From Blastococcus sp. CT_GayMR19 (lineage in GTDB: Bacteria > Actinomycetota > Actinomycetes > Mycobacteriales > Geodermatophilaceae): a DNA stretch of 64,000 bases. The DNA lies in NCBI RefSeq assembly GCF_004570385.1, contig NZ_SPQL01000001.1, forward strand, positions 434,001 through 498,000. The letters are read 5' to 3'. The position numbers and the translations under genes are program-made. Every line of letters begins with the position of its first letter. Within the stretch, counting starts at the first letter, position 1. Below the pieces are notes generated by a model, which was given only the letters and a program-made list of their open reading frames with translations, was not told the DNA's origin and searched no databases. This document shows positions 1-64,000 of the stretch, one piece after another.

Positions 1-758
1 AACACCTCCGCCAGGCCGAGGACGAGCCCGCCGATCAGCGCGCCGGGCAGGGATCCCATCCCGCCGACGATGATCACCGCCAGCCCCTTGAGCTCGATGG
101 CCGATCCCATGCCGAGCTGTGCGGTGTTCACGTTGATCGCGAACAGCACGCCGGCGACGGCCCCCAGCGCGGAGGAGATGGCGAACGTGACGGCGGTGAT
201 GCGGTCGACGTTCACGCCCAGGACGCGGGCCGCCGTCGGGTTCTCCGCGACCGCGCGCATGCCCCGGCCGAGCCGGGACCTCGTGACCATGTAGGTCAGA
301 CCCACCATGAGGGCGAGGGAGACCGCCAGGATCACCACCTGCACGAGGGTCACCTGCGCGCCGCCCACCCCGAAACGGGTGTCGGGGAACGACCCGGGCG
401 GGAAGCGGCGGGTGTCCGGCCCGTACCGCCACTGCAGGACGGCGATGAGCATGCCGGCCAGCGCGATCGAGGAGATCAGCCCGGCGAAGTGGGCGTCGGC
501 CCGGCCCTTGAGGGGGCGGAACGCCAGCCGCTCGATCACCAGCCCGAGCACCGCGCCGAAGACGAACACGATCGGGAGGGCCGCCCAGAGGGAGAGCCCG
601 CCCCGCTCGACCAGCTCGATGCCCACGAAGGCCGAGGCGGCGAACACCGCCGGGTGCGCGAGGTTCAGCCGGTCGAGGATGCCGAAGACGAGGGTGAACC
701 CGATCGCGAACAGCGCATAGATCGAACCGATGAAGATGCCGTTGAGCAGCTGCTGCAC
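1..758 (-). CDS. livH: Branched-chain amino-acid ABC transporter permease, LivH family (3' end outside window)
   Basis: Inner-membrane permease that would move leucine, isoleucine, valine or a related substrate, working with the binding protein encoded just upstream. The visible 252 codons begin GTG and read MQQLLNGIFIGSIYALFAIG, the usual LivH first membrane helix. They continue through repeated hydrophobic helices, a basic stretch (VTRSRLGRGMRAVAENP) resembling the cytoplasmic EAA-type loop that contacts the ATPase, and the motif ELKGLAVIIVGGMGSLPGAL typical of the family. The gene runs off the left edge, so its end and the second permease and ATPases are not seen. The 134-nt gap to livK holds a strong hairpin, so the two are probably one transcript with attenuated permease expression. 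Substrate is inferred from family only. Confidence 0.93.
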   Translation of the reverse strand, partial: MQQLLNGIFIGSIYALFAIGFTLVFGILDRLNLAHPAVFAASAFVGIELVERGGLSLWAALPIVFVFGAVLGLVIERLAFRPLKGRADAHFAGLISSIALAGMLIAVLQWRYGPDTRRFPPGSFPDTRFGVGGAQVTLVQVVILAVSLALMVGLTYMVTRSRLGRGMRAVAENPTAARVLGVNVDRITAVTFAISSALGAVAGVLFAINVNTAQLGMGSAIELKGLAVIIVGGMGSLPGALIGGLVLGLAEV

Positions 759-802
759 AGCGGTCCTAACTGGTCGTGGGGACGGACCTCAGCGCGCGGC
801 GC

Positions 803-841
803 GGCTCGGGGACCCGATCGGTCGGACCGGGTCCCCGAGCC
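803..841 (-). terminator. Intercistronic hairpin between livK and livH
   Basis: A perfect 14-bp stem (GGCTCGGGGACCCG at 803-816 with its complement at 828-841) closes an 11-nt loop. There is no U tract, as is usual for actinobacterial terminators. It lies downstream of livK and upstream of livH on the same strand, so it probably ends or protects most livK transcripts and keeps permease below binding-protein level. Confidence 0.6.
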
Positions 842-892
842 GGGCGCGAGCACCCTGCCCAGCCGGTTCCCCGACCGGGCAAGGATGCCCGG

Positions 893-2068
893 TCACTCCA
901 GGACGGTGAACTTCCCGTCCTGGACGACCTGCACGACGGCCGGGTGGACGGCGTCGCGGTTCTCGTCGATGGAGAACTCACCGAGGACGGTCGGGACGTT
1001 CTCCAGCCCGCCCAGGGCCTCCTTGATGGCCTCGCGGTCGGCGGAGCAGCCGGACCGCACGGCCTCGTCGACGAGCTTCAGACCGGTGTAGGCCTGCGCG
1101 GCGAACTGGTCGGGCTGCGCGTCGTACTTCGCCTCGAAGGCCTCCAGGAACGCCTGGTTCTCCGGGTTGTCGGAGGAGGAGTTCCAGGCCGCACCGACGA
1201 CGACGCCCTCCGCGGCGTCACCGGCGTCGGCCATCAGCCGCGGGTTGTTGAACCCGTTGCCGCCGATGATCGGCACGTCGATGCCGAGCTCGCGGGCCTG
1301 GGTGACCAGCGGGATCGCGGCCTCGATGAGGGCGGAGACCACCAGCGCGTCGGGCTGGCTCTCCTTGGCCTGCGTCAGCAGCGCCCGGAAGTCGGTGTCG
1401 GCCTTCGAGAAGGTGATCTCCTCCGCCACCTCGACACCCTCGTCCTCGAGCGCGCCGGAGAACGCCTCGAAGCCGGACTCGGTGAAGGCGTCGTCGTTGC
1501 TGTACATCACGACGACCTTCTCCAGGCCGTACTCCTCGGTGGCCTTGGCGATCGTCTGCGGGATCACCGCCGACTCGGTGAGCGAGTTGCGGTGGATGTA
1601 GTCGCCGATCTCGGTGACGCCGGCGGCGGTGTTGGAGATGCCGAGGACCGGCACCCCTGCCTCCTGGGCGATCGGGTCGGCCTGCACGGCCGCGTTGGAC
1701 AGCGTGGGCCCGATGATCAGGCTGACGTCGGAGGTGACGAACTCGTCGAACAGCGTGATGCCCTGGCGCGGGTCGGTCTGGTCGTCCTCGATGGTGAGCT
1801 CGTAGGTGACGCCCTCCTTCTCGGCCAGCTCCTCGGCCGCGAGCTCGAGGCCCTTCTGCTGCGACTCGCCGTAGCTGGCGGCCGCACCGGTCAGACTCAG
1901 GACGGCGCCGATCGGGACCGGGGCCTCGATCGTGCAGGAGTCCCCGGTGCCCTCTCCGGCGCGCTCGCCGGAGGCGGCCGAGCCGCCGCCCTCCTCGCCG
2001 GAGCCGCAGGCCGCGAGAAGGATGGTGGCCGCGCTTGCCGCGGCGAGGGTGGTGAGCTGTGCGCGCAT
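893..2068 (-). CDS. livK: Branched-chain amino-acid ABC transporter substrate-binding lipoprotein
   Basis: Lipid-anchored, extracytoplasmic receptor (391 aa) that captures a branched-chain amino acid or similar ligand for the LivH permease. I chose the internal ATG because it opens a clear lipoprotein signal peptide: MRAQLTTLAAASAATILLAAC, with the lipobox LAAC and the modified Cys at residue 21, followed by a Gly/Ser/Glu-rich linker. The mature part begins APVPIGAVLSLTGAAASYGE, the standard opening of type-1 periplasmic binding proteins (Peripla_BP_6), and continues with IIGPTLSNAA. A longer upstream reading to 2251 would bury the signal peptide and is rejected. It is divergent from cstA, with a 289-nt shared promoter region. 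Ligand is family inference; such proteins also bind urea, amides and aromatic acids. Confidence 0.92.
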   Translation of the reverse strand: MRAQLTTLAAASAATILLAACGSGEEGGGSAASGERAGEGTGDSCTIEAPVPIGAVLSLTGAAASYGESQQKGLELAAEELAEKEGVTYELTIEDDQTDPRQGITLFDEFVTSDVSLIIGPTLSNAAVQADPIAQEAGVPVLGISNTAAGVTEIGDYIHRNSLTESAVIPQTIAKATEEYGLEKVVVMYSNDDAFTESGFEAFSGALEDEGVEVAEEITFSKADTDFRALLTQAKESQPDALVVSALIEAAIPLVTQARELGIDVPIIGGNGFNNPRLMADAGDAAEGVVVGAAWNSSSDNPENQAFLEAFEAKYDAQPDQFAAQAYTGLKLVDEAVRSGCSADREAIKEALGGLENVPTVLGEFSIDENRDAVHPAVVQVVQDGKFTVLE

Positions 2069-2357
2069 GACTCTCCAGATGTGCTGCTCGGGACCACGCC
2101 GGGACGGCGGCGCCGCGCGGCGGGCCCAGCTGAGGGCGGCGGTTCGGCGTCCACCCATGGCGGACGCCCCTGGCCGACCGGGGCCGGCCGGCCAATTGCA
2201 GCCGTCACAGTAAGCACACGCGGGCGACCGTTCGCCCGGCGACCTGACCACTGTGCCCAGAACGTGATCAGGAGGGCAGCGACGGCGCCGTCAGCTCCCT
2301 ATGCTCCGGATCGACAGGCGTCGATGGGGCGCCGGCAAGGGTGCAAAGGAGCGCTCG

Positions 2358-4577
2358 ATGGCCGGGACGATGACCAGGGGCGACGCGGGCGGCAGCAGTC
2401 CGTCGGGCCGGACGACCGGGGGGCGGTCGCTGAAGTCGGTGTTGATCTGGGGCGCGGTGGCCGCGGTGGGCGCGGTCTGCTGGGGGGTGCTGGCCATCGC
2501 CCGCGGCGAGACCATCTCGGCGCTGTGGCTCCTGTTCGCCGCGCTGTGCTCCTACGCGATCGCCTACCGCTTCTACTCGCGGTTCATCACCTACCGGGTG
2601 CTGCGGGCCGACGACAAGCGGGCCACCCCGGCCGAGCGGCTGGAGAACGGCGTCGACTTCGACGTCACCGACCGCCGGGTGCTCTTCGGCCACCACTTCG
2701 CCGCCATCGCCGGCGCCGGGCCGCTGGTCGGCCCGGTGCTCGCCGCCCAGATGGGCTACCTGCCGGGGACCATCTGGATCGTCGTCGGCGTCATCTTCGC
2801 CGGCGCCGTCCAGGACCTGACCGTCATGTTCTTCTCGATGCGCCGCAACGGGAAGAGCCTCGGCCAGATGATCCGCGAGGAGATCGGCGTCGCCGGCGGC
2901 GTCGCCGCCCTGATCGCCGTCTTCGCGATCATGATCATCATCCTGGCGGTGCTCGCGCTCATCGTGGTCAACGCGCTGGCCGAGTCCCCGTGGGGCGTCT
3001 TCTCGATCGGCCTGACCATCCCCATCGCACTCTTCATGGGCGTCTACCTGCGGAGGCTCCGACCCGGACGGGTGCTGGAGGCCACCGGCATCGGGGTGGC
3101 CCTCCTGCTGCTGGCGATCGTGGCCGGCGGCTGGATCGAGAACACCGGGCTCGGCGATGCCCTGACCCTGTCCAAGGAGTTCCTGGTCCTCGCCCTGGTG
3201 ATCTACGGGTTCGTCGCCTCCGTGCTGCCGGTCTGGCTGCTGCTCACGCCGCGCGACTACCTCTCCACCTTCATGAAGATCGGCGTGATCGTGCTCCTGG
3301 CGGTCAGCCTGATCGTCGCCCGCCCCGTGCTGCAGGCCGAGGCGGTCACCGACTTCGCGCGCGAAGGGACGGGCCCGGTATTCGCCGGCTCGCTGTTCCC
3401 GTTCGTGTTCATCACGATCGCGTGCGGGGCGCTGTCGGGCTTCCACGCGCTCATCTCGTCCGGGACGACGCCGAAGATGGTGGCCAAGGAGAGCCAGGTC
3501 CGGCTCATCGGCTACGGCGGCATGCTGATGGAGTCCTTCGTCGCCATCAGCGCCCTGATCGCGGCCTGCGTCATCGACCAGGGCCTCTACTTCGCGATGA
3601 ACAGCCCGGCCGGGGCGACCGGCGGGACGGTCGAGTCGGCCGCCACGTTCGTCCAGGGGCTGGGCTTCGACACCTCCGCGCAGGACCTCGCCGCGGCGTC
3701 GGCAGCGGTGCAGGAGGACACGCTGATCTCGCGGACGGGCGGCGCGCCGGCACTGGCCGTCGGCCTGGCCCAGGTCTTCAGCCAGGCGTTCGGCGGCGGC
3801 GGCCAGGCGTTCTGGTACCACTTCGCGATCATGTTCGAGGCGCTGTTCATCCTCACCGCCGTCGACGCCGGCACCCGCGTGGGCCGGTTCATGCTGCAGG
3901 ACACGGTCGGCAACGTCTGGAAGAAGTTCGGCGACCTCTCGTGGCGGCCGGGCAACCTCATCGCCAGCGCCGTCGTCGTCGGCCTCTGGGGTTCGGTCCT
4001 CTACATCGGGGTCACCGACCCGCTGGGCGGGGTCAACCAGCTCTTCCCGCTGTTCGGCATCGCCAACCAGCTGCTGGCCGCCATCGCCCTGACGCTGTGC
4101 ACCGTGCTGCTGGTCAAGCACGGGAAGCTGCGCTACGCCTGGGTGACCGCCGTTCCGCTGGCCTGGGACCTCACCGTCACGATGACCGCGAGCTGGCAGA
4201 AGGTCTTCTCCGGTGACCCGAGGGTCGGCTACTTCACCCAGGCGCAGGTGTACCGCGACGCCCGGGACGCTGGGGAGGTCCTCGCCCCCGCACAGGACCA
4301 GGGACAGATGGACCAGATCATCTTCAACTCCACGCTCAACGGCATCCTGCAGTCCGTCTTCGCGCTGCTGACACTGGTCGTGGCCGTCCACGCCGCCATG
4401 GTGATCATGCGGGCGATCCGCGCCGACGGTCTGCCGACCACGGAGGAACCGGCCGTGCCGTCCAAGCTCGTCGAGCCGGCAGGGCTCTTCCCGACCGCGG
4501 AGGAGAAGCGGGCCATCGCCGAGCACGAGCGACTGGTCGGCGCGGGGGCGGGCCGCTCCGAGGCGGAGGAACGATGA
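2358..4577 (+). CDS. cstA: Carbon starvation protein CstA, peptide/pyruvate transporter
   Basis: Large multi-spanning inner-membrane carrier of 739 aa. Family members (E. coli CstA, BtsT) take up pyruvate or peptides during carbon limitation. The ATG at 2358 is preceded by AAAGGA seven bases upstream, which decides it over an earlier ATG at 2301. Conserved CstA features include YRFYSRFI near the N-terminus, GHHFAAIAGAGPLVGPVLAAQMGYLPG in the first third (given here only as a landmark), the motif HALISSGTTPKMV in the middle, and a long series of hydrophobic helices. The C-terminal 50 residues are charged and probably cytoplasmic. It overlaps the next gene by ATGA, the usual CstA-YbdD arrangement. 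Substrate is not determined by sequence. Confidence 0.95.
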   Translation: MAGTMTRGDAGGSSPSGRTTGGRSLKSVLIWGAVAAVGAVCWGVLAIARGETISALWLLFAALCSYAIAYRFYSRFITYRVLRADDKRATPAERLENGVDFDVTDRRVLFGHHFAAIAGAGPLVGPVLAAQMGYLPGTIWIVVGVIFAGAVQDLTVMFFSMRRNGKSLGQMIREEIGVAGGVAALIAVFAIMIIILAVLALIVVNALAESPWGVFSIGLTIPIALFMGVYLRRLRPGRVLEATGIGVALLLLAIVAGGWIENTGLGDALTLSKEFLVLALVIYGFVASVLPVWLLLTPRDYLSTFMKIGVIVLLAVSLIVARPVLQAEAVTDFAREGTGPVFAGSLFPFVFITIACGALSGFHALISSGTTPKMVAKESQVRLIGYGGMLMESFVAISALIAACVIDQGLYFAMNSPAGATGGTVESAATFVQGLGFDTSAQDLAAASAAVQEDTLISRTGGAPALAVGLAQVFSQAFGGGGQAFWYHFAIMFEALFILTAVDAGTRVGRFMLQDTVGNVWKKFGDLSWRPGNLIASAVVVGLWGSVLYIGVTDPLGGVNQLFPLFGIANQLLAAIALTLCTVLLVKHGKLRYAWVTAVPLAWDLTVTMTASWQKVFSGDPRVGYFTQAQVYRDARDAGEVLAPAQDQGQMDQIIFNSTLNGILQSVFALLTLVVAVHAAMVIMRAIRADGLPTTEEPAVPSKLVEPAGLFPTAEEKRAIAEHERLVGAGAGRSEAEER

Positions 4578-4762
4578 CGGCGCCGCTGGTCCGGGCCTGG
4601 CGCGGGCTGACCTGGTACCTCCGGGAGTTCACCGGCGAGGCGAACTGGGATCGGTACCTGGAGCACTGCAGGGCGCACGGCCATCCGCCGATGAGCCGCT
4701 ACGAGTTCGAGCGGCAGCGCACCGACGCGGCGGAGAGGAACCCGGTCAGCCGCTGCTGCTGA
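4574..4762 (+). CDS. YbdD/YjiX family small protein (CstA partner)
   Basis: 62-aa cytoplasmic protein of the YbdD/YjiX (DUF466) family, which is encoded next to CstA in many bacteria. It reads WYLREFTGEANWDRYLEHCR, followed by HPPMSRYEFERQR, the family signature. Its ATG overlaps the cstA stop (ATGA), and a GGAGGAACG ribosome site lies inside the cstA end, so translation is coupled. The molecular role is unknown; association with CstA transport is inferred from conserved linkage. Confidence 0.9.
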   Translation: MTAPLVRAWRGLTWYLREFTGEANWDRYLEHCRAHGHPPMSRYEFERQRTDAAERNPVSRCC

Positions 4763-4765
4763 GCT

Positions 4766-4881
4766 GTGCACATCGCGATCCCCCGGACCGCACCGTGCAC
4801 ATCGCGATCCCCCGGATCGCAGCGTGCACATCGCGATCCCCCGGACCGCACCGTGCACATCGCGATCCTCCGGATCGCACC
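4766..4881. repeat. Four tandem copies of a 29-bp intergenic repeat
   Basis: Units begin GTGCACATCGCGATC at 4766, 4795, 4824 and 4853. Copies 1 and 3 are identical; copies 2 and 4 differ at a few positions (GGACCGCA versus GGATCGCA). Directly after the array the core GCACATCGC occurs once in inverted form (GCGATGTGC near 4885). The array fills the gap between the converging ybdD-like and rsmE genes. It has no CRISPR-like spacers. Function unknown. Confidence 0.9.
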
Positions 4882-4972
4882 ACGGCGATGTGCCGTCCCC
4901 CGGCTGCGGCGAGTGAGTCCGTGCACCGTGCCGGGGACCCTCCGGGCCCCACGGCACGGCACACCGAGCGCC

Positions 4973-5737
4973 CTAGTGACTCCAGCGCGTCCGCATCGAG
5001 AGCGCAGCCAGCGCGGCGGCGCCGGCCGTGGACGTGCGCAGCACCTCGGCGCCCAGCCGGACGGCCTGGGCGCCCGCGGCGCGGAAGGCGACGACCTCGC
5101 CGTCGGTGAGGCCCCCCTCCGGGCCGACGACGACCGCGACGGTGCCCGTCTTCGGGATCTGCAGGTCCGCGAGGGGACGGCGGGCCTGCTCGTGCAGCAC
5201 CAGCGAGAGGTCGGCCTCGCCCAGCAGTCCGCACACCTCGCGGGTGGTCATCAGGTCGGTGACCTCGGGGACGTGCGGACGGCGGGACTGCTTGCTGGCC
5301 GCGTGCGCCGCCGACCGCCACTTGGCGACCCCCTTGGCCACGCGCTCGTCGCGCCAGCGCGTGACGCAGCGCGACGCGGCCCACGGCACGATGCGGTCCA
5401 CCCCGAGCTCGGTGGCGAGATCGACGGCGAGCGGGCCCCGATCACCCTTGGGCAGCGCCTGGACCAGCACGAACTCCGGTGTCTGCGGCGGGACCTCGTA
5501 GCGGGCACGCACCGCGACGCGGAGGCCCTCCGGTCCGGCGCCGAGCACCTCGCCGTCGGCCACCGAGCCGTGGCCGTCGCTCACGCGGATCCGCTCGCCG
5601 GGGGTCAGCCGCAGGACGTCGACCGCGTGCCGGCCCTCGGCGCCGTCGACCAGCACGTCACCGGTCTCGGGGAGGGCGTCCAGGATGAACAGCGGGGCCC
5701 CACCGAGCTCCGGGACGCCGTTGTCCGCGGAGGTCAC
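4973..5737 (-). CDS. rsmE: 16S rRNA (uracil(1498)-N3)-methyltransferase
   Basis: 254-aa SPOUT-class methyltransferase that methylates U1498 of 16S rRNA using S-adenosylmethionine. The N-terminal half ([22 protein letters not shown]) is a PUA-like RNA-binding domain. The C-terminal half holds the knotted SAM site: [18 protein letters not shown] followed by [16 protein letters not shown], the family hallmarks. Its start overlaps the dnaJ stop by 4 nt, and dnaJ follows hrcA, the same order as Rv2374c-Rv2372c in M. tuberculosis. The gene ends in TAG, one of the few TAG stops in the window, which matters because a UAG-reading tRNA-Sec is present. Confidence 0.96.
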
Positions 5738-6858
5738 TTGAAGACGTCCCGGACCCGGGAGAAGAGACCGCCCTGGGCCTCACGATGCGACTCGGGCTGG
5801 TCCTCGCCGCGCAGCGCCGCGAGATCCCGCAGCAGCTTCTCCTGCTCGGCGTCCAGCCGCGTCGGCGTCGTCACCTCGACGTGCACGAGCAGGTTTCCGC
5901 GGCCGGTCGCCCGGAGCCTCGGGGCACCGTGCGCGCGCAGCGTCAGGACGCTGCCCGACTGGGTGCCGGGACGGATGTCGATGTCCTCCTCGCCGTCCAG
6001 CGTCTTCAGGCTGAGGGTGGTGCCCAGCGCGGCCGACGTCATGGGGAGCGTGACCCGGCAGTGCAGGTCCTCGCCGTCCCGCGTGAAGACGTCGTGCGGG
6101 CGCTCGTGCACCTCCACGTACAGGTCGCCGGCCGGCCCGCCGCCGGGGCCGACCTCGCCCTGGCCGGTGAGCCGGATCCGCATGCCGTCCTCGACCCCGG
6201 CGGGCACCTTCACCTGGATGGTGCGGCGTGACCGGATCCGACCGTCGCCGGCGCACTGGGGGCACGGCTCGGGGATGACCTGGCCGGTGCCCGCGCAGGT
6301 GGGGCAGCTGCGGCTGGACACGACCTGGCCGAGGAAGCCCCGCTGGACGCTCTGCACCTCGCCGCGACCGGAGCAGGTCGCGCAGGTCGTGGCGTGCGTG
6401 CCCGGCGCGGTGCCGGCGCCGGTGCAGACGGTGCAGAGGACGGCGGTGTCGACCGTGATGTCCTTGGTGGTGCCGAACACCGTCTCGTCGAGTTCGAGCT
6501 CGACCGGGATGAGCGCGTCCCGGCCGGCGCGCGTGCGGCTGCGCGGGCCGCGGGTGGCCGCTCCCCCGAAGAACGCGTCCATGATGTCGCCGAGGCCACC
6601 GAACCCGGCGCCACCGAAGCCGCCGGCACCGGCGCCGCCGCTGTCGAACGGGTCGCCCCCGAGGTCGACGATGCGGCGCTTCTCCGGATCGGTCAGGGCC
6701 TCGTAGGCGCGGGTGACCTCCTGGAACCGCTCCTTGGCCTCCGGGTCGGGGTTGACGTCCGGGTGCAGGTCACGGGCCAGCCGCCGGTAGGCGCGCTTGA
6801 TGTCGCTGTCGCCGGCCCCGCGGGACAGGCCCAGGACGCCGAAGTAGTCGGTTGCCAT
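5734..6858 (-). CDS. dnaJ: Molecular chaperone DnaJ (actinobacterial DnaJ2 type)
   Basis: 374-aa co-chaperone that delivers substrates to DnaK and stimulates its ATPase. The J domain occupies residues 1-65 with the HPD tripeptide at 32-34 ([10 protein letters not shown]). A glycine-rich linker follows ([15 protein letters not shown]). The zinc region has four CXXCXGXG modules ([32 protein letters not shown]), then two beta-rich substrate-binding domains. It lies 17 nt downstream of hrcA and overlaps rsmE, so it is probably part of the HrcA/CIRCE regulon. Being linked to hrcA and not to dnaK-grpE marks it as the second DnaJ of actinobacteria. Confidence 0.96.
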
Positions 6859-6875
6859 CGAGAATGTCTCGCCCC

Positions 6876-7898
6876 TCAGCTCTCGGCCAGCAGGTGGCCG
6901 ACGTAGCGGGCCACGGCGCGAACCGCGGCGATGTTCCCTGGATAGTCCATGCGCGTGGGGCCGACGACGCCGAGCCCGCCGAGCGCCCGGTTGGTCGAGC
7001 CGTAGCCGACGGAGACGAACGAGGCCCCGGTGAGCGCCTCGTGGGCGTTCTCCTCACCGATCCGGACCAGCACCGTGCTCGCGTCCACCTGACCCATCAA
7101 CCGCAGGACCACGACCTGTTCTTCCAGCGCCTCCAGCAGCGGCCGCACGGTGCCCGGGAAGTCGAGGGCGTTGCCCCGGGTCAGGTTCGCCGTCCCGCCG
7201 ATGACCAGCCGGTCCTCGCCCGGCTCGACGAGGGTCTCGAGCAGGGTGGCGCTGACCGTGGCCAGCAGTCCGCGGAGGTGCAGGGGCGCGGTGTCGAGGA
7301 GGTCGGGCACCTTGTCGCCGGCTTCGGGCAGCTTGACCCCGGTGAAGGCGGAGTTCAGCAGGGTCCGCAGCTCCGCGACGGCCTCGGCGTCGGTGTCCAC
7401 CGGGGACTCGACGACACGCTGCTCGACGCGCCCGGTGTCGGTGATGAGCACCAGCATCAGCCGCGCGGCGCTCAACTGCACCACCTCGAGGTGGCGGACG
7501 GCGCTGCGCGAGAGCGTGGGGTACTGCACGACCGCGACCTGGCGGGTGAGCTGGGCCAGCAACCGCACGCTGCGGCTGAGCACGTCGTGCAGGTCGACGG
7601 AGCCGTCCAGGAACCGCTCGATCGCCCGGCGCTCCGCGACCGACAGCGGCTTGACGGCCGAGAGCTTGTCGACGAAGAGCCGGTAGCCCTTGTCGGTCGG
7701 CACCCGGCCCGCGCTGGTGTGCGGCTGGGTGATGTACCCCTGCTCCTCGAGCACGGCCATGTCGTTGCGGATCGTCGCGGGGGACACGCCGAGGTCGTGC
7801 CGTTCGGCGAGGGCCTTGCTGCCGACCGGGTCGTTGGTCGAGACGTAGTCCTGGACGATCGCCCGGAGGACTTCCAGGCGGCGTTCGTCGTGCGCCAC
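6876..7898 (-). CDS. hrcA: Heat-inducible transcription repressor HrcA
   Basis: 340-aa repressor that binds CIRCE operators and is released on heat shock when GroEL is titrated. The GTG start at 7898 is chosen because GGAGGG lies six bases upstream and because homologous sequence starts there ([18 protein letters not shown]). The N-terminal winged helix is seen in [32 protein letters not shown]-type sequence, followed by the conserved [17 protein letters not shown]-like dimerisation region follows. A CIRCE-type palindrome sits 59 nt upstream, so the gene should repress itself and the downstream dnaJ-rsmE. Confidence 0.96.
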
Positions 7899-7956
7899 GG
7901 TGATCCCTCCCCGTACCGGTCGACGTGCCGTGCGGTGCCCGGACAGGAGCCCGGAA

Positions 7957-7983
7957 CTGGCACTCGCACGGACAGAGTGCCAG
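7957..7983 (-). promoter_or_regulatory. CIRCE-type HrcA operator
   Basis: Perfect inverted repeat CTGGCACTC-N9-GAGTGCCAG. The spacing of nine and the core GCACTC/GAGTGC match the CIRCE consensus (TTAGCACTC-N9-GAGTGCTAA); only the outer TTA/TAA bases differ. It is upstream of hrcA and also in front of the divergent gene at 8129. Confidence 0.9.
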
Positions 7984-8128
7984 GCCAGCATACGTCCGGG
8001 AGGGCCGTCCGTCGCGAGGCCCGCGGGACGCCTCACCCTCCGGGGAAGCGCCACGGGCGGGGTCCCCGCCGGATAGGGTGGGTCCGGTCGGCGCCCCCGC
8101 CCCGGGGCTGAGAGCGGAGGTCGTTTCC

Positions 8129-8506
8129 CTGATCTTCAAAGCGGTACGTGACGGCCGGCCCTATCCCGATCACGGGCTGTCCACGCGCGACTGGGCGATG
8201 ATCCCGCCCCGGCAGGTGCGCATGGACACACTGGTGACGACCAAGCGGGAGCTGGCGCTCGACGCCCTGCTCGCGGACGACTCCACCTTCTACGGCGACC
8301 TGTTCCCGCACGCGGTGCAGTGGCACGGCGAGCTCTACCTCGAGGACGGCGTCCACCGGGCACTGCGGGCCGCGCTCCAGCAGCGCAACGTCATCCACGT
8401 GCGCGTGCTCGACCTCGACGCGCTCACCCCGGTGCAGGCTCCGGCCGGGCCGCCCACCGCGACCATCCCCGCGCAGCCGCCCGTGCCCAACCCGCGCCGG
8501 GTCTGA
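8129..8506 (+). CDS. Conserved hypothetical protein, Rv2375-like
   Basis: About 125 aa, function unknown. It is divergent from hrcA, as Rv2375 is in M. tuberculosis, and reads [15 protein letters not shown], then [14 protein letters not shown], then [21 protein letters not shown] and ends Pro-rich. No ATG or GTG lies where the conserved part begins. A GGAGG at 8116-8120 is eight bases before CTG at 8129, so I place the start there; the alternative is GTG at 8078, which has no visible ribosome site. The divergent promoter overlaps the CIRCE element, so heat control is possible but unproven. Confidence 0.72.
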
Positions 8507-8553
8507 GCTCCGTCCGTCGGTCGGACTCCCGGCACCCGGCAGCTCGTGTGCGC

Positions 8554-8594
8554 CACGGGGAGCGGCCCGGTCGGGAACCGGACCGCTCCCCGTG
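8554..8594. terminator. Bidirectional terminator hairpin
   Basis: Twelve-base arms (CACGGGGAGCGG and its complement) enclose an inner CCGGT/ACCGG stem with a five-base loop. It sits between the converging Rv2375-like and TraR/DksA genes and can serve both. Confidence 0.7.
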
Positions 8595-8618
8595 CGGGGG
8601 ACGAGGACGCGCGGGAGC

Positions 8619-8939
8619 TCAGCGGGAAGCGGCGCAGGTGACGCAGGCAGCCGCGAACGGCCGCATCCGCAGCCGCTCCACCGGGACGGCGGCCCCGCAG
8701 TGCACGCACGAGCCGTAGGTGCCGGCGTCGATGCGGGCCAGCGCCGCCTCGATCTCGCCGATCGTCTCCTGCAGGTCGGCGCTGCGGCGCTGCGCGACCG
8801 GGTCGGGGACGGACTGCGTGCACTCGGCGAGCGCCTCGGCTCGCTGCCGCAGGCAGAGGGCCCGCTGGCCCTCGAGCAGGGTGCGGAAGTGGTCCCAGGC
8901 GGACGCGCTGGTGGGCGACGGGTCGAGCGTGGTGGACAT
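8619..8939 (-). CDS. TraR/DksA C4-type zinc-finger protein
   Basis: 106-aa protein whose C-terminus carries one zinc finger, C-X2-C-X17-C-X2-C (CVHCGAAVPVERL to CVTCA), in the TraR/DksA family. The N-terminal two thirds is a predicted helical hairpin (HFRTLLEGQRALCLRQRAEA, then a second helix), like the coiled coil with which DksA-type proteins enter the RNA-polymerase secondary channel. The ATG at 8939 has GGAG six bases upstream; an in-frame ATG at 8951 would overlap that site. A role in tuning transcription is inferred from the family; the acidic tip residues of true DksA are not clearly present. Confidence 0.85.
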   Translation of the reverse strand: MSTTLDPSPTSASAWDHFRTLLEGQRALCLRQRAEALAECTQSVPDPVAQRRSADLQETIGEIEAALARIDAGTYGSCVHCGAAVPVERLRMRPFAAACVTCAASR

Positions 8940-9021
8940 GGCGATCTCCAAGGGGCAACGCAGGAAGACGCGTCCACGGGATGTGGCGCGTCAGGAGGGG
9001 CGGCTCCGACTCCGGAGGGAG

Positions 9022-9210
9022 TCAGGCGACCTGCGGCGGGGCCCGATCCTGGCTGCGGCGGAGGACGTCGAGTCCTCGCAGGCCGCGGGCGCGGCGGTTC
9101 ATCGCCAGCGCGATCAACATGCCACCGGACATCGCCGGGGCGGACTCGGCACGGGGACGGCACAGGCCGGGCGGGGCGGCTCCGGCCGACCGGTACACGA
9201 GTGCGTCCAT
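9022..9210 (-). CDS. Small hypothetical protein
   Basis: A 62-codon frame beginning MDALVYRSAGAAPPG, with a GAGGGGG stretch a few bases before the ATG. It has one short hydrophobic patch (SGGMLIALAM) and a basic C-terminus. I recognise no family. It may be a real small gene behind the TraR/DksA gene or a chance frame in GC-rich DNA. Confidence 0.3.
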   Translation of the reverse strand: MDALVYRSAGAAPPGLCRPRAESAPAMSGGMLIALAMNRRARGLRGLDVLRRSQDRAPPQVA

Positions 9211-9298
9211 TCCGACCACCCCCTCAGCCCTGCCCGGAACCGTTGCCGGAACGGGCACCATAGCCCCGATCCGACCCCGCGACGATCCCTTTCGGATC

Positions 9299-9528
9299 TC
9301 AGTCGGTCAGATCCCGGACGATGGCATCGGCGAGCAGGCGCCCCCGGTCGGTGAGCACGGCGCGACCGCCGGCGTGGGCCGCCGGGTCCAGCAGCCCCCG
9401 GTCACCGCCCGGGCCGCGCGCGCCCGGCCGGCGTCCGAGTGCGGTCAGCGGGAGCCGTCGCGCAGCCGCGGCCCGGGCATCACCGCCTCCAGCGCCGCGA
9501 CGTCCATCAGCTCGGCGTCCCGGGCCGG
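9299..9528 (-). pseudogene. Degenerate second copy of the hemW 3' end
   Basis: About 230 bp aligns base for base with the end of intact hemW (11321-11560), including its TGA stop. The copy has small indels: where hemW reads LRDGLPLTALSDAG, a one-base loss turns the copy into LRDGSR followed by TGA, and further gaps are present near its upstream edge. It cannot encode protein. Together with hemW it brackets sulP as an imperfect direct repeat, which suggests the transporter gene entered by a duplication or recombination event at hemW. Confidence 0.88.
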
Positions 9529-9539
9529 TACGGCGTTGC

Positions 9540-11261
9540 TCACCGCTCGGGTGCCCTCCCGTGCCGCAAAGTGAACCACTCGACGTAGGCCTGCACCGCC
9601 GTCGGCAGAGTGGGATAGATCCGGTCGGCGCCCACCCGGTCGACCAGTCCCGCAGCCCGCAGCGCGACGAACAGGTCCTGCTTCACCCGCGCCATCGCGA
9701 ACACCACCCCCCGCCGGGCGAGTTCGGCGCGGAGCTCCTCGAGGGCGTCCAGCGCGGTGAGATCGACCTCGACGTTGGACTCGGCGTTGAGCACGAACCA
9801 CTCCACCGGCGCGGACGCCGCCTCGACCGCGGCCAGCGCGCGGGTCCGGAAGTTCTCCGCGTTGGCGAAGAACAGTGGCGAGTCGTAGCGGTAGACGATG
9901 AGCCCTTGCACCAGCCGCGCTTGGGGATAGTCGTCGACGTCGTGCATTCCGGCGGTCCCGGGGACGAAGCCGAGGATGCCGTCGTGCGGTCGGGCCACGC
10001 GCCGCAGGAGCTCGGCGATGGAGAGGCCGACGGCGACCAGGACGCCGGTGAGGACGCCGAAGACCAGCACCGACACCAGCGTGGCCATGGCGAGCAACAG
10101 CTCGCTGCGACGGAAGTTCGCGAACCGACGGAACTCACCGATGTCGATCAGCCGGAGGGCTGCGTAGACGACGATGGCGCCCAGCGCTGCGGTGGGGAAT
10201 GTCTCGAGCGCCGGGCGCAGGAACAGCAGCGCCAGCACCACCGACGCCAAGGCGACGAGGGAGTGCAGCTGACTACGGCTGCCGAGGGCGTCTCCGATGA
10301 CGGTTCGGCTCCCGCTGCTGCTCACCGGGAAGCCCTGGGCGACGCCGGCGGCCAGATTGGACATGCCGAGGGCCAGCAGTTCCTGATCGGCGTCGATCCG
10401 GTAGCCGTTGCGGGTGGCAAAGGCGCGCGCGGTCAGGACGTTGTCGACGTAGCCGACGATCATCACGCCGAGCGCCGGGCCAACCAGGTCGGCGAGGTCG
10501 GCCACCCCGACCGCGGGCAGGTCGACGGCGGGCAGCCGCCCGGGAATGTCTCCGACCAGCTGGACCCCCCGGTCGGCGAGCGACAGCGCGGCGACGGCCG
10601 CCGAGGCGACCACGATGCCGATGAGCGGCGCGGGGGCGCGGCGGAAGCGCCGCTGCACGACGAGGAGCAGGACGAGTACGCCGACGGAGAGCAGCGTGGT
10701 CGCCGGGTGCATGTCGTCGAGTCCACCGACGAACGACGCGACCTCGGCCACGACGCTGCCCCCCGTCACCGGGACCCCGGTGACCTTCTCGAGCTGACTC
10801 ACGATCATGAGCACAGCGATCCCGGCCATGTACCCGACCAGCACGGGCTTGGAGAGCAGGTCGGCGAGGAAGCCCAGCCGGGCCACCCGGGCCGCCAGGC
10901 ACAGCCCGCCGACGACGAGCGCCAGGGCCGCGGCCAGGACCGCGTAACGCGACGGGTCGCCGGCCGCGAGCGGGGCGATGACGACGGCGGTCATCAGTGC
11001 GGTGGTCGACTCCGGCCCCACCGACAGCTGCCGCGACGAGCCGAAGACCGCGTAGGCGATCAGGGCTGCGCCGATCGCCCAGAGCCCGACGACGGGCGGG
11101 AGACCGGCCACCTCGGCGTAGGCCATCACCTGCGGGAGCAGGTACGCGGCGACAGCGGTGCCGGCCAGGACGTCCGGTCTCAGCCAGCCGCGCTCGTAGC
11201 GCCGTAGCTGGTGGAGGCCCGGGACGAGGCGCCACGGGTCGCGCGCCCCGGTGTCCGTCAC
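9540..11261 (-). CDS. SulP family anion transporter with STAS domain
   Basis: 573-aa membrane carrier of the SLC26/SulP family, which moves sulfate, bicarbonate or related anions. The N-terminal signature is present (RPDVLAGTAVAAYLLPQVMAYAEVAGLPP) and leads into a run of 10-14 hydrophobic helices. The cytoplasmic C-terminus from about residue 440 is a STAS domain (EWFVLNAESNVEVDLTALDAL). The GC-rich codon use resembles its neighbours. It is flanked by the intact 3' end of hemW and a degenerate copy of that end, so it looks like a late insertion. The substrate cannot be told from sequence. Confidence 0.9.
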   Translation of the reverse strand: MTDTGARDPWRLVPGLHQLRRYERGWLRPDVLAGTAVAAYLLPQVMAYAEVAGLPPVVGLWAIGAALIAYAVFGSSRQLSVGPESTTALMTAVVIAPLAAGDPSRYAVLAAALALVVGGLCLAARVARLGFLADLLSKPVLVGYMAGIAVLMIVSQLEKVTGVPVTGGSVVAEVASFVGGLDDMHPATTLLSVGVLVLLLVVQRRFRRAPAPLIGIVVASAAVAALSLADRGVQLVGDIPGRLPAVDLPAVGVADLADLVGPALGVMIVGYVDNVLTARAFATRNGYRIDADQELLALGMSNLAAGVAQGFPVSSSGSRTVIGDALGSRSQLHSLVALASVVLALLFLRPALETFPTAALGAIVVYAALRLIDIGEFRRFANFRRSELLLAMATLVSVLVFGVLTGVLVAVGLSIAELLRRVARPHDGILGFVPGTAGMHDVDDYPQARLVQGLIVYRYDSPLFFANAENFRTRALAAVEAASAPVEWFVLNAESNVEVDLTALDALEELRAELARRGVVFAMARVKQDLFVALRAAGLVDRVGADRIYPTLPTAVQAYVEWFTLRHGRAPER

Positions 11262-11320
11262 AACCGGCCGGACCGCGTCACGCAGTCATCATGGTGCGCA
11301 GCCGACCGGGGTGGTGTCGT

Positions 11321-11560
11321 TCAGTCGGTCAGGTCGCGGACGACGGCGTCGGCGAGCAGCCGCCCCCGGTCGGTGAGCACGGCGCGACCGCCGGCGTGGG
11401 CCGCCGGGTCCAGCAGCCCCCCGGTCACCGCCCGGGCCGCGCGCGCCCGGCCGGCGTCCGAGAGCGCGGTCAGCGGCAGGCCGTCGCGCAGTCGCAGCCC
11501 GAGCATCACGGCCTCCAGTGCCCGGTCGGCGTCGTCCAGCAGTTCGGCGTCCTGGGCCGG
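11321..11560. repeat. Direct-repeat partner within hemW 3' end
   Basis: The last 240 bp of hemW, repeated in decayed form at 9299-9528. The two copies are in the same orientation, about 2 kb apart, and enclose sulP. Recombination between them would delete the transporter and restore hemW next to the TraR/DksA region. Confidence 0.85.
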
Positions 11561-12559
11561 GCTCTCACCGCGGGCCAGCCGCTCGGCGTAGGCGGCCGGG
11601 TGCTTGACGTTCCACCACCGCAGCCCGCCGACGTGGCTGTGCGCGCCCGGGCCGATCCCCCACCAGTTGGCACCGGCCCAGTAGAGCTCGTTGTGCCGGC
11701 AGCGGGCGCCCGGACCGGTGGCCCAGTTGGAGACCTCGTACCAGTCGAGCCCCGCCGTGCCGAAGGCGGCGTCGGCCTGCTCGTAGCGGTCGGCGAGGAC
11801 GTCGTCGTCGGGCATCGGCAGCTCTCCGCGGGCGATCCGGCGGGCCAGGCGGGTGCCCGCCTCGACGATCAGCGCGTAGGCGCTCACGTGGTCCACCGGC
11901 GCGGCGAGGACGGCGTCGAGCGAGGCCTGCCAGTCGGCGTCGGACTCCCCCGGTGCGCCGTAGATGAGGTCGAGGTTGACGTGCTCGAAGCCGGCGGCGC
12001 GCGCCTCGTGCGCCGCCTCGACCGCGCGACCGGGGGTGTGCACGCGGTCGAGCACCGCCAGCACGTGCTCGGCCGCCGACTGCATGCCGAGGCTGATCCG
12101 GGTGAAGCCGGCCTCCCGCAGCCGGGCCAGTGAGGCCGGGCCCACCGACTCGGGGTTCGCCTCCGTCGTGACCTCGACATCGTCCGCGACCGGGAAGAGC
12201 TCGCCCACGGCGCCGAGGACGGCGGCGAGGTCGTCGGCCGGCAACAGCGTGGGCGTGCCGCCGCCGACGAAGACGGTCGAGACGGTCGGCAGGTCGGGGC
12301 CGAGGGTCCGTGCGGCCCGCCGCAGCTCGGCGATCGCGGTGCCGGCGTACTCGCTGCGGTTGGCCCCCGGGCCGAGCTCGTCGGAGGTGTAGGTGTTGAA
12401 GTCGCAGTATCCGCAGCGCGTCGCGCAGAACGGGACGTGCACGTAGAGACCGAACGGCGTGGTGGCCAGCCCCTCGCGGGCGCTCTCGGGCAGCCGGTCG
12501 GGGCCGGGGTTCCCCGGCGGCGGGCCGGGTGCGGCGAGGAGCGGGAGGACGGTGTTCAT
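11321..12559 (-). CDS. hemW: Heme chaperone HemW (radical SAM, coproporphyrinogen oxidase-like)
   Basis: 412-aa cytoplasmic radical-SAM protein. The 4Fe-4S motif C-X3-C-X2-C is at Cys45, Cys49 and Cys52 (VPFCATRCGYCDFNTY). The sequence continues with FVGGGTPTLL, the SAM-binding glycine motif, and EANPESV. HemW lacks the N-terminal extension of true HemN and is regarded as a heme-inserting chaperone, so the product is not expected to have oxidase activity. In many actinobacteria hemW lies near lepA or hrcA; here it is upstream of sulP. The start at 12559 could be later, since the first 35 residues are Pro-rich. Confidence 0.93.
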   Translation of the reverse strand: MNTVLPLLAAPGPPPGNPGPDRLPESAREGLATTPFGLYVHVPFCATRCGYCDFNTYTSDELGPGANRSEYAGTAIAELRRAARTLGPDLPTVSTVFVGGGTPTLLPADDLAAVLGAVGELFPVADDVEVTTEANPESVGPASLARLREAGFTRISLGMQSAAEHVLAVLDRVHTPGRAVEAAHEARAAGFEHVNLDLIYGAPGESDADWQASLDAVLAAPVDHVSAYALIVEAGTRLARRIARGELPMPDDDVLADRYEQADAAFGTAGLDWYEVSNWATGPGARCRHNELYWAGANWWGIGPGAHSHVGGLRWWNVKHPAAYAERLARGESPAQDAELLDDADRALEAVMLGLRLRDGLPLTALSDAGRARAARAVTGGLLDPAAHAGGRAVLTDRGRLLADAVVRDLTD

Positions 12560-12607
12560 CTACGCCCAGTGTGCCGCGCCGGTGCCACCGCCCGGCAGGA
12601 TGCCGCT

Positions 12608-13378
12608 GTGATCTCGGACCGCGTGCTCCAGGTGGAGGTGTCGCGCGGGGTCGCGACCCTCACCCTCGACTCCCCCGCCAACCGCAACGCCCTGTCCCGG
12701 GCGATGCGCAGCCAGCTGGGCACCGCCCTGACCGAAGCGCTGGCCGACGACGCCGTCCGGGTGATCGTGCTGGACCACACCGGCCGCGTCTTCTGCTCGG
12801 GGATGGACCTCTCCGAGGCCGCGGGCGGCGGGGAGCAGGACCAGGGCGTGCGCGAGTTCCCCGCGCTGCTGGAGGCGATCTGGTCCTCCCCCAAGCCGGT
12901 CATCGCGGTGGTGCGCGGGCCGGCGCGCGCCGGTGGGGTGGGCCTGCTGGCCGCCTGCGACGTCGTCGTCGCCGGCACGTCCGCGACGTTCGCCTTCGCC
13001 GAGGTGCGCCTGGGCATCGTGCCTGCGGTGATCTCCGCCGTCGTCGTGCCGCGGATGGTGCCGCACGTGGCGCACCGCCTGCTCCTCACCGGGCAGGTGT
13101 TCGACGCGGAGATCGCGGCGAACGGCGGGCTGGTCGACCTGGTGGTGCCCGACGCCGACGTGGACGGCGAGGTCCGGGCGCAGCTCGTGCACCTGACCGC
13201 CGGGGCGCCGGCCGCCCTCGCCGAGACCAAGCGGCTGCTGCGTGCCCGGACGCCGTCCCAGGACTTCGACTCGCTGCTGGAGCTCTCCGCCCGCTACTTC
13301 GCGAGCGAGGAGGGCCAGGAGGGCATCGCCGCCTTCCGCGAGAAGCGCCCGGCCCGCTGGGTGCCGACCACCGACTGA
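12608..13378 (+). CDS. Enoyl-CoA hydratase/isomerase family protein
   Basis: 256-aa crotonase-fold enzyme. It starts at GTG (12608), where the conserved sequence begins (VLQVEVSRGVATLTLDSPANRNALS). The CoA-binding and oxyanion features are visible: DHTGRVFCSGMDLSEA and the second glycine hole KPVIAVVRGPARAGGVGLLAACD. The usual hydratase glutamate pair (EHF... and E in the second region) is not obvious, so the exact reaction, hydratase or isomerase, is open. Similar actinobacterial genes take part in fatty-acid breakdown. It is monocistronic between hemW (divergent) and the GGDEF gene (convergent). Confidence 0.85.
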   Translation: MISDRVLQVEVSRGVATLTLDSPANRNALSRAMRSQLGTALTEALADDAVRVIVLDHTGRVFCSGMDLSEAAGGGEQDQGVREFPALLEAIWSSPKPVIAVVRGPARAGGVGLLAACDVVVAGTSATFAFAEVRLGIVPAVISAVVVPRMVPHVAHRLLLTGQVFDAEIAANGGLVDLVVPDADVDGEVRAQLVHLTAGAPAALAETKRLLRARTPSQDFDSLLELSARYFASEEGQEGIAAFREKRPARWVPTTD

Positions 13379-13400
13379 CGCGCGGACCGGCTCCGAGAGC

Positions 13401-15956
13401 TCAGAGAACCCGGAGGGCGGGACGCTGGCCGGCGCTGCCGGCGTGGGCCCGCAGCCACGGGACGAACTCGGCCGTGGGCATGGGGCGGCCGTGGTGCCAG
13501 CCCTGCCCGAGGTCGCAGCCCATGGAGGACAGCAGGTCCCAGGTGGGCTGGTCCTCGATGCCCTCGGCGACGACCTCGAGGCCCAGGTGCCGGCCGAGGT
13601 CGACGATCGCCCGGACGATCGCCACGTCCTCGTTCTGCCCGCTCAGGTTGGTGACGAAGCTGCGGTCGATCTTCACCTCGTCGACGGGAAGGCTCTTGAG
13701 GTAGGACAGCGACGAGTAGCCGGTGCCGAAGTCGTCCACCGACAGGCGGACGCCCAGGGCGCGGAGCTGGTGCAGCAGCGCGATCGCCCGCGCCGGGTCG
13801 GCCATGACCGAGCCCTCGGTCACCTCGAGGGTGAGCCGGGACGCCGGGACGCCGTGCCGGCGCAGCAGGCGGGACACCTCGTCGACGAGGTCGGCGTCCA
13901 GCAGGCTCCGGGTCGACAGGTTCACGGCCACCCCGAGGTCGACGCCCTGGCGGCGCCAGTCGGCGACGGCGGCCAGGGACAGGTCGAGGACCCGGGTGGT
14001 GACCAGGCCGATCAGGCCACTGCGCTCGGCCACCGGGATGAACTCGTCGGGCGGGATGAAGCCGAGTTCCGCGTGGTTCCACCGGACCAGGGCCTCCACG
14101 CCCACGGTCTCGCCGGTGGCGAGCCGCCCCTGCGGCTGGACGTGCACCTCGATCCGGCCGTGGCTGAGGGCGGTGCGCAGCTCCGACACGAGCATGAGCC
14201 GGCGGGGGTTGTCCGAGTCTGCGTCGGGTTCGTACAGCCGCAGACCCCCGGTGGAGGCCTTCGCGTCGTACATCGCCATGTCGGCCCGCTTGAGCAACCC
14301 GGCCGGGTCCGTGGCGTGCGCGGGCGCCATCGCCAGGCCCAGCGAGCCGCCCACCTCGACCTCGAGCCCGTCCAGCGGCACGGGCTGCTCCAGCGAGCGC
14401 AACAGCCGGCGGCCCACGCGGACGGCGCGATCCTCGTCGTCGATGCCGCTCAGCAGGATGGCGAACTCGTCCCCGCCCAGGCGGGCGACGAAACCGGCCG
14501 GTCCGACCGCTGTGCGCAGCCGCGTGCCGACCTCGACCAGCAGCAGGTCGCCGTGCTGGTGACCCAGGGTGTCGTTGACCTCCTTGAACCGGTCGAGGTC
14601 GAGGATCATGACCGCTGCTCCCGGGGAGCGGCCGTCGGCCACCTCCTCGAGCGCTGCCGCCATCTGGCGCTGCAGCGCGGCCCGGTTCGGCAGCCCCGTC
14701 AGCGCGTCGTGCAACGCGTCATGCCGCAACTGGTCCATGAGCTTGCCGTTCTGCAGCGCGACGCTGGTGTGGTGGGCCACCGTCTCGAGCAGCCGGACGT
14801 CGTCCTCGGCGTAGGTGCGGACGTCCCCCAGCCGATCGGTGACGACGAGGACCCCGAGGATGCCGGTGCCACCGCGCAGGGGCACGGCGACGGCCTCCCG
14901 GGCGACCTGGGCGTCGAGCCATCGGCGCTCGTCGGCGTCCCGCGTGCCGCGGGTGATCAGGAGCGGCTCGCCGTCCCCGACGACGCGGGAGAGCAGCCAC
15001 TGGTCCGCCGGCGCGGGAGCCTCCGAGGACCGGCCGAGACGCCCGGTGGCGCCCAGCCGCACGTGCGCGACGTCGCCGCCGTCGGACGCGACGAAGGCGA
15101 CCTCGGCGCGCTCGGCGTGCAGCAGCTCCCTGGCCTCCCGCAGCACGTTGCGCAGGGTCTCGTCGACCTCGGGTGCGCTGGTGACCGCCTGCGCGAAGCG
15201 GTAGAGGCGCTCGGTGTTCAGATGCCGGTCGGCCAGGGCCGCGTAGCCGCGGTAGCCGAGCAGGAGGGCGGCTCCGGTGAGCAGCAGCAGCACGGCGCTG
15301 TGCGGTGCCACGGTCAGGCTGAGGACGGCGACCAGGCCGACCGTGATGACCAGCGGGGCCGCGGGATCGCCGCTCACCATGTTGCGGAGGATCGGCCGGA
15401 TCCGCAGGTCCCCCTCGTAGACGGCGATCACCAGGGCGAGCGCGATGCTGGCCACGCAGTTGGCCGCGATGGGACCGGCGTACCCGCCGAGCCAGACCAG
15501 GGAGCTGGTGACCTCCCGGCCGCCGCCGACGAGGTGGAAGACGGCAACGGCGACCGACGTCTGCAGCGCGATCATGGCCAGGTTGAACACGGTCTTGAGC
15601 AGCGAGGACCGACGGTGGAGGACGAAGATCGCGGCCGAACCGGCGAGGCGGCCGATCAGCAGCTGCACCGGTGAGGCGAGGAAGAGGCCGAGGACGAGCG
15701 GCAGCTCGCTGATGGAGACGGTTCGGGCCTCACGCCGGATCTGCAGGTGGAAGACGCAGGCCTCGGTCGCGGCGAAACCGGCCGCCAGTACCCACCACGG
15801 AAGGTCGAGGAAGGCTGCGGGTGCCGGCTCGGCCATGAACGGGATCCCGGCGAGCGCCGCCAGCGTCAGCAGGGCCAGGGTCAGGGCGACGACGAGCAGC
15901 GTGGGGCGCACGCGCCGCAGCAGCGCGGGGCGCGGCGGCGTCCGGTCGACGTCCAT
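13401..15956 (-). CDS. Membrane GAF-GGDEF-EAL cyclic-di-GMP protein
   Basis: 851 aa. Residues 1-240 contain about seven hydrophobic helices (MASE-like sensor). A GAF domain spans roughly 255-405. The diguanylate cyclase domain follows, with the intact active site RLGGDEF at 492-498. The phosphodiesterase domain carries EAL (EALVRW at 621), DDFGTGYSSLSYLK, DEVKIDRSFV and QGWHHGRPMP, so both activities look possible. A tyrosine/valine change (VHVQPQG in place of the common YQPI) may affect the phosphodiesterase. It probably adjusts c-di-GMP in response to a membrane or GAF-bound signal. It is transcribed alone, downstream of a perfect terminator hairpin. Confidence 0.95.
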   Translation of the reverse strand: MDVDRTPPRPALLRRVRPTLLVVALTLALLTLAALAGIPFMAEPAPAAFLDLPWWVLAAGFAATEACVFHLQIRREARTVSISELPLVLGLFLASPVQLLIGRLAGSAAIFVLHRRSSLLKTVFNLAMIALQTSVAVAVFHLVGGGREVTSSLVWLGGYAGPIAANCVASIALALVIAVYEGDLRIRPILRNMVSGDPAAPLVITVGLVAVLSLTVAPHSAVLLLLTGAALLLGYRGYAALADRHLNTERLYRFAQAVTSAPEVDETLRNVLREARELLHAERAEVAFVASDGGDVAHVRLGATGRLGRSSEAPAPADQWLLSRVVGDGEPLLITRGTRDADERRWLDAQVAREAVAVPLRGGTGILGVLVVTDRLGDVRTYAEDDVRLLETVAHHTSVALQNGKLMDQLRHDALHDALTGLPNRAALQRQMAAALEEVADGRSPGAAVMILDLDRFKEVNDTLGHQHGDLLLVEVGTRLRTAVGPAGFVARLGGDEFAILLSGIDDEDRAVRVGRRLLRSLEQPVPLDGLEVEVGGSLGLAMAPAHATDPAGLLKRADMAMYDAKASTGGLRLYEPDADSDNPRRLMLVSELRTALSHGRIEVHVQPQGRLATGETVGVEALVRWNHAELGFIPPDEFIPVAERSGLIGLVTTRVLDLSLAAVADWRRQGVDLGVAVNLSTRSLLDADLVDEVSRLLRRHGVPASRLTLEVTEGSVMADPARAIALLHQLRALGVRLSVDDFGTGYSSLSYLKSLPVDEVKIDRSFVTNLSGQNEDVAIVRAIVDLGRHLGLEVVAEGIEDQPTWDLLSSMGCDLGQGWHHGRPMPTAEFVPWLRAHAGSAGQRPALRVL

Positions 15957-15987
15957 GCCTCACCTCCTTCCTCTACCGAGGACGGCA

Positions 15988-16020
15988 GAACGGGGTGGGA
16001 CGTTGAGTCCCACCCCGTTC
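15988..16020 (-). terminator. Terminator after the subtilase gene
   Basis: Perfect 14-bp stem (GAACGGGGTGGGAC with its complement) and a five-base loop, GTTGA. It is 16 nt beyond the stop codon of the S8 peptidase and upstream of the GGDEF/EAL gene. Confidence 0.85.
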
Positions 16021-16036
16021 GCCTCACCCCGCTGGG

Positions 16037-17656
16037 TCAGGACCAGTTGTCACTGCGCCAGGTCTGCGCCGACCAGCCGTGGTCGCGCCAGGTCTGGGCG
16101 GACCAGCCGTTCTCGCGCCAGGTCTGGGCCGACCAGCCGTCGTCGCGCCAGGTCTGCGCGGTCCAGGTGCCGTCGCGCCAGGTCTGGGCCGACCAGCCGT
16201 CCGACGTCCAGGCCGCGCCGGTCCAGTCCGCGTCGAGCCAGGTGGCGGTCGGCCAGGTCCCGTCCTGCCAGGCGTCGCCGGTCATGCGCTCCCCGCGCCA
16301 GGAGCCGTAGCTCCAGGCGGTGCCGCCGGCGGTCTGGCGGGACCACGTGTAGCCGCTCCAGGCGCGGCCGAAGATGTCGATCTCACCTCGGAGCTCGGAC
16401 GAGTCCGCCCCGACGTGGAAGCTGCCGCGCGCCTTCTCCAGGGATCCGGTGCCCGACCCCCAGCGGGTGGCGGTGAGGGAGTCGAGCAGCCCGCCCACGG
16501 TCCCGAGGAGAGAGTTGAGGGGATTGGTCAGCACCGCACGGAGGTTGACCAGGCCGCTGCCGCCGAAGATCGGCAGCGTCGAGAGGATGCCGCTGGCGGT
16601 GGTCGTCATCAGCTGCTTGACCTGGGCGGGCGTGAGCCAGGGGTACTTCTGCAGGATCAGCGCCGCCTCTCCCGCGGCGACCGCGGTCGCCTGCGACGTG
16701 CCCGAGGCGCGCGCGAACCGCTCCCCGACCCGCGCCTGCGGGTTGTTCGAGTCCGACACGCCGCCGGGCACGCGGAGCCCCAGCACCGACACACCCGGGG
16801 CGACGACGTCGACGTGCCGGGCGTCGGTGCCTCGGGTGGACCAGTCCGGGACCGTGTCGTCGGAGGGGCTCACCGTGCCGGCGCTGTCCATCGCACCGAC
16901 CGCGAGGACGTGCGGGTCGTAGGCCGGGTTGGCCAGCGTCTTGTTCGGCTCGGCGTCGTTGCCGCCGGCGGCGACGACGACGATGCCCTTCTTCAAGGCG
17001 TTCTCGACGGCGAAGGCGAGCGGGTCGACCGTGCTGCTCTGCACCGAGTCGGTGCCGTAGGCGAGCGAGATCACCCGGATGTTCAGCCCCGGGTCCTTCG
17101 CGTGCTCGACGACCCAGTCGATGGCCGCGATGACCTGCGTGACGTCTACCGCGCCGTTGCTCGCGCCGACCTTGACGTTCACCAGGGTGGCGTCGGGCGC
17201 GATCCCGGTGAAGCGCGCCGGGTCTAGATACGACGAGGGGGTCCCGGCGGTGTCCCGGCCGGCGATGATCGACGCCATGTGGGTGCCGTGCCCGAAGGCG
17301 TCGAGGTGCGCCATACCGGGCAGCTGGCTGTCGAACGACAGGTCGGGCCCGTTGACCACGTTGCCGCTCGTGAGACCCGGCACCGGGGCGACGCCGGTGT
17401 CGATCAGGGCCACGCCGACGCCCTTGCCGGTGAGCCCCTTGCGGTAGGCGTCGTGGGCGCCGACGACCTCCGCGATGTTGTACAGGGAGCCCTTGTCGGC
17501 CGCTGCGTCGTAGCCCAGCGCGGGGTTCACCTCGGCGTGGGCGACCCCGAGGCCGGAGCCGGCGAGCAGGGCGCCCAGGGTCGAGACCGCGACACCGCGG
17601 ACCGCGCGGCGGCCGAGGGGGCGCCGCGGGAGCCGGTTTCCGTTTCCTGATGACAT
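16037..17656 (-). CDS. Secreted S8 (subtilisin-like) serine peptidase with Trp-rich C-terminal repeats
   Basis: 539-aa exported protease. The start at 17656 is set by an AAAGG ribosome site and by the signal peptide, which has paired arginines (LGRRAVRG), a hydrophobic core and a cleavage site near AHA-E. The catalytic triad is visible: Asp86 (VALIDTG), His123 (FGHGTHMASI) and Ser321 (ASGTSQATAVAAGEAAL), with oxyanion Asn233 (AAGGND). After the protease domain (to about 400) a linker leads to an 80-residue tail made of 10-residue units of the form WSAQTWRDxG. No membrane anchor or LPXTG motif is seen, so the tail may bind the cell wall or a partner. The biological substrate is unknown. Confidence 0.93.
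   Translation of the reverse strand: MSSGNGNRLPRRPLGRRAVRGVAVSTLGALLAGSGLGVAHAEVNPALGYDAAADKGSLYNIAEVVGAHDAYRKGLTGKGVGVALIDTGVAPVPGLTSGNVVNGPDLSFDSQLPGMAHLDAFGHGTHMASIIAGRDTAGTPSSYLDPARFTGIAPDATLVNVKVGASNGAVDVTQVIAAIDWVVEHAKDPGLNIRVISLAYGTDSVQSSTVDPLAFAVENALKKGIVVVAAGGNDAEPNKTLANPAYDPHVLAVGAMDSAGTVSPSDDTVPDWSTRGTDARHVDVVAPGVSVLGLRVPGGVSDSNNPQARVGERFARASGTSQATAVAAGEAALILQKYPWLTPAQVKQLMTTTASGILSTLPIFGGSGLVNLRAVLTNPLNSLLGTVGGLLDSLTATRWGSGTGSLEKARGSFHVGADSSELRGEIDIFGRAWSGYTWSRQTAGGTAWSYGSWRGERMTGDAWQDGTWPTATWLDADWTGAAWTSDGWSAQTWRDGTWTAQTWRDDGWSAQTWRENGWSAQTWRDHGWSAQTWRSDNWS
16051..16200 (-). repeat. Five in-frame 30-bp repeats in the subtilase gene
   Basis: Units start at 16051, 16081, 16111, 16141 and 16171; each encodes ten residues with two tryptophans (GWSAQTWRD/E plus one or two variable residues). 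Copies 6 and 7 (16201-16260) are diverged. The DNA identity between units is high enough for copy-number slippage. Confidence 0.9.
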
Positions 17657-17994
17657 TGCGTGACCTTTGCCTTCGATTGCGTGATGCACCGCGAACGACT
17701 CGTCCCTGAATCGCACCCTCAGTAACCCGCTAACCGCGCACAGTGTCATCACCCCACGGGCCACCAGCTACCCCATGGGATGACCCTGCGGGCCTGATCA
17801 CGCCGTTCCCGGCCTGCCGCGGGGCCCTCGACGGCGGGGGCCGCCCAAGGGTCGCTCCGCGCGACCGCTCACGCTCCGTCACCGGCCCGGGCTCCGCTGC
17901 CCGAGCGCGTCCGGCCCGACGCGCCATCCCCACAGGCGCGACCGCCCGCCGGGGCGGCATGCTCCGCGCGGTCGGCGGAGCCGACTCGCGCCGG
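17657..17994. other. Intergenic region upstream of the subtilase gene, no gene seen
   Basis: 338 bp between the selB stop and the subtilase start. The part nearest the subtilase is comparatively AT-rich and probably holds its promoter; the rest is GC-rich. I find no convincing coding frame, tRNA or SECIS-like stem in it. Confidence 0.5.
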
Positions 17995-19749
17995 CTACCG
18001 CAGGCGGCGGGTGTTGTCCGGCAGCCGGGCGGTGACGCCCTGCCGGTCGAGCCACTCCATGAGCGGCACGGCCACCCGGCGGCTGGTTCCCCAGGCCTGC
18101 CGCGCCTGGCTCAGCGTGAAGGGTTGCGCGACGTCGGCCAGCCGGGCGCGGGCCTCTCCCTCGATCCCCGGCGCGAGGTAGACCCCCTCCGCGATCCGCA
18201 GCAGCTGCCCGCTGCGCACGGCGGCCCCCAGCTCGCGCACGCCCAGCCCGGCGGCGGTCAGGTCGCCGGCCTCGGGTGCGGCGAACGGGTCCGCGGCCAG
18301 TCGGGCACGGACGCCGTCCACCGCCCGCTGCACCGCCGGGGGCAGGTCGGCCGAACCGTCGACGACGCGCCCCTCCCGCAGCTGCAGGGGCGGCCGGACC
18401 ACGGCGGTCAGCAGCTCGGTGTCCGGCAGCTCGAGGACCCGACGCACCACCTCGGCCGGCGGCCCCGGTTCCAGCGGATGCGCCTTCCGGTAGGCCGCCA
18501 CGGCGCGGGGCAGCCGCGCGGCCAGCCCGTCGGCCAGGCCCGGGGCCACGAGCCACGGTCCGTGCACCGTGGCGCCCTCCGGCACCGGCCAGCCCATCGC
18601 CGCGAAGTCGTCGGCACGGACCACCCGACGGCGGGTGAGGTCCGCCGCGGCGCCGGCCAGCAGCGTGGGCCGGGCCGCGAGCTCGGCGGCCCGCTGCCGG
18701 GCGGCTCCCCGGCGACGCAGCTCGGGCGGATCGACGTCCCGCACGTCGGCACCGAGCACGCGACGGTTCCCGGGGTCGCGGAGGAGGAGCCGGTCACCGA
18801 TCCGCACGGGCAGCGGGGACGCCAGCCGCAGCCGGAGCACCGCGCCGTCCAGGGGACGCAGCCTCGCGCCCACGGTGGCCGATCCGACGTGCACGACCGC
18901 CTCGGCCGGCAGTGACTCCTCCGGCCCCGCGGCGAGGGTGACGTCGAGCAGCGAGGTGCGGCGGAACGCCGCGGGGGTGAGCAGCGCGTCGCCCCGGGAC
19001 AACTCCTCGAGCGCCACGCCCCGCAGGTTCAGCGCCACCCGCGCCGTCGCGGCGGCCCGCTCGACCGGCTCGCCGAGCGAGTGCATCCCCCGCACGCCCA
19101 CCTCGCGATCGCCGAGGAGGAGGCGGTCGCCCGTGGCCACGGTCCCGGCGGCGAGGGTGCCGGTGACGACGGTGCCGGCGCCCCGGATCGTGAAGGCCCG
19201 GTCGATCCACAGCCGCACCGGCGCATCGGCGTCGGCGGTGGGCAGGCCGGCCAGCAGTATCTCCAGGGCCTCGGCCAGTTCCGGCAGCCCGGCGCCGGTG
19301 AGCGCGCTGACCGCGACACCGGGCACGTCGCCCATCGAGGTCCCGGTCAGCCGCTCGTGGACGTCGGCGAGCACCGGGGCGGGATCGGCGATATCGGCCT
19401 TGGTCACCGCCACGAGCGCGTGCCGGACGCCCAGGGCGTCGAGGACGGCGACGTGTTCCGCCGTCTGCGCCGACCAGCCGTCGTCGGCCGCGACCACGAG
19501 CAGCGCGGCGGGCACAGAGCCCACCCCGGCCAGCATGTTGCCGACGAACCGTTCGTGACCGGGGACGTCGACGACCGCGAGCCGCCGGCCCGACGGCAGC
19601 GTCGTCCAGGCGAACCCGAGGTCGATCGTGAGGCCCCGGCGGCGCTCCTCCGCCCAGCGGTCGGGCTCCATGCCGGTGAGCGCGCGGACCAGCGCGGACT
19701 TGCCGTGGTCGACGTGGCCGGCGGTGGCGAGGACGTCCATGCCGGTCAC
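17995..19749 (-). CDS. selB: Selenocysteine-specific translation elongation factor SelB
   Basis: 584-aa GTPase that carries Sec-tRNA-Sec to the ribosome at a recoded stop codon next to a SECIS hairpin. The GTPase motifs are clear: GHVDHGKS at 11-18, DVPGH at 61-65 and TKAD at 116-119. They are followed by EF-Tu-like beta domains and C-terminal winged-helix repeats that read the SECIS (last one ending [17 protein letters not shown]). The GTG start overlaps the selA stop (GTGA). The gene ends CTG CGG TAG: its own stop is the codon that the local tRNA-Sec would read, so termination here must depend on absence of a SECIS. Confidence 0.97.
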
Positions 19750-21053
19750 GGAGAGGCGCAGTCCAGCACCGCGACGGCGAGGTCCTCGTCGGACGACGGC
19801 GGCAGGCTGCGCAGGTTCAGCAGCGTGCGGTCGCCCTCCAGGTAGCCGACGACCGGCGGGGCGCCCTGCCGCAGGCGCTCGGCGAACGACGGCGGCAGCG
19901 ACACCGCGGCGCTCGGCAGGGGCTGCTCCGGCGCCCCTCCCCCGCCCACCCGCGCGTCCGCGTCGACGGCGACCGCGTCGATGCCGGCCTCGGCGAACCG
20001 GGCGGCGAGCGCGCGGGCCCGTGCGCGGAGTCCCTCGAGGTCGGCGGCGAGCATCTCCTGCACCGGCGGCAGCGGACCGCGCAGCGTGGCCTCCAGCGCG
20101 GCGAGGGTCGTCTTGTCCACCCGCAGCGCCCGGTAGAGCGGGTGCCGGCGCAGCCGCTGCACCAGGTCGGTGCGCCCGAGCACCAGACCCGCCTGCGGAC
20201 CGCCGAGCAGCTTGTCCCCGCTGGCCAGCACGAGGTCGGCACCGGCTTCCAGCGTGCTCTGCAGGTCCGGCTCGTCCGGCAGGGTCGGATGCGGGCGGAG
20301 CAGACCCGAGCCGACGTCGGCGATCAGCGGGACGCCCGTGCCGGCCAGCGCCGCGGCGAGCTCACCCACCTCGACCGCCCGGGTGAACCCGCGGACCACG
20401 AAGTTCGACGGGTGCACCTTGAGCACCGCTCCGGTGTCCGGCCCGAGGGCGCCCCGGTAGTCGGCGAGGGTGACCCGGTTCGTCGTCCCCACCTCGCGCA
20501 GCCGCGCGCCGGTCGCACCGAGCAGCTCGGGGATCCGGAACCCGTCGCCGATCTCGACCAGCTCACCGCGGGCCAGCACCAGCTCCCGCCCGGCGCCCAG
20601 TGCGGTCGCGACCAGGGCGAGGGCAGCGGCGCAGTTGTTGACCACGATCGCGGCCTCGGCCGCCGGGACGGCGGCGACCAACGCGGCGATCGCCGCCTCC
20701 CCGCGCGGGCCGCGGCGGCCGGTCCCGAGGTCCAGCTCGACGTCGGTGGTGCCGCTGGCCGCGGCGACGGCCTCGACGGCGGCTTCGGACAGCGGCGCAC
20801 GGCCGAGGTTGGTGTGCACGAGGACGCCCGTGGCGTTGAGGACCGGCCGGAGGCTGCCCGCGGTCGTGGGCAGGGACGCGAGGACGGCGTCCACGGCGTC
20901 GGGGGGCGCGACCTCGCCGTCGCGGATCCGCTGCTGCACGCGTCGGACGGCGCCCTTGACCAGGCCGCGACCCAGCCGCTCGCCGGCCGCGGCCAGCTGC
21001 GGGTCGGCGAGGAGGGTGTCGGTGCGCGGCACCTGCCGGCGGGGATCGGTCAT
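19746..21053 (-). CDS. selA: L-seryl-tRNA(Sec) selenium transferase
   Basis: 435-aa PLP enzyme that converts Ser-tRNA-Sec to Sec-tRNA-Sec using selenophosphate. The PLP-binding lysine is Lys281 in [14 protein letters not shown]. Other family landmarks are [33 protein letters not shown] and [13 protein letters not shown]. The N-terminal tRNA-binding segment is complete. It is 29 nt downstream of the tRNA-Sec gene and overlaps selB, so tRNA, selA and selB may be one transcription unit. Confidence 0.97.
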
Positions 21054-21082
21054 CGCTGCGCAGCGTAGGCGGCAGGGAGGTA

Positions 21083-21178
21083 TGGCGGAGGCGGACGGGA
21101 ATCGAACCCGCCTGACCGAGCTACTCGGCCACGTCGGCTTTAGAGGCCGCGGGGGTCACCAGACACCCTGACGCCTCC
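21083..21178 (-). tRNA. selC: tRNA-Sec with CUA anticodon (reads UAG)
   Basis: 96 nt including an encoded CCA (21083-21085) and discriminator G. The acceptor stem has seven perfect pairs (GGAGGCG with CGCCTCC) and a U/C eighth position. The D arm is extended with a UGGU tetraloop, as in bacterial tRNA-Sec. The long variable arm is a seven-pair hairpin (GGCCGAG, loop TAG, CTCGGTC). The T arm is standard (GCGGG TTCGATT CCCGT). The anticodon loop, at 21145-21139, is CUCUAAA: C32, U33, then CUA, then A37 A38. The usual tRNA-Sec loop is CUUCAAA (UCA). The neighbouring selA, selB and selD confirm identity. Known precedent: UAG-reading tRNA-Sec was reported from Geodermatophilus and Blastococcus (Mukai et al. 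2016, recalled, not looked up). Confidence 0.93.
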
Positions 21179-21240
21179 GATCGGGAGCCTACGTGCCGGG
21201 GCCGCCGGAAAATGTCAGAGGGCGTTGTCACCATCCCGCC

Positions 21241-21869
21241 ATGACCCGCACCGAGTTCCGCCCCGCCGCGACGCTGCCGCCGGTCACCCTCGCCCCCGAG
21301 GAGGCAGCCGCCGTGGCCGTCGCGCTCGCGGCCCAGCCCGACGGCCCGTACGCCGCGAACGGCAGGGGCGCGCTGGAGAAGGTCCTCGAGGCGTTGGAGC
21401 CCGATCCGGAGCGGCGCGCCCGGCTGCTCGCGACGAGCTTGTGGGTCAGCGCCGAGGCCGGTCACTCCGCCGAGGTCCGGTCGGTCGTCGAGCAGGCCGT
21501 GACCCGCCGGCGGGTGCTGATCGTCCGCTACCGCGACGGCAAGGGCGCCACGTCGCGTCGCGAGGTCGAGCCCCAGCTGCTCGCCAAGAGCGGCCGGCAC
21601 TGGTTCCTGGTGGCGTGGTGCCGGGAGCGGGACGCGATGCGGTGGTTCCGGGAGGACCGCATCGAGAGCGTCGAGCTGACCGCGGAGACGTCGCCGCGGC
21701 GGGAGCTCACCGACTTCGGCACCCCTCCGGCCGACGGGCATCCCGCGGGCCGGGCCCTGAGCAGGACCCACCCTGCGGAGCGGTCCCCGGGCACGGTCAC
21801 CGCGGCGGCGCCTCCCCGGCTGGTCGTGCTGCCCGGCGGCAGGTCCCCGTCGCGACCTAGATTCGACGG

Positions 21870-21873
<4 letters not shown>
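21241..21873 (+). CDS. WYL-domain protein without a helix-turn-helix
   Basis: 210-aa protein. The C-terminal half is a WYL domain (RRRVLIVRYRDGKG, then LLAKSGRHWFLVAWCRERDAMRWFREDRI), the ligand- or nucleic-acid-sensing module of YafY/PafBC-type regulators. The N-terminus (TLAPEEAAAVAVALAA, then ALEKVLEAL) matches the linker that normally follows the DNA-binding domain, but no HTH precedes it: the tRNA-Sec gene begins 63 nt upstream. It overlaps selD by GTGA, so the two are co-translated. It might act as a regulator of selenium use without direct DNA binding, or be a shortened relic. The last 50 residues are Pro/Ser-rich. Confidence 0.8.
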
Positions 21874-22877
<1,004 letters not shown>

Positions 22878-22945
22878 GCAGCGGGACGTTCCGCGCGGAA
22901 AGTCCCCGCGTCGCCGCTGCCGGGGCGCTCCGTTAACGTCCGAAC

Positions 22946-23911
22946 ATGCTTGCAGCCTTCGTCTCCACGCCCGCACCGAAGGACCCGATGTCCGTTCTGG
23001 AGGTCGGTGACCGTCCCGAGCCCGAGGTGCCGGACGGCTGGACGACGGTGCAGGTCAAGGCCGCATCGCTCAACCACCACGACCTCTTCAGCCTCCAGGG
23101 GGTCGGGCTGCCGCAGGAGCGGATGCCGATGACCCTCGGCACCGACGCCGCCGGGATCGACGCGGACGGCAACGAGGTCGTCGTCCACGGCGTCGTGGCC
23201 AGCCCGGGCTGGACGGGCGACGAGACGCTGGACCCCAAGCGTTCGCTCTTCTCCGAGCTGCACCAGGGGACCATGGCCGAGCGGGTCGCCGTCCCGAAGC
23301 GCAACCTGCTGCCCAAGCCGGCCGAGCTGTCCTTCGCCGAGGCCGCCTGCCTGCCCACCGCCTGGCTCACCGCCTACCGCATGCTGTTCGTGAAGTCCGG
23401 GCTGCGGCCGGGGCAGACCGTCCTCGTGCAGGGCGCGAGCGGCGGCGTCGCGACCGCGCTGATCGTGCTCGGCCGGGCCGCCGGCTTCCGGATGTGGGTG
23501 ACCGGCCGGACCGAGGAGAAGCGGGCCGCCGCGATCGCGATGGGTGCGGACCAGGCGTTCGAGACCGGCGCGCGCCTCCCCGGCCGGGTGGACGGCGTGA
23601 TGGAGACCGTCGGCGAGGCGACCTGGTCGCACAGCGTCAAGTCGCTGAAGCCGGGCGGCGTGATCGTCATCTCCGGCGCGACGACCGGCTTCAACCCCGG
23701 CGCCGAGCTCAACCGGATCTTCTTCACCCAGCTCTCGGTGATCGGCTCCACGATGGGCACCCGCGCGGAGCTGGAGTCGCTGATCGAGCTGTGCCGGGTC
23801 AGCGGGATCCGCCCGCAGATCGACGTCGAGCTGCCGCTGTCCCAGGCGCGCGACGGCTTCGAGCGCATGCTCGAAGGCCGGACCGCCGGGAAGATCGTCT
23901 TCACGGTCTAG
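22946..23911 (+). CDS. Zinc-binding alcohol dehydrogenase / quinone oxidoreductase family protein
   Basis: 321-aa MDR-superfamily oxidoreductase. The N-terminal GroES-like domain reads VQVKAASLNHHDLFSLQGVG and TLGTDAAGIDADGNEV. The Rossmann NAD(P) site is VLVQGASGGVATALIVLGRAAG. The structural-zinc cysteines are absent, so it is probably a zinc-independent quinone reductase or enoyl reductase. It lies 68 nt after selD in the same direction, but a functional link is not evident. It ends in TAG, and reading through would add only seven codons before TGA, so it is not a Sec candidate. Confidence 0.88.
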   Translation: MLAAFVSTPAPKDPMSVLEVGDRPEPEVPDGWTTVQVKAASLNHHDLFSLQGVGLPQERMPMTLGTDAAGIDADGNEVVVHGVVASPGWTGDETLDPKRSLFSELHQGTMAERVAVPKRNLLPKPAELSFAEAACLPTAWLTAYRMLFVKSGLRPGQTVLVQGASGGVATALIVLGRAAGFRMWVTGRTEEKRAAAIAMGADQAFETGARLPGRVDGVMETVGEATWSHSVKSLKPGGVIVISGATTGFNPGAELNRIFFTQLSVIGSTMGTRAELESLIELCRVSGIRPQIDVELPLSQARDGFERMLEGRTAGKIVFTV

Positions 23912-23985
23912 CGCCGCAAGATCACCACCCGCTGAGCGCCCACATCCCACCCGGGTGAGGGCGCTCAGCGCGTTCTCGTCCCGAT

Positions 23986-24031
23986 CCTGTCAATCGAGGT
24001 TGACAGGGCGCCAGAAATCAACCTAGGTTGA
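23986..24031 (+). promoter_or_regulatory. Two palindromic operator sites before the HTH/Clp-N pair
   Basis: Site 1 (23986-24007) is the perfect inverted repeat CCTGTCAA-N6-TTGACAGG. Site 2 (24018-24031) is the perfect palindrome TCAACCTAGGTTGA. Both contain AGGTTGACAGG, at 23997 and 24025, exactly 28 bp apart, and both fit one consensus, TGTCAACCTAGGTTGACA. They end within 6 nt of the HTH gene start, so the HTH protein is the likely ligand and autorepressor. Confidence 0.8.
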
Positions 24032-24036
24032 CAGGC

Positions 24037-24270
24037 ATGGCAGACACAGCGCAGGTGGCATCCGCTGCCAGCAGCCGCGATCCGGCGGTGGGACTTCGCG
24101 CCGTCCGTTCGCTGCGGACGCTCGTCGAGCGCCTGGAGGCCCTCCAGGTCGGCAACGCCCGCGACCAGGGCTGGACGTGGGACCAGATCGCCCAGCTCCT
24201 GGGCGTCACCCGGCAGGCAGTGCACAAGAAGTACGCGAGCGGCCGCGGGCCGCTCCGGCGGAAGGACTGA
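24037..24270 (+). CDS. Small helix-turn-helix regulator paired with Clp-N protein
   Basis: 77-aa DNA-binding protein. The helix-turn-helix is near the C-terminus: WTWDQIAQLLGVTRQAVHKKY, resembling sigma-like/CarD-adjacent HTH modules found beside Clp N-domain genes in actinobacteria. The preceding residues form an amphipathic helix (RSLRTLVERLEALQVG) likely for dimerisation. I start at ATG 24037; a TTG at 24028 is also in frame. Two palindromes directly upstream suggest autoregulation of this gene and the next, which begins 1 nt after its stop. Confidence 0.82.
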   Translation: MADTAQVASAASSRDPAVGLRAVRSLRTLVERLEALQVGNARDQGWTWDQIAQLLGVTRQAVHKKYASGRGPLRRKD

Positions 24271-24271
24271 C

Positions 24272-24814
24272 ATGTTCGAACGCTTCACCACCGAGGCCCG
24301 GCTGACCGTGGTCGCCGCCCAGGAGGAGGCCCGGGCGCTGCACCACGACTGGATCGGCACCGAGCACCTGCTGCTGGCACTGGCGGCGCAGCCGGAAACG
24401 GCGAGCGGCGCCGTCCTGACCCGGTACGGGCTCACGCACGACGTCGTGACCGACGCGGTGGCCGGCCACGTTCGCGGCACCGACCTGGACGCCGACGCCC
24501 TGTCCACCCTCGGCATCGACCTGGACGCGGTCCGGAGCAGCGTCGAGGCGGCGTTCGGTCCGGGGGCCCTCGACAGTGCGGGTCGCCGCGGTCACGGGCC
24601 GGGCAACCACATCCCGTTCACGCGGCCCGCGAAGAAGGTCCTCGAGCTCTCCCTCCGCGAGGCCATCGCGCTGAAGTCCAGGAGCATCGGCGACGTGCAC
24701 CTCGCACTCGCCCTGCTCCGCGCCGGCGAAGGTCTGGCACTGAAGGTCATCCACGACCGGGGGGTCGACCCGCTGGACCTGCGCCGGGACCTCACGGCGG
24801 CGCTGGCGTCCTGA
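24272..24814 (+). CDS. Clp protease N-terminal domain protein
   Basis: 180 aa with two Clp-N (double-helical repeat) motifs: MFERFTTEARLTVVAAQEEARALHHDWIGTEHLLLAL-type sequence at 1-70 and a second repeat at about 110-175 (FTRPAKKVLELSLREAI, IGDVHLALALLRAG). It has no AAA+ ATPase domain, so it is not a ClpC unfoldase. Such stand-alone proteins probably act as adaptors or substrate-capturing factors for ClpCP, which is inference. It is co-transcribed with the HTH gene and followed by a terminator hairpin. Confidence 0.85.
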   Translation: MFERFTTEARLTVVAAQEEARALHHDWIGTEHLLLALAAQPETASGAVLTRYGLTHDVVTDAVAGHVRGTDLDADALSTLGIDLDAVRSSVEAAFGPGALDSAGRRGHGPGNHIPFTRPAKKVLELSLREAIALKSRSIGDVHLALALLRAGEGLALKVIHDRGVDPLDLRRDLTAALAS

Positions 24815-24840
24815 CCGACCCTTCCGCACGGGGCGACGGC

Positions 24841-24866
24841 GCCCGGACGGGCGAACCCGTCCGGGC
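24841..24866. terminator. Terminator between convergent genes
   Basis: Perfect 11-bp stem (GCCCGGACGGG with its complement) and loop CGAA, 26 nt after the Clp-N stop and 20 nt from the end of the opposing flavin oxidase gene. Confidence 0.85.
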
Positions 24867-24886
24867 ACCGGAGGAACGAACACCTG

Positions 24887-26281
24887 TCAGGCTCGCGTGT
24901 ACGCGCCGGCCTGCAGCACGCCCTGGGGGTCGTAGGTCGCGGTGACCTCCCGGAGCCGGGCGAGGGTCGCCTCGTCGTAGCACCGCCGCGCCGAGACGGC
25001 GTCGTGCGGGATGCCGAAGTTCGGCCACACCCCGCCGGTGTCCCAGTCCGCCAGCGCCGTGAACACCTGGTCGGCGTGCGCCAGCCCGCCCGCGGCCATC
25101 TCCTCGTCCGCCGCCATCGCGACCGTCAGCACGCTGAACTTCGCCGCCCGGTGGCTGAAGGCACTCGGGTGGGCGCCCTCGCGGGCGTACGCGCCGCCGA
25201 GGTGGCGCACCTCGACCAGGACCTGGGGCGAGCCCGACCCGTAGCCCGCGACGGCGAGCAGCTTCTCGGCCGCCTCGGCCGGGAACCCGTTCAGCAGGAT
25301 CGCCGGGTCGACGACCGGCATCGGGTCGACCGGGTCGGCGTGCACGTGGTCGATCTCGGTGTAGGGCCGCAGGTTCGCGTCGTCCAGGATCACCGGCGCG
25401 ACCGCCCGGATCTGGTTCAGCAGCCGGGCCCCCTCCTCCGGCTCACCGGTCCACAGGAACCGGATCCCGAGGCTCATGCGCCCGGCCAGGGGCGGCGGGA
25501 TCTCCGGCAGCGGCGGCAGCTGGAAGATCACGAACGACGTCGTCCCCTGCTCCGGCAGGTCGTCGGCCCAGCCGCGCCACCGGTCGATGACCTCGGCCGC
25601 GTCGGCGCCGTCGAAGTAGACCGCCCCGCCGTAGAAGGTCGGCATGTGGATCAGGTCGAACTCGAGCGCGGTCACGATGCCGGCGGCGCCCTTGCCCCCG
25701 CGGAGCGCGAAGTACAGGTCCGGGTACTCGGTCGGGGTCACCCGGCGGAAGACGCCGTCACCGGTGACCACCTCGAAGGCGCGCACCCGGTCGGCGTTGA
25801 TGCCGTAGGTGCGGGCCAGGGGACCGACGCCGCCGCCGGTCGTGTAGCCGACGATGCCGACGTCGGTGGTGGAGCCGTTGACCCCGGCGAGGCCGTAGGC
25901 CGCGGCGACCGGAACCAGCTGCGACCACTTCACGCCGGCACCCACCCGGGCCCAGCCCTCGGGGTGCACGGTCACCTCGTCGAGGCCGCGGGTCATCACG
26001 AGCAGGTGCCCGGCCAGCGAGCGCTCGGCACCGTGGCCGGTGGCCTGCACACCGGCGGTGAAGCCGTGGGCCCCGGCGAAGCGGACGGCCTCGGCCACGT
26101 CCTCGGCGGTGCGGACGGCGACGACGGCGGCCGGCCGCATGGGGACGGCGAGGTTCCACGGCGAGACGAGCGCGTCGTACTCCGGCTCGTCCGGGGTGTG
26201 CACCGAGCCGGTCAGCCGCGCGCGCAGGCTGTCGAAGGAGACGTCGGAGGCGACGACGGGGGCGTCGAGGGTGAGCGTCAC
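24887..26281 (-). CDS. FAD-binding (BBE-type) oxidoreductase, copy 1
   Basis: 464-aa flavoenzyme of the berberine-bridge / PCMH family. The FAD domain covers residues 45-220 (RPAAVVAVRTAEDVAEAVRFA, GVQATGHGAERSL with the possible 8-alpha-His, GIVGYTTGGGVG, ALRGGKGAAGIVTALEF). The C-terminal BBE segment ends TYDPQGVLQAGAYTRA. The Cys used for a second FAD link in bicovalent members is replaced here (NGSTTDVGIVGY). It is the last gene of a three-gene same-strand set headed by a SARP regulator and is paralogous to the gene before it, from which it is 100 nt away. Natural substrate unknown; family members oxidise sugars, alkaloid or polyketide intermediates. Confidence 0.88.
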   Translation of the reverse strand: MTLTLDAPVVASDVSFDSLRARLTGSVHTPDEPEYDALVSPWNLAVPMRPAAVVAVRTAEDVAEAVRFAGAHGFTAGVQATGHGAERSLAGHLLVMTRGLDEVTVHPEGWARVGAGVKWSQLVPVAAAYGLAGVNGSTTDVGIVGYTTGGGVGPLARTYGINADRVRAFEVVTGDGVFRRVTPTEYPDLYFALRGGKGAAGIVTALEFDLIHMPTFYGGAVYFDGADAAEVIDRWRGWADDLPEQGTTSFVIFQLPPLPEIPPPLAGRMSLGIRFLWTGEPEEGARLLNQIRAVAPVILDDANLRPYTEIDHVHADPVDPMPVVDPAILLNGFPAEAAEKLLAVAGYGSGSPQVLVEVRHLGGAYAREGAHPSAFSHRAAKFSVLTVAMAADEEMAAGGLAHADQVFTALADWDTGGVWPNFGIPHDAVSARRCYDEATLARLREVTATYDPQGVLQAGAYTRA

Positions 26282-26381
26282 GGGGATGTCCTCCAGTTCG
26301 GATCGAACGAATGGAGGAACCGTGCGCCGACGTCCTTGACGGCCGGCTGCGATCGCCTTGAGGCGACCGTCTCAAGTCTCG

Positions 26382-27764
26382 TCAGGTGTGGCCGGGGTGC
26401 GGGGCGAGGAACAGGTCGCCCGGGTCGGCGGCGCGCCGGATCGCCGACAGCCGCGCGTGCACGCCCGGGGGGAACACCTTCCGCGTGTCGGTCGAGTCGT
26501 CCAGCATCGGCAGGTACTGCCGCCCGGTGGCCCACGGCTCGACCGCGGAGAGGAAGCGCGCGGCATCGGCCCGCTGCCGCTCCCAGTCCTCGTCGTTGCC
26601 GCCGCCGAGGCCGAGGCCGAGCGCCAGGAACTGCCCGTCCAGGAAGGACAGCGCACCGCCGTCGGGATCCGGCCGTGCCAGGGCGCCGCCCAGCTGCCGC
26701 AGCTCGGCGGCGGCCAGCCGCGTGCCGGACCCGGGACCCACGGCAGCCAGCACGCCGGCGATGGCGGCGTCGGGGAGTCCGGCGACCAGCGTGCTGCTCG
26801 CGTAGGCCGGGGTCGGACCCTCCGGGTCGAGGTGCAGCCGCACCAGGGACGCCGCCGGCACCCGCTCGACCGTGTCGAACTCCGGTCGCAGCGCCCGCAG
26901 CGGCGCCAGCACCTCGGCGGCGAAGGCGTCGTCCCCCAGCACGGCGCCGTCGATCATCGCGATCTGCCGGCCGCGCAGCTCGGCCGGGATCGGGTCCACG
27001 GCCGGCACGTCCACCAGCCGGAAGGCGGTGGTCGCGGCCTCCGGCGCGTCGGCGCACCAGGCCACCCACGCGGGCAGCACGCGCTCCACGGCGGTCCAGT
27101 CCCAGGCCAGCGCGCCGGCGACCACGGTCTCGAGGGGGAAGAGCTCGAACTCCAGGGCGGTGACCACCCCCAGGGGCGCGGCACCGCCCCGCAACGCCCA
27201 GAACAGGTCGGGTTCGGTCTCCGCCGTTGCCCGCACGAGTGTGCCGTCCGCGAGCACCAGCTCCACCGCCGTCACCGCGTTGCACTGCAGGCCGAGCCGG
27301 CGGGCGTACCAGCCGATCCCGCCCCCGAGGGTGTAGCCGACCACCCCGACGTCGGGCGACGACGGGTGCCGGGCCGCCAGACCGGCGTGCCCGGCGGCGT
27401 CGGCGAGATCGCCCCACAGCACGCCGGCGCCCGCACGGACGGTGCGCCGGTCGGCGTCCACCTCCAGCTCGGTCATCGCGGAGGTCCGCAGCAGCACGGC
27501 GTTCCCGAGCCGGCCCTCCAGCGGCGGGGCGCCGTGGCCGGTGCCCTGCGCGGCGACCTGCAGGCCGGCGTCCGCGGCCGCTCGCAGCACCTCCGCGACC
27601 TCGTCGGGGAAGGCGGGGTAGGCCACCGCGGCGGGGTAGTCCCGCATCTGCAGGTTCCACGGCGAGCGGGCCATGTCGTAGGCGGGGTCACCCGGCAGCT
27701 GCACCGAGCCGCCGCACAGCCCACGCAGCCCCTCGGCGCGGGCGGGCGCTGACTGACGCGTCAC
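26382..27764 (-). CDS. FAD-binding oxidoreductase, copy 2
   Basis: 460-aa paralogue of the following gene. It starts at GTG 27764, with GGGAGG five bases upstream and GTGA overlap with the regulator stop. FAD landmarks: YDMARSPWNLQMRDYPAAV, VAAQGTGHGAPPLEGRLG, VGVVGYTLGGGIGWYARRLG, LFWALRGGAAPLGVVTALEF. The C-terminus is DPGDLFLAPHPGHT. As in the other copy, the second covalent-FAD Cys is missing. Direct overlap with the SARP gene means that the two are made together, so the regulator probably controls its own partner enzymes. Confidence 0.88.
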   Translation of the reverse strand: MTRQSAPARAEGLRGLCGGSVQLPGDPAYDMARSPWNLQMRDYPAAVAYPAFPDEVAEVLRAAADAGLQVAAQGTGHGAPPLEGRLGNAVLLRTSAMTELEVDADRRTVRAGAGVLWGDLADAAGHAGLAARHPSSPDVGVVGYTLGGGIGWYARRLGLQCNAVTAVELVLADGTLVRATAETEPDLFWALRGGAAPLGVVTALEFELFPLETVVAGALAWDWTAVERVLPAWVAWCADAPEAATTAFRLVDVPAVDPIPAELRGRQIAMIDGAVLGDDAFAAEVLAPLRALRPEFDTVERVPAASLVRLHLDPEGPTPAYASSTLVAGLPDAAIAGVLAAVGPGSGTRLAAAELRQLGGALARPDPDGGALSFLDGQFLALGLGLGGGNDEDWERQRADAARFLSAVEPWATGRQYLPMLDDSTDTRKVFPPGVHARLSAIRRAADPGDLFLAPHPGHT

Positions 27765-30700
27765 AGGGTCCTCCCGATTGCCAGGGACCGAGCATCGAAC
27801 GCCGGACTTGAGGGAAACTTGAGGCCGTCGGCGGACACCGTCTCGAGCACCGCCTGGACGGTGCCCGGGGTCAGGAACAGCTGCTGGGCGACGTCGCGGA
27901 CGCCGTTGCCCGCGGCGGCGAGCTCCACGATCCGGCGCTCGGTCGAGGTGGGGCACCGCTGTGCGTCCCGCCCGCTGTCGTCGGGCCGGCCGCGGCGGGC
28001 CAGTGCCGCCCGGGCGCGCCGCTGGATGCCGAGTGCGCCCCGGTCGAGGGCGGTGTCGAGCGCGGCGTGGAGCAGCGCGACGGCCTCGTCGTCCGGCACC
28101 TGCGGGCGGCTGCCGACCATGCACCGGGCGCGCGCGAGCTCCACCGCGGCGTACGTGGGGGTCAGCACCTCCACGGCCTCGCGCATGTCGTCGAGCCCGG
28201 CGTCCCCGCGCAGCTGGCCGAGGCGGCACAGCGCCGTCCCGAGGTAGCTCGGCGCGCCCCACTGACGCAGCCGGGCCACCTCCTCCTGCATGAGGGTCAC
28301 CGCCTCGTCGGTGCGGCCCAGCCGGTCCAGCGCGATCGCCGCGGTGGTCAGCCACGGGTTCCACACCGGGTTGCGGACCGGCACGGGCATGGGGATGGCG
28401 TCGAGCGCGGCGAGTGCCTCGGCGGGCCGGCCCTCGACGGCGAGCAGGCGGGCGAGCGAGTGCTGGAGCAGCCGGCCGCCCTCCCCCAGCGCCGGTCCCT
28501 TCAGCGCCGCGTCCGCGACCTCCCGGGCGGCGGCGACGTCTCCGCGGTCGAGGTGGCAGCCGATCTGGAACGACCGCGTGTACGGCTCCCCGATCCCGGA
28601 CCCGCCCCACATCCGGTCCTGGTCGAGCGCCGCGGTCAGGCAGGCCAGCGCCTCGTCGAGCTCGCCGCGCCGCCAGCGCCAGTAGCCCTCCCAGAGGCTG
28701 GTCGACATCACCATGAACAACGAGCCGCGGGCGTGCGCCTGCGCTCGCGCCCGCGCCCAGAAGTCGCCGAGGTCGTCGTCCGCGAGCATCCGGACGTCGG
28801 CCGCCACCACCCAGAACAGGCCGCTGTCGACCGACCAGAGCCGGTCGCCGTCCAGCGAGAAGCGGGCCAGGGCGACGGCGCGGTCGCGATCCCTGCCCTC
28901 GATCATCGTCTCGAAGGCGAGGGTGGCCGCCAGCATCTGGGCACCGTGTCCGGTCCCGTCCGGTTCCGGCGGCGCCGTCCGCCCCCACACGTCGCGCTCC
29001 AGGCCGTGCATGTAGCCGCTGGTCCGCTGGATGGCGAGCAGCGCCTGGCGGTGGTCGGCCAGCTCGGGGGGCAGGCCGGCGGCCGCCTCCCGCGCGAACG
29101 CCATGGCCACGCCCGGCGGGCTGGCGAACACCTCGGTGCGGGCGATCGCGACGGCGATGACGGCGCGGGCCTCCGGGTCCTGGTGCAGCGCGTAGGCCTG
29201 CAGCAGGTGCTCAGTGCTGGCGGCGCCGTCGATCAGCGACTCCAGCAGGCCCAGCTCGGTCAGGACCTCGCAGCGCAGCTCCCCCGCGGGCAGTTCGGCC
29301 AGGGCCCGGCGCAGGAGCGTGACCGCACTGTCGGAGGCACCCCGGTCGGCGGCCGTGCGCGCCGCCCGGCGCAGCACCTCGACGGTGCCCGGGTCGCCGC
29401 GGCTCGGCGCACGCAGCAGGTGCGCGGCGACCTGCTCGTCACTGGCCCCGGCGGCGCCCAGCAGCGCGGCCGCCCGCTCGTGCCGCAGCGCGCGCTCGGC
29501 CGCGGGCAGGTCGCGGTACACCGCCTCGCGCACCAGGGGGTGCACGAAGGCCATCGGCTGCTCGTCCTTGACGATCTCGCAGCGCGCCAGCGCCGCCAGG
29601 GCACCCGCGGTCTCCCCCTCGGACAGCTCGGCCAGGGTCGCCACCGCCGGCAGGGGCGCGCCGTCACCGAGGACCGCTGCGGCCCGCGCCACGTCGGCGG
29701 CCGCGCCGGGCAGCCGCCGCAGCCGCATGAGCACCATGCTGGACACGGCGCGCGAACCGACGGCCACGACCATGTCGGCGTGCGCCGCATCGGGCCGCAC
29801 GGCGTCGGCCTCCAACCCCCGGAGCAACTGCCGCAGCAGCAGCGGGTTGCCCGACGTCGTGCGCTGGCAGGCCAGGGTGAACAGCGGCGAGACCGGCCCG
29901 CCGAGGCGCCGCTCGACCAGGTCCGTGGTGGCCTCCGGGGAGAGCGCGGCCGGCCGCACCACGGCGGCCGCCGGCTCCAGCGACAACTCGGTCAGCAGTT
30001 CCTCGTCCGCGTGCTGCTCACCCGTGCGCACGGTGCCGACGACGAGCACGGGCAGCGCGTCCAGCCGGCGCACGAGGTATGCCAGCCAGCGCAGCGAGGC
30101 GCTGTCGCACCACTGCAGGTCGTCGATCGCCAGGACCAGCGGACCGTCCGCCGTCAGGTTCACCGCCAGCCAGTACAGGCCGTGCAGGACGGCGAAGGAG
30201 CCGTCCGGAGCATCACCGGGCGCGAGGTCGAAGACCGTCCGCGCGCTGGCCGCGGCGCCGCCGAGCAGCTGCTGCCGTCGCTCGTCGGTGGTGAGCTCGG
30301 GTTCGAAGAGCTGGCGGACGGCGCCGAAGCCGAACGCCTTCTCCAGCTGGCTGCCCCGCGCGGTGAGCACCCGCAGCGACCGCTCGCCGGCGAGCCGCCG
30401 GGCCTCGGTGAGCAGGCGTGTCTTCCCGATGCCCGCCGGCCCCTCGATCAGCAGCAGCCGCGGCTCCCCCGCGATCAGGTCGTCGAGCGCCGAGCGGACC
30501 GCCCGCATCTCCGGGTCGCGGTCGAGCAGGTCGTCGGGCGCGGGGGCGGCGGGTGCCGCATCGGTCGGCGGCGTCGTCCGGGAGTCCGCCGTCGGCCGCA
30601 GCCGGGACCGCTGCTCGGGGACGACGAGCGTCGGCGACTGGGCGAGCACCTGCTGCTCGAGCTCCCGCAGGGCGGGCCCGGGATCGACGCCGAGCTCGTC

Positions 30701-31393
30701 GGCGAGCGTCGTCCGTGCCCGGCGGAGGGTGCCCAGCGCGTCGGCCTGCCGGTGCGCGCGGTAGAGGGCGAGGACCAGCAGCCGCCACCGCTCCTCGCGC
30801 AGCGGCTCCTCGGCGACCATGGCCTCGAGGTCGGGCACGAGCATCGCGGCCTCGCCCAGCTCGAGCCGGGCGGCGAGCAGCCGTTCGCGGGTCGCCGCCC
30901 GCAACCCGGTGAGCCGCGCGATCTCGGGCTCGGCCCACGGCTCGTCGGCCCACTCGGCCAGCGGCGGTCCCCGCCAGAGCGCCAGCGCCTCGGCGAGCAG
31001 TCCGGCGGCGGCGCGCGGGTCGGTCGTCGTCCCGGCCCGGTCCAGCAGCCGCTCGAACCGCCAGACGTCGACCGCATCGGGCGGCAGCCGGACGGCGTAC
31101 CCCCTGCCCTCGCTGACGATGACGGCCGAGCGCGTGCGGGCGGCGCTGCCCGGCTGGAGACGGCGGCGCAGATGGGAGACGTAGGCCTGCAGCGCGCCAG
31201 CCGGATCGGCCGGGGTCCGTTCTCCCCACACCGACTCGGTGAGCCGTTCCACCGGCACCGCCTCGCCCCGGCCCAGGACGAGGACGGCGAGGACGGCGCG
31301 CTGGCGGGGCCCGCCGAGGTCGAGCGGGGCGCCTCCGAACGAGGCCGTGCAGGTGCCGAGCAGGCTGATGTGCAGCTGCCCCGAGTCCTCCAC
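27761..31393 (-). CDS. SARP-AAA-TPR transcriptional regulator with C-terminal LuxR-like HTH
   Basis: 1210 aa. The N-terminus is an OmpR-type winged helix (LGTCTASFGGAPLDLGGPRQRAVLAVLVL) followed by a bacterial transcriptional activation domain (about 110-255), the SARP pair. An AAA/STAND ATPase follows, with Walker A GPAGIGKT at 318-325 and Walker B LVLAIDDLQWCD at 419-430. Helical TPR-like repeats occupy most of 600-1150. The end resembles a LuxR HTH (STERRIVELAAAGNGVRDVAQQL). Large regulators of this kind activate specialised-metabolism operons in response to a ligand. GTG start with GGAGGGGG upstream. The gene overlaps a flavin oxidase gene. Confidence 0.9.
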   Translation of the reverse strand: MEDSGQLHISLLGTCTASFGGAPLDLGGPRQRAVLAVLVLGRGEAVPVERLTESVWGERTPADPAGALQAYVSHLRRRLQPGSAARTRSAVIVSEGRGYAVRLPPDAVDVWRFERLLDRAGTTTDPRAAAGLLAEALALWRGPPLAEWADEPWAEPEIARLTGLRAATRERLLAARLELGEAAMLVPDLEAMVAEEPLREERWRLLVLALYRAHRQADALGTLRRARTTLADELGVDPGPALRELEQQVLAQSPTLVVPEQRSRLRPTADSRTTPPTDAAPAAPAPDDLLDRDPEMRAVRSALDDLIAGEPRLLLIEGPAGIGKTRLLTEARRLAGERSLRVLTARGSQLEKAFGFGAVRQLFEPELTTDERRQQLLGGAAASARTVFDLAPGDAPDGSFAVLHGLYWLAVNLTADGPLVLAIDDLQWCDSASLRWLAYLVRRLDALPVLVVGTVRTGEQHADEELLTELSLEPAAAVVRPAALSPEATTDLVERRLGGPVSPLFTLACQRTTSGNPLLLRQLLRGLEADAVRPDAAHADMVVAVGSRAVSSMVLMRLRRLPGAAADVARAAAVLGDGAPLPAVATLAELSEGETAGALAALARCEIVKDEQPMAFVHPLVREAVYRDLPAAERALRHERAAALLGAAGASDEQVAAHLLRAPSRGDPGTVEVLRRAARTAADRGASDSAVTLLRRALAELPAGELRCEVLTELGLLESLIDGAASTEHLLQAYALHQDPEARAVIAVAIARTEVFASPPGVAMAFAREAAAGLPPELADHRQALLAIQRTSGYMHGLERDVWGRTAPPEPDGTGHGAQMLAATLAFETMIEGRDRDRAVALARFSLDGDRLWSVDSGLFWVVAADVRMLADDDLGDFWARARAQAHARGSLFMVMSTSLWEGYWRWRRGELDEALACLTAALDQDRMWGGSGIGEPYTRSFQIGCHLDRGDVAAAREVADAALKGPALGEGGRLLQHSLARLLAVEGRPAEALAALDAIPMPVPVRNPVWNPWLTTAAIALDRLGRTDEAVTLMQEEVARLRQWGAPSYLGTALCRLGQLRGDAGLDDMREAVEVLTPTYAAVELARARCMVGSRPQVPDDEAVALLHAALDTALDRGALGIQRRARAALARRGRPDDSGRDAQRCPTSTERRIVELAAAGNGVRDVAQQLFLTPGTVQAVLETVSADGLKFPSSPAFDARSLAIGRTL

Positions 31394-31452
31394 GACACCC
31401 CCTCCGCGGGAAAGCTAGACGAGGAGAGCGGTCTTGTGGAGGAATCGTGCCG

Positions 31453-33201
31453 TCAGCGCCGCGGAACCGCCGTCGGCCGGGCGGAGCGCAGCAGCGTCAG
31501 CGCCGCGACGGCGGCCAGCCCGGCGGCGATCGCGGCCCCGCCGAACACGGTGTGCAGCTGGGTGAGGACGGCGGCGGAGGTGGCCGCGTCGTAGGCGGCG
31601 CAGTCGGCCGGGCTCGAGGGGCACAGCTCGAACGGCCTGCCGATCGCCTCGACCTCGGCGGTGAACCGGCGCAGCGCGACCGCCGTCAGCAGGGACAGCC
31701 CGACCAGCATCCCGACGGTCCTGGCCACGACGGCCAGCGCGCCGGCGCTGCCGTGCACCTCCGAACCGGTCACGGCCAGCAGCACGGTGGTGACCGGCGC
31801 GATGGCCAGCCCGAACCCGAGGCCGGCGGCCAGGAGCACGGCCGTCGAGGCCACGCCGTCCAGCGACCCGGCGTCCCACCTCGTCATGGCCACGAAGGCG
31901 AGCGCCGCCAGTGCCATCCCACCCGCCGCGACCACCCGCGGGGCCACGGTGCGGCAGAGCCAGCCGCCGGCCACCGCCCCCACCGGGACGGCGACGAGCA
32001 GCCGGAGCAGCACCAGGGCCGCCCCGAGCTGGTCCCCGGGCGTCGTGGTGCTGCGGGCGAACAGGGGGACGTCGACCAGCGCAGCCACCAGCGCGGCACC
32101 CACGAGCAGATTGACCACCAGCGCGCCCCACGCCCCCACCGGCCGCAGCGCACGGAGCGGCAGCACCGGATCGGGCGTCCGCCGCTCGTGCACCACGAAG
32201 GCGGCACCGGCCACGACGGCCAGGGGCAGCAGGACGGCGCCGTGGGCCACGATCTCGGTCGCCGGGTCGGCGGCGGCGAACGCCCAGACCAGGCTGCCGA
32301 GGGCCACCACCGCGAGCGCGGACCCGAGCACGTCGATCTCGGCGGTCAGCCGGCCCAGCCCGCGCAGCGGCAGCACGGCGCCCTCCGGCCGGGCAAGGCT
32401 GCGCGCCACGAGTCCCGCGGCGGCGAGCACGGCCACCACGACCAACGGTGTGCTGGCCCCGATCGCGGGCACGAGGGGGACGTAGAGCAGCCCGACGGTG
32501 ACGTCCTCGGCCAGCGCGGCCGGTGCGGCGAGCTGGAGCCCCAGGGCGACGGCGGCGACGACGGCGAGCGCCATGCCGACGCCGTCCGGACGCCCGACCC
32601 GGCCGGATCCAGCGACGCCGACCGCCAGGCCCAGGCCGAGGAGCAGGTTGAGCCAGAAGATCGCCCGCCAGTCGGCGACCGCCAGGACCGCGGCGCCGGC
32701 GAGCGGACCCAGCACGGCGCCGGCCTCCTGGACCGCACCGACGACGCCGAGCGGCATCGACCGGCGATCGGGCGGCCAGCGATCGGCGACCAGCGCGAGC
32801 GTGGCCGGCACCAGCCCACCGGCGCCGATGCCCTGCAGCCCGCGGCCGAGCACGGCCGGGCCGAGCGAGTCGGCGGTGGCGGTCAGCAGCGAGCCGAACG
32901 CGAACAGCAGCAGGCAGCCGACCAGCACGGGCACCCGGCCGTGCACGTCGGCCAGCCGGCCGAGCAGCGGCAGCGTGGCGGTGTAGCCGAGCAGGAACCC
33001 ACCGATGATCGGCGTGGCCCGCTGCAGCTCGGCGAGCCCGACGCCGACCCCGCTGAGGATGTCCGGCAGCGCCAGGACGACGACGTAGGTGTCGGCCGCG
33101 GTGACGAGGACGGCGAGGGTCGCCAGGACGACGAGGGCGAGGCTCGGCGTCCCCCGATCGACGGGCGGGTCAGCCGGTGGGCGGCGCGGTGATCTCGACA
33201 T
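31453..33201 (-). CDS. MFS transporter, P55-like (lipid/drug exporter, partner of LprG)
   Basis: 582-aa major-facilitator protein of the DHA2 type with about 14 hydrophobic helices. Motif A is GRLADVHGRVPVLVG and motif C is GAVQEAGAVLGPLAGAAV. Its start overlaps the lprG-type gene by 32 nt. In M. tuberculosis the same pair, lprG-Rv1410c (P55), exports triacylglycerol and lipoarabinomannan-related lipids and affects drug tolerance. Equivalent function here is inferred from the pairing, since the sequence alone would be called only DHA2 MFS. Confidence 0.85.
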   Translation of the reverse strand: MSRSPRRPPADPPVDRGTPSLALVVLATLAVLVTAADTYVVVLALPDILSGVGVGLAELQRATPIIGGFLLGYTATLPLLGRLADVHGRVPVLVGCLLLFAFGSLLTATADSLGPAVLGRGLQGIGAGGLVPATLALVADRWPPDRRSMPLGVVGAVQEAGAVLGPLAGAAVLAVADWRAIFWLNLLLGLGLAVGVAGSGRVGRPDGVGMALAVVAAVALGLQLAAPAALAEDVTVGLLYVPLVPAIGASTPLVVVAVLAAAGLVARSLARPEGAVLPLRGLGRLTAEIDVLGSALAVVALGSLVWAFAAADPATEIVAHGAVLLPLAVVAGAAFVVHERRTPDPVLPLRALRPVGAWGALVVNLLVGAALVAALVDVPLFARSTTTPGDQLGAALVLLRLLVAVPVGAVAGGWLCRTVAPRVVAAGGMALAALAFVAMTRWDAGSLDGVASTAVLLAAGLGFGLAIAPVTTVLLAVTGSEVHGSAGALAVVARTVGMLVGLSLLTAVALRRFTAEVEAIGRPFELCPSSPADCAAYDAATSAAVLTQLHTVFGGAAIAAGLAAVAALTLLRSARPTAVPRR

Positions 33202-33874
33202 CGGCCCCGAAGTCGCTGAGATCGAGCGTGTACGTCGCGTCGTCCCCGGCTGCGAAGAACGGTCCGGTGAGGACGGCCCGGCGCAGCTGGCCGCTCTCCG
33301 TGGCGATGGAGAACCGTGCCCGTACGGCGGTGCTCGGGTCCTCGCTGGTCAGGAGCTGCTCGACCAGCTCGCCGGTGAGCTCGGCGGTCACCTCGCGGAC
33401 CACGTCGCCGTCCACCCGGCGCTCCTCCCCCAGCTCCGCGCCTTCGGCCGACTCCAGCAGCTGGGAGATCCCGGTCTCCGGGTCGAGCAGGTCACCGGGG
33501 TCGCCGAAGCCGAACGCCGCCGGGTCGACCTCGCTGAAGCCGGGCGTGAACGGGACCCGGGCGTAGACGGTGCCGTCGACGGAGATCACCGGGAGGTCGA
33601 GGGTCGACCCCATCGCCCGGACCTTCAACGTCCCGTCGAACGCCGCCGGCCGCGCGATGTCGCCTTCACCTCCGACCAGCACGGTGCCGCTCTCGGGCGC
33701 GCCCTCGCTCTCGAGGACGAAGTGGGCGCTGGTGGCGCCGTCCAGCGTCGTCTTCGCCCGCGCCAGCAGGTCGGCCGCCGACTCCTCGGCCTCGCCCCCG
33801 CTGCAGCCGGCCAGGACGGGCGCCGTGAGCAGGACGGCGGCCAGCAGCCGGATGCCCGTCCGGCGCATCCCCAT
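33170..33874 (-). CDS. LppX_LprAFG family lipoprotein (LprG-like)
   Basis: 234-aa lipoprotein that would carry a lipid across the cell envelope. The start at 33874 has GGGGAGG five bases upstream and opens a signal peptide ending LAGC (Cys24). The mature protein reads SAADLLARAKTTLDGATSAHFVLESEG, then VYARVPFTPGFSEVDPAAFGFGDPGDLLDPETGISQLL, typical of the LprG fold with its hydrophobic lipid cavity (longer than 20 residues only across the comma breaks). It is immediately upstream of the P55-like transporter. Confidence 0.88.
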   Translation of the reverse strand: MGMRRTGIRLLAAVLLTAPVLAGCSGGEAEESAADLLARAKTTLDGATSAHFVLESEGAPESGTVLVGGEGDIARPAAFDGTLKVRAMGSTLDLPVISVDGTVYARVPFTPGFSEVDPAAFGFGDPGDLLDPETGISQLLESAEGAELGEERRVDGDVVREVTAELTGELVEQLLTSEDPSTAVRARFSIATESGQLRRAVLTGPFFAAGDDATYTLDLSDFGADVEITAPPTG

Positions 33875-33941
33875 GGCGACCTCCCCGTCGGGCCGGGAGC
33901 GCTCCCGGCCTACCGCGGCGGACACTAGCGCGCCGCGGTGG

Positions 33942-34640
33942 TCAGGCCCGGACGCCGCTCGGCGCGGCGACCGGCGCCAGAATGCGGGCACCGAACTTCG
34001 CCCGGTCCCGGTCCGGGAGGAACTGCTGCGCCGGCGCCAGCTCCGGAAGGCGGTACTTCTGGGTGGTGAAGGCACGGAAGGCCCGGCCCGTGGTGACCGG
34101 ATGGTCCGGCCGGGAGACGATCTCCACGACGTCCCCTGCGCCGATCTCGCCCGGCTCGAGAACGCGCAGGTACGCGCCGGTCGCGCCGTGCGCGGCGAAC
34201 CGCTTGACCAGGTCGGGCACGCCCCAGAAGCGGGCGAAGTTGGCGCACGGGATGCGCGGGGCGCTGACCTCGAGCAGCACCGTCCCGACCCGCCACCGTT
34301 CGCCGAGCAGCGCGCCGGTCAGGTCGAGGCCGGTGGTGCGGAGGTTCTCCCCGAACCGGCCGGGCGGGAGGTCGCGGCCGAGTTCGGCGATCCAGAAGTC
34401 GGCGTCCTCCTGGGCGTAGGCGTAGAGGGCCTGGCCGTCCCCGCCGTGGTACTTGCGGTTGACCTGCACGTCGCCGTCGAGGCCGAGCGGGTGGACGGCG
34501 ACGCGGCCGGTCACCGGCCTCTTGTCGATACCGCTGCGGTTCGGTCTGCGGTCGGGCAGCGGGAGCAGGTCCGCGCCCGAGACGCAGACCGCCTCGACCC
34601 GGCCACAATGGCCATTCTGGCCGGTGGCCCGGTCGATCAC
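33942..34640 (-). CDS. MOSC domain-containing protein
   Basis: 232-aa protein of the molybdenum cofactor sulfurase C-terminal (MOSC, YiiM-like) family. Landmarks are [46 protein letters not shown] and the conserved cysteine in [10 protein letters not shown]. Such proteins act on Moco-dependent reduction of N-hydroxylated compounds or as sulfur carriers. The GTG start overlaps the lepA stop by GTGA, so it is co-translated with lepA. No Moco enzyme is nearby. Confidence 0.87.
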
Positions 34641-36505
34641 TTCTTGGAGGCGGTCGACTCGTTGGTGGAGAGGGCGGCGACGAACGCCTCCTGGGGGACC
34701 TCGACGCGGCCGACCATCTTCATCCGCTTCTTGCCTTCCTTCTGCTTCTCCAGCAGCTTCCGCTTCCGCGTGATGTCACCGCCGTAGCACTTGGCCAGGA
34801 CGTCCTTGCGGATGGCGCGGACCGTCTCGCGAGCGATCACGCGGGAACCGACGGCGGCCTGGATCGGCACCTCGAACTGCTGGCGCGGGATGAGCTCGCG
34901 CAGCTTGCCGGCCATCAGCACCCCGTAGCTGTAGGCCTTGTCCTTGTGCACGATCGCGCTGAAGGCGTCCACCGCCTCGCCCTGCAGCAGGATGTCTACC
35001 TTGACCAGCTTCGACTCCTGCTCGCCGGCCTCGGCGTAGTCCAGGGAGGCGTATCCGCGGGTGCGTGACTTCAGGGCGTCGAAGAAGTCGAAGATGATCT
35101 CGCCCAGCGGGAGCGTGTACCGCAGCTCGACGCGGGACTCGCTCAGGTAGTCCATGCCGCCGAGCTGACCCCGGCGGCCCTGGCAGAGCTCCATGATCAC
35201 GCCGGTGTAGTCGCTGGGGGCGATGATCGTCGCGTTGACGACCGGCTCGTAGATCGTGGCGATCTTGCCCTCGGGCCAGTCGCTGGGGTTGGTCACGGTG
35301 ATCTCGCTGCCGTCCTCCATGACCACGCGGTAGACGACGTTGGGCGCGGTCGAGATGAGGCTGATGCCCGCCTCGCGCTCCAGCCGCTCGCGGACGATCT
35401 CCAGGTGCAGCAGGCCGAGGAAGCCGACGCGGAAGCCGAAGCCCAGCGCGGCCGAGGTCTCCGGCTCGTAGACCAGCGCGGCGTCGTTGAGCAGCAACTT
35501 GTCCAGCGCCTCGCGCAGCAGCGGGTAGTCGCTGCCGTCGATCGGGTAGAGGCCGGAGTAGACCATCGGCTTCGGGTCGCGGTAGCCGCCGATCGACTCG
35601 GTGGCCGGCTTGTGCTGCAGCGTGACGGTGTCGCCCACGCGGGACTGGCGGACGTCCTTCACGCCGGTGATGAAGTAGCCGACCTCGCCGACGCCGAGGC
35701 TCTCGACGGGCTTGGGCTCCGGCGAGATGACGCCGATCTCGAGCAGCTCGTGGGTCGCGCCGGTCGACATCATCTTGATCTTGTCGCGGGAGGAGATGCG
35801 GCCGTCGACGACCCGGACGTAGGTGATGACTCCGCGGTAGATGTCGTAGACCGAGTCGAAGATCATCGCCCGGGCGGGGCCCTCGGCCCGGCCGGTGGGC
35901 GCCGGGATCCGGTCGACGATCAGGTCGAGCAGCTCGGGGACGCCGACGCCGGTCTTGCCGCTGACCCGCAGCACGTCGTCGGGCTCGCAGCCGATGATGT
36001 GCGCGATCTCGGCGGCGTACTTCTCCGGCTGGGCGGCCGGGAGGTCGATCTTGTTCAGCACCGGGATGATGGTGAGGTCGTTCTCCAGCGCCAGATAGAG
36101 GTTCGCCAGGGTCTGGGCCTCGATGCCCTGGGCGGCGTCGACGAGGAGGACGGCACCCTCGCAGGCGGCCAGGGAGCGGGACACCTCGTAGGTGAAGTCG
36201 ACGTGGCCCGGTGTGTCGATCATGTCCAGCACGTACTCGGTGCCTGTGTGCTCGCCGGTGCGGGGCGTCCACGGCAGCCGGACGTTCTGCGCCTTGATGG
36301 TGATGCCGCGCTCGCGCTCGATGTCCATGCGGTCGAGGTACTGGGCGCGCATGTTCCGGCCCTCGACGATGCCGGTGACCTCGAGCATGCGGTCGGCCAG
36401 CGTCGACTTGCCATGGTCGATGTGGGCGATGATGCAGAAGTTCCGGATGAGCGCCGGATCGGTGGCAGCGGGAGTCGTCACAGTGCTGCCATCGTCCCAC
36501 GGCAC
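34637..36505 (-). CDS. lepA: Elongation factor 4 (LepA) GTPase
   Basis: 622-aa ribosome-associated GTPase that back-translocates or remodels stalled ribosomes. Motifs: [18 protein letters not shown] (G1), RERGITI (G2), DTPGHVDF (G3) and NKIDLP (G4). The unique LepA C-terminal domain ends [18 protein letters not shown]. The frame starts GTG at 36505; GTG at 36481 (VTTPAATDP) is an equally possible start, as neither has a strong ribosome site. It is divergent from rpsT, the common bacterial arrangement. Confidence 0.97.
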
Positions 36506-36551
36506 CGGGGCGGACCGAGCGACCGCCGCTGGAGCGTGTGCCGGACGCGGG

Positions 36552-36581
36552 TTGGGGTCTCCGCTCGGACGCTGGTATCTT
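36552..36581 (+). promoter_or_regulatory. Candidate sigma-70-type promoter of rpsT
   Basis: TTGGGG and TATCTT are separated by 18 bases, with the TATCTT about 90 nt before the rpsT start. The spacing and the AT-rich hexamer stand out in this GC-rich gap, but no experimental start site is known. Confidence 0.4.
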
Positions 36582-36674
36582 GGCAGACCGGTCCGCTGGT
36601 GCCTGCCCTGGAAGCACGGCGCCTGGACGCACTGTCAGAAGTACTCCCTCCTGCGAGACACCCGAGGCTCACGC

Positions 36675-36935
36675 GTGGCGAACATCAAGTCCCAGATCAA
36701 GCGGATCCGCACCAACGAGAAGGCGCGTCAGCGCAATGTCGCGGTGCGGTCGGCTCTGAAGACGGCGGTCCGGCGCGTCCGCACCGCCGCCGAGTCCGGT
36801 GACGCCGCCGCCGCAGCCACCGCCTTCCAGGTCGCCGCCAAGCAGCTCGACAAGGCCGCCAGCAAGGGCGTCATCCACAAGAACCAGGCCGCCAACCGCA
36901 AGTCGGGTCTGGCCAAGCAGGTCGCCGGCATCTGA
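36675..36935 (+). CDS. rpsT: 30S ribosomal protein S20
   Basis: 86-aa, very basic 16S-rRNA-binding protein of the small subunit. It starts GTG with a GAGG ribosome site and reads [20 protein letters not shown], continuing [18 protein letters not shown], standard for S20. It is transcribed alone between lepA and holA and ends in a strong terminator hairpin. Confidence 0.97.
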
Positions 36936-36970
36936 GCCGGTGCTCCGCGCCGGTGCCGGCGCGGTCGCGA

Positions 36971-37003
36971 ACGAGCCCCCTCCCCCTCCGGGACGGGGCT
37001 CGT
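36971..37003 (+). terminator. rpsT terminator
   Basis: ACGAGCCCC pairs perfectly with GGGGCTCGT across a 15-base pyrimidine-rich loop that can pair further. It starts 36 nt after the rpsT stop. Confidence 0.75.
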
Positions 37004-37106
37004 CGCATGTCCGGGCAGCTCTGGTTCCCGTGTGCCTCTGGGGTCGACTCCCCGCACGGAACCTCGGCCCGCCGGATGACCCGCCCCCGGCTCGGCCGCA
37101 CCCCGT

Positions 37107-38111
37107 TCAGCGGCCCGCGCGCAGCCGGCTGCCTCGTCCGGTCTCGGCCCGGATCGTGACGATCCGGCGAACCGCACGCTCGAGCGCGTAGTCCGCACTC
37201 GCGGCGGCACCCTTCACGTCGGCGTTGAGCTCGGCCGTCACGCCGATGGCCTGCTGCAGGCCGTCGATGCTCCAGCCGCGGGCGTGCGCCAGGCCCTTCT
37301 TCACCTTCCAGAAGGGCAGCTTCAGGATGCGTGCCAGCTCGCCCGGGTCCGAGGTGCTCAGGCTGGTGACGCGGGCGGCGGTGCGCACGCTGTCGGCGAG
37401 GGCGTCGGCGATCAGCACGTGGGCCACCCCGCGCTGCAGGGCCCACCGCAGCTGCTCGACGGATTTCTCCCGGTCGCCCATCAAGGCCCGTTCGGCGACG
37501 TCGAAGCCGGTGACCTCGGCCTGGCCCCGGTAGAAGCGGGCCACGGCATCGGCGTCGATGGTGCCGCCGAAGTCGGAGACCAGCTGGCCGGCGGCCGCGG
37601 ACAGCTGACGCAGGTCGTTGCCGATGGCCTCGACGACCGCATTGACGGCGTCCATCGTGATCCGGCCGCCGAACGTGCGGACCTCGTTGCGGACGAAGTT
37701 CGCCAGGTCGCCAGGGGACTTCAGCTTGGGGCACTCGTCGATCGCGGCGCCGGCCTGCTTGAAGGCCTTGACCAGCCCGTCGTTGCGCTTTCCGCCGTTG
37801 TGGACCAGCACCAGCGTGAGCTCTGGGTCGGGATCCTTGGCATAGCTGGTCAGCGAGTCGTTCAGCGCCCCCGCCGCCTCCTGCACACCGGTGACCACGA
37901 TCAGCCGGTGGCCGCCGAACAGGGAGGGCGCGAGCACGTCGGCCAGCTGGCCGACCGGCAGCCCTCCGGCCGCCAGCTCGTGCTCCTCCGCATCCTCGTG
38001 GTGGGCCAGAACCGCGGTCCGGACCGCGGCGACCGCGCGGGATCGGAGGAGCTCCTCCTCCCCCATCACCACGCGCAGGCGGGAGGTGGGTTCCACGGGG
38101 TCGGCCGGCAC
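37107..38111 (-). CDS. holA: DNA polymerase III subunit delta
   Basis: 334-aa clamp-loader subunit that opens the beta clamp. It reads SRLRVVMGEEELLRSRAVAA at the N-terminus, FGGHRLIVVTGVQ, then VLVHNGGKRNDGLVKAFKQAG and LPFWKVKKGLAHARGW near the C-terminus, the actinobacterial HolA pattern. The gene follows comEC, as in mycobacteria. The comEC frame runs through this entire gene in another register, so automatic annotation could drop one of the two; the conserved HolA sequence shows that this frame is real. Confidence 0.93.
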   Translation of the reverse strand: MPADPVEPTSRLRVVMGEEELLRSRAVAAVRTAVLAHHEDAEEHELAAGGLPVGQLADVLAPSLFGGHRLIVVTGVQEAAGALNDSLTSYAKDPDPELTLVLVHNGGKRNDGLVKAFKQAGAAIDECPKLKSPGDLANFVRNEVRTFGGRITMDAVNAVVEAIGNDLRQLSAAAGQLVSDFGGTIDADAVARFYRGQAEVTGFDVAERALMGDREKSVEQLRWALQRGVAHVLIADALADSVRTAARVTSLSTSDPGELARILKLPFWKVKKGLAHARGWSIDGLQQAIGVTAELNADVKGAAASADYALERAVRRIVTIRAETGRGSRLRAGR

Positions 38112-38123
38112 GCCTGCATGGTG

Positions 38124-40539
38124 TCACGGGGAGCTGACACCGCTGCGCCGTTCCGGAGCTCCGACGAGCCGCTGCCGCACCCGCCGAGGCATCGCCGTCC
38201 AGCTCCGCCACACCCCACGACGCCGCCGACCCGACGACCGCCAGGTCCCCGCCGCGGTCGGTCCGGTGCACCCGCATCCCGGCCCGCGCCAGCCAGGACA
38301 GCAGCCGACGCGTGGGATGCCCGTAGGTGTTGTCCGCCCCGACCGAGACGAGCGCCACCCGGGCGCCGCTGGCCGCGAGGAACGCCGGATCGGCGTCCCC
38401 GCTGCCGTGGTGGGGAACCTTCAGCACGTCTGCGCTGAGGTCGGTTCCCGAGGCCAGGATCCGCGCCTCGGCCTGGGCACTCAGGTCGCCGGTGAACAGG
38501 ATCCGCACCCCGCGCTGCGTGATCCGGACGACCATCGACAGGTCGTTCGCCTCGGCGGCCGCGGTGGCCCGTTCCGGTTCCGGGGCCAGCACCTCGACCG
38601 CCGCCTCTCCCACCGTGCGCCGGTCCCCGGGCACGAGGACCGCGCGCTCCCCGCCGCTGCGACGGACGAGGCTGTCGAACGCGGCCACCCGCTCGTCGTC
38701 GGGAGCCAGCGTGCCGGTGGCGACGATCCCGACCCTCCGCCCGGTCAGCGCGCCGGCCAGACCGGCCGCATGGTCGGCGTCCAGGTGCGACATCAGGACC
38801 AGCGGCAACGAGTCGATCCCGAGCCGGTCCAGGCACCGGTCGACGGCCCCGACGTCCGGCCCGGCGTCGATCAACACGCCGGCCCTCGCCCCGGTCGGCA
38901 CGACGAGGGCGTCTCCCTGCCCGACGTCGCACGCGACCACGAGGGCGTCCGTCGGTGGCCAGCCCCGGACCACCTGCCGCAGCGGCCAGCCGATCGCGAC
39001 CAGACCGACCAGCGCGGCCAGCGCGAGCGGTCGGATGCCCGGAAACCGCCAGAGCGTCCAGGATCCGGCAAGGAGCAGAAGCGTCAGGAGGACGGCACCC
39101 GCCGTTCCGGCCGGCCATCCCGTGGCCGCGTCCGGCAGCGCGGACGCGCGCTCGGCGACGAGGACCAGCCAGCGCGCCGGCCAGCCGGCGCACCGGACCA
39201 GGAGGTCCGCGGCGGCCGGCAGCAGCGGACCGAGGACGGTAGCGGCCAGGCCGAGCACGGTGGCCGGCGCGACGGCGGGCACCGCGAGCAGGTTGGCCGG
39301 CAGGGAGACCAGGCTGACCGTTCCGGAGAGGCCCGCGACGAGGGGCGCGGTCGCCAGGCCCGCGGCGGCGCTCACCGCCAGCGCATCGGCCAGGACGGGC
39401 CAGCACCCGTGGCTCCGCAGTCGCCGTGACCAGGCGGGCGCAACCAGCACGATCGCCGCGGTCGCGGCCACCGAGAGGGCGAACCCGGCGTCGCGCGCCA
39501 GCCCCGGGTCGACCAGCAGCAGCACGCAGACGGCCGCCGCCAGCGCGGGCAGGGCGGCGCGTGGTCGCCCCGCAGCCAGCGCCAGCAGCGTGACCGCACC
39601 CATGGCGGCGGCACGGACGACGCTCGGACCCGCCCCCGCCAGCACGACGAAACCGATGAGCAGGAGCCCCGCGACGGCCGCCTGGATCCGGCGGTCCACG
39701 GCCCGGCGGCGGAGGGGCCAGAGCACCGCCGTGAGGATGATCGCCACGTTCGCCCCGGACACCGCCGTGAGGTGAGCGAGCCCCGCGCGCCGGAAGTCCT
39801 CGTCGAGCACGGGGTCCATGGCCCGCGTGTCGCCGACGACCAGTCCGGGGAGCAGTCCGGCCGGCCTCGGGTCCAGGACCCGTTCCGCCGACCCGGCCAG
39901 CCCGTCGCGCAGCGATCCCGCGGCCCGGAGGAGCGCGCCGGGCCGGCCCAGCGGAGTCGGCGGACCCCGGGCCGTGACCACGGCGGCCACGTCGTCGCCC
40001 GGCCGTGGCGCGGACAGATCCGCGCGGACACGAACCGGTTGCCCGGGCAGCAGGTCGCGCCAGCCGTCGGCGGAGGCGAACAGCAGGACCTCGGCGCCCA
40101 GCCGGTGCGTCACCGTCCCGTCGCCGACGACGGCGACGGTCGCGTCCGCGATGACCCGTGAGCCGCCGGACCCCGGCAGCACGTGCGGGTCGTCGCTCAG
40201 CTCGAGGACGAGTTCCACCGTGCGTCCCGCCTCCGACAGCGAGCGGAGCGGGGAGGCCTCGCGCGCGGCCCCCCGGACGGCGGCGGTCGCGGTGGCGACG
40301 GCCAGTCCGGCGAGCACCGCCAGGGCGACGGTCGCCGTCCATCCTTGCCGTCGGCGTGCCACGGCCGCGGCGCACCCCGTCGCGCCCACAGCGCTCAGCG
40401 CCAGCTGGGTCGGGGCCAGCAGCGGCGCGCCGGCGCTGACCGCCCAGACGGCCGCGGCAACCGGCACGAGACGGAGATCCACCCAGACCCAGCGCCCGGC
40501 CGGCCGGTCCTCGGCCACGGGGCTCGGGATTCTGCTCAC
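38124..40539 (-). CDS. comEC: ComEC/Rec2 DNA uptake channel, stop codon missing at expected end
   Basis: Membrane channel that takes up single-stranded DNA, with a C-terminal metallo-beta-lactamase domain. The GTG start overlaps comEA by GTGA. Visible parts: N-terminal helices and an OB-fold region, the Competence domain (GLLPGLVVGDTRAMDP, LTAVSGANVAII), about ten helices, and the hydrolase (DVGQGDALVV, MSHLDADHAAG, FTGDLS, VPHHGSGD, NTYGHPTRRLLSW). The family ends near codon 780, about 38215, but this frame has no stop until 36871, beyond holA. A TGA at 38124 in another frame is where the gene would end after a one-base shift. I give that as the limit; the true end is unresolved (frameshift, lost stop or sequence error). 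Confidence 0.8.
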
Positions 40540-41417
40540 ACCCCGACCAGTTCGGCCAGTTCCGCGGCGGTCGCCGGTCCGATGCCCGGCACGTCGTCCA
40601 GTTGATCGACGGACCGGAACGGCCCGTTGCGGGTGCGGTGGTCCACGATCCGCTGGGCGAGGACCGGGCCGATGCCCGGCAGGGCGTCCAGGTCCCCCGC
40701 GGTGGCGGTGTTCAGATCGACGCGGCCCCCGGAGCCCGGCGCGCCGGCGCTGCCGGATCCCGGTCCAGGCGCGCTGCCCGGCACGCCCACGGAGATCTGC
40801 GCGCCGTCTGCGACGAGGGCGGCGAGGTTGACCGAGGCCGGATCGGCCTCCGGAAGGAGACCTCCGGCGGCCTGCACGGCGTCGGCGACCCGCGCGCCGG
40901 CCGGGAGCGTGACCAGCCCCGGGCGGACCACCAGGCCGACGACCGAGACCACCACGACGGCCGACGTGCCGGCAGCCTCCCCGACCGTGGGGGTGGCAGC
41001 CTTCGTCGCCGCACCGGCGGTGGCGCCGGCCGGGGCCGGGAGGACGGCCTCGACCCGTGGGCGGTCCAGCCAGGTCCAGCCGGCCAGCAGGAGGGCGGCC
41101 AGCAGCCCGGCGATCCAGAGCGACCTGGCGCCCCCTCGGCCGGGATCCCACCGGGCGGCGCGGCCGGGCGCCCGGTGCCTTCCGATACCGGGAGGCAGGT
41201 CAGCGGAGTACGGCGCCTCCTCCTCGTCGGGGAAGGAGCCCGCAGCGCCGAGAGGCGTCCGGAGAGCGGAGCCGGCCGTCCACGGGGGCTCGCCCTCGAT
41301 CGGCTCGTCGTCGGCGTCCGGCACCCATCCCCCGACGGGGCGGTCCTCGAGCAGTGCCCGCAGTCGCGCTCGGATGACGTCCGCGTCGGCGTCACTGCGG
41401 CGGGAGGAGAAGCGCAC
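40536..41417 (-). CDS. comEA: Competence protein ComEA, helix-hairpin-helix DNA-binding protein
   Basis: 293-aa membrane-anchored DNA receptor for transformation. A charged N-terminal region precedes one transmembrane helix at about 98-116 (SLWIAGLLAALLLAGWTWL). An SLBB-type domain follows (SVVGLVVRPGLVTLPAGAR, ADAVQAAGGLLPEAD). The C-terminus has the paired helix-hairpin-helix motifs (VDLNTATAGDLDALPGIGPV, VPGIGPATAAELAELVGV). It overlaps comEC by 4 nt. Confidence 0.93.
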   Translation of the reverse strand: MRFSSRRSDADADVIRARLRALLEDRPVGGWVPDADDEPIEGEPPWTAGSALRTPLGAAGSFPDEEEAPYSADLPPGIGRHRAPGRAARWDPGRGGARSLWIAGLLAALLLAGWTWLDRPRVEAVLPAPAGATAGAATKAATPTVGEAAGTSAVVVVSVVGLVVRPGLVTLPAGARVADAVQAAGGLLPEADPASVNLAALVADGAQISVGVPGSAPGPGSGSAGAPGSGGRVDLNTATAGDLDALPGIGPVLAQRIVDHRTRNGPFRSVDQLDDVPGIGPATAAELAELVGV

Positions 41418-41705
41418 CGCCGGGACGTTAGGGACCAGGACTCCCGCGACGACTGCCTCCGCGGCATCTGTGGATCCGCGGTCCGCTTGTGGACAAGGAT
41501 CCGCGTCCCGACAGTTCGCACGGGCAGCATCACGCCCGTGACTCCCCAGCCCGAAGGTCCGCGATGAACCGGATCGGCGGACCCGGACGCGACGAACCCG
41601 GCTTCCGCGAGTGCCACTCCTTGGGGTGGCGCCCCGGCCGCGTGCCCATCCGGTACCTGCCGGGACCGGTAGCTTCGCGCAGCCATCTCAACGGGGAGAA
41701 CTCGC

Positions 41706-42359
41706 GTGATCGAGAACAATGCTGCGCCGTCCGCATCGGGCCATTCGGACGCGCCGTGGTCCGGACCCGTTCCGGCGCGACCGCCGAAGACGCGCCGACC
41801 AGGTGGCCGCTGGGCCTTGGCGGTGGGCGCGCTCGTCGCCGGCCTGGTGCTCGGCGGTGCGACCGGCGCCAGCATGGCGCTCGCCTTGAGCGACCCCACG
41901 CGGTCCGATGAGTACCGCGGGCTCCAGGCGCAGGTCGATTTCCTGCAGGGTGAGGCACAAGAGCTCGAGGACCGCGCGCGCCGGGCCGACGGCCGTGCGA
42001 CCAGCGCGGAGGCGAGCGCCAGTTCGGCGGTTGCGTCAGCGGACAGCCGGCAGGCTGCACTCGACCAGCGGGAGCAGGACATCGCCGGCCGCGAGCAGGC
42101 CGTTGCCGCTGTGGAGCAGCGGATCGCGGCAACCTCCATCGACGAGGGGACGTGGACGGTCGGCCGCGACGTCGAGCCGGGTACCTACACGACGGCCCAG
42201 GCAGTGACCGGGGACTGCTACTGGGCCATCACCCGCTCCGGCACCAACGGCGGCGACATCGTCCGGAACGACATCGTCAAGGGCGGCTTCCCAACCGTCA
42301 CGCTGAGCGCGGGCCAGGACTTCACCAACAACCGGTGCGGGACCTTCGTCAAGCAGTGA
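41706..42359 (+). CDS. Membrane-anchored coiled-coil protein of unknown function
   Basis: 217 aa. A Pro/Arg-rich cytoplasmic N-terminus leads to one transmembrane helix at about 38-60 (LAVGALVAGLVLGGATGASM). Residues 70-140 are predicted coiled coil (QAQVDFLQGEAQELEDRARR, ALDQREQDIAGREQAVAAVE). The C-terminal 70 residues (DEGTWTVGRDVEPGTYTTAQ, DCYWAITRSGTNGG, FTNNRCGTFVKQ) form a small beta-rich domain with two cysteines common in secreted actinobacterial proteins. Likely exposed outside the membrane. Start GTG with GGGGAG upstream. It is coupled to the next gene. Function not known. Confidence 0.8.
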   Translation: MIENNAAPSASGHSDAPWSGPVPARPPKTRRPGGRWALAVGALVAGLVLGGATGASMALALSDPTRSDEYRGLQAQVDFLQGEAQELEDRARRADGRATSAEASASSAVASADSRQAALDQREQDIAGREQAVAAVEQRIAATSIDEGTWTVGRDVEPGTYTTAQAVTGDCYWAITRSGTNGGDIVRNDIVKGGFPTVTLSAGQDFTNNRCGTFVKQ

Positions 42360-42415
42360 GCCGGAGGACCCGGACGCGCTTGCGCGCATTCCGGAACGAG
42401 TTCGAGGAGCAGTTC

Positions 42416-42868
42416 GTGATCATGGTCCGACGAGTGGGCGCTGCAGTCCTGGCCGTCGCTGCCTTCGCCGTCTGGTTTCTCCTGGCCCCCGACGAGCCCG
42501 TGATCCAGGCCCCGACACCCGTGAGCGACCGCAGCAGCGAGATCGACGCAGCGCTCTCCGCGTACGAGCTGAACAATGCCCGGACCCAGGGAGCCCCCCA
42601 GCAGGCGGTGGTGAACGGCTGGCTGGCCAAGGACCTGCTGACGACCATGGCCGAGCAGCAGAACGAGGCGCTCACCCGCGAAGCGGTGCCGCCGCCCGTG
42701 TTCACGAGCGACGACCGGATCCCTGCCCTGGCGGGCTTGCTCGTGCTCGGCCTCGCCCTGGCTCTCGTCACGTCGGAGCCGCGGACCGCGGACGCCGACC
42801 CGGACGCCGGCGTCCCCCGGGCGCAGCATGACCGCGAGCTCGCCGCCTGGACGCCGGAGAAGGGTTAG
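42416..42868 (+). CDS. Small membrane protein of unknown function
   Basis: 150 aa with two hydrophobic segments, VGAAVLAVAAFAVWFLL near the N-terminus and IPALAGLLVLGLALAL near residue 115. Between them is a helical, polar stretch (EIDAALSAYELNNARTQGAP). I start at GTG 42416, which has GAGGAG six bases upstream. A GTG at 42356 overlaps the previous stop by GTGA and would add 20 residues. The gene ends in TAG. No family recognised; pairing with the coiled-coil gene suggests an envelope role. Confidence 0.7.
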   Translation: MIMVRRVGAAVLAVAAFAVWFLLAPDEPVIQAPTPVSDRSSEIDAALSAYELNNARTQGAPQQAVVNGWLAKDLLTTMAEQQNEALTREAVPPPVFTSDDRIPALAGLLVLGLALALVTSEPRTADADPDAGVPRAQHDRELAAWTPEKG

Positions 42869-42939
42869 ACCCCGGCAGGAGCCAGCCTCGCCGGTCGCCT
42901 TGACGCCGGCCCAGTGCTGTCCGGGATGCGTCTACCGGA

Positions 42940-43830
42940 CTACGCGTCCGGGGACAGGTCGGACTCGTCGTCGTCCGGCTGCCGCCAGAAGGGCGCCACC
43001 ACGATGCCGACCGCGCCCGGGCCGACGTGCGCCCCGATCGCGGGCCCGAGCTCGCTGACGTGCAGCTCCCGCAGGGACGGCAGGCGGTCCCGGAGTTCCG
43101 TGGCCAGCCGCTCGGCGCGCTCGGCAGCGGCGAGGTGGTGCACCGCCACCGAGACGGGTCCCGGGCCGGCCGCCTCCACGGCCCGCTGGACGAGCCGGTT
43201 CAGGGCACGGGCGGTGGTCCGGACCTTCTCCAGCGGGACCACCCGACCGTCCAGGACGTGGAGCACCGGCTTGACGGCGAGGGCCGAACCGAGGATCGCG
43301 GCTGCCGCTCCGATACGGCCACCTCGGCGCAGGTGCTCGAGGGTGTCGACGACGAACATCGTCCGGGTCGCGGCCGCCATCTCCCGAGCTGTCCGCGCCA
43401 CCGCGGCGGCCCCCGCCCCGGCGGCGGCGGAGCGGGCGGCCGCGAGCACCGCGAAGCCGTTGCCCATCGCCGCCGACCGCGAGTCCACGACCGTCACGAT
43501 GTGCTCGCCGACCTGCGAGGCCGCCAGCCGCGCCGCGTCCCAGGTGCCGGACAGCTCGGAGGACAGATGGATGGACACGAGGCTGTCGGCCCCCGCGTCC
43601 AGCGCGCGACGGTAGGCCGCGACGAAGTCGCCCGGCGTCGGCCGGGAGGTGGAGACCGTCTGCCCACGGGCCGACAGCACGCGCGCCACGTCGTCGGGCC
43701 CGATGTCCTGGCCCTCGCGGCCCGAACGGCCGGCCAGCACCACGTACAGCGGAACGACGTGGATGCCGTAGCCCTCGACCAGATCCGGGGGGAGATATGC
43801 CGCCGAATCGGTGATGACGGCGACGGACAC
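42940..43830 (-). CDS. DegV family protein (fatty-acid-binding)
   Basis: 296-aa cytoplasmic protein of the DegV (EDD fold) family that binds a fatty acid and, in Gram-positives, presents it to a fatty-acid kinase. Landmarks: AVITDSAAYLPPDLVEGYGI, VSTSRPTPGDFVAAYRRAL, SIHLSSELSGTWDAARLAA and LRRGGRIGAAAAILGSAL. It occupies the position of Rv2417c in the comEA-to-nadD block. No FakA kinase is next to it. It ends in TAG. Confidence 0.93.
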   Translation of the reverse strand: MSVAVITDSAAYLPPDLVEGYGIHVVPLYVVLAGRSGREGQDIGPDDVARVLSARGQTVSTSRPTPGDFVAAYRRALDAGADSLVSIHLSSELSGTWDAARLAASQVGEHIVTVVDSRSAAMGNGFAVLAAARSAAAGAGAAAVARTAREMAAATRTMFVVDTLEHLRRGGRIGAAAAILGSALAVKPVLHVLDGRVVPLEKVRTTARALNRLVQRAVEAAGPGPVSVAVHHLAAAERAERLATELRDRLPSLRELHVSELGPAIGAHVGPGAVGIVVAPFWRQPDDDESDLSPDA

Positions 43831-43890
43831 CCGGCGAGGTTAGCGCCCGCCTCCGGGACCCCAGCGATCGCGAGGACAGGCGGCGTCGGG

Positions 43891-44643
43891 TCAGAGAACG
43901 GCGTCGGCGTCCGCGGCGGGCACCCGATCAGCGCCCTCGGGCCGGCCGCCCGCCGACGACGACGCGGGCGCCGGCTCCCTCGCCCCGTCGACCCGGCCGT
44001 CCGAGGCGGGCACGGCCGAGACGTTGTGCCGCAGCAGACGCCAGCGCCCGCCCTGGGTGACGAGCTCGCTCCACGCACAGTTGTCCAGCGCACCGAACGC
44101 TCGACGGTGCTCGGGGCCGAGGCCGAGGAGGCGTTCGAGGAGGCGCCCGGCTGTCCCGCCGTGCGTGACGACGACCGCCACCGATGCCTCCGGCAGGTCC
44201 ACCAGGGCCGCCAGCGCGCGCTCGGCAACGGCGGCGGACTCCTCGCCGCCGCGGCCCAGCACGGGCCGGCCGGCGATCCAGTCCGCGTACTGGTCCGGGT
44301 ACCGCTCGGCCACCTCGGCGCGGGTCAGTCCCTCCCAGCAGCCCATGCCGTGCTCCCGCAGCCGGCGGTCCAGGCGCAGCGGCACGCCCAGCAGGCCGGT
44401 GAGCACCCTCGCGGTCTGCACCGTGCGATCGAGGTCGCTGGAGACGACGACCGAGCTCTCCGGGTCGAGCCCGGCAGTGACGGCGAGGCGGGCCGCCGCG
44501 ACCGCGGCCTCCCGATGCCCGTCAGCGTCGAGCGGCGGGTCGAGCTGGCCCTGGAAGCGGCCGGCAGCGTTCCACTCGGTCCGGCCGTGCCGCCACAGCA
44601 CCAGCCGCGGCACCGGGAGCACGGGCAGGGTGGAGCTGGTCAC
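43891..44643 (-). CDS. Histidine phosphatase family protein (possible glucosyl-3-phosphoglycerate phosphatase)
   Basis: 250-aa phosphatase of the phosphoglycerate-mutase fold. The phospho-histidine motif is LWRHGRTEWN (His19), the second catalytic His is in VVTHGGTAGRLLERLLG, and the acid is in REHGMGCWEGL. It starts GTG 44643, overlapping rsfS by GTGA. In M. tuberculosis the gene at this place, Rv2419c, is GpgP, which dephosphorylates glucosyl-3-phosphoglycerate in methylglucose lipopolysaccharide synthesis. That specific role here is a synteny-based inference. The last 40 residues are variable and Pro/Ala-rich. Confidence 0.87.
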   Translation of the reverse strand: MTSSTLPVLPVPRLVLWRHGRTEWNAAGRFQGQLDPPLDADGHREAAVAAARLAVTAGLDPESSVVVSSDLDRTVQTARVLTGLLGVPLRLDRRLREHGMGCWEGLTRAEVAERYPDQYADWIAGRPVLGRGGEESAAVAERALAALVDLPEASVAVVVTHGGTAGRLLERLLGLGPEHRRAFGALDNCAWSELVTQGGRWRLLRHNVSAVPASDGRVDGAREPAPASSSAGGRPEGADRVPAADADAVL

Positions 44644-45050
44644 GGTCCGGCCGTCTCCTCGGCGGACGGGACGGCATCGGCGGTTGCGGGGCCACGGTCG
44701 GTGAACGGGATGGTCGGGCAGTCCTTCCACAGGCGCTCGAGGGCGTAGTACGCGCGCTCCTCCGCATGCTGCACGTGCACGACCACGTCGACGAAGTCGA
44801 GCAGGACCCAGCGGGCCTCGGCGAGACCCTCACGCCGGACCGGCTTGATGCCGTGCCCGCGCAGGCGTTCCTCCACCTCGTCGACGATGGCCTGCACCTG
44901 GCGTTCGCTGGGTGCCGCGGCCAGGACGAAGGCGTCGGTGATGGCAAGACGGTCGCTCACGTCGACGATGGAGACGTCCGTGGCGAGCTTGTCCGCAGCC
45001 GCCTGAGCGGCGAGCAGCGCGGTTTCCCGCGCCTCGGCCGAGGCGGTCAT
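44640..45050 (-). CDS. rsfS: Ribosome silencing factor RsfS
   Basis: 136-aa protein that binds L14 on the large subunit and blocks subunit joining during starvation. It reads [20 protein letters not shown], then [20 protein letters not shown] and [20 protein letters not shown], the full RsfS/Iojap pattern. A perfect AGGAGGT lies six bases before the ATG. The ATG overlaps the nadD stop (ATGA). Confidence 0.95.
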
Positions 45051-45703
45051 CGGGGTACCTCCTGGAGATGGGTGTCGGGCGGTCGGTGGTCGGGTGCCCG
45101 GGCGGGCCCGCGGGTGCCACCGCGGTAGAGCCCGCGCTTCTCGATGTACTGGACGACGCCGTCGGGCACGAGGTACCAGACCGGCATCCCCCTCCCGACC
45201 CGCTCGCGGCAGTCGGTGGAGCTGATCGCCATCGCGGGCACCTCCACCAGACTGACCACGCCCTCCGGCAGGTGCGAGTCGGCGAGATGGAAACCCGGTC
45301 GGGTCACGCCGATGAAGTGGGCCAAGTCGAACAGCTGGGCGTTGTCCCGCCAGCTGACGATCTGGGCCAGCGCGTCGGCGCCCGTGATGAAGAACAGCTC
45401 GGCCTCCGGGCGCAGCCGCCGGAGATCGGTGAGCGTGTCGATCGTGTAGGTCGGGCCGCCCCGGTCGACGTCCACCCGGCTGACGGAGAACCGCGGGTTG
45501 GACGCCGTGGCGATCACCGTCATGAGGTAGCGGTCCTCGGGAGGGCTGACCTCCCGCTCGGTCTTCTGCCACGGCTGACCGGTCGGCACGAAGACGACCT
45601 CGTCGAGGCCGAACAGCCCGGCGACCTCGCTCGCGGCGACCAGGTGACCGTGGTGGATGGGATCGAACGTCCCGCCCATCACGCCGACCCGGCCACCTGC
45701 CAT
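45047..45703 (-). CDS. nadD: Nicotinate-nucleotide adenylyltransferase
   Basis: 218-aa enzyme that makes nicotinate adenine dinucleotide from NaMN and ATP in NAD synthesis. Motifs: [20 protein letters not shown] (nucleotide-binding HxGH), [20 protein letters not shown] and the C-terminal [14 protein letters not shown]. It is first in the nadD-rsfS-phosphatase unit. The ribosome site is weak, and an 18-bp perfect hairpin lies 17 nt before the start. Confidence 0.95.
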
Positions 45704-45720
45704 CGCCGGAGCCTATCGGT

Positions 45721-45760
45721 GCCGGCCGGAGCCGGTCCGTGAGGACCGGCTCCGGCCGGC
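45721..45760 (-). terminator. Perfect 18-bp hairpin in the nadD leader
   Basis: GCCGGCCGGAGCCGGTCC at 45721-45738 is exactly complementary to 45743-45760, with loop GTGA. It can end transcription arriving from the CoxE gene or, if transcribed, act as a leader structure just before the nadD ribosome site. Confidence 0.7.
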
Positions 45761-46029
45761 AGATCCGGGTACCCCCGACCCTGAGCCGGGCCGACCCCAT
45801 CCGGCGACCGGCTCCCCCGTGCAGCCGGTCGCACCCCGTCCGCGGCATTGCGGAGGCGGAGCTGATGCGGGAAGGAATGCCAGCACCGCCATGACAACGG
45901 CATGGAACGAGTTCGGTTACGGCTCAGCCCCGAAACTTGCGAAAAAGAGGTCCCACCGGCCCCCCGGGCAACAGAACGGCGCGTCCGGCGGCGCCGGCCG
46001 GGCGGATCCACGCGCGGACGACCGCCGGA
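45761..46029. other. Intergenic DNA between the nadD hairpin and the 16-bp repeat, no gene seen
   Basis: Part of a 462-bp gap. The stretch around 45890-45950 is less GC-rich than its surroundings and could hold the nadD promoter. Open frames here are short and extend into repeat DNA, so I do not call a gene. Confidence 0.5.
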
Positions 46030-46125
46030 GCGCCCTGTCGAGGAAGCGCCCTGTCGAGGAAGCGCCCTGTCGAGGAAGCGCCCTGTCGACGAAGCGCCCT
46101 GTCGACGAAGCGCCGTGTCGACACC
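46030..46125. repeat. Six tandem copies of a 16-bp intergenic repeat
   Basis: Unit GCGCCCTGTCGAGGAA. Copies 1-3 are identical, 4 and 5 read GTCGACGAA, copy 6 reads GCGCCGTGTCGACACC. A related GTGTCGACACCGG follows to about 46146. The array ends near the CoxE stop codon (46166). No spacers; not CRISPR. Confidence 0.9.
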
Positions 46126-46165
46126 GGATTCCCGTGTCGACACCGGAAGCGAGCCGGTCAGCCGC

Positions 46166-47593
46166 TCACAGCGTGGTGACGAAGTCGGCGAGCTGGGCCG
46201 CGTTGCGGCACTCGACCATGTCCATCACCTCGCCGTACCGATCGGCCGCCGAGTCGCCGCTCCCCCACATCCGCCGCGGCTCGGGATTGAGCCAGTGCGC
46301 CGACCGCGACCGCCGGACCAGGTCGGCGAGGACCGGCAGGCCCGCCGGCCGGTAGTTCGTCCGACCGTCACCGAGCACGAGCAGCGACGTCTTCGGGCCG
46401 ATCGCCGAGGCCCACCGGTCGGCGAACACCTCGAAGGCGGTGCCGTAGTCGCTGTGCCCGTCGAAGCCGACGACGTCGGCCTCCCGGCCGATCCGCGCCA
46501 CGGCGTCGACGACGTCGGCGCCGGGCCGGAAGAAGCGGGTGACCTCGTCGGTGGTGTCGACGAACGCGAACGCCCGCACGCCGGTGAAGTGCTCGCGCAG
46601 CGCCTGCGTGAGCATGAGGGTGAAGTGGCTGAACCCGGCCACCGAGCCGCTCACGTCGCAGAGCACGACCAGCTCCGGCTTGTGCACCTTCCGCGGCCGG
46701 TGGTGGGTCACCACCGGCACCCCACCCGTGCCCAGCGACGCCCGCACCGTCTTGCGGAAGTCGAGCCGGCCCTCGCGTCCGAGCCGCCGGCGGGCGGACA
46801 GGCGCACCGCGAGCCGGCGGGCGAGCGGCGCCACGGCCCGCCGCAGCTCCGCGAGGTCCGAGGCCTGGGCACGGAGGAAGTCCACCTGGTCGGCCAGCGG
46901 CCGGATCGCGTTCTTGGCGACCTTCTCCCGCCCCTTCTCCGCGGCCGTCCGCCGGCGCACCTCGGCCTCGATCGCGGCCCGGAACGCGGTCAGCCGCTCC
47001 CGCACGGTCTGCCGGGCCACCTGCTCGGCCAGCCCGCCGCGGTCGCCCTCAGCGAGCAGCCCCGCGAGCAACTGCGCGACCAGCGTGTCCGGCGACAGCG
47101 CCCGCAGCACGCGGTAGCTGAAGAACGACTGCCCGGACGGCGAGGGCTGACCCCGGCCCAGCCGGTCGACCGCCTCGCGCGCGAACCTCCGCAGCGCCTC
47201 CGGGTCTCCGTCCATCAGCAGGCGGAGCAGCTGCGCGCGCATGAGCTCGGACAGGTCGGCGTCGTCGGACCCCGGCACGTCCAGCGTCGAGCTCCGCCGT
47301 TCCGCCGCCTCGCCGGCGTCGCCGTCGTCCGACGACGCCGCCGGCCGGTCCGACAACGGCCACCACAGGTCGAACAGGACGTCGTACGTCGGTCGCTGCG
47401 CGGCCCGCTGCAGCAGCACCGCCGCCAGCCCGTGCCGCAACTGCTCCCGCTCCAGCAGGTCGACGACGGTGAGGATCTCCGCGGCGTCCACGGCCTGGCT
47501 GATCCCGACCGGGATGCCGGCCTCCCGCACCGCGCGGACGAACCCGTCGAGGTGCCCGGCCAGTCCGCCGGTGGCAGCAGCCGAGGCGGTCAT
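46166..47593 (-). CDS. VWA domain-containing CoxE-like protein
   Basis: 475 aa. The C-terminal half is a von Willebrand A domain with the MIDAS motif LCDVSGSVAGFS (DxSxS) and later FDGHSDYGTAF. The N-terminal half is helical with charged, low-complexity parts. CoxE-type proteins work with MoxR AAA+ ATPases to insert metal centres or assemble enzyme complexes. The gene starts within the MoxR stop (1-nt overlap), confirming the pair. No CO-dehydrogenase or other client gene is nearby. Confidence 0.9.
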   Translation of the reverse strand: MTASAAATGGLAGHLDGFVRAVREAGIPVGISQAVDAAEILTVVDLLEREQLRHGLAAVLLQRAAQRPTYDVLFDLWWPLSDRPAASSDDGDAGEAAERRSSTLDVPGSDDADLSELMRAQLLRLLMDGDPEALRRFAREAVDRLGRGQPSPSGQSFFSYRVLRALSPDTLVAQLLAGLLAEGDRGGLAEQVARQTVRERLTAFRAAIEAEVRRRTAAEKGREKVAKNAIRPLADQVDFLRAQASDLAELRRAVAPLARRLAVRLSARRRLGREGRLDFRKTVRASLGTGGVPVVTHHRPRKVHKPELVVLCDVSGSVAGFSHFTLMLTQALREHFTGVRAFAFVDTTDEVTRFFRPGADVVDAVARIGREADVVGFDGHSDYGTAFEVFADRWASAIGPKTSLLVLGDGRTNYRPAGLPVLADLVRRSRSAHWLNPEPRRMWGSGDSAADRYGEVMDMVECRNAAQLADFVTTL

Positions 47594-48480
47594 CAGTTGA
47601 GCCGGAGCTCGGCCGCGGCGCGGACCTGGTCGCTGGCGTGCTTGAGGACGACGCCGAGGGTCGACCGCATCGCCGGCTCGTCGAGCGTGTCCAGGCCCAG
47701 CTCCAGCAGGGTCTGCGCCCAGTCGAGGGTCTCGGAGATGGACGGTGACTTCTTCAGCTCCAGCGCACGCAACGCCCGCACCGTCCGGACCAGCTGGTCG
47801 GCCAGGCCCGGCGCGAGGTCGGGCACCCGGGACAGCACGATCTCCCGCTCCCGCTCGGCCGACGGGTAGTCCAGCGCCAGGTACAGGCAGCGCCGCTTCA
47901 GCGCCTCGGACAGCTCACGGGTGGCGTTCGAGGTGAGCACCACCATGGGACGGCGCTCAGCGGTGATCGTACCGAGCTCGGGGATGGTCACCTGGAAGTC
48001 CGACAGCACCTCCAGCAGCAGACCCTCGACCTCGACGTCGGCCTTGTCGGTCTCGTCGACGAGCAGCACGGTCGGGTCGGTGCGCCGGATCGCCGTCAGC
48101 AGCGGGCGGGAGAGCAGGAACTCCTCGCCGAAGATGTCGTCGTGGACGGTGTCCCAGTCCGCGCCGTCGGTCCCCTGCGACGCCTGGATCCGCAGCAGCT
48201 GCTTCTTGTAGTTCCACTCGTAGAGCGCCCGCGCCTCGTCCAGGCCCTCGTAGCACTGCAGCCGGATCAGCTCCGAACCCGTCGCCGTCGCCAACGCCTT
48301 GGCCAGCTCCGTCTTGCCCGTGCCGGCCGGCCCCTCGACCAGCAGGGGCTTGGCGAGCCGGTCGGCGAGGAAGACCGTCGTGGCGATCTGGGCGTCGGGC
48401 AGGTACCCGGCGGTCGACAGCCGCTTGCTGACGTCCGCGACCGAGGAGAACTGCGGGGACTGCGACGGCGGGCGGGGCAA
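47593..48480 (-). CDS. MoxR family AAA+ ATPase
   Basis: 295-aa chaperone ATPase. Walker A is VEGPAGTGKTELAKAL, Walker B is TVLLVDETDKADVEVE, and sensor 1 is VVLTSNATRELSEALKRR. TTG start at 48480, supported by GAGGAG five bases upstream. It forms a two-gene unit with the VWA protein and probably remodels a metalloenzyme or membrane complex, client unknown. Confidence 0.92.
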   Translation of the reverse strand: MPRPPSQSPQFSSVADVSKRLSTAGYLPDAQIATTVFLADRLAKPLLVEGPAGTGKTELAKALATATGSELIRLQCYEGLDEARALYEWNYKKQLLRIQASQGTDGADWDTVHDDIFGEEFLLSRPLLTAIRRTDPTVLLVDETDKADVEVEGLLLEVLSDFQVTIPELGTITAERRPMVVLTSNATRELSEALKRRCLYLALDYPSAEREREIVLSRVPDLAPGLADQLVRTVRALRALELKKSPSISETLDWAQTLLELGLDTLDEPAMRSTLGVVLKHASDQVRAAAELRLN

Positions 48481-48504
48481 TGCGGCTCCTCGTACAGGGC
48501 GGGG

Positions 48505-49758
48505 TCAGCGGGTGTGACCGTTGCCGGTCACGACGTACGTCGTGGAGGTCAGCTCGGGCAGGCCGAGGGGCCCGCGCGCATGCAGCTTCTGGGTGGAGAT
48601 GCCGATCTCGGCGCCGAAACCGAACTCGCCACCGTCGGTGAACCGGGTCGAGGCGTTGACCAGCACGGCGGCCGCGTCGACACCGGCGGTGAAGTCGGCG
48701 ATCGCGGTCGCGGAGTCGGTGACGATCGCCTCGCTGTGGCCGCTCCCCCACCGCGCGATGTGCTCCAGCGCGGCCGGCAGGTCATCGACCACGCGCACGG
48801 CCATGTCCATCGACAGGTACTCCGTCGCCCAGTCCTCATCGGTCGCCGGGACGACGGCGTCGTGCGCGGACCGCGAGGCGTCGTCCCCGTGCAGGGTCAC
48901 GCCCGCGTCGGCCAGGGCGGCGAGCAGCCGGGGCAGGAAGGGGACGTCGCGGTGCACGAGCAGCGTCTCGGCGGAGTTGCACACGCTCACGCGGTGGGTC
49001 TTGGAGTTGAGCACGATCGCCTCGGCCATCGCGGGGTCGGCGGAGGCGTCGACGTAGACGTGGCAGTTGCCGACCCCGGTCTCGATCACCGGCACGGTCG
49101 CCTCGCGCACGACCCGCTCGATCAGCGACGCCCCACCTCGTGGGATGACGACGTCGACCACGCCGCGGGCGCCCAGCAGCTCCCCCACCGATGCGCGGTC
49201 GGCCGGCAGCAGCTCGACGAAGCCCTCCGGCAGGCCGGCCTTCGTCCCCGCCTCGGTCAGGACGGCGACCAGGGCGGTGTTGGTGCCGAACGCCGACGCC
49301 GAGCCCCGCAGCAGCGCCGCGTTCCCGCTCTTCAGGCACAGCCCGGTCGCGTCGACGGTGACGTTGGGCCGGGCCTCGTAGACGATCCCCACGACGCCCA
49401 TCGGCACCCGCACCTGGCGCAGCTGCAGGCCGGTGGCCAGCCGGGAGCCGCGGACGACGTCGCCCACCGGGTCGGGCAGGGCGATCAGCTGGCGGAGCGC
49501 CTCGGCAACCCCGGCCACGCGGGCGGCGTCCAGGCGGAGCCGGTCGAGCACGGACTCGGGCGTTCCCGCGGCAGCGGCGGCCTCGACGTCGGCGGCGTTG
49601 GCGGCCAGCACCTCCTCGGTGCGCTCGACCAGCGCGTCGGCCATCGCCGCGAGTGCGGCGTCCTTGGTGTCGGTGGGCAGGGTGCGCAGCACCCGGGCGG
49701 CCGCCCGCGCGCGCAGCGCGGCGGCACCGATCAGCGGCAGGTCTGCGACGTCGGACAC
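48505..49758 (-). CDS. proA: Glutamate-5-semialdehyde dehydrogenase
   Basis: 417-aa NADPH-dependent enzyme of proline synthesis that reduces gamma-glutamyl phosphate. The catalytic Cys is in [13 protein letters not shown]. Other landmarks are [20 protein letters not shown] and [12 protein letters not shown], and the C-terminus [23 protein letters not shown] 49758 is chosen because homology begins there; upstream codons are low-complexity. Its partner proB is about 2 kb upstream, separated by def and a marR module. Confidence 0.95.
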
Positions 49759-49819
49759 GTCCGCGAGGGTACGCGGGCGGACGGGCTCGTCCCGAGCCTC
49801 CGCGACGGACGGGACCCGG

Positions 49820-50266
49820 TCAGGCGTAAGGATCGGTGATCTCCCGCAGCCGCTCGAGCGCCGCTCGCAGCTGGCCGGCGGCCTTCGCACCGAGGTACGC
49901 GGTCCACTCCGCCTCGACCTCGGCTTCCACCTTCCGCGCCAGCGCGACGACAGCCTCCCCGCGGCCGGCCATCTGCACGAGGCGCGCGCGTGCGTCGGTC
50001 GGGTCGGGCACGCGGCGGACGTACCCGGCCCGCTCCAGCTGGTCGACCAGGTGACCAGCGGTCTGCTTGGTGACCAGCGCCTGCTCGGCGAGGTCGGTGA
50101 GCCGGGTGCCGTGAGGGCCGATACGCGCGGCGATGCGGCCCTGGGCGGGGGTGATGTCGTCGAAGCCGGCCGCGGCCAGGGCCGCGAACAGGCGGGTCTC
50201 CATGGCCCTGGACGGGTAGAAGCACAGCAGGCCCAGGTTCTGTCGCTCCGCCGGATCCTCGGTCAC
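49820..50266 (-). CDS. MarR family transcriptional regulator
   Basis: 148-aa winged-helix regulator. The DNA-binding region is [20 protein letters not shown] with the wing [17 protein letters not shown]. Flanking helices form the dimer. It is divergent from a mycothiol-dependent enzyme gene, with a 12-7-12 inverted repeat in the 72-nt gap, so it probably represses that gene and itself until a ligand binds. GTG start. Confidence 0.9.
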
Positions 50267-50286
50267 GTGACCCCTTGACGATGGTC

Positions 50287-50317
50287 AGATGCTCTGACGA
50301 AAATAGTCAGTGCATCT
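50287..50317. promoter_or_regulatory. Likely MarR operator
   Basis: AGATGCTCTGAC and GTCAGTGCATCT form an inverted repeat with 11 of 12 matching positions and a 7-bp AT-rich spacer (GAAAATA). It lies midway between the marR start and the divergent enzyme start. Confidence 0.75.
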
Positions 50318-50338
50318 TACCAATCGCGGAGAGACGTC

Positions 50339-50986
50339 ATGGACCTCGACGACGTATGGCCGAGCATCGACGCCGAGCGGGCCGACCTGGCCGATCTCAT
50401 CGACGACCTCTCCCCCGCCGAGTGGGAGGCGCCCTCGTTGTGCGCCGCCTGGCGGGTGGGCGACGTCGCCGCCCACCTGACGCTGGCGCACATGGGCTAC
50501 CGCGCGGCCGTCGTCGCCGCCGTACGGGCGCGGGGAAGTTTCGACGGGATGATCCGGGACACCGCCCTCCGCGCCGCATCCCTGCCACCCGCGGAGTACG
50601 CCCGGCGACTCCGCGCGATGGTCGGCTCCCGGCGTACGGCACCGTTCCTCACGCCGATGGAGCCGCTCATCGACGTACTGGTCCACGGCCAGGACATCGC
50701 GGTCCCGTTGGGCCGGACCCGGCCGATGCCCACCGCAGCCGCGGCCGCGGCCGCGCAGCGAGCGTGGGACGTGGGGTTCCCCTTCCGCGCCCGCAAACGG
50801 CTGGCCGGCGTCCGGCTGGCCGCCACGGACGCCGACTGGACGGTCGGCTCGGGAGCGCCGATCGAGGGCCCGATCTCCGCGCTCCTGCTCCTGGTCACCG
50901 GTCGCGACGCCGCACTGGACGAGCTGACCGGCGAGGGCGTCGGTGCCCTGGCCGGCGGGACCAACGAATCGAGGAGGCAGAGATGA
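50339..50986 (+). CDS. Maleylpyruvate isomerase family mycothiol-dependent enzyme
   Basis: 215-aa protein of the DinB-like, mycothiol-dependent maleylpyruvate isomerase family. It begins with DERADLADLIDDLSPAEWEAPSLCAAWRVGDVAAHL in outline (Asp/Glu-rich helix, then the metal-binding His in VAAHLTLAH), and has VHGQDIAVPLG with the second His. Family members use mycothiol for isomerisation or detoxification. It is under probable MarR control and coupled to the next gene (ATGA). Substrate unknown. Confidence 0.85.
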   Translation: MDLDDVWPSIDAERADLADLIDDLSPAEWEAPSLCAAWRVGDVAAHLTLAHMGYRAAVVAAVRARGSFDGMIRDTALRAASLPPAEYARRLRAMVGSRRTAPFLTPMEPLIDVLVHGQDIAVPLGRTRPMPTAAAAAAAQRAWDVGFPFRARKRLAGVRLAATDADWTVGSGAPIEGPISALLLLVTGRDAALDELTGEGVGALAGGTNESRRQR

Positions 50987-51294
50987 CGTGGGGTCTGATC
51001 ACGGACGTCGCGGCCCCGGCCCAGGTCTACGACGCGATGCACGCGCGCCTGTTGGACCTCACGGGCGGCAAGGCCGACGGCCTGCTGGTCCACCTGGCGC
51101 GAGCCACGGAGACCGGCTTCCAGATCGTCGACGTGTGGGAGTCGAAGGACCGGTTCGAGCGATACCAGACGGAACTCATCGGGCCACTGCTCGCGGAGCT
51201 GACCGGCGCCGACGGACCAGCCAGCGAGGCCCCGGTCGTCAGGGAGTTCGACGTGCGCGGTCTCGTCGTCCCTGCGGCCGGGATCGCGGTCTGA
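50983..51294 (+). CDS. Small protein of dimeric alpha/beta-barrel type, unknown function
   Basis: 103 aa, start overlapping the previous stop with GAGGAGG upstream. It reads YDAMHARLLDLTGGKADGLL, then HLARATETGFQIVDVWESKDRFERY, which resembles the antibiotic-biosynthesis-monooxygenase fold. Family assignment is tentative. It is co-translated with the mycothiol-dependent enzyme, suggesting a shared detoxification role. Confidence 0.72.
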   Translation: MTWGLITDVAAPAQVYDAMHARLLDLTGGKADGLLVHLARATETGFQIVDVWESKDRFERYQTELIGPLLAELTGADGPASEAPVVREFDVRGLVVPAAGIAV

Positions 51295-51303
51295 CCCCGG
51301 CCG

Positions 51304-51786
51304 TCAGCGCGAGCGCAGCGCCCGAAGCGCGGACTTGCGGGCGTCGCCGGTCAGCCGGTCGAGGAAGACCTTGCCGTCGAGGTGGTCCACCTCGTGCTGC
51401 AGGCACCGCGCCATGAGGCCCTCGCCCTCGAGCCGCAGGGGCTTGCCCTCCACGTCGAAGCCCTCGACGACCGCATGGTTCGCGCGCACCGTCGGCGCCC
51501 AGATACCGGGCACCGACAGGCAGCCCTCGTCGCCGTCCTGGATCTCCTCCGACAGCTCGACGACCACCGGGTTGACCATGTGGCCGATGACGCCGTCGAT
51601 GTTGTAGGAGAACGCCCGCACGCTGACCCCGATCTGCGGGGCGGCCAGGCCGGCCCGCCCGGGGTGGTCGACGGTCTCGACGAGGTCGCGCACCAGGGCG
51701 GCCAGCCAGCCGTCGAAGACGCGCACCTCGTCGGCGGGGGTGCGAAGCACCGGGTCACCGAGCTCCCGGATCGGGCGGATCGTCAC
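51304..51786 (-). CDS. def: Peptide deformylase
   Basis: 160-aa metalloenzyme that removes the N-terminal formyl group from new proteins. All three motifs are present: [18 protein letters not shown] (metal Cys) and QHEVDHLDG (metal His pair and catalytic Glu). GTG start at 51786, 13 nt after proB. A longer frame upstream lies inside proB and is rejected. Confidence 0.95.
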
Positions 51787-51799
51787 GCGGTGCAGTCTC

Positions 51800-52942
51800 T
51801 CAGCCGTCGGTCCGGGACCTGACCAGCACCATCTCGTCGCGGTGCACGACCTCGCGGCGGTACTCCGCGGGGAGGTCCCCGGTCTTGCGGCCGAGCAGGG
51901 CCGGCATCTCCCGCGCGTCGTAGGCCACCAGCCCGCGGGCGACGACGGCGCCGTCCGGGCCCACGAGCTCGACCGGGTCGTCCGCCAGGAAGTCACCCAC
52001 CACGCCGGTGATGCCCGCCGCCAGCAGCGACGCGTTCCGCTCGAGGACCGCCCGGACCGCGCCGTCGTCCAGCAGCAGCCGGCCGCGGGGGTCGCTGGCG
52101 TAGCCGAGCCAGAACTGCCGGGCGCTGGGCCGCCGACCCGTGGCCGGGAACAGGGTGCCGACCGCCTCGCCGGCCAGCGCCGCGGCCGCCTGCGCCGTCG
52201 AGGTGACGACGACGGGGACGCCGGCGTGCGAGGCGATCAGCGCCGCCTCGACCTTGGTCGCCATCCCGCCGGTGCCGACCCCGTTGCGGCGGGCCGAGCC
52301 GAGCGAGATCGCACCCAGGTCGGCGGGCCCGTGCACCGTGTCGACCAGCCGGGCGGGGCCGGTACGCGGATCGCCGTCGTAGACGCCGTCGACGTCGGAG
52401 AGCAGGACGAGGGCGTCGGCCCGCGCCACGTGCGCGACCAGCGCGGCCAGGCGGTCGTTGTCGCCGAAGCGGATCTCCTCGGTGGCCACCGTGTCGTTCT
52501 CGTTGACCACCGGCAGCACGCCGAGGGTCAGCAGCCGCTCCACCGTCTGGCGGGCGTTGCGGTAATGGCTGCGCCGGGTGAGGTCGTCGGCCGTGAGCAG
52601 CACCTGCCCGACGGTGACCCCGTGCCGGGCGAACGCGTCGGCGTAGGTCTGCACCAGCCGCAGCTGCCCGACGCTGGCGGCGGCCTGCGCGGTGGCGAGA
52701 TCGCGGGGCCGGCCCTCGATCCCCAGCGGCGCCAGGCCCGCGGCGATCGCCCCGGAGGAGACCAGCACGACCTCGCGGCCGGCGGAGCGTTCCGCGCCCA
52801 GGACGTCGACCAGCGCCGACAGCCGCGCGGCGTCCAGGCCCCCGGGCAGCGTGGTGAGCGAGGACGACCCGACCTTCACCACGACCCGGCGCGCGCCGGC
52901 GATCTGCGGGCGGGCCGCGCCGGAGGAGGCGACCCCGGTCAC
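51800..52942 (-). CDS. proB: Glutamate 5-kinase
   Basis: 380-aa kinase for the first step of proline synthesis. The amino-acid kinase domain reads [49 protein letters not shown] and [14 protein letters not shown]-terminal PUA domain follows ([19 protein letters not shown]). GTG start overlaps obgE by GTGA. It sits in the rplU-rpmA-obgE-proB unit. Confidence 0.96.
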
Positions 52943-54426
52943 TGCGCGTCGTCCGGGAGGTCCTCGTCCGTCCACCCGGACTCGCTGAGCTCGTAGGGGA
53001 TGCGGCGCTCGCGCTTGGCGGCCAGCCGCTCCTCGGCCCGGACCCGGTGGGCCGGCTCCAGCCGGTTGTCCGTACCCCGGCCGCCGAGACCGGCGGACTC
53101 CTCCGCGGTGAGGGTGCCGGCCGGCAGGGTCGGCACGAAGTCGAAAGTCACGCCGCCGATGGTGACCGCGTCGCCCTCGACGGCACCGGCCTTGGCCAGC
53201 TGCTCCTCGACCCCGAGACGGTTGAGCCGGTCGGCGAGGAAGCCGACGGCCTCGTCGTTGCTGAAGTCGGTCTGCCGGACCCAGCGCTCCGGCCGGACGC
53301 CGCGGACGACGAAGCCGTCCGTGTACTCGGTGTCCCGCTCGACCGTGAAGCCGGAGTCGTCGACGGCGCGCGGGGTGATCGTCACCCGGACCGACTCCAT
53401 CGGCGGCAGGCTCGCGCGGTGCTCCTCGACGGCGCGGCCGAGGCCGTAGCCGAGCTCGGTCAGCCCCTCGCCGGTGGCGGCGCTTATCGCGAAGACCTCG
53501 AGACCACGCTCCTCCAGCGAATCGCGCACGAGATCGACCAGCTCCCGGGCGTCCGGGACGTCGATCTTGTTGAGGACGGCGATCCGCAGCCGGCCGACCA
53601 GGTCGAGCTCGTCGCCGCCGTACTCGGCCAGCTCGTGCTCCAGCGCCTCGATGTCGGTCTCCGGGTCGCGGCCGGGCTCCATCGTCGCCATGTCGACGAC
53701 GTGCACCAGGACCGCGCAGCGCTCGACGTGGCGGAGGAACTGCACGCCCAGGCCCTTGCCGGTGGACGCGCCGGGGATCAGCCCCGGGACGTCGGCCATC
53801 GTGTACGTGACGTCGCCCGACCGGATCACGCCGAGGTTCGGGACGAGCGTGGTGAACGGGTAGTCGGCGATCTTCGGCCGCGCCGCGGACATGGCCGCGA
53901 TCAGCGAGGACTTACCGGCCGACGGGAAGCCGACGAGGCCGACGTCGGCGATGCTCTTGAGCTCGATGACGGCGTCGAAGGCCTCGCCTGGTTCCCCGAG
54001 CAGGGCGAAGCCGGGAGCCTTCCGCCGGGAGTTGGCCAGCGCGGCGTTGCCGAGCCCGCCCTTGCCGCCCTGCGCCAGCACCACGCGGGTTCCGGCGCCG
54101 ACGAGGTCGGCGATGACCCGGCCGTCGGGCGTGCTGACGACCGTTCCCGCGGGCACCCGGAGGACGCGGTCCTCACCACGGGCGCCGCTGCGGTTGCTGC
54201 CCTCGCCCGGCTGGCCGTTGCCGGCCTTCTGGTGCGGGCGGTGGTGGAAGTCCAGCAGCGTGTGCACGTTGGGGTCCACCTCGAGGACGACGTCGCCGCC
54301 GTTCCCGCCGTTGCCCCCGTCGGGCCCACCCAGCGGCTTGTACTTCTCCCGATGGACCGAGGACACACCGTGCCCGCCGTTGCCGGCGGCCACGTGCACC
54401 GTCACCCGATCGACGAAAGCGGCCAT
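52939..54426 (-). CDS. obgE: GTPase Obg/CgtA
   Basis: 495-aa ribosome-assembly and stringent-response GTPase. The N-terminal Obg fold is glycine-rich ([19 protein letters not shown]). The G domain has [26 protein letters not shown] and NKIDVPD. A C-terminal OCT domain follows ([20 protein letters not shown]). It is downstream of rpmA beyond a hairpin and overlaps proB. Confidence 0.97.
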
Positions 54427-54466
54427 CTCCGCCGCCTCCTAGCTGTTACGCGGTTGACAAAGCCAG

Positions 54467-54498
54467 CGAGCGCACGAGCCCGAAGGCCCGTGCGCTCG
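54467..54498 (-). terminator. Hairpin between rpmA and obgE
   Basis: CGAGCGCACG pairs perfectly with CGTGCGCTCG, with an inner GCC/GGC and CGAA loop. It lies 20 nt after the rpmA stop and would separate high ribosomal-protein expression from obgE-proB. Confidence 0.7.
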
Positions 54499-54518
54499 GA
54501 TGGCGGACGTGCGGGTGA

Positions 54519-54776
54519 TCAGGCCTCGACGGCGCTGATGGAGACGGTCTTGCGTCCCCGTCGCATACCGAAGGTCACTGCACCGGCGTCGAGCGCGAAC
54601 AGCGTGTCGTCGCTGCCACGGCCGACCCCGAGACCCGGGTGGAAGTGGGTGCCGCGCTGGCGCACGATGATCTCGCCGGCCTTCACGACCTGACCGCCGA
54701 AACGCTTCACGCCGAGGCGCTGGGCGTTGGAGTCGCGACCGTTGCGGGACGACGAGGCGCCCTTCTTGTGTGCCAT
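54519..54776 (-). CDS. rpmA: 50S ribosomal protein L27
   Basis: 85 aa, reading [20 protein letters not shown] then [20 protein letters not shown], standard L27 near the peptidyl-transferase centre. No N-terminal cleavage extension is present. It follows rplU by 7 nt. Confidence 0.98.
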
Positions 54777-54783
54777 GTCGGCG

Positions 54784-55095
54784 TCAGCCCTTCGAGATGT
54801 CGCGGACCACGACGTCGGTCAGGGGCTGACGGTGCCCCTGCCGCTTGTGGTAGCCGGTCTTGTTCTTGAACTTGTGGATGTGGATCTTCGGGCCCTTGCC
54901 GTGGCCGACGATCTCGCCGGTCACGGTGACCTTCGCCAGCGCGGCGGCGTCACTGGTGACGGTCTCGCCGTCGACCAGCAGGATCGCCGGGAGGGCGACC
55001 GTGTCGCCCGCCGCACCGGCGAGCCGGTTGATCGTGAACGTGTCGCCCACGGCAACCTTGTGCTGGCTGCCACCGGCCTTCACCACTGCGTACAC
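54784..55095 (-). CDS. rplU: 50S ribosomal protein L21
   Basis: 103 aa, reading [17 protein letters not shown] and [20 protein letters not shown], typical of L21. Two tandem GTG codons lie after GAGGAG; the second (55095) has better spacing and gives the usual length. First gene of the rplU-rpmA unit. Confidence 0.97.
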
Positions 55096-55278
55096 CACTG
55101 ACTCCTCGATCGCTTCTTCGTGTCCTGCGCGCACGACCGGAGCGGGCGCCGGGTGCTGGACGGGCTGCGGACGCCGGACCCGGCAGCACCTGACGGTGCG
55201 CGGCCGGTGGCGAGGCAACCCGGCCAGCGTACCCGAGCGGCGCGCAGCCGGTCGACACGGCCCGGTCGGGCGACGGTC

Positions 55279-55300
55279 TGCGTCCGGGGTTCCGGACGCA
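55279..55300 (-). terminator. Terminator after rne
   Basis: TGCGTCCGG and CCGGACGCA form a perfect nine-pair stem with loop GGTT, starting 4 nt beyond the rne stop and upstream of the rplU promoter region. Confidence 0.75.
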
Positions 55301-55304
55301 CTGT

Positions 55305-58289
55305 TCAGACGGGCGGGCCCGCCGGACGGCTGGCGGCCCGACGACGGCGCGGTCGGCCTGTGGCCGGGATCTCCTCGGGGACGCCGGCCGGCTCGACCGG
55401 CCCCGTCTCGAGGACGGCCATCTCGCTCGCGACGGGCTCGGACGAGGACCCGTCGGGCGCCGGCACGATCGTCATGGTGTTGCTCTCCACCGGCGTCTGC
55501 GCGGCCGGCGGGAGGTCCTCGGAGGTGTCCTCGGGCCGGTAGTCGGCCACCTCGTCCGCCCCGGCGGTCTCGTCGCCGGTCCCCGCGGCCGGAACGCCGT
55601 CGAGCACGGCGGCGTCCTCCGCGGCGCGCTCCTCACCGGACTGGCCCCGGCCGCGCCGCCCACGGTTGCGCCGGCCCCCGGTGCGGGCGGCGTCGCCGTC
55701 GCCGGTCTCCGCCGGTCCGGTTGCGTCCTCGCCGGCTTCCTGACCCGCGTCCATGACGTCGCCCTTCGCCTCGACCCTGCCCGCATCGTCCCTGGCACCG
55801 TCCCGGGAGCCGGACCGGTCGCGACCTCTCGCCCCGCCGCCGCTGCCGGAGCTCCCGCTCCCCGAGCTCGTGCCGCCGTTGCCGCCGGAACGGCGCTTCT
55901 CGTCGACCGGGTCGGTGGAGACGATCACGCCGCGGCCGCGGCAGTGGTCGCAGGGCTCGGAGAAGACCTCGAGCAGGCCCTGGCCGACCCGCTTGCGGGT
56001 CATCTGCACCAGGCCCAGCGAGGTGACCTCGGCGACCTGGTGCTTGGTGCGGTCGCGGCCCAGGCACTCGGTGAGCCGCCGCAGGACGAGGTCCCGGTTG
56101 CTCTCGAGCACCATGTCGATGAAGTCGATGACGATGATGCCGCCGACGTCGCGCAGCCGGAGCTGGCGGACGATCTCCTCGGCCGCCTCCATGTTGTTCC
56201 GCGTGACGGTCTGCTCCAGGTTGCCGCCCGAGCCCACGAACTTGCCGGTGTTGACGTCGACGACGGTCATCGCCTCGGTGCGGTCGATGACCAGCGAGCC
56301 ACCCGAGGGCAGCCACACCTTGCGGTCGAGCGCCTTGGCCAGCTGCTCGTCGACGCGCAGGTTGTGGAAGACGTCGCCCTCGCCGGTGAACCGGGTCAGC
56401 CGCCCGGTGAGCTCGGGCGAGACGTGCGCGACGTAGGCCTCGACGGTGTCCCAGGCGTCGTCGCCCTGGACGACGAGCTCCTTGAAGTCCTCGTTGAAGA
56501 CGTCGCGGATGACGCGGATCGCCAGGTCGGGCTCGCCGTAGAGCAGGGTCGGCGCGTTCGACGTCGACTCGGCCTTCTTCTGGATGACCTCCCACTGCGC
56601 GGTCAGCCGGTTGACGTCGCGGGTGAGCTCCTCCTCCGAGGCGCCCTCCGCGGCGGTCCGGATGATGACGCCGGCGTCCTCGGGGACGATCTTCTTCAGG
56701 ATGTCCTTGAGCCGCTGCCGCTCGGTGTCGGGCAGCTTGCGGCTGATGCCGGTCATCGACCCGCCGGGCACGTAGACCAGGAACCGGCCGGGCAGGTTGA
56801 TCTGCTGGGTGAGCCGGGCGCCCTTGTGGCCGATCGGGTCCTTCGTCACCTGCACGAGGACCTTGTCGCCGGACTTGAGCGCCGTCTCGATCGAGCGCGA
56901 CTTGCCGGACAGGCCGGCCGCGTCCCAGTTGACCTCGCCGGCGTAGAGGACGGCGTTGCGCCCCTTGCCGACGTCGACGAAGGCCGCCTCCATCGAGGGC
57001 AGCACGTTCTGCACGCGGCCGAGGTAGACGTTGCCGGCGAAGGACGTCGCCGACGCCTGGGTCACGTAGTGCTCGACCAGGACGTCGTCCTCGAGGACGG
57101 CGATCTGCGTGCGCTCGCCCCGCTGGCGGATGACCATCTTGCGGTCGACCGCCTCGCGGCGGGCCAGGAACTCGCTCTCGGTCAGGATCGGCGCGCGGCG
57201 GCGGCCGGTGTCCCGGCCGTCCCGGCGGCGCTGGCGCTTCGCCTCGAGGCGCGTGGAGCCCGCGACGCCGCGGACGTCGTCGTCGCTGGTGGTCCGGCCG
57301 TTGCGACCGGCCCGCTCGGGCCGGTCGTCGTCGTCGACCTCCTCGCCGGCGGCGTCCGCGCTGCCGGCACTGCCACCGCGGCGACGGCGGCGGCGACGGC
57401 GCCGCGTGCTCGACGCGGACTCCTCGTCGGTGTCGCCGGACTCCTCGGCGTCCTCGTCGTCGCCCTCGGTCTCGGCGAGCTCGTCGGAGCTCTCGTCCTC
57501 GCCCTCGGCGGCGTCCTCGCCGGTCCGGCCACGACCGCGGCCACGGCGGCCACGCCGCCGGCGACGGCTGCCCGCGCCCGTCTCGTCCTCGGTGTCCTCG
57601 TCGGTGATGTCGACGATGTCCTCGGCGTCGTCCTCCGTGATCTCCGCGACGTCGGGCTCGTCGGCGGGACCGCGCCGCGACCGGCTGCGCCGGGAACGGC
57701 TGCGGCCGGTGCTCGGCTCGGGGAGGTCGTCGCGGTCCTCGGTGGGCGTCGCCTCGGCGTCGAGGGCCTCGTCGCCGGCGCCGTCGGCCTCCACCGTCTC
57801 GGCCGGACGGCGGCCGCGACGGCGGGGCGGGGGCGGGGCGTCGGTCTCCGACGGGGCGACGAACGTGATGAACGCCGGGGCGGGGGCCGGCGGAGCGGAC
57901 TCGGCGGCCTCGACCGGCTCGGCAGCGAAGGACGGCCGCGTGGCACGGCGCCGGGGGCGCGCGACGACCGCGGTCGGCTCCGGGGAGCTGAAGGCGGTGG
58001 CGAAGCGAGGAAGCTCGGGCTCGGCCTCCGCTTCCGGCTCGGCCTCCGCTTCCGGCTGGGCCTCCGCTTCCGGCTCGGGCTCGGGCTCCGGCTCGGGCTC
58101 CGCTTCCGTCTCGAGCTCTGGGTCGGCCTCGTCGTCGGGGGCCGCGAGTTCGTCGGCGTGGCCCTCCGGAGTCCCGGGGGTCTCCGCCGCGGTCTCGGTC
58201 TCCGCGGCGGTCTCGGGCTCCGCGGCGCTCCCGCTGCCCGGGGTTCCTGCGCCGGTCTCGTCGGTGGTGGTGTCGTTGTCGTCGGCCAC
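55305..58289 (-). CDS. rne: Ribonuclease E/G family endoribonuclease
   Basis: 994-aa RNA-processing nuclease. Residues 1-380 are disordered, first acidic with Glu-Pro and Glu-Ala runs (about 55-95), then alternating Asp/Glu and Arg clusters. The catalytic core begins near 385 with the S1 domain ([18 protein letters not shown]), then shows the metal residues in [14 protein letters not shown] and IVIDFIDMV and the zinc link CDHCRGRGV near 800. A second disordered acidic/basic tail follows. This core-in-the-middle layout is typical of actinobacterial RNase E. GTG start with GAGGAG. The 372-nt untranslated leader suggests autoregulation. Confidence 0.95.
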
Positions 58290-58661
58290 GAGGGTCGTCT
58301 CCTCAAGGCTCCCGGGCGCCGATCGGATGACTGGCGACCGCGCAGGAGCACGGGTTGGGCGGGACGGGCCGCCGCACGGGGTACGGCGGTGGTGGCTCGT
58401 CCTGCTGAAGTCTGGTGGGCCGTCCCCCGGGCGGTGGTTGCCGCGGCCGGGAGCCGGAGTGCTGGTGGTGCCGCACCCGATGGAGCCTGGATGCGCGGTG
58501 CCTGGATGCGTCGTGCCGGGTCTTCGGTGGTGCTGGTCCTTCGGGAGCTGGGTCGTGGGTCGCGCGGTGGTCTGCGTCGTCCGGGCCGGCTGGTCCGGAG
58601 CGGTGCGTCACGTCTGGCAGCCGTGCCGCTCGACGGCGCGAGGCCTCCGGGTCCACCCAGG
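58290..58661 (-). other. Long leader upstream of rne, no gene seen
   Basis: 372 bp between the radical-SAM-associated gene and rne. It contains short direct repeats (GCCTGGATGCG twice near 58487-58510). No coding frame with a ribosome site stands out. It probably holds the rne promoter and a leader of the sort through which RNase E controls its own mRNA, by analogy. Confidence 0.45.
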
Positions 58662-59429
58662 TCAGATCGTCGCGTGCTCCCCCTGGCAGCGGGTGCGCGC
58701 CGCACGGTCAGGCCCGAGCGGATCGGCCACGGTCCCGGTGTCGTCGAGCCGGCCCTGCGCCGCACGCACGGCCCGTGGGGGCAACGGCGGGCGCAGGTCG
58801 GCGACGGCAGTCAGGGCGGCCAACACGTCGTCCGGTCGTACGGCGGGCGTTCCCTGCCGGACGACCATGTGCAGTATGGCACAACCTGCCTCTTCGACCG
58901 CGAACGCGCTGGTGACCGACGCGCGCGCATCGATGTCCCGGAGGCCGTTCTTGGTGCGCTTGGCGACGGTCACGACGTCCCGCGAGAGGAACTCCGCCAG
59001 CGCCGGCTCCAGTTCCGCGAGTGCCACCCCGGGCAGCTCCACGCGCCACACCGACGTGTCGATCCGGTCGGCCAGCGAGCCGGTCCCCTCCAGCGCCTCC
59101 ACGCACTCGACGACGGCGAGGTCCTCCGGCAGGGCGGCGTCCAGGGCGGCCCGCACCGCTTCGGGGTCGCACCGGACGCTCAGCCCGATCTCCAGGTACT
59201 CGGCCTCGCTGGCCGACCCGGTCGGCGCGGCACCGAGGTAGGAGATCTTGGGATGGGGGCTGAACCCGGCCGAGAACGCCATCGGCACCTGGGCCCGGCG
59301 CAGCGCGCGCTCGAGCGTGCGGGCCAGGTCGCGGTGGGACGCGAACCGGAGCCGGCCGCGCTTGGCGTACCGGATGCGCAGCTTCTGGACGGTCGGCGGC
59401 GGGGGCGGGCCCTCGGGCTGACGGGCCAT
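58662..59429 (-). CDS. TIGR03936 family radical SAM-associated protein (DUF2344)
   Basis: 255 aa. It reads KLRIRYAKRGRLRFASHRDL, then RRAQVPMAFSAGFSPHPKIS and LGAAPTGSASEAEYLEI, the family pattern. Fused to the radical SAM protein in some bacteria, here separate: its ATG overlaps that gene's stop by 1 nt (TGATG). Function unknown, probably tRNA or rRNA related given linkage to rne and ribosomal genes. Confidence 0.92.
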   Translation of the reverse strand: MARQPEGPPPPPTVQKLRIRYAKRGRLRFASHRDLARTLERALRRAQVPMAFSAGFSPHPKISYLGAAPTGSASEAEYLEIGLSVRCDPEAVRAALDAALPEDLAVVECVEALEGTGSLADRIDTSVWRVELPGVALAELEPALAEFLSRDVVTVAKRTKNGLRDIDARASVTSAFAVEEAGCAILHMVVRQGTPAVRPDDVLAALTAVADLRPPLPPRAVRAAQGRLDDTGTVADPLGPDRAARTRCQGEHATI

Positions 59430-61351
59430 CAGACGACGGTGAGCGGGATCAGACTGCGGCCGGTGGGGCCTATCTGGATCTCGGTGCCCATGGTCGGGCA
59501 GACGCCGCAGTCGTAGCAGGGCGTCCACCGGCAGTCGGCGACCTCCTCCTCGTTCAGCGCCTCCTGCCAGTCGTCCCAGAGGAACTCCTTGTCCAGGCCG
59601 GAGTCGAGGTGGTCCCACGGGAGGATCTCGTGCTCGGTGCGCTCCCGGGTGGTGAACCAGTCGAGGTCGACGCCGAAGGGGGCCAGCTCCTCGGCGGCCG
59701 CCGTCGTCCAGCGGTCGAAGGAGAAGTGCTCGCTCCAGCCGTCGAACTTCCCGCCCTCGCGCCAGACGCGCTCGATGACCCGGCCGACGCGGCGGTCGCC
59801 CCGGGAGAGCAGGCCTTCGATCACGCCGGGCTTGCCGTCGTGGTAGCGCAGGCCGATGGACTTGCCGATCCGCCGGTCGGCGTTGATCGCCTGCCGCAGG
59901 ATGCGCAGCCGGTGGTCGATCGTGTCGGCGCTGGCCTGACCCGCCCACTGGAACGGGGTGTGCGGCTTGGGCACGAAGCCACCGATGGAGACGGTGCAGC
60001 GGACGTCCTTCTGGCCGCTGGCCTCCCGGCCGGCCCGGATGACCTCGACGGCCAGCTCGGCGATCTCCAGCACGTCCTCGTCGGTCTCGGTGGGCAGACC
60101 GCACATGAAGTACAGCTTCACCTGGCGCCAGCCGTTGGCGTAGGCGGTGGTGACCGTCCGGACGAGGTCCTCCTTGGACACCGTCTTGTTGATCACGCGT
60201 CGGATCCGCTCGCTGCCGCCCTCGGGCGCGAAGGTCAGGCCGGAGCGCCGTCCGTTCCGGGAGAGCTCGTTGGCCAGGGTGACGTTGAAGGCGTCGACCC
60301 GGGTGCTCGGCAGGGAGAGGCTGGTGTTGGTGCCCTCGTACCGGTCGGCGAGCTCCTTGGCCAGCTGGCCGATCTCGGAGTGGTCGGCGCTGGACAGCGA
60401 CAGCAGCCCGACCTCCTCGTAGCCGGTCGCCTTGAGCCCCTGCTCCACCATCGAGCCGATGCCGGTGATCGTCCGCTCGCGCACCGGGCGGGTGATCATC
60501 CCGGCCTGGCAGAAGCGGCAGCCCCGGGTGCAGCCACGGAAGATCTCCACGCTCATCCGCTCGTGCACGCTCTCCGCCAGCGGCACGATCGGCGTCTTCG
60601 GGTAGGGCCACTCGTCGAGGTCCATGACGGTGCGCTTGCCGACCTTGACCGGGACGTCGTCGCGCGTCCGCGTGACCGCGGCGATCGCGCCGTCCGCGGC
60701 GTAGGAGACGGCGTAGAAGGACGGCACGTAGACGCCGTCCACCCGCGCCAGGCGGGCGAGGAGCTCGACGCGGCCGCCGGGGCGCCCCTGGGCCTTCCAC
60801 GCCTTGACGACGTCGGTGATGTCGCCGACCACCTGCTCGCCGTCACCGAGGACGGCTGCGTCGACGAAGTCGGATACGGGCTCGGGGTTGAAGGCCGCGT
60901 GCCCACCGGCGACGACGACGGGGTGGGTCTCGTCGCGGTCGACGGCGTGCAGCGGGACGCCGGCGAGGTCGAGCGCCTCGAGCAGGTTGGTGTAACCGAG
61001 CTCGGTGGCGAAGCTGACGCCGAGCAGGTCGAAGTCCTTCACCGCGCGGTGGCCGTCGACGGTGAACTGGGGGACGCCGTTCTCGCGCATGAGGGCGGCG
61101 AGGTCGGGCCAGACGGCGTACGTGCGCTCGGCCAGGGCGTCGGGGCGCTCGTTGAGCACCTCGTACAGGATCATCAGGCCCTGGTTGGGCAGGCCCACCT
61201 CGTAGGCGTCGGGATACATCAGCGCCCAGTGCACGGCGGCGCCGTCCCATGGCTTGACCTGGGAGTTCAGTTCACCGCCGACGTACTGGATCGGCTTCTG
61301 GATCTGAGCCAGCAGCGGTTCGAGGCGGGGGTAGAGAGTCTCACCAGTCAT
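59429..61351 (-). CDS. TIGR03960 family B12-binding radical SAM protein
   Basis: 640 aa. An N-terminal cobalamin-binding-like domain (about 30-230, LMYPDAYEVGLPNQGLMILY) precedes the radical-SAM core with FRGCTRGCRFCQAG (C-X3-C-X2-C), SLSSADHSEI and FAPEGGSERIRRVINK. C-terminal cysteines in CRWTPCYDCGVCPTMG may bind another iron-sulfur cluster. The substrate is not known; constant linkage to the TIGR03936 gene, rne and rplU points to RNA or ribosome modification. Confidence 0.93.
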   Translation of the reverse strand: MTGETLYPRLEPLLAQIQKPIQYVGGELNSQVKPWDGAAVHWALMYPDAYEVGLPNQGLMILYEVLNERPDALAERTYAVWPDLAALMRENGVPQFTVDGHRAVKDFDLLGVSFATELGYTNLLEALDLAGVPLHAVDRDETHPVVVAGGHAAFNPEPVSDFVDAAVLGDGEQVVGDITDVVKAWKAQGRPGGRVELLARLARVDGVYVPSFYAVSYAADGAIAAVTRTRDDVPVKVGKRTVMDLDEWPYPKTPIVPLAESVHERMSVEIFRGCTRGCRFCQAGMITRPVRERTITGIGSMVEQGLKATGYEEVGLLSLSSADHSEIGQLAKELADRYEGTNTSLSLPSTRVDAFNVTLANELSRNGRRSGLTFAPEGGSERIRRVINKTVSKEDLVRTVTTAYANGWRQVKLYFMCGLPTETDEDVLEIAELAVEVIRAGREASGQKDVRCTVSIGGFVPKPHTPFQWAGQASADTIDHRLRILRQAINADRRIGKSIGLRYHDGKPGVIEGLLSRGDRRVGRVIERVWREGGKFDGWSEHFSFDRWTTAAAEELAPFGVDLDWFTTRERTEHEILPWDHLDSGLDKEFLWDDWQEALNEEEVADCRWTPCYDCGVCPTMGTEIQIGPTGRSLIPLTVV

Positions 61352-61398
61352 GACCGGTCCAGGGTAGCCGCCCCTCGTGAACCGGTTACCCGCGCGAT

Positions 61399-61432
61399 CC
61401 GAGGGGCCAAGATGGCCATCTCGGCCCCTCGG
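61399..61432 (-). terminator. Terminator after ndk
   Basis: CCGAGGGGCC pairs with GGCCCCTCGG, enclosing an AGATG/CATCT inner stem, 6 nt after the ndk stop. It ends the valS-side folC-DUF4233-ndk unit. Confidence 0.85.
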
Positions 61433-61437
61433 GTGGA

Positions 61438-61848
61438 TCAGCCCAGGTCGGGGAAGAAGAGCTTGACCTCGCGCTCGGCGGACTCGTCGGAGTCGGAGCC
61501 GTGCACGATGTTGTTCTGCACCTCGAGGGCGAAGTCGCCGCGGATCGTGCCGGGGGCGGCCTTCACCGGGTCGGTCGCGCCGGCCAGCGCGCGGAACGCC
61601 TCGACGGCGCGCGGGCCCTCGGCCACCAGCGCGAGCAGCGGCCCGCCGGTGATGAACTCGACGAGGGAGCCGAAGAACGGCCGCTCGCGGTGCTCGGCGT
61701 AGTGGGTCTCGGCGGTCTCGCGGTCGAGGGTGCGCAGCTCGGCGGCGACCAGGCGCAGGCCCTTGGCCTCCAGCCGCGAGATCACCTCGCCGACCAGGCC
61801 GCGGGCGACGCCATCAGGCTTGACGAGAATCAGGGTGCGATCGGTCAC
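61438..61848 (-). CDS. ndk: Nucleoside diphosphate kinase
   Basis: 136-aa enzyme that balances NTP pools. It reads [20 protein letters not shown], and the catalytic His is in [19 protein letters not shown] 61848 gives the standard length; upstream codons belong to the DUF4233 gene. It ends the folC unit. Confidence 0.97.
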
Positions 61849-61859
61849 GGGGCGGCAGC

Positions 61860-62258
61860 CTACGTGGCGGCCGGGCCGGCGCTCCCGCCGTCGCCGGGAG
61901 CCGGTACTCCGAAGGGCGAGCCGAGCAGTTCCTTGCGCACCTGCAGCAGGTACAGCCAGATCAGCGCGAAGGCGCCCGCGACGAACCACATCACGCTGTT
62001 GAACAGGCCGGTGAGCAGCAGCGGCACCTGCAGCGCGGTGCCCACCAGCACGCCGGGCGGACGGCGCTGGATCCCCGACGCCAGGATCAGGACGACGGCG
62101 AGCGCGAGCAGGTAGGTGAGCCGGGCACCGCTGAGTCCACCCTCGGCCTGCGCGATCCCGCGGGGGACGAACAGGGTGGCGATGCCCTCGAGCACCAGGA
62201 GGCCGGCGGCGACCCCGCCCAGCGCCCGGCCGGCCCGCACCGGGTCGGGCGCGGTCAT
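61860..62258 (-). CDS. DUF4233 domain-containing membrane protein
   Basis: 132 aa with four hydrophobic helices ([68 protein letters not shown]). This small membrane protein is regularly found between folC and ndk in actinobacteria. It overlaps folC by 4 nt. Ends in TAG. Function unknown. Confidence 0.9.
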
Positions 62259-63610
62259 GTCCGCCGTCCCGCGAGCAGGGTGCGCGCCTCCCCCGCCGTG
62301 ATCACGCTGCCGGTCACCAGCACGCCCGAACCGCCGAGGGCGTCGTCGGGACCGGCCTCGGCCAGCTCGATCGCCTCACCGATCGCGTCGGCCAGCTGCG
62401 GGGAGACGCTGACCCGGTCGGCCCCGAAGACGTCGACGGCCAGGGCACCCAGCTCGTCGGCGGGCATGGCGCGGGGCGAGCTGTTCTGGGTGACGACGAC
62501 CTCGGCGCAGACGTCCTCGAGCGCGGCCAGCATCCCGGCGACGTCCTTGCCGCGGACGCAGCCGACGACGCCGACCAGCCGGGTGAAGTCGAACGACTCC
62601 TTGAGCGCGTCCACGCTGGCCGCCATGCCGGCCGGGTTGTGCGCGGCGTCGACGAGCACCGTCGGGCTGGTGCGGACCCGCTCCAGGCGGCCGGGCGAGC
62701 GGACGGCGGCGAACGCCGCGCGGACGGTCTCCTGCTCGATCGGCCCGGTCGCGGCACCCGCGCCGAGGAACGCCTCGACGGCGGCCAGGGCCGTGACCGC
62801 GTTCTGCGCCTGATGCGCGCCGAACAGGGGCAGGAAGACCTCCTCGTACTCGCCGCCCAGACCCTGCAGCCGCACCTGCTGACCGCCGACGGCGACCCGC
62901 CGCTCCAGGACGCCGAACTCGGTGCCCTCCCGGGCCACCACGGCCTCCACCTCGACCGCCCGGCGGACCAGCGCGTCGAGGGCGCCCGGCTGCTGGTGGG
63001 CGAGCACCGCGATGGCCTCGGTCTTGATGATCCCGGCCTTCTCCCCCGCGATCGTGGCGACGTCGGGACCGAGGTACTCGGCGTGGTCGAGGTCGACCGG
63101 CGTCACGACGGCGACCCGCGCGTCGGCCACGTTGGTCGCGTCCCACGTCCCGCCCATGCCCACCTCGATCACGGCGACGTCGACCGGAGCGTCGGCGAAC
63201 AGCGCGTAGGCCATGCCCACCATGACCTCGAAGAAGCTCATCGGGACGTCGCTGCCCGCGTCGACCATCTGCACGTACGGCGCGATGTCGGCGTAGGTCT
63301 CGACGAACCGCTCCGCGCTCACCGGCTCGCCGTCCAGGACGATCCGCTCCCGCATCGACTCCAGGTGCGGGCTGGTGAACCGGCCCACCCGGAGCCCGAA
63401 GCCGCGCAGCAGCTCGTCGACCATCCGCGCCGTCGTCGTCTTGCCGTTGGTGCCGGCCACCTGGATGACCGGCATCGCGCGGTGGGGGGAACCGAGCAGG
63501 TCGACCAGGGCGTGGATGCGGGTGAGGGACGGCTCGACCCGGCTCTCCGGCCAGCGGGCGAGCAGCTCACCCTCGACCCGGGCCAGTTCACCGGTGCTGC
63601 TGCTGCTCAT
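62255..63610 (-). CDS. folC: Bifunctional folylpolyglutamate / dihydrofolate synthase
   Basis: 451-aa Mur-ligase-family enzyme that adds glutamates to folates. Motifs: [20 protein letters not shown] (P-loop), [14 protein letters not shown] and [13 protein letters not shown]. The ATG at 63610 begins the conserved region; codons above it overlap an intergenic repeat. It is divergent from valS, whose synthetase gene commonly neighbours folC. Confidence 0.95.
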
Positions 63611-63647
63611 CCTCGTCAGGATGCCAGCCGGGACACTGGACCGACCC

Positions 63648-63773
63648 CGCGCCCCGGTCCGCTCCTCGCTCGATGCTCCCCGGGCTGTGGTCAGTCGTGA
63701 CACCTGGCTGGCTCCGCGCCCCGGTCCGCTCCTCGCTCGTTCCTCGCTGCGATGCTCCCGGGGCTGTCGTCAG
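63648..63773. repeat. Direct repeat between folC and valS
   Basis: GCGCCCCGGTCCGCTCCTCG followed by the GCTCG...GATGCTCC...GGGCTGT...GTCAG pattern occurs at 63648-63694 and again at 63715-63773. The second copy has a 12-bp insertion (around 63740). Function unknown; probably a dispersed intergenic repeat. Confidence 0.75.
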
Positions 63774-63798
63774 CCGCAGGGTTCCTAGGATGAGGCAC

Positions 63799-64000
63799 AT
63801 GGTTCCCGACACCGCGACCCCGGCCACCCCTGCCCTGGGAGCGACCGTCGGCGTACCCGAGAAGCCCTCGCTGGACGGGCTCGAGGAGAAGTGGGTCGAC
63901 CGCTGGGCGGCCGACGACACCTATGCCTTCGACCGGGCGGCCGCTCTCGCCGGGCCGCGCGAGCAGATCTACTCGATCGACACTCCCCCGCCAACGGCCA
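63799..64000 (+). CDS. valS: Valyl-tRNA synthetase (5' end only)
   Basis: The first 67 codons read VPEKPSLDGLEEKWVDRWAA and REQIYSIDTPPPT, the ValS N-terminus leading to the HIGH-type site that lies beyond the window. ATG 63799 or the in-frame ATG 63790 could be the start; GAGG lies between them. It is divergent from folC, the usual neighbour. Confidence 0.93.
   Translation, partial: MVPDTATPATPALGATVGVPEKPSLDGLEEKWVDRWAADDTYAFDRAAALAGPREQIYSIDTPPPTA

Follow-up and report, generated by a model that had tools for sequence, protein, structure and literature searches.

The tRNA gene beside selA in this stretch of a Blastococcus genome raises the question of which amino acid a tRNA with the anticodon CUA delivers here, and at which UAG codons. 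ARAGORN calls the anticodon cta at exactly 21083-21178 on the minus strand and prints the name tRNA-Pyl, presumably on account of the anticodon; the sequence-only reading had taken the gene for a selenocysteine (Sec) tRNA that makes UAG the Sec codon. The ARAGORN label for 21083-21178 is a likely source of wrong annotation.

The tRNA gene and its neighbors

The features around the gene lie in the window, that is, the whole 64 kb stretch of DNA that was analyzed:

21083..21178, minus strand: tRNA-Sec gene (selC) with anticodon CUA and encoded CCA (ARAGORN, there named tRNA-Pyl; Rfam RF01852, 66.7 bits at 21178-21087)
21141..21143, minus strand: anticodon CUA, which pairs with UAG (sequence reading; position from ARAGORN and the Rfam alignment)
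21083..21086, minus strand: discriminator G at 21086 and encoded CCA at 21085-21083 (sequence reading)
19746..21053, minus strand: selA, L-seryl-tRNA(Sec) selenium transferase, 435 aa (Pfam SelA PF03841, 332.9 bits, and Se-cys_synth_N)
17995..19749, minus strand: selB, Sec-specific elongation factor, 584 aa, ending in a TAG stop codon (Pfam GTP_EFTU, SelB beta-barrel and SelB-wing_3)
21870..22877, plus strand: selD, selenophosphate synthase, 335 aa (Pfam AIRS and AIRS_C)

The check with a tRNA-Sec covariance model that the earlier reading had proposed came out in its favor: RF01852 matches with 66.7 bits (Infernal/Rfam; gathering score 47, E 2.1e-11), the alignment covers model positions 1-91 of 91, i.e., the full length, and no other Rfam match within the window reaches its gathering threshold. 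The anticodon loop is CUCUAAA with CUA at 21143-21141 (tRNA positions 34-36), as had been claimed and as the sequence, ARAGORN and the Rfam alignment agree. A long variable arm, the UGGU D loop, the G discriminator and the encoded CCA are all present; the one detail that did not hold is the seven-pair variable arm, which has eight pairs (one of them G-U) in the minimum-energy fold, the Rfam model pairing five. The fold has a z-score of -3.85, and none of 200 shuffles folds as well. The gene departs from the usual tRNA-Sec anticodon, UCA; however, the CUA form is already in print (PMC5330540, in its available text), and the anticodon therefore does not exclude the gene from the tRNA-Sec family. 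The presence of a tRNA-Sec gene with a CUA anticodon at 21083-21178 is a real observation, and we regard it as confirmed.

The genes that UAG-Sec recoding of the Geodermatophilaceae kind calls for, selA, selB and selD, are all found around the tRNA, with a WYL-domain gene between the tRNA gene and selD. The tRNA-Sec gene, selA and selD are also grouped together in most of the relatives that we looked at.

UAG codons at selenocysteine sites

The host genome was searched for the formate dehydrogenase (FDH), UGSC and AhpC families and with a model of the hairpin described below. Among five matches to the molybdopterin oxidoreductase family (PF00384), one has a single internal TAG (contig C39, TAG at 49101, L036). 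It reads ENQARI-TAG-HSSTVPGLGASFG, its frame stays open for 904 codons after the TAG and ends in TGA, and Pfam finds in it Fe4S4, molybdopterin and dinucleotide-binding domains, a set that we take to be that of the FDH alpha subunit. In the one UGSC gene found, TAG takes the place of the U in the UGSC motif (VAVGD-TAG-GSC), and one of ten AhpC-TSA matches contains one TAG (FYVFDFGGL-TAG-TPEL). UAG thus stands in frame at the Sec position, once per gene, in all three host selenoprotein genes found (FDH, UGSC and AhpC-like), as the claim of a UAG Sec codon predicts; the outcome that had been named as speaking against it, selenoprotein genes that all use TGA, is not what the host genome contains. 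This selenoproteome may be incomplete because three Sec families were searched and the hairpin model misses the AhpC type. Standard translation cuts such genes at the UAG, which matters for annotation.

In FDH and UGSC genes a seven-pair stem begins 11 nt after the Sec codon and a five-base loop (RGUNU) 18 nt after it, the loop being GGUCU in FDH and AGUCU, AGUGU or AGUUU in UGSC. We aligned the 21 distinct hairpins (15 from FDH and 6 from UGSC), leaving out a chance hit of the regular expression (L111:2845) and also the AhpC-type hairpins, because their spacing differs. In this alignment 98.6% of 147 cells are paired, compared to 34.7-56.5% when the partner is slid, and six of the seven pairs show changes on both sides, as a SECIS element would in FDH and UGSC alike, with the reservation that the hairpins were picked by a pattern requiring the loop, which favors structure. 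Third codon positions account for much of the change in the FDH hairpin, and FDH and UGSC appear to be unrelated proteins in this region; conservation of the protein alone would therefore not explain the hairpin. Taken singly, an FDH hairpin does not stand out from its shuffles (z -1.17; 29 of the 200 fold as well).

In the host genome the hairpin covariance model scores 58.1 bits at FDH and 47.1 bits at UGSC, and beyond these two it found no further SECIS-bearing gene above 22.2 bits, the score of its next match. The model misses the AhpC-like hairpin, which has a different spacing (16 nt) and a 4-nt loop and was seen in two genomes only. In the UCA genomes G038 and G039 its best match (25.3 bits) is within the FDH gene and begins at model position 9, leaving out the TAG, and in the UCA genome G023 it reaches 18.5 bits over positions 1-36. 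Two other CUA genomes gave weaker matches (26.1 bits in G026 and 25.8 bits in G009).

Anticodon and codon were compared across 61 genomes, 37 of them from the host's family, the Geodermatophilaceae, and 24 from elsewhere in the same order. At a loose E-value the tRNA-Sec search gave matches in all 61 genomes but also in all 14 control genomes, in five of them over the cut-off; this tally therefore says little, and only matches of at least 64 bits were used. The score list has a gap from 64 bits down to 52 bits, and matches of 40-52 bits, including one of 48.7 bits in the host genome, were taken for putative tRNA-Ser. The family's 37 genomes contain 39 tRNA-Sec genes of at least 64 bits: 33 have CUA (in 32 genomes) and six have UCA (in six genomes, five with UCA alone and one, G029, with both). 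All 15 tRNA-Sec genes of at least 69 bits from other families have UCA.

The codons follow the same division. The FDH search gave 49 matches in 45 genomes, of which 34 have TAG (30 genomes, all with a CUA tRNA), 13 have TGA, and two, without a stop, have TGC. All 13 TGA genes come from outside the host's family; 12 of their 13 genomes have a UCA tRNA-Sec, and the other, G049 (82% complete), has no tRNA-Sec match above 48.7 bits. An FDH match is absent in two of the 32 CUA genomes, G004 (81% complete) and G015 (76% complete). The five UCA-only genomes of the family have no FDH match at E 1e-60 either, so that the contrast between UAG and UGA in FDH is one between families. UGSC gave 19 matches in 15 genomes (14 TAG, one TGA, four without a stop), and AhpC-like genes with the stop at the checked position were found in two of the 61 genomes, both with TAG. 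Across FDH, UGSC and AhpC-like genes in the 61 genomes, all 50 TAG sites are in genomes with a CUA tRNA, and all 14 TGA sites are in genomes in which the search found no CUA tRNA. Sorting the genomes by anticodon is not fully clean, since G029 carries both forms.

Several further observations concern these genes. The rare codon AUA precedes the Sec-UAG in 34 of 34 FDH genes (the host gene, G000:C39, L036, and loci L076-L104, L109-L112 and L294), and 23 of the 29 genes looked at have a second AUA 35 codons upstream of the UAG; AUC makes up 365 of the 369 Ile codons in 21 window ORFs. In the 13 UGA forms of FDH (L279-L291) the codon before the UGA is AUU (12 genes) or AUA (one). GAT precedes the UAG in ten of 14 UGSC genes and accounts for 35 of 749 Asp codons; the AhpC-like genes have CTC and TAC before the UAG. 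Four of the 14 UAG-UGSC loci (the host's, G000:C41, L114, and L137, L141 and L142) encode an in-frame fusion of the UGSC domain with a flavoprotein that resembles thioredoxin reductase and carries a CAGC motif; Pfam finds Pyr_redox_2 and UGSC in the host copy.

Probable recoding of UAG and its alternatives

We consider it very probable that the host inserts Sec at SECIS-linked UAG codons by means of the CUA tRNA-Sec, other UAGs being stops read by RF1. This explanation builds on the tRNA, its anticodon, the machinery genes, the matching UAG codons, the conserved hairpins and the presence of RF1, all read in the DNA. The anticodon would have changed from UCA to CUA. SerRS would charge the tRNA with serine, SelA would convert the serine to Sec on the tRNA with selenophosphate from SelD, and SelB would bring the Sec-tRNA to ribosomes halted at a UAG with a SECIS hairpin after it. 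Charging by SerRS, conversion by SelA and delivery by SelB are the established bacterial Sec pathway; for this host we infer charging, Sec insertion and the efficiency of insertion from the genes. The sites served would be those in the FDH alpha subunit, the UGSC-family protein and the AhpC-like peroxiredoxin, and UAG elsewhere would stay a stop read by RF1.

The anticodon and the ARAGORN label would also fit a pyrrolysine tRNA. We rejected this interpretation, which we regard as extremely improbable: Rfam places the gene in tRNA-Sec, the sole family above threshold in the window, the gene adjoins selA, selB and selD, and the UAG sites are at the Sec positions of known selenoprotein families. 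In addition, the search of the host genome for PylS, which used the C-terminal model only, found nothing above the cut-off of 178 bits, the matches scoring 26.5 and 23.3 bits. Just as hard to credit is the view that the TAG genes are pseudogenes and that the tRNA-Sec gene is broken or its anticodon wrong through an error of sequencing or assembly. Slips in an anticodon are possible in single genomes, but none was seen here: the CTCTAAA loop recurs in many separate assemblies, 32 of the 37 family genomes, the remaining five having CTTCAAA (UCA), and TAG stands at 34 FDH and 14 UGSC sites. This recurrence refutes an error and upholds the earlier statement that the anticodon is not a sequencing slip.

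A further alternative is that UAG means Sec throughout the genome, without need of a SECIS element; in its favor, no tRNA-Sec match in the host genome other than the CUA gene scores above 48.7 bits. However, the genome encodes both RF1 (L265, motif PVT) and RF2 (L266, motif SPF), the motifs being those that we take to mark the two factors. By a crude ORF filter, 33 of 38 window ORFs end in TGA, five in TAG and none in TAA, which makes UAG a rarer stop than UGA in the window but one still in use; selB is among the five, its TAG lying four residues past the last winged-helix match. The hairpins that follow Sec-UAGs, in which both partners of pairs have changed, also argue against a genome-wide change of meaning, which we consider highly improbable. 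Given that the genome has RF1 and that ordinary ORFs still end in UAG, the data point to SECIS-dependent recoding and not to reassignment of every UAG: of the "natural stop-codon reassignment" in the sequence-only reading, UAG read as Sec stands, and the word reassignment is too strong. Most likely, UAG is recoded only where a SECIS hairpin follows. One idea is that a Sec codon placed on the rarer stop would interfere less with ordinary termination.

Origin, odd genomes and known systems

A tree of SelA from 47 genomes sets the 32 CUA genomes on one side of a branch with SH-aLRT 100 and leaves the family's UCA genomes outside it; the tree was made with a quick method after rows of 280 residues or fewer were dropped, and it has 19 weak branches among its 44 inner ones, six long end branches and an outgroup row (G040) on the family's side. 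On this tree the CUA form has one origin. From CTTCAAA to CTCTAAA two anticodon bases must change; an intermediate with just one of the changes would read UAA or UGG, UAA being the likelier. The stem pair beside the anticodon loop differs as well (GGT..ACC versus GGC..GCC).

A pattern scan of genome contigs, which finds only YTCTAAA loops with a strict T arm and so misses other CUA forms, gave 90 stretches with a CUA tRNA-Sec. Among the 80 listed, 77 are titled as the host's family or its genera; the genera in the list are Geodermatophilus, Blastococcus, Modestobacter, Klenkia, Trujillonella and Goekera. The three listed candidates for a CUA tRNA-Sec outside the family are titled Bacillus sp. 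AZ43 (marked unverified), a Jatrophihabitans MAG and a Frankiales MAG. The sel genes of these three share 77-93% identity with those of the window (a 22-residue selB stub in L156 aside), compared to 56-72% for the sel genes of two UCA genomes of the family. This suggests that the three are family members or stray contigs, and we rejected them as cases from outside. The Bacillus record (L156, SPQJ01000003.1) has a selA 91% and a selD 93% identical to the window's, and its name looks wrong.

The genome with both forms, G029, has a UCA tRNA-Sec of 81.8 bits (C17:1173-1263; L001, L038) and a CUA copy (C11:15836-15927; L037) that adjoins its one selA. The first 14 kb of the contig with the UCA copy, in which this copy lies, match transposases and have a GC content per 2 kb of 0.61-0.72, compared to means of 0.75-0.78 in the rest of the contig and in C11. 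That G029 reads two different stop codons as Sec with one SelA is conceivable from its genes but improbable. The FDH and UGSC searches found no UGA selenoprotein gene in it, both genes having TAG; it is therefore just as possible that the UCA gene was acquired and is a stray, or that it is a contaminant. Within the first 6.2 kb of the UCA contig, a scan for frames interrupted by TGA gave nothing convincing, and an exact-pattern search for a donor over viral contigs gave no match. Plasmid matches to this contig (15 of 77 records listed) are to transposase or IS genes among the named rows, one also to a hypothetical protein. Another genome, G007, carries a pair of CUA tRNA-Sec genes whose variable arms differ (C25:205-296, L039, and C168, L040). 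One of the two is on a contig of 5.6 kb that has a selD of its own, and G007 is perhaps a metagenome assembly of mixed strains.

Sec-UAG in Geodermatophilaceae is already in print. PMC5330540, in its available text, describes a CUA tRNA-Sec in three genomes of the family, credits the FDH and UGSC selenoproteins with UAG-Sec to Mukai et al. 2016, and gives an AhpC with Sec-TAG in Blastococcus saxobsidens DD2. The earlier statement that UAG-Sec has been reported for Geodermatophilus and Blastococcus is thus borne out for Blastococcus, Geodermatophilus not being named in that text. The kind is therefore known, and the host is a further member: family, anticodon and three selenoprotein families (FDH, UGSC and AhpC) are common to both, and the present case differs not in kind but in offering a further genome, a wider census and a covariation test of the hairpin. 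In the available part of a review (PMC10778597), some species are said to use UAG, UAA or sense codons for Sec. With the standard bacterial UGA-Sec system (UCA tRNA-Sec, SelA, SelB and SelD) the host shares the genes, a similar order around the tRNA and the Sec site, and the UGA-Sec FDH genes of the order have a like hairpin, its loop mostly GGUCU or AGUCU; here, however, the anticodon is CUA, the codon UAG, and the competing release factor RF1 instead of RF2. The pyrrolysine system likewise has a CUA tRNA that reads UAG, whereas here the tRNA family is another, no PylS is found above the cut-off, and a hairpin follows the codon. A pyrrolysine survey (PMC3639795, in its available part) has Geodermatophilus obscurus in a table and excluded organisms without both a UAG-reading tRNA and pylS.

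To this the present analysis adds the census, the one origin on the SelA tree, the AUA before the UAG of FDH, the reductase-UGSC fusion and the genome with CUA and UCA forms. In the available literature texts, through searches not aimed at every item, we found no mention of the AUA codon, the G029 pair, the fusion, the G007 pair, L156 or the ARAGORN label; we do not claim that they are absent from print.

The host is a clean natural example of a tRNA and its codon shifting jointly from UGA to UAG; the SelA tree shows a single origin, and most ordinary genes of the host genome end in UGA (33 of the 38 crudely called window ORFs). The census provides material to test how a signal of the genetic code can be moved and what moves along with it, such as the AUA codon, and it also bears on whether such a move eases competition with termination.
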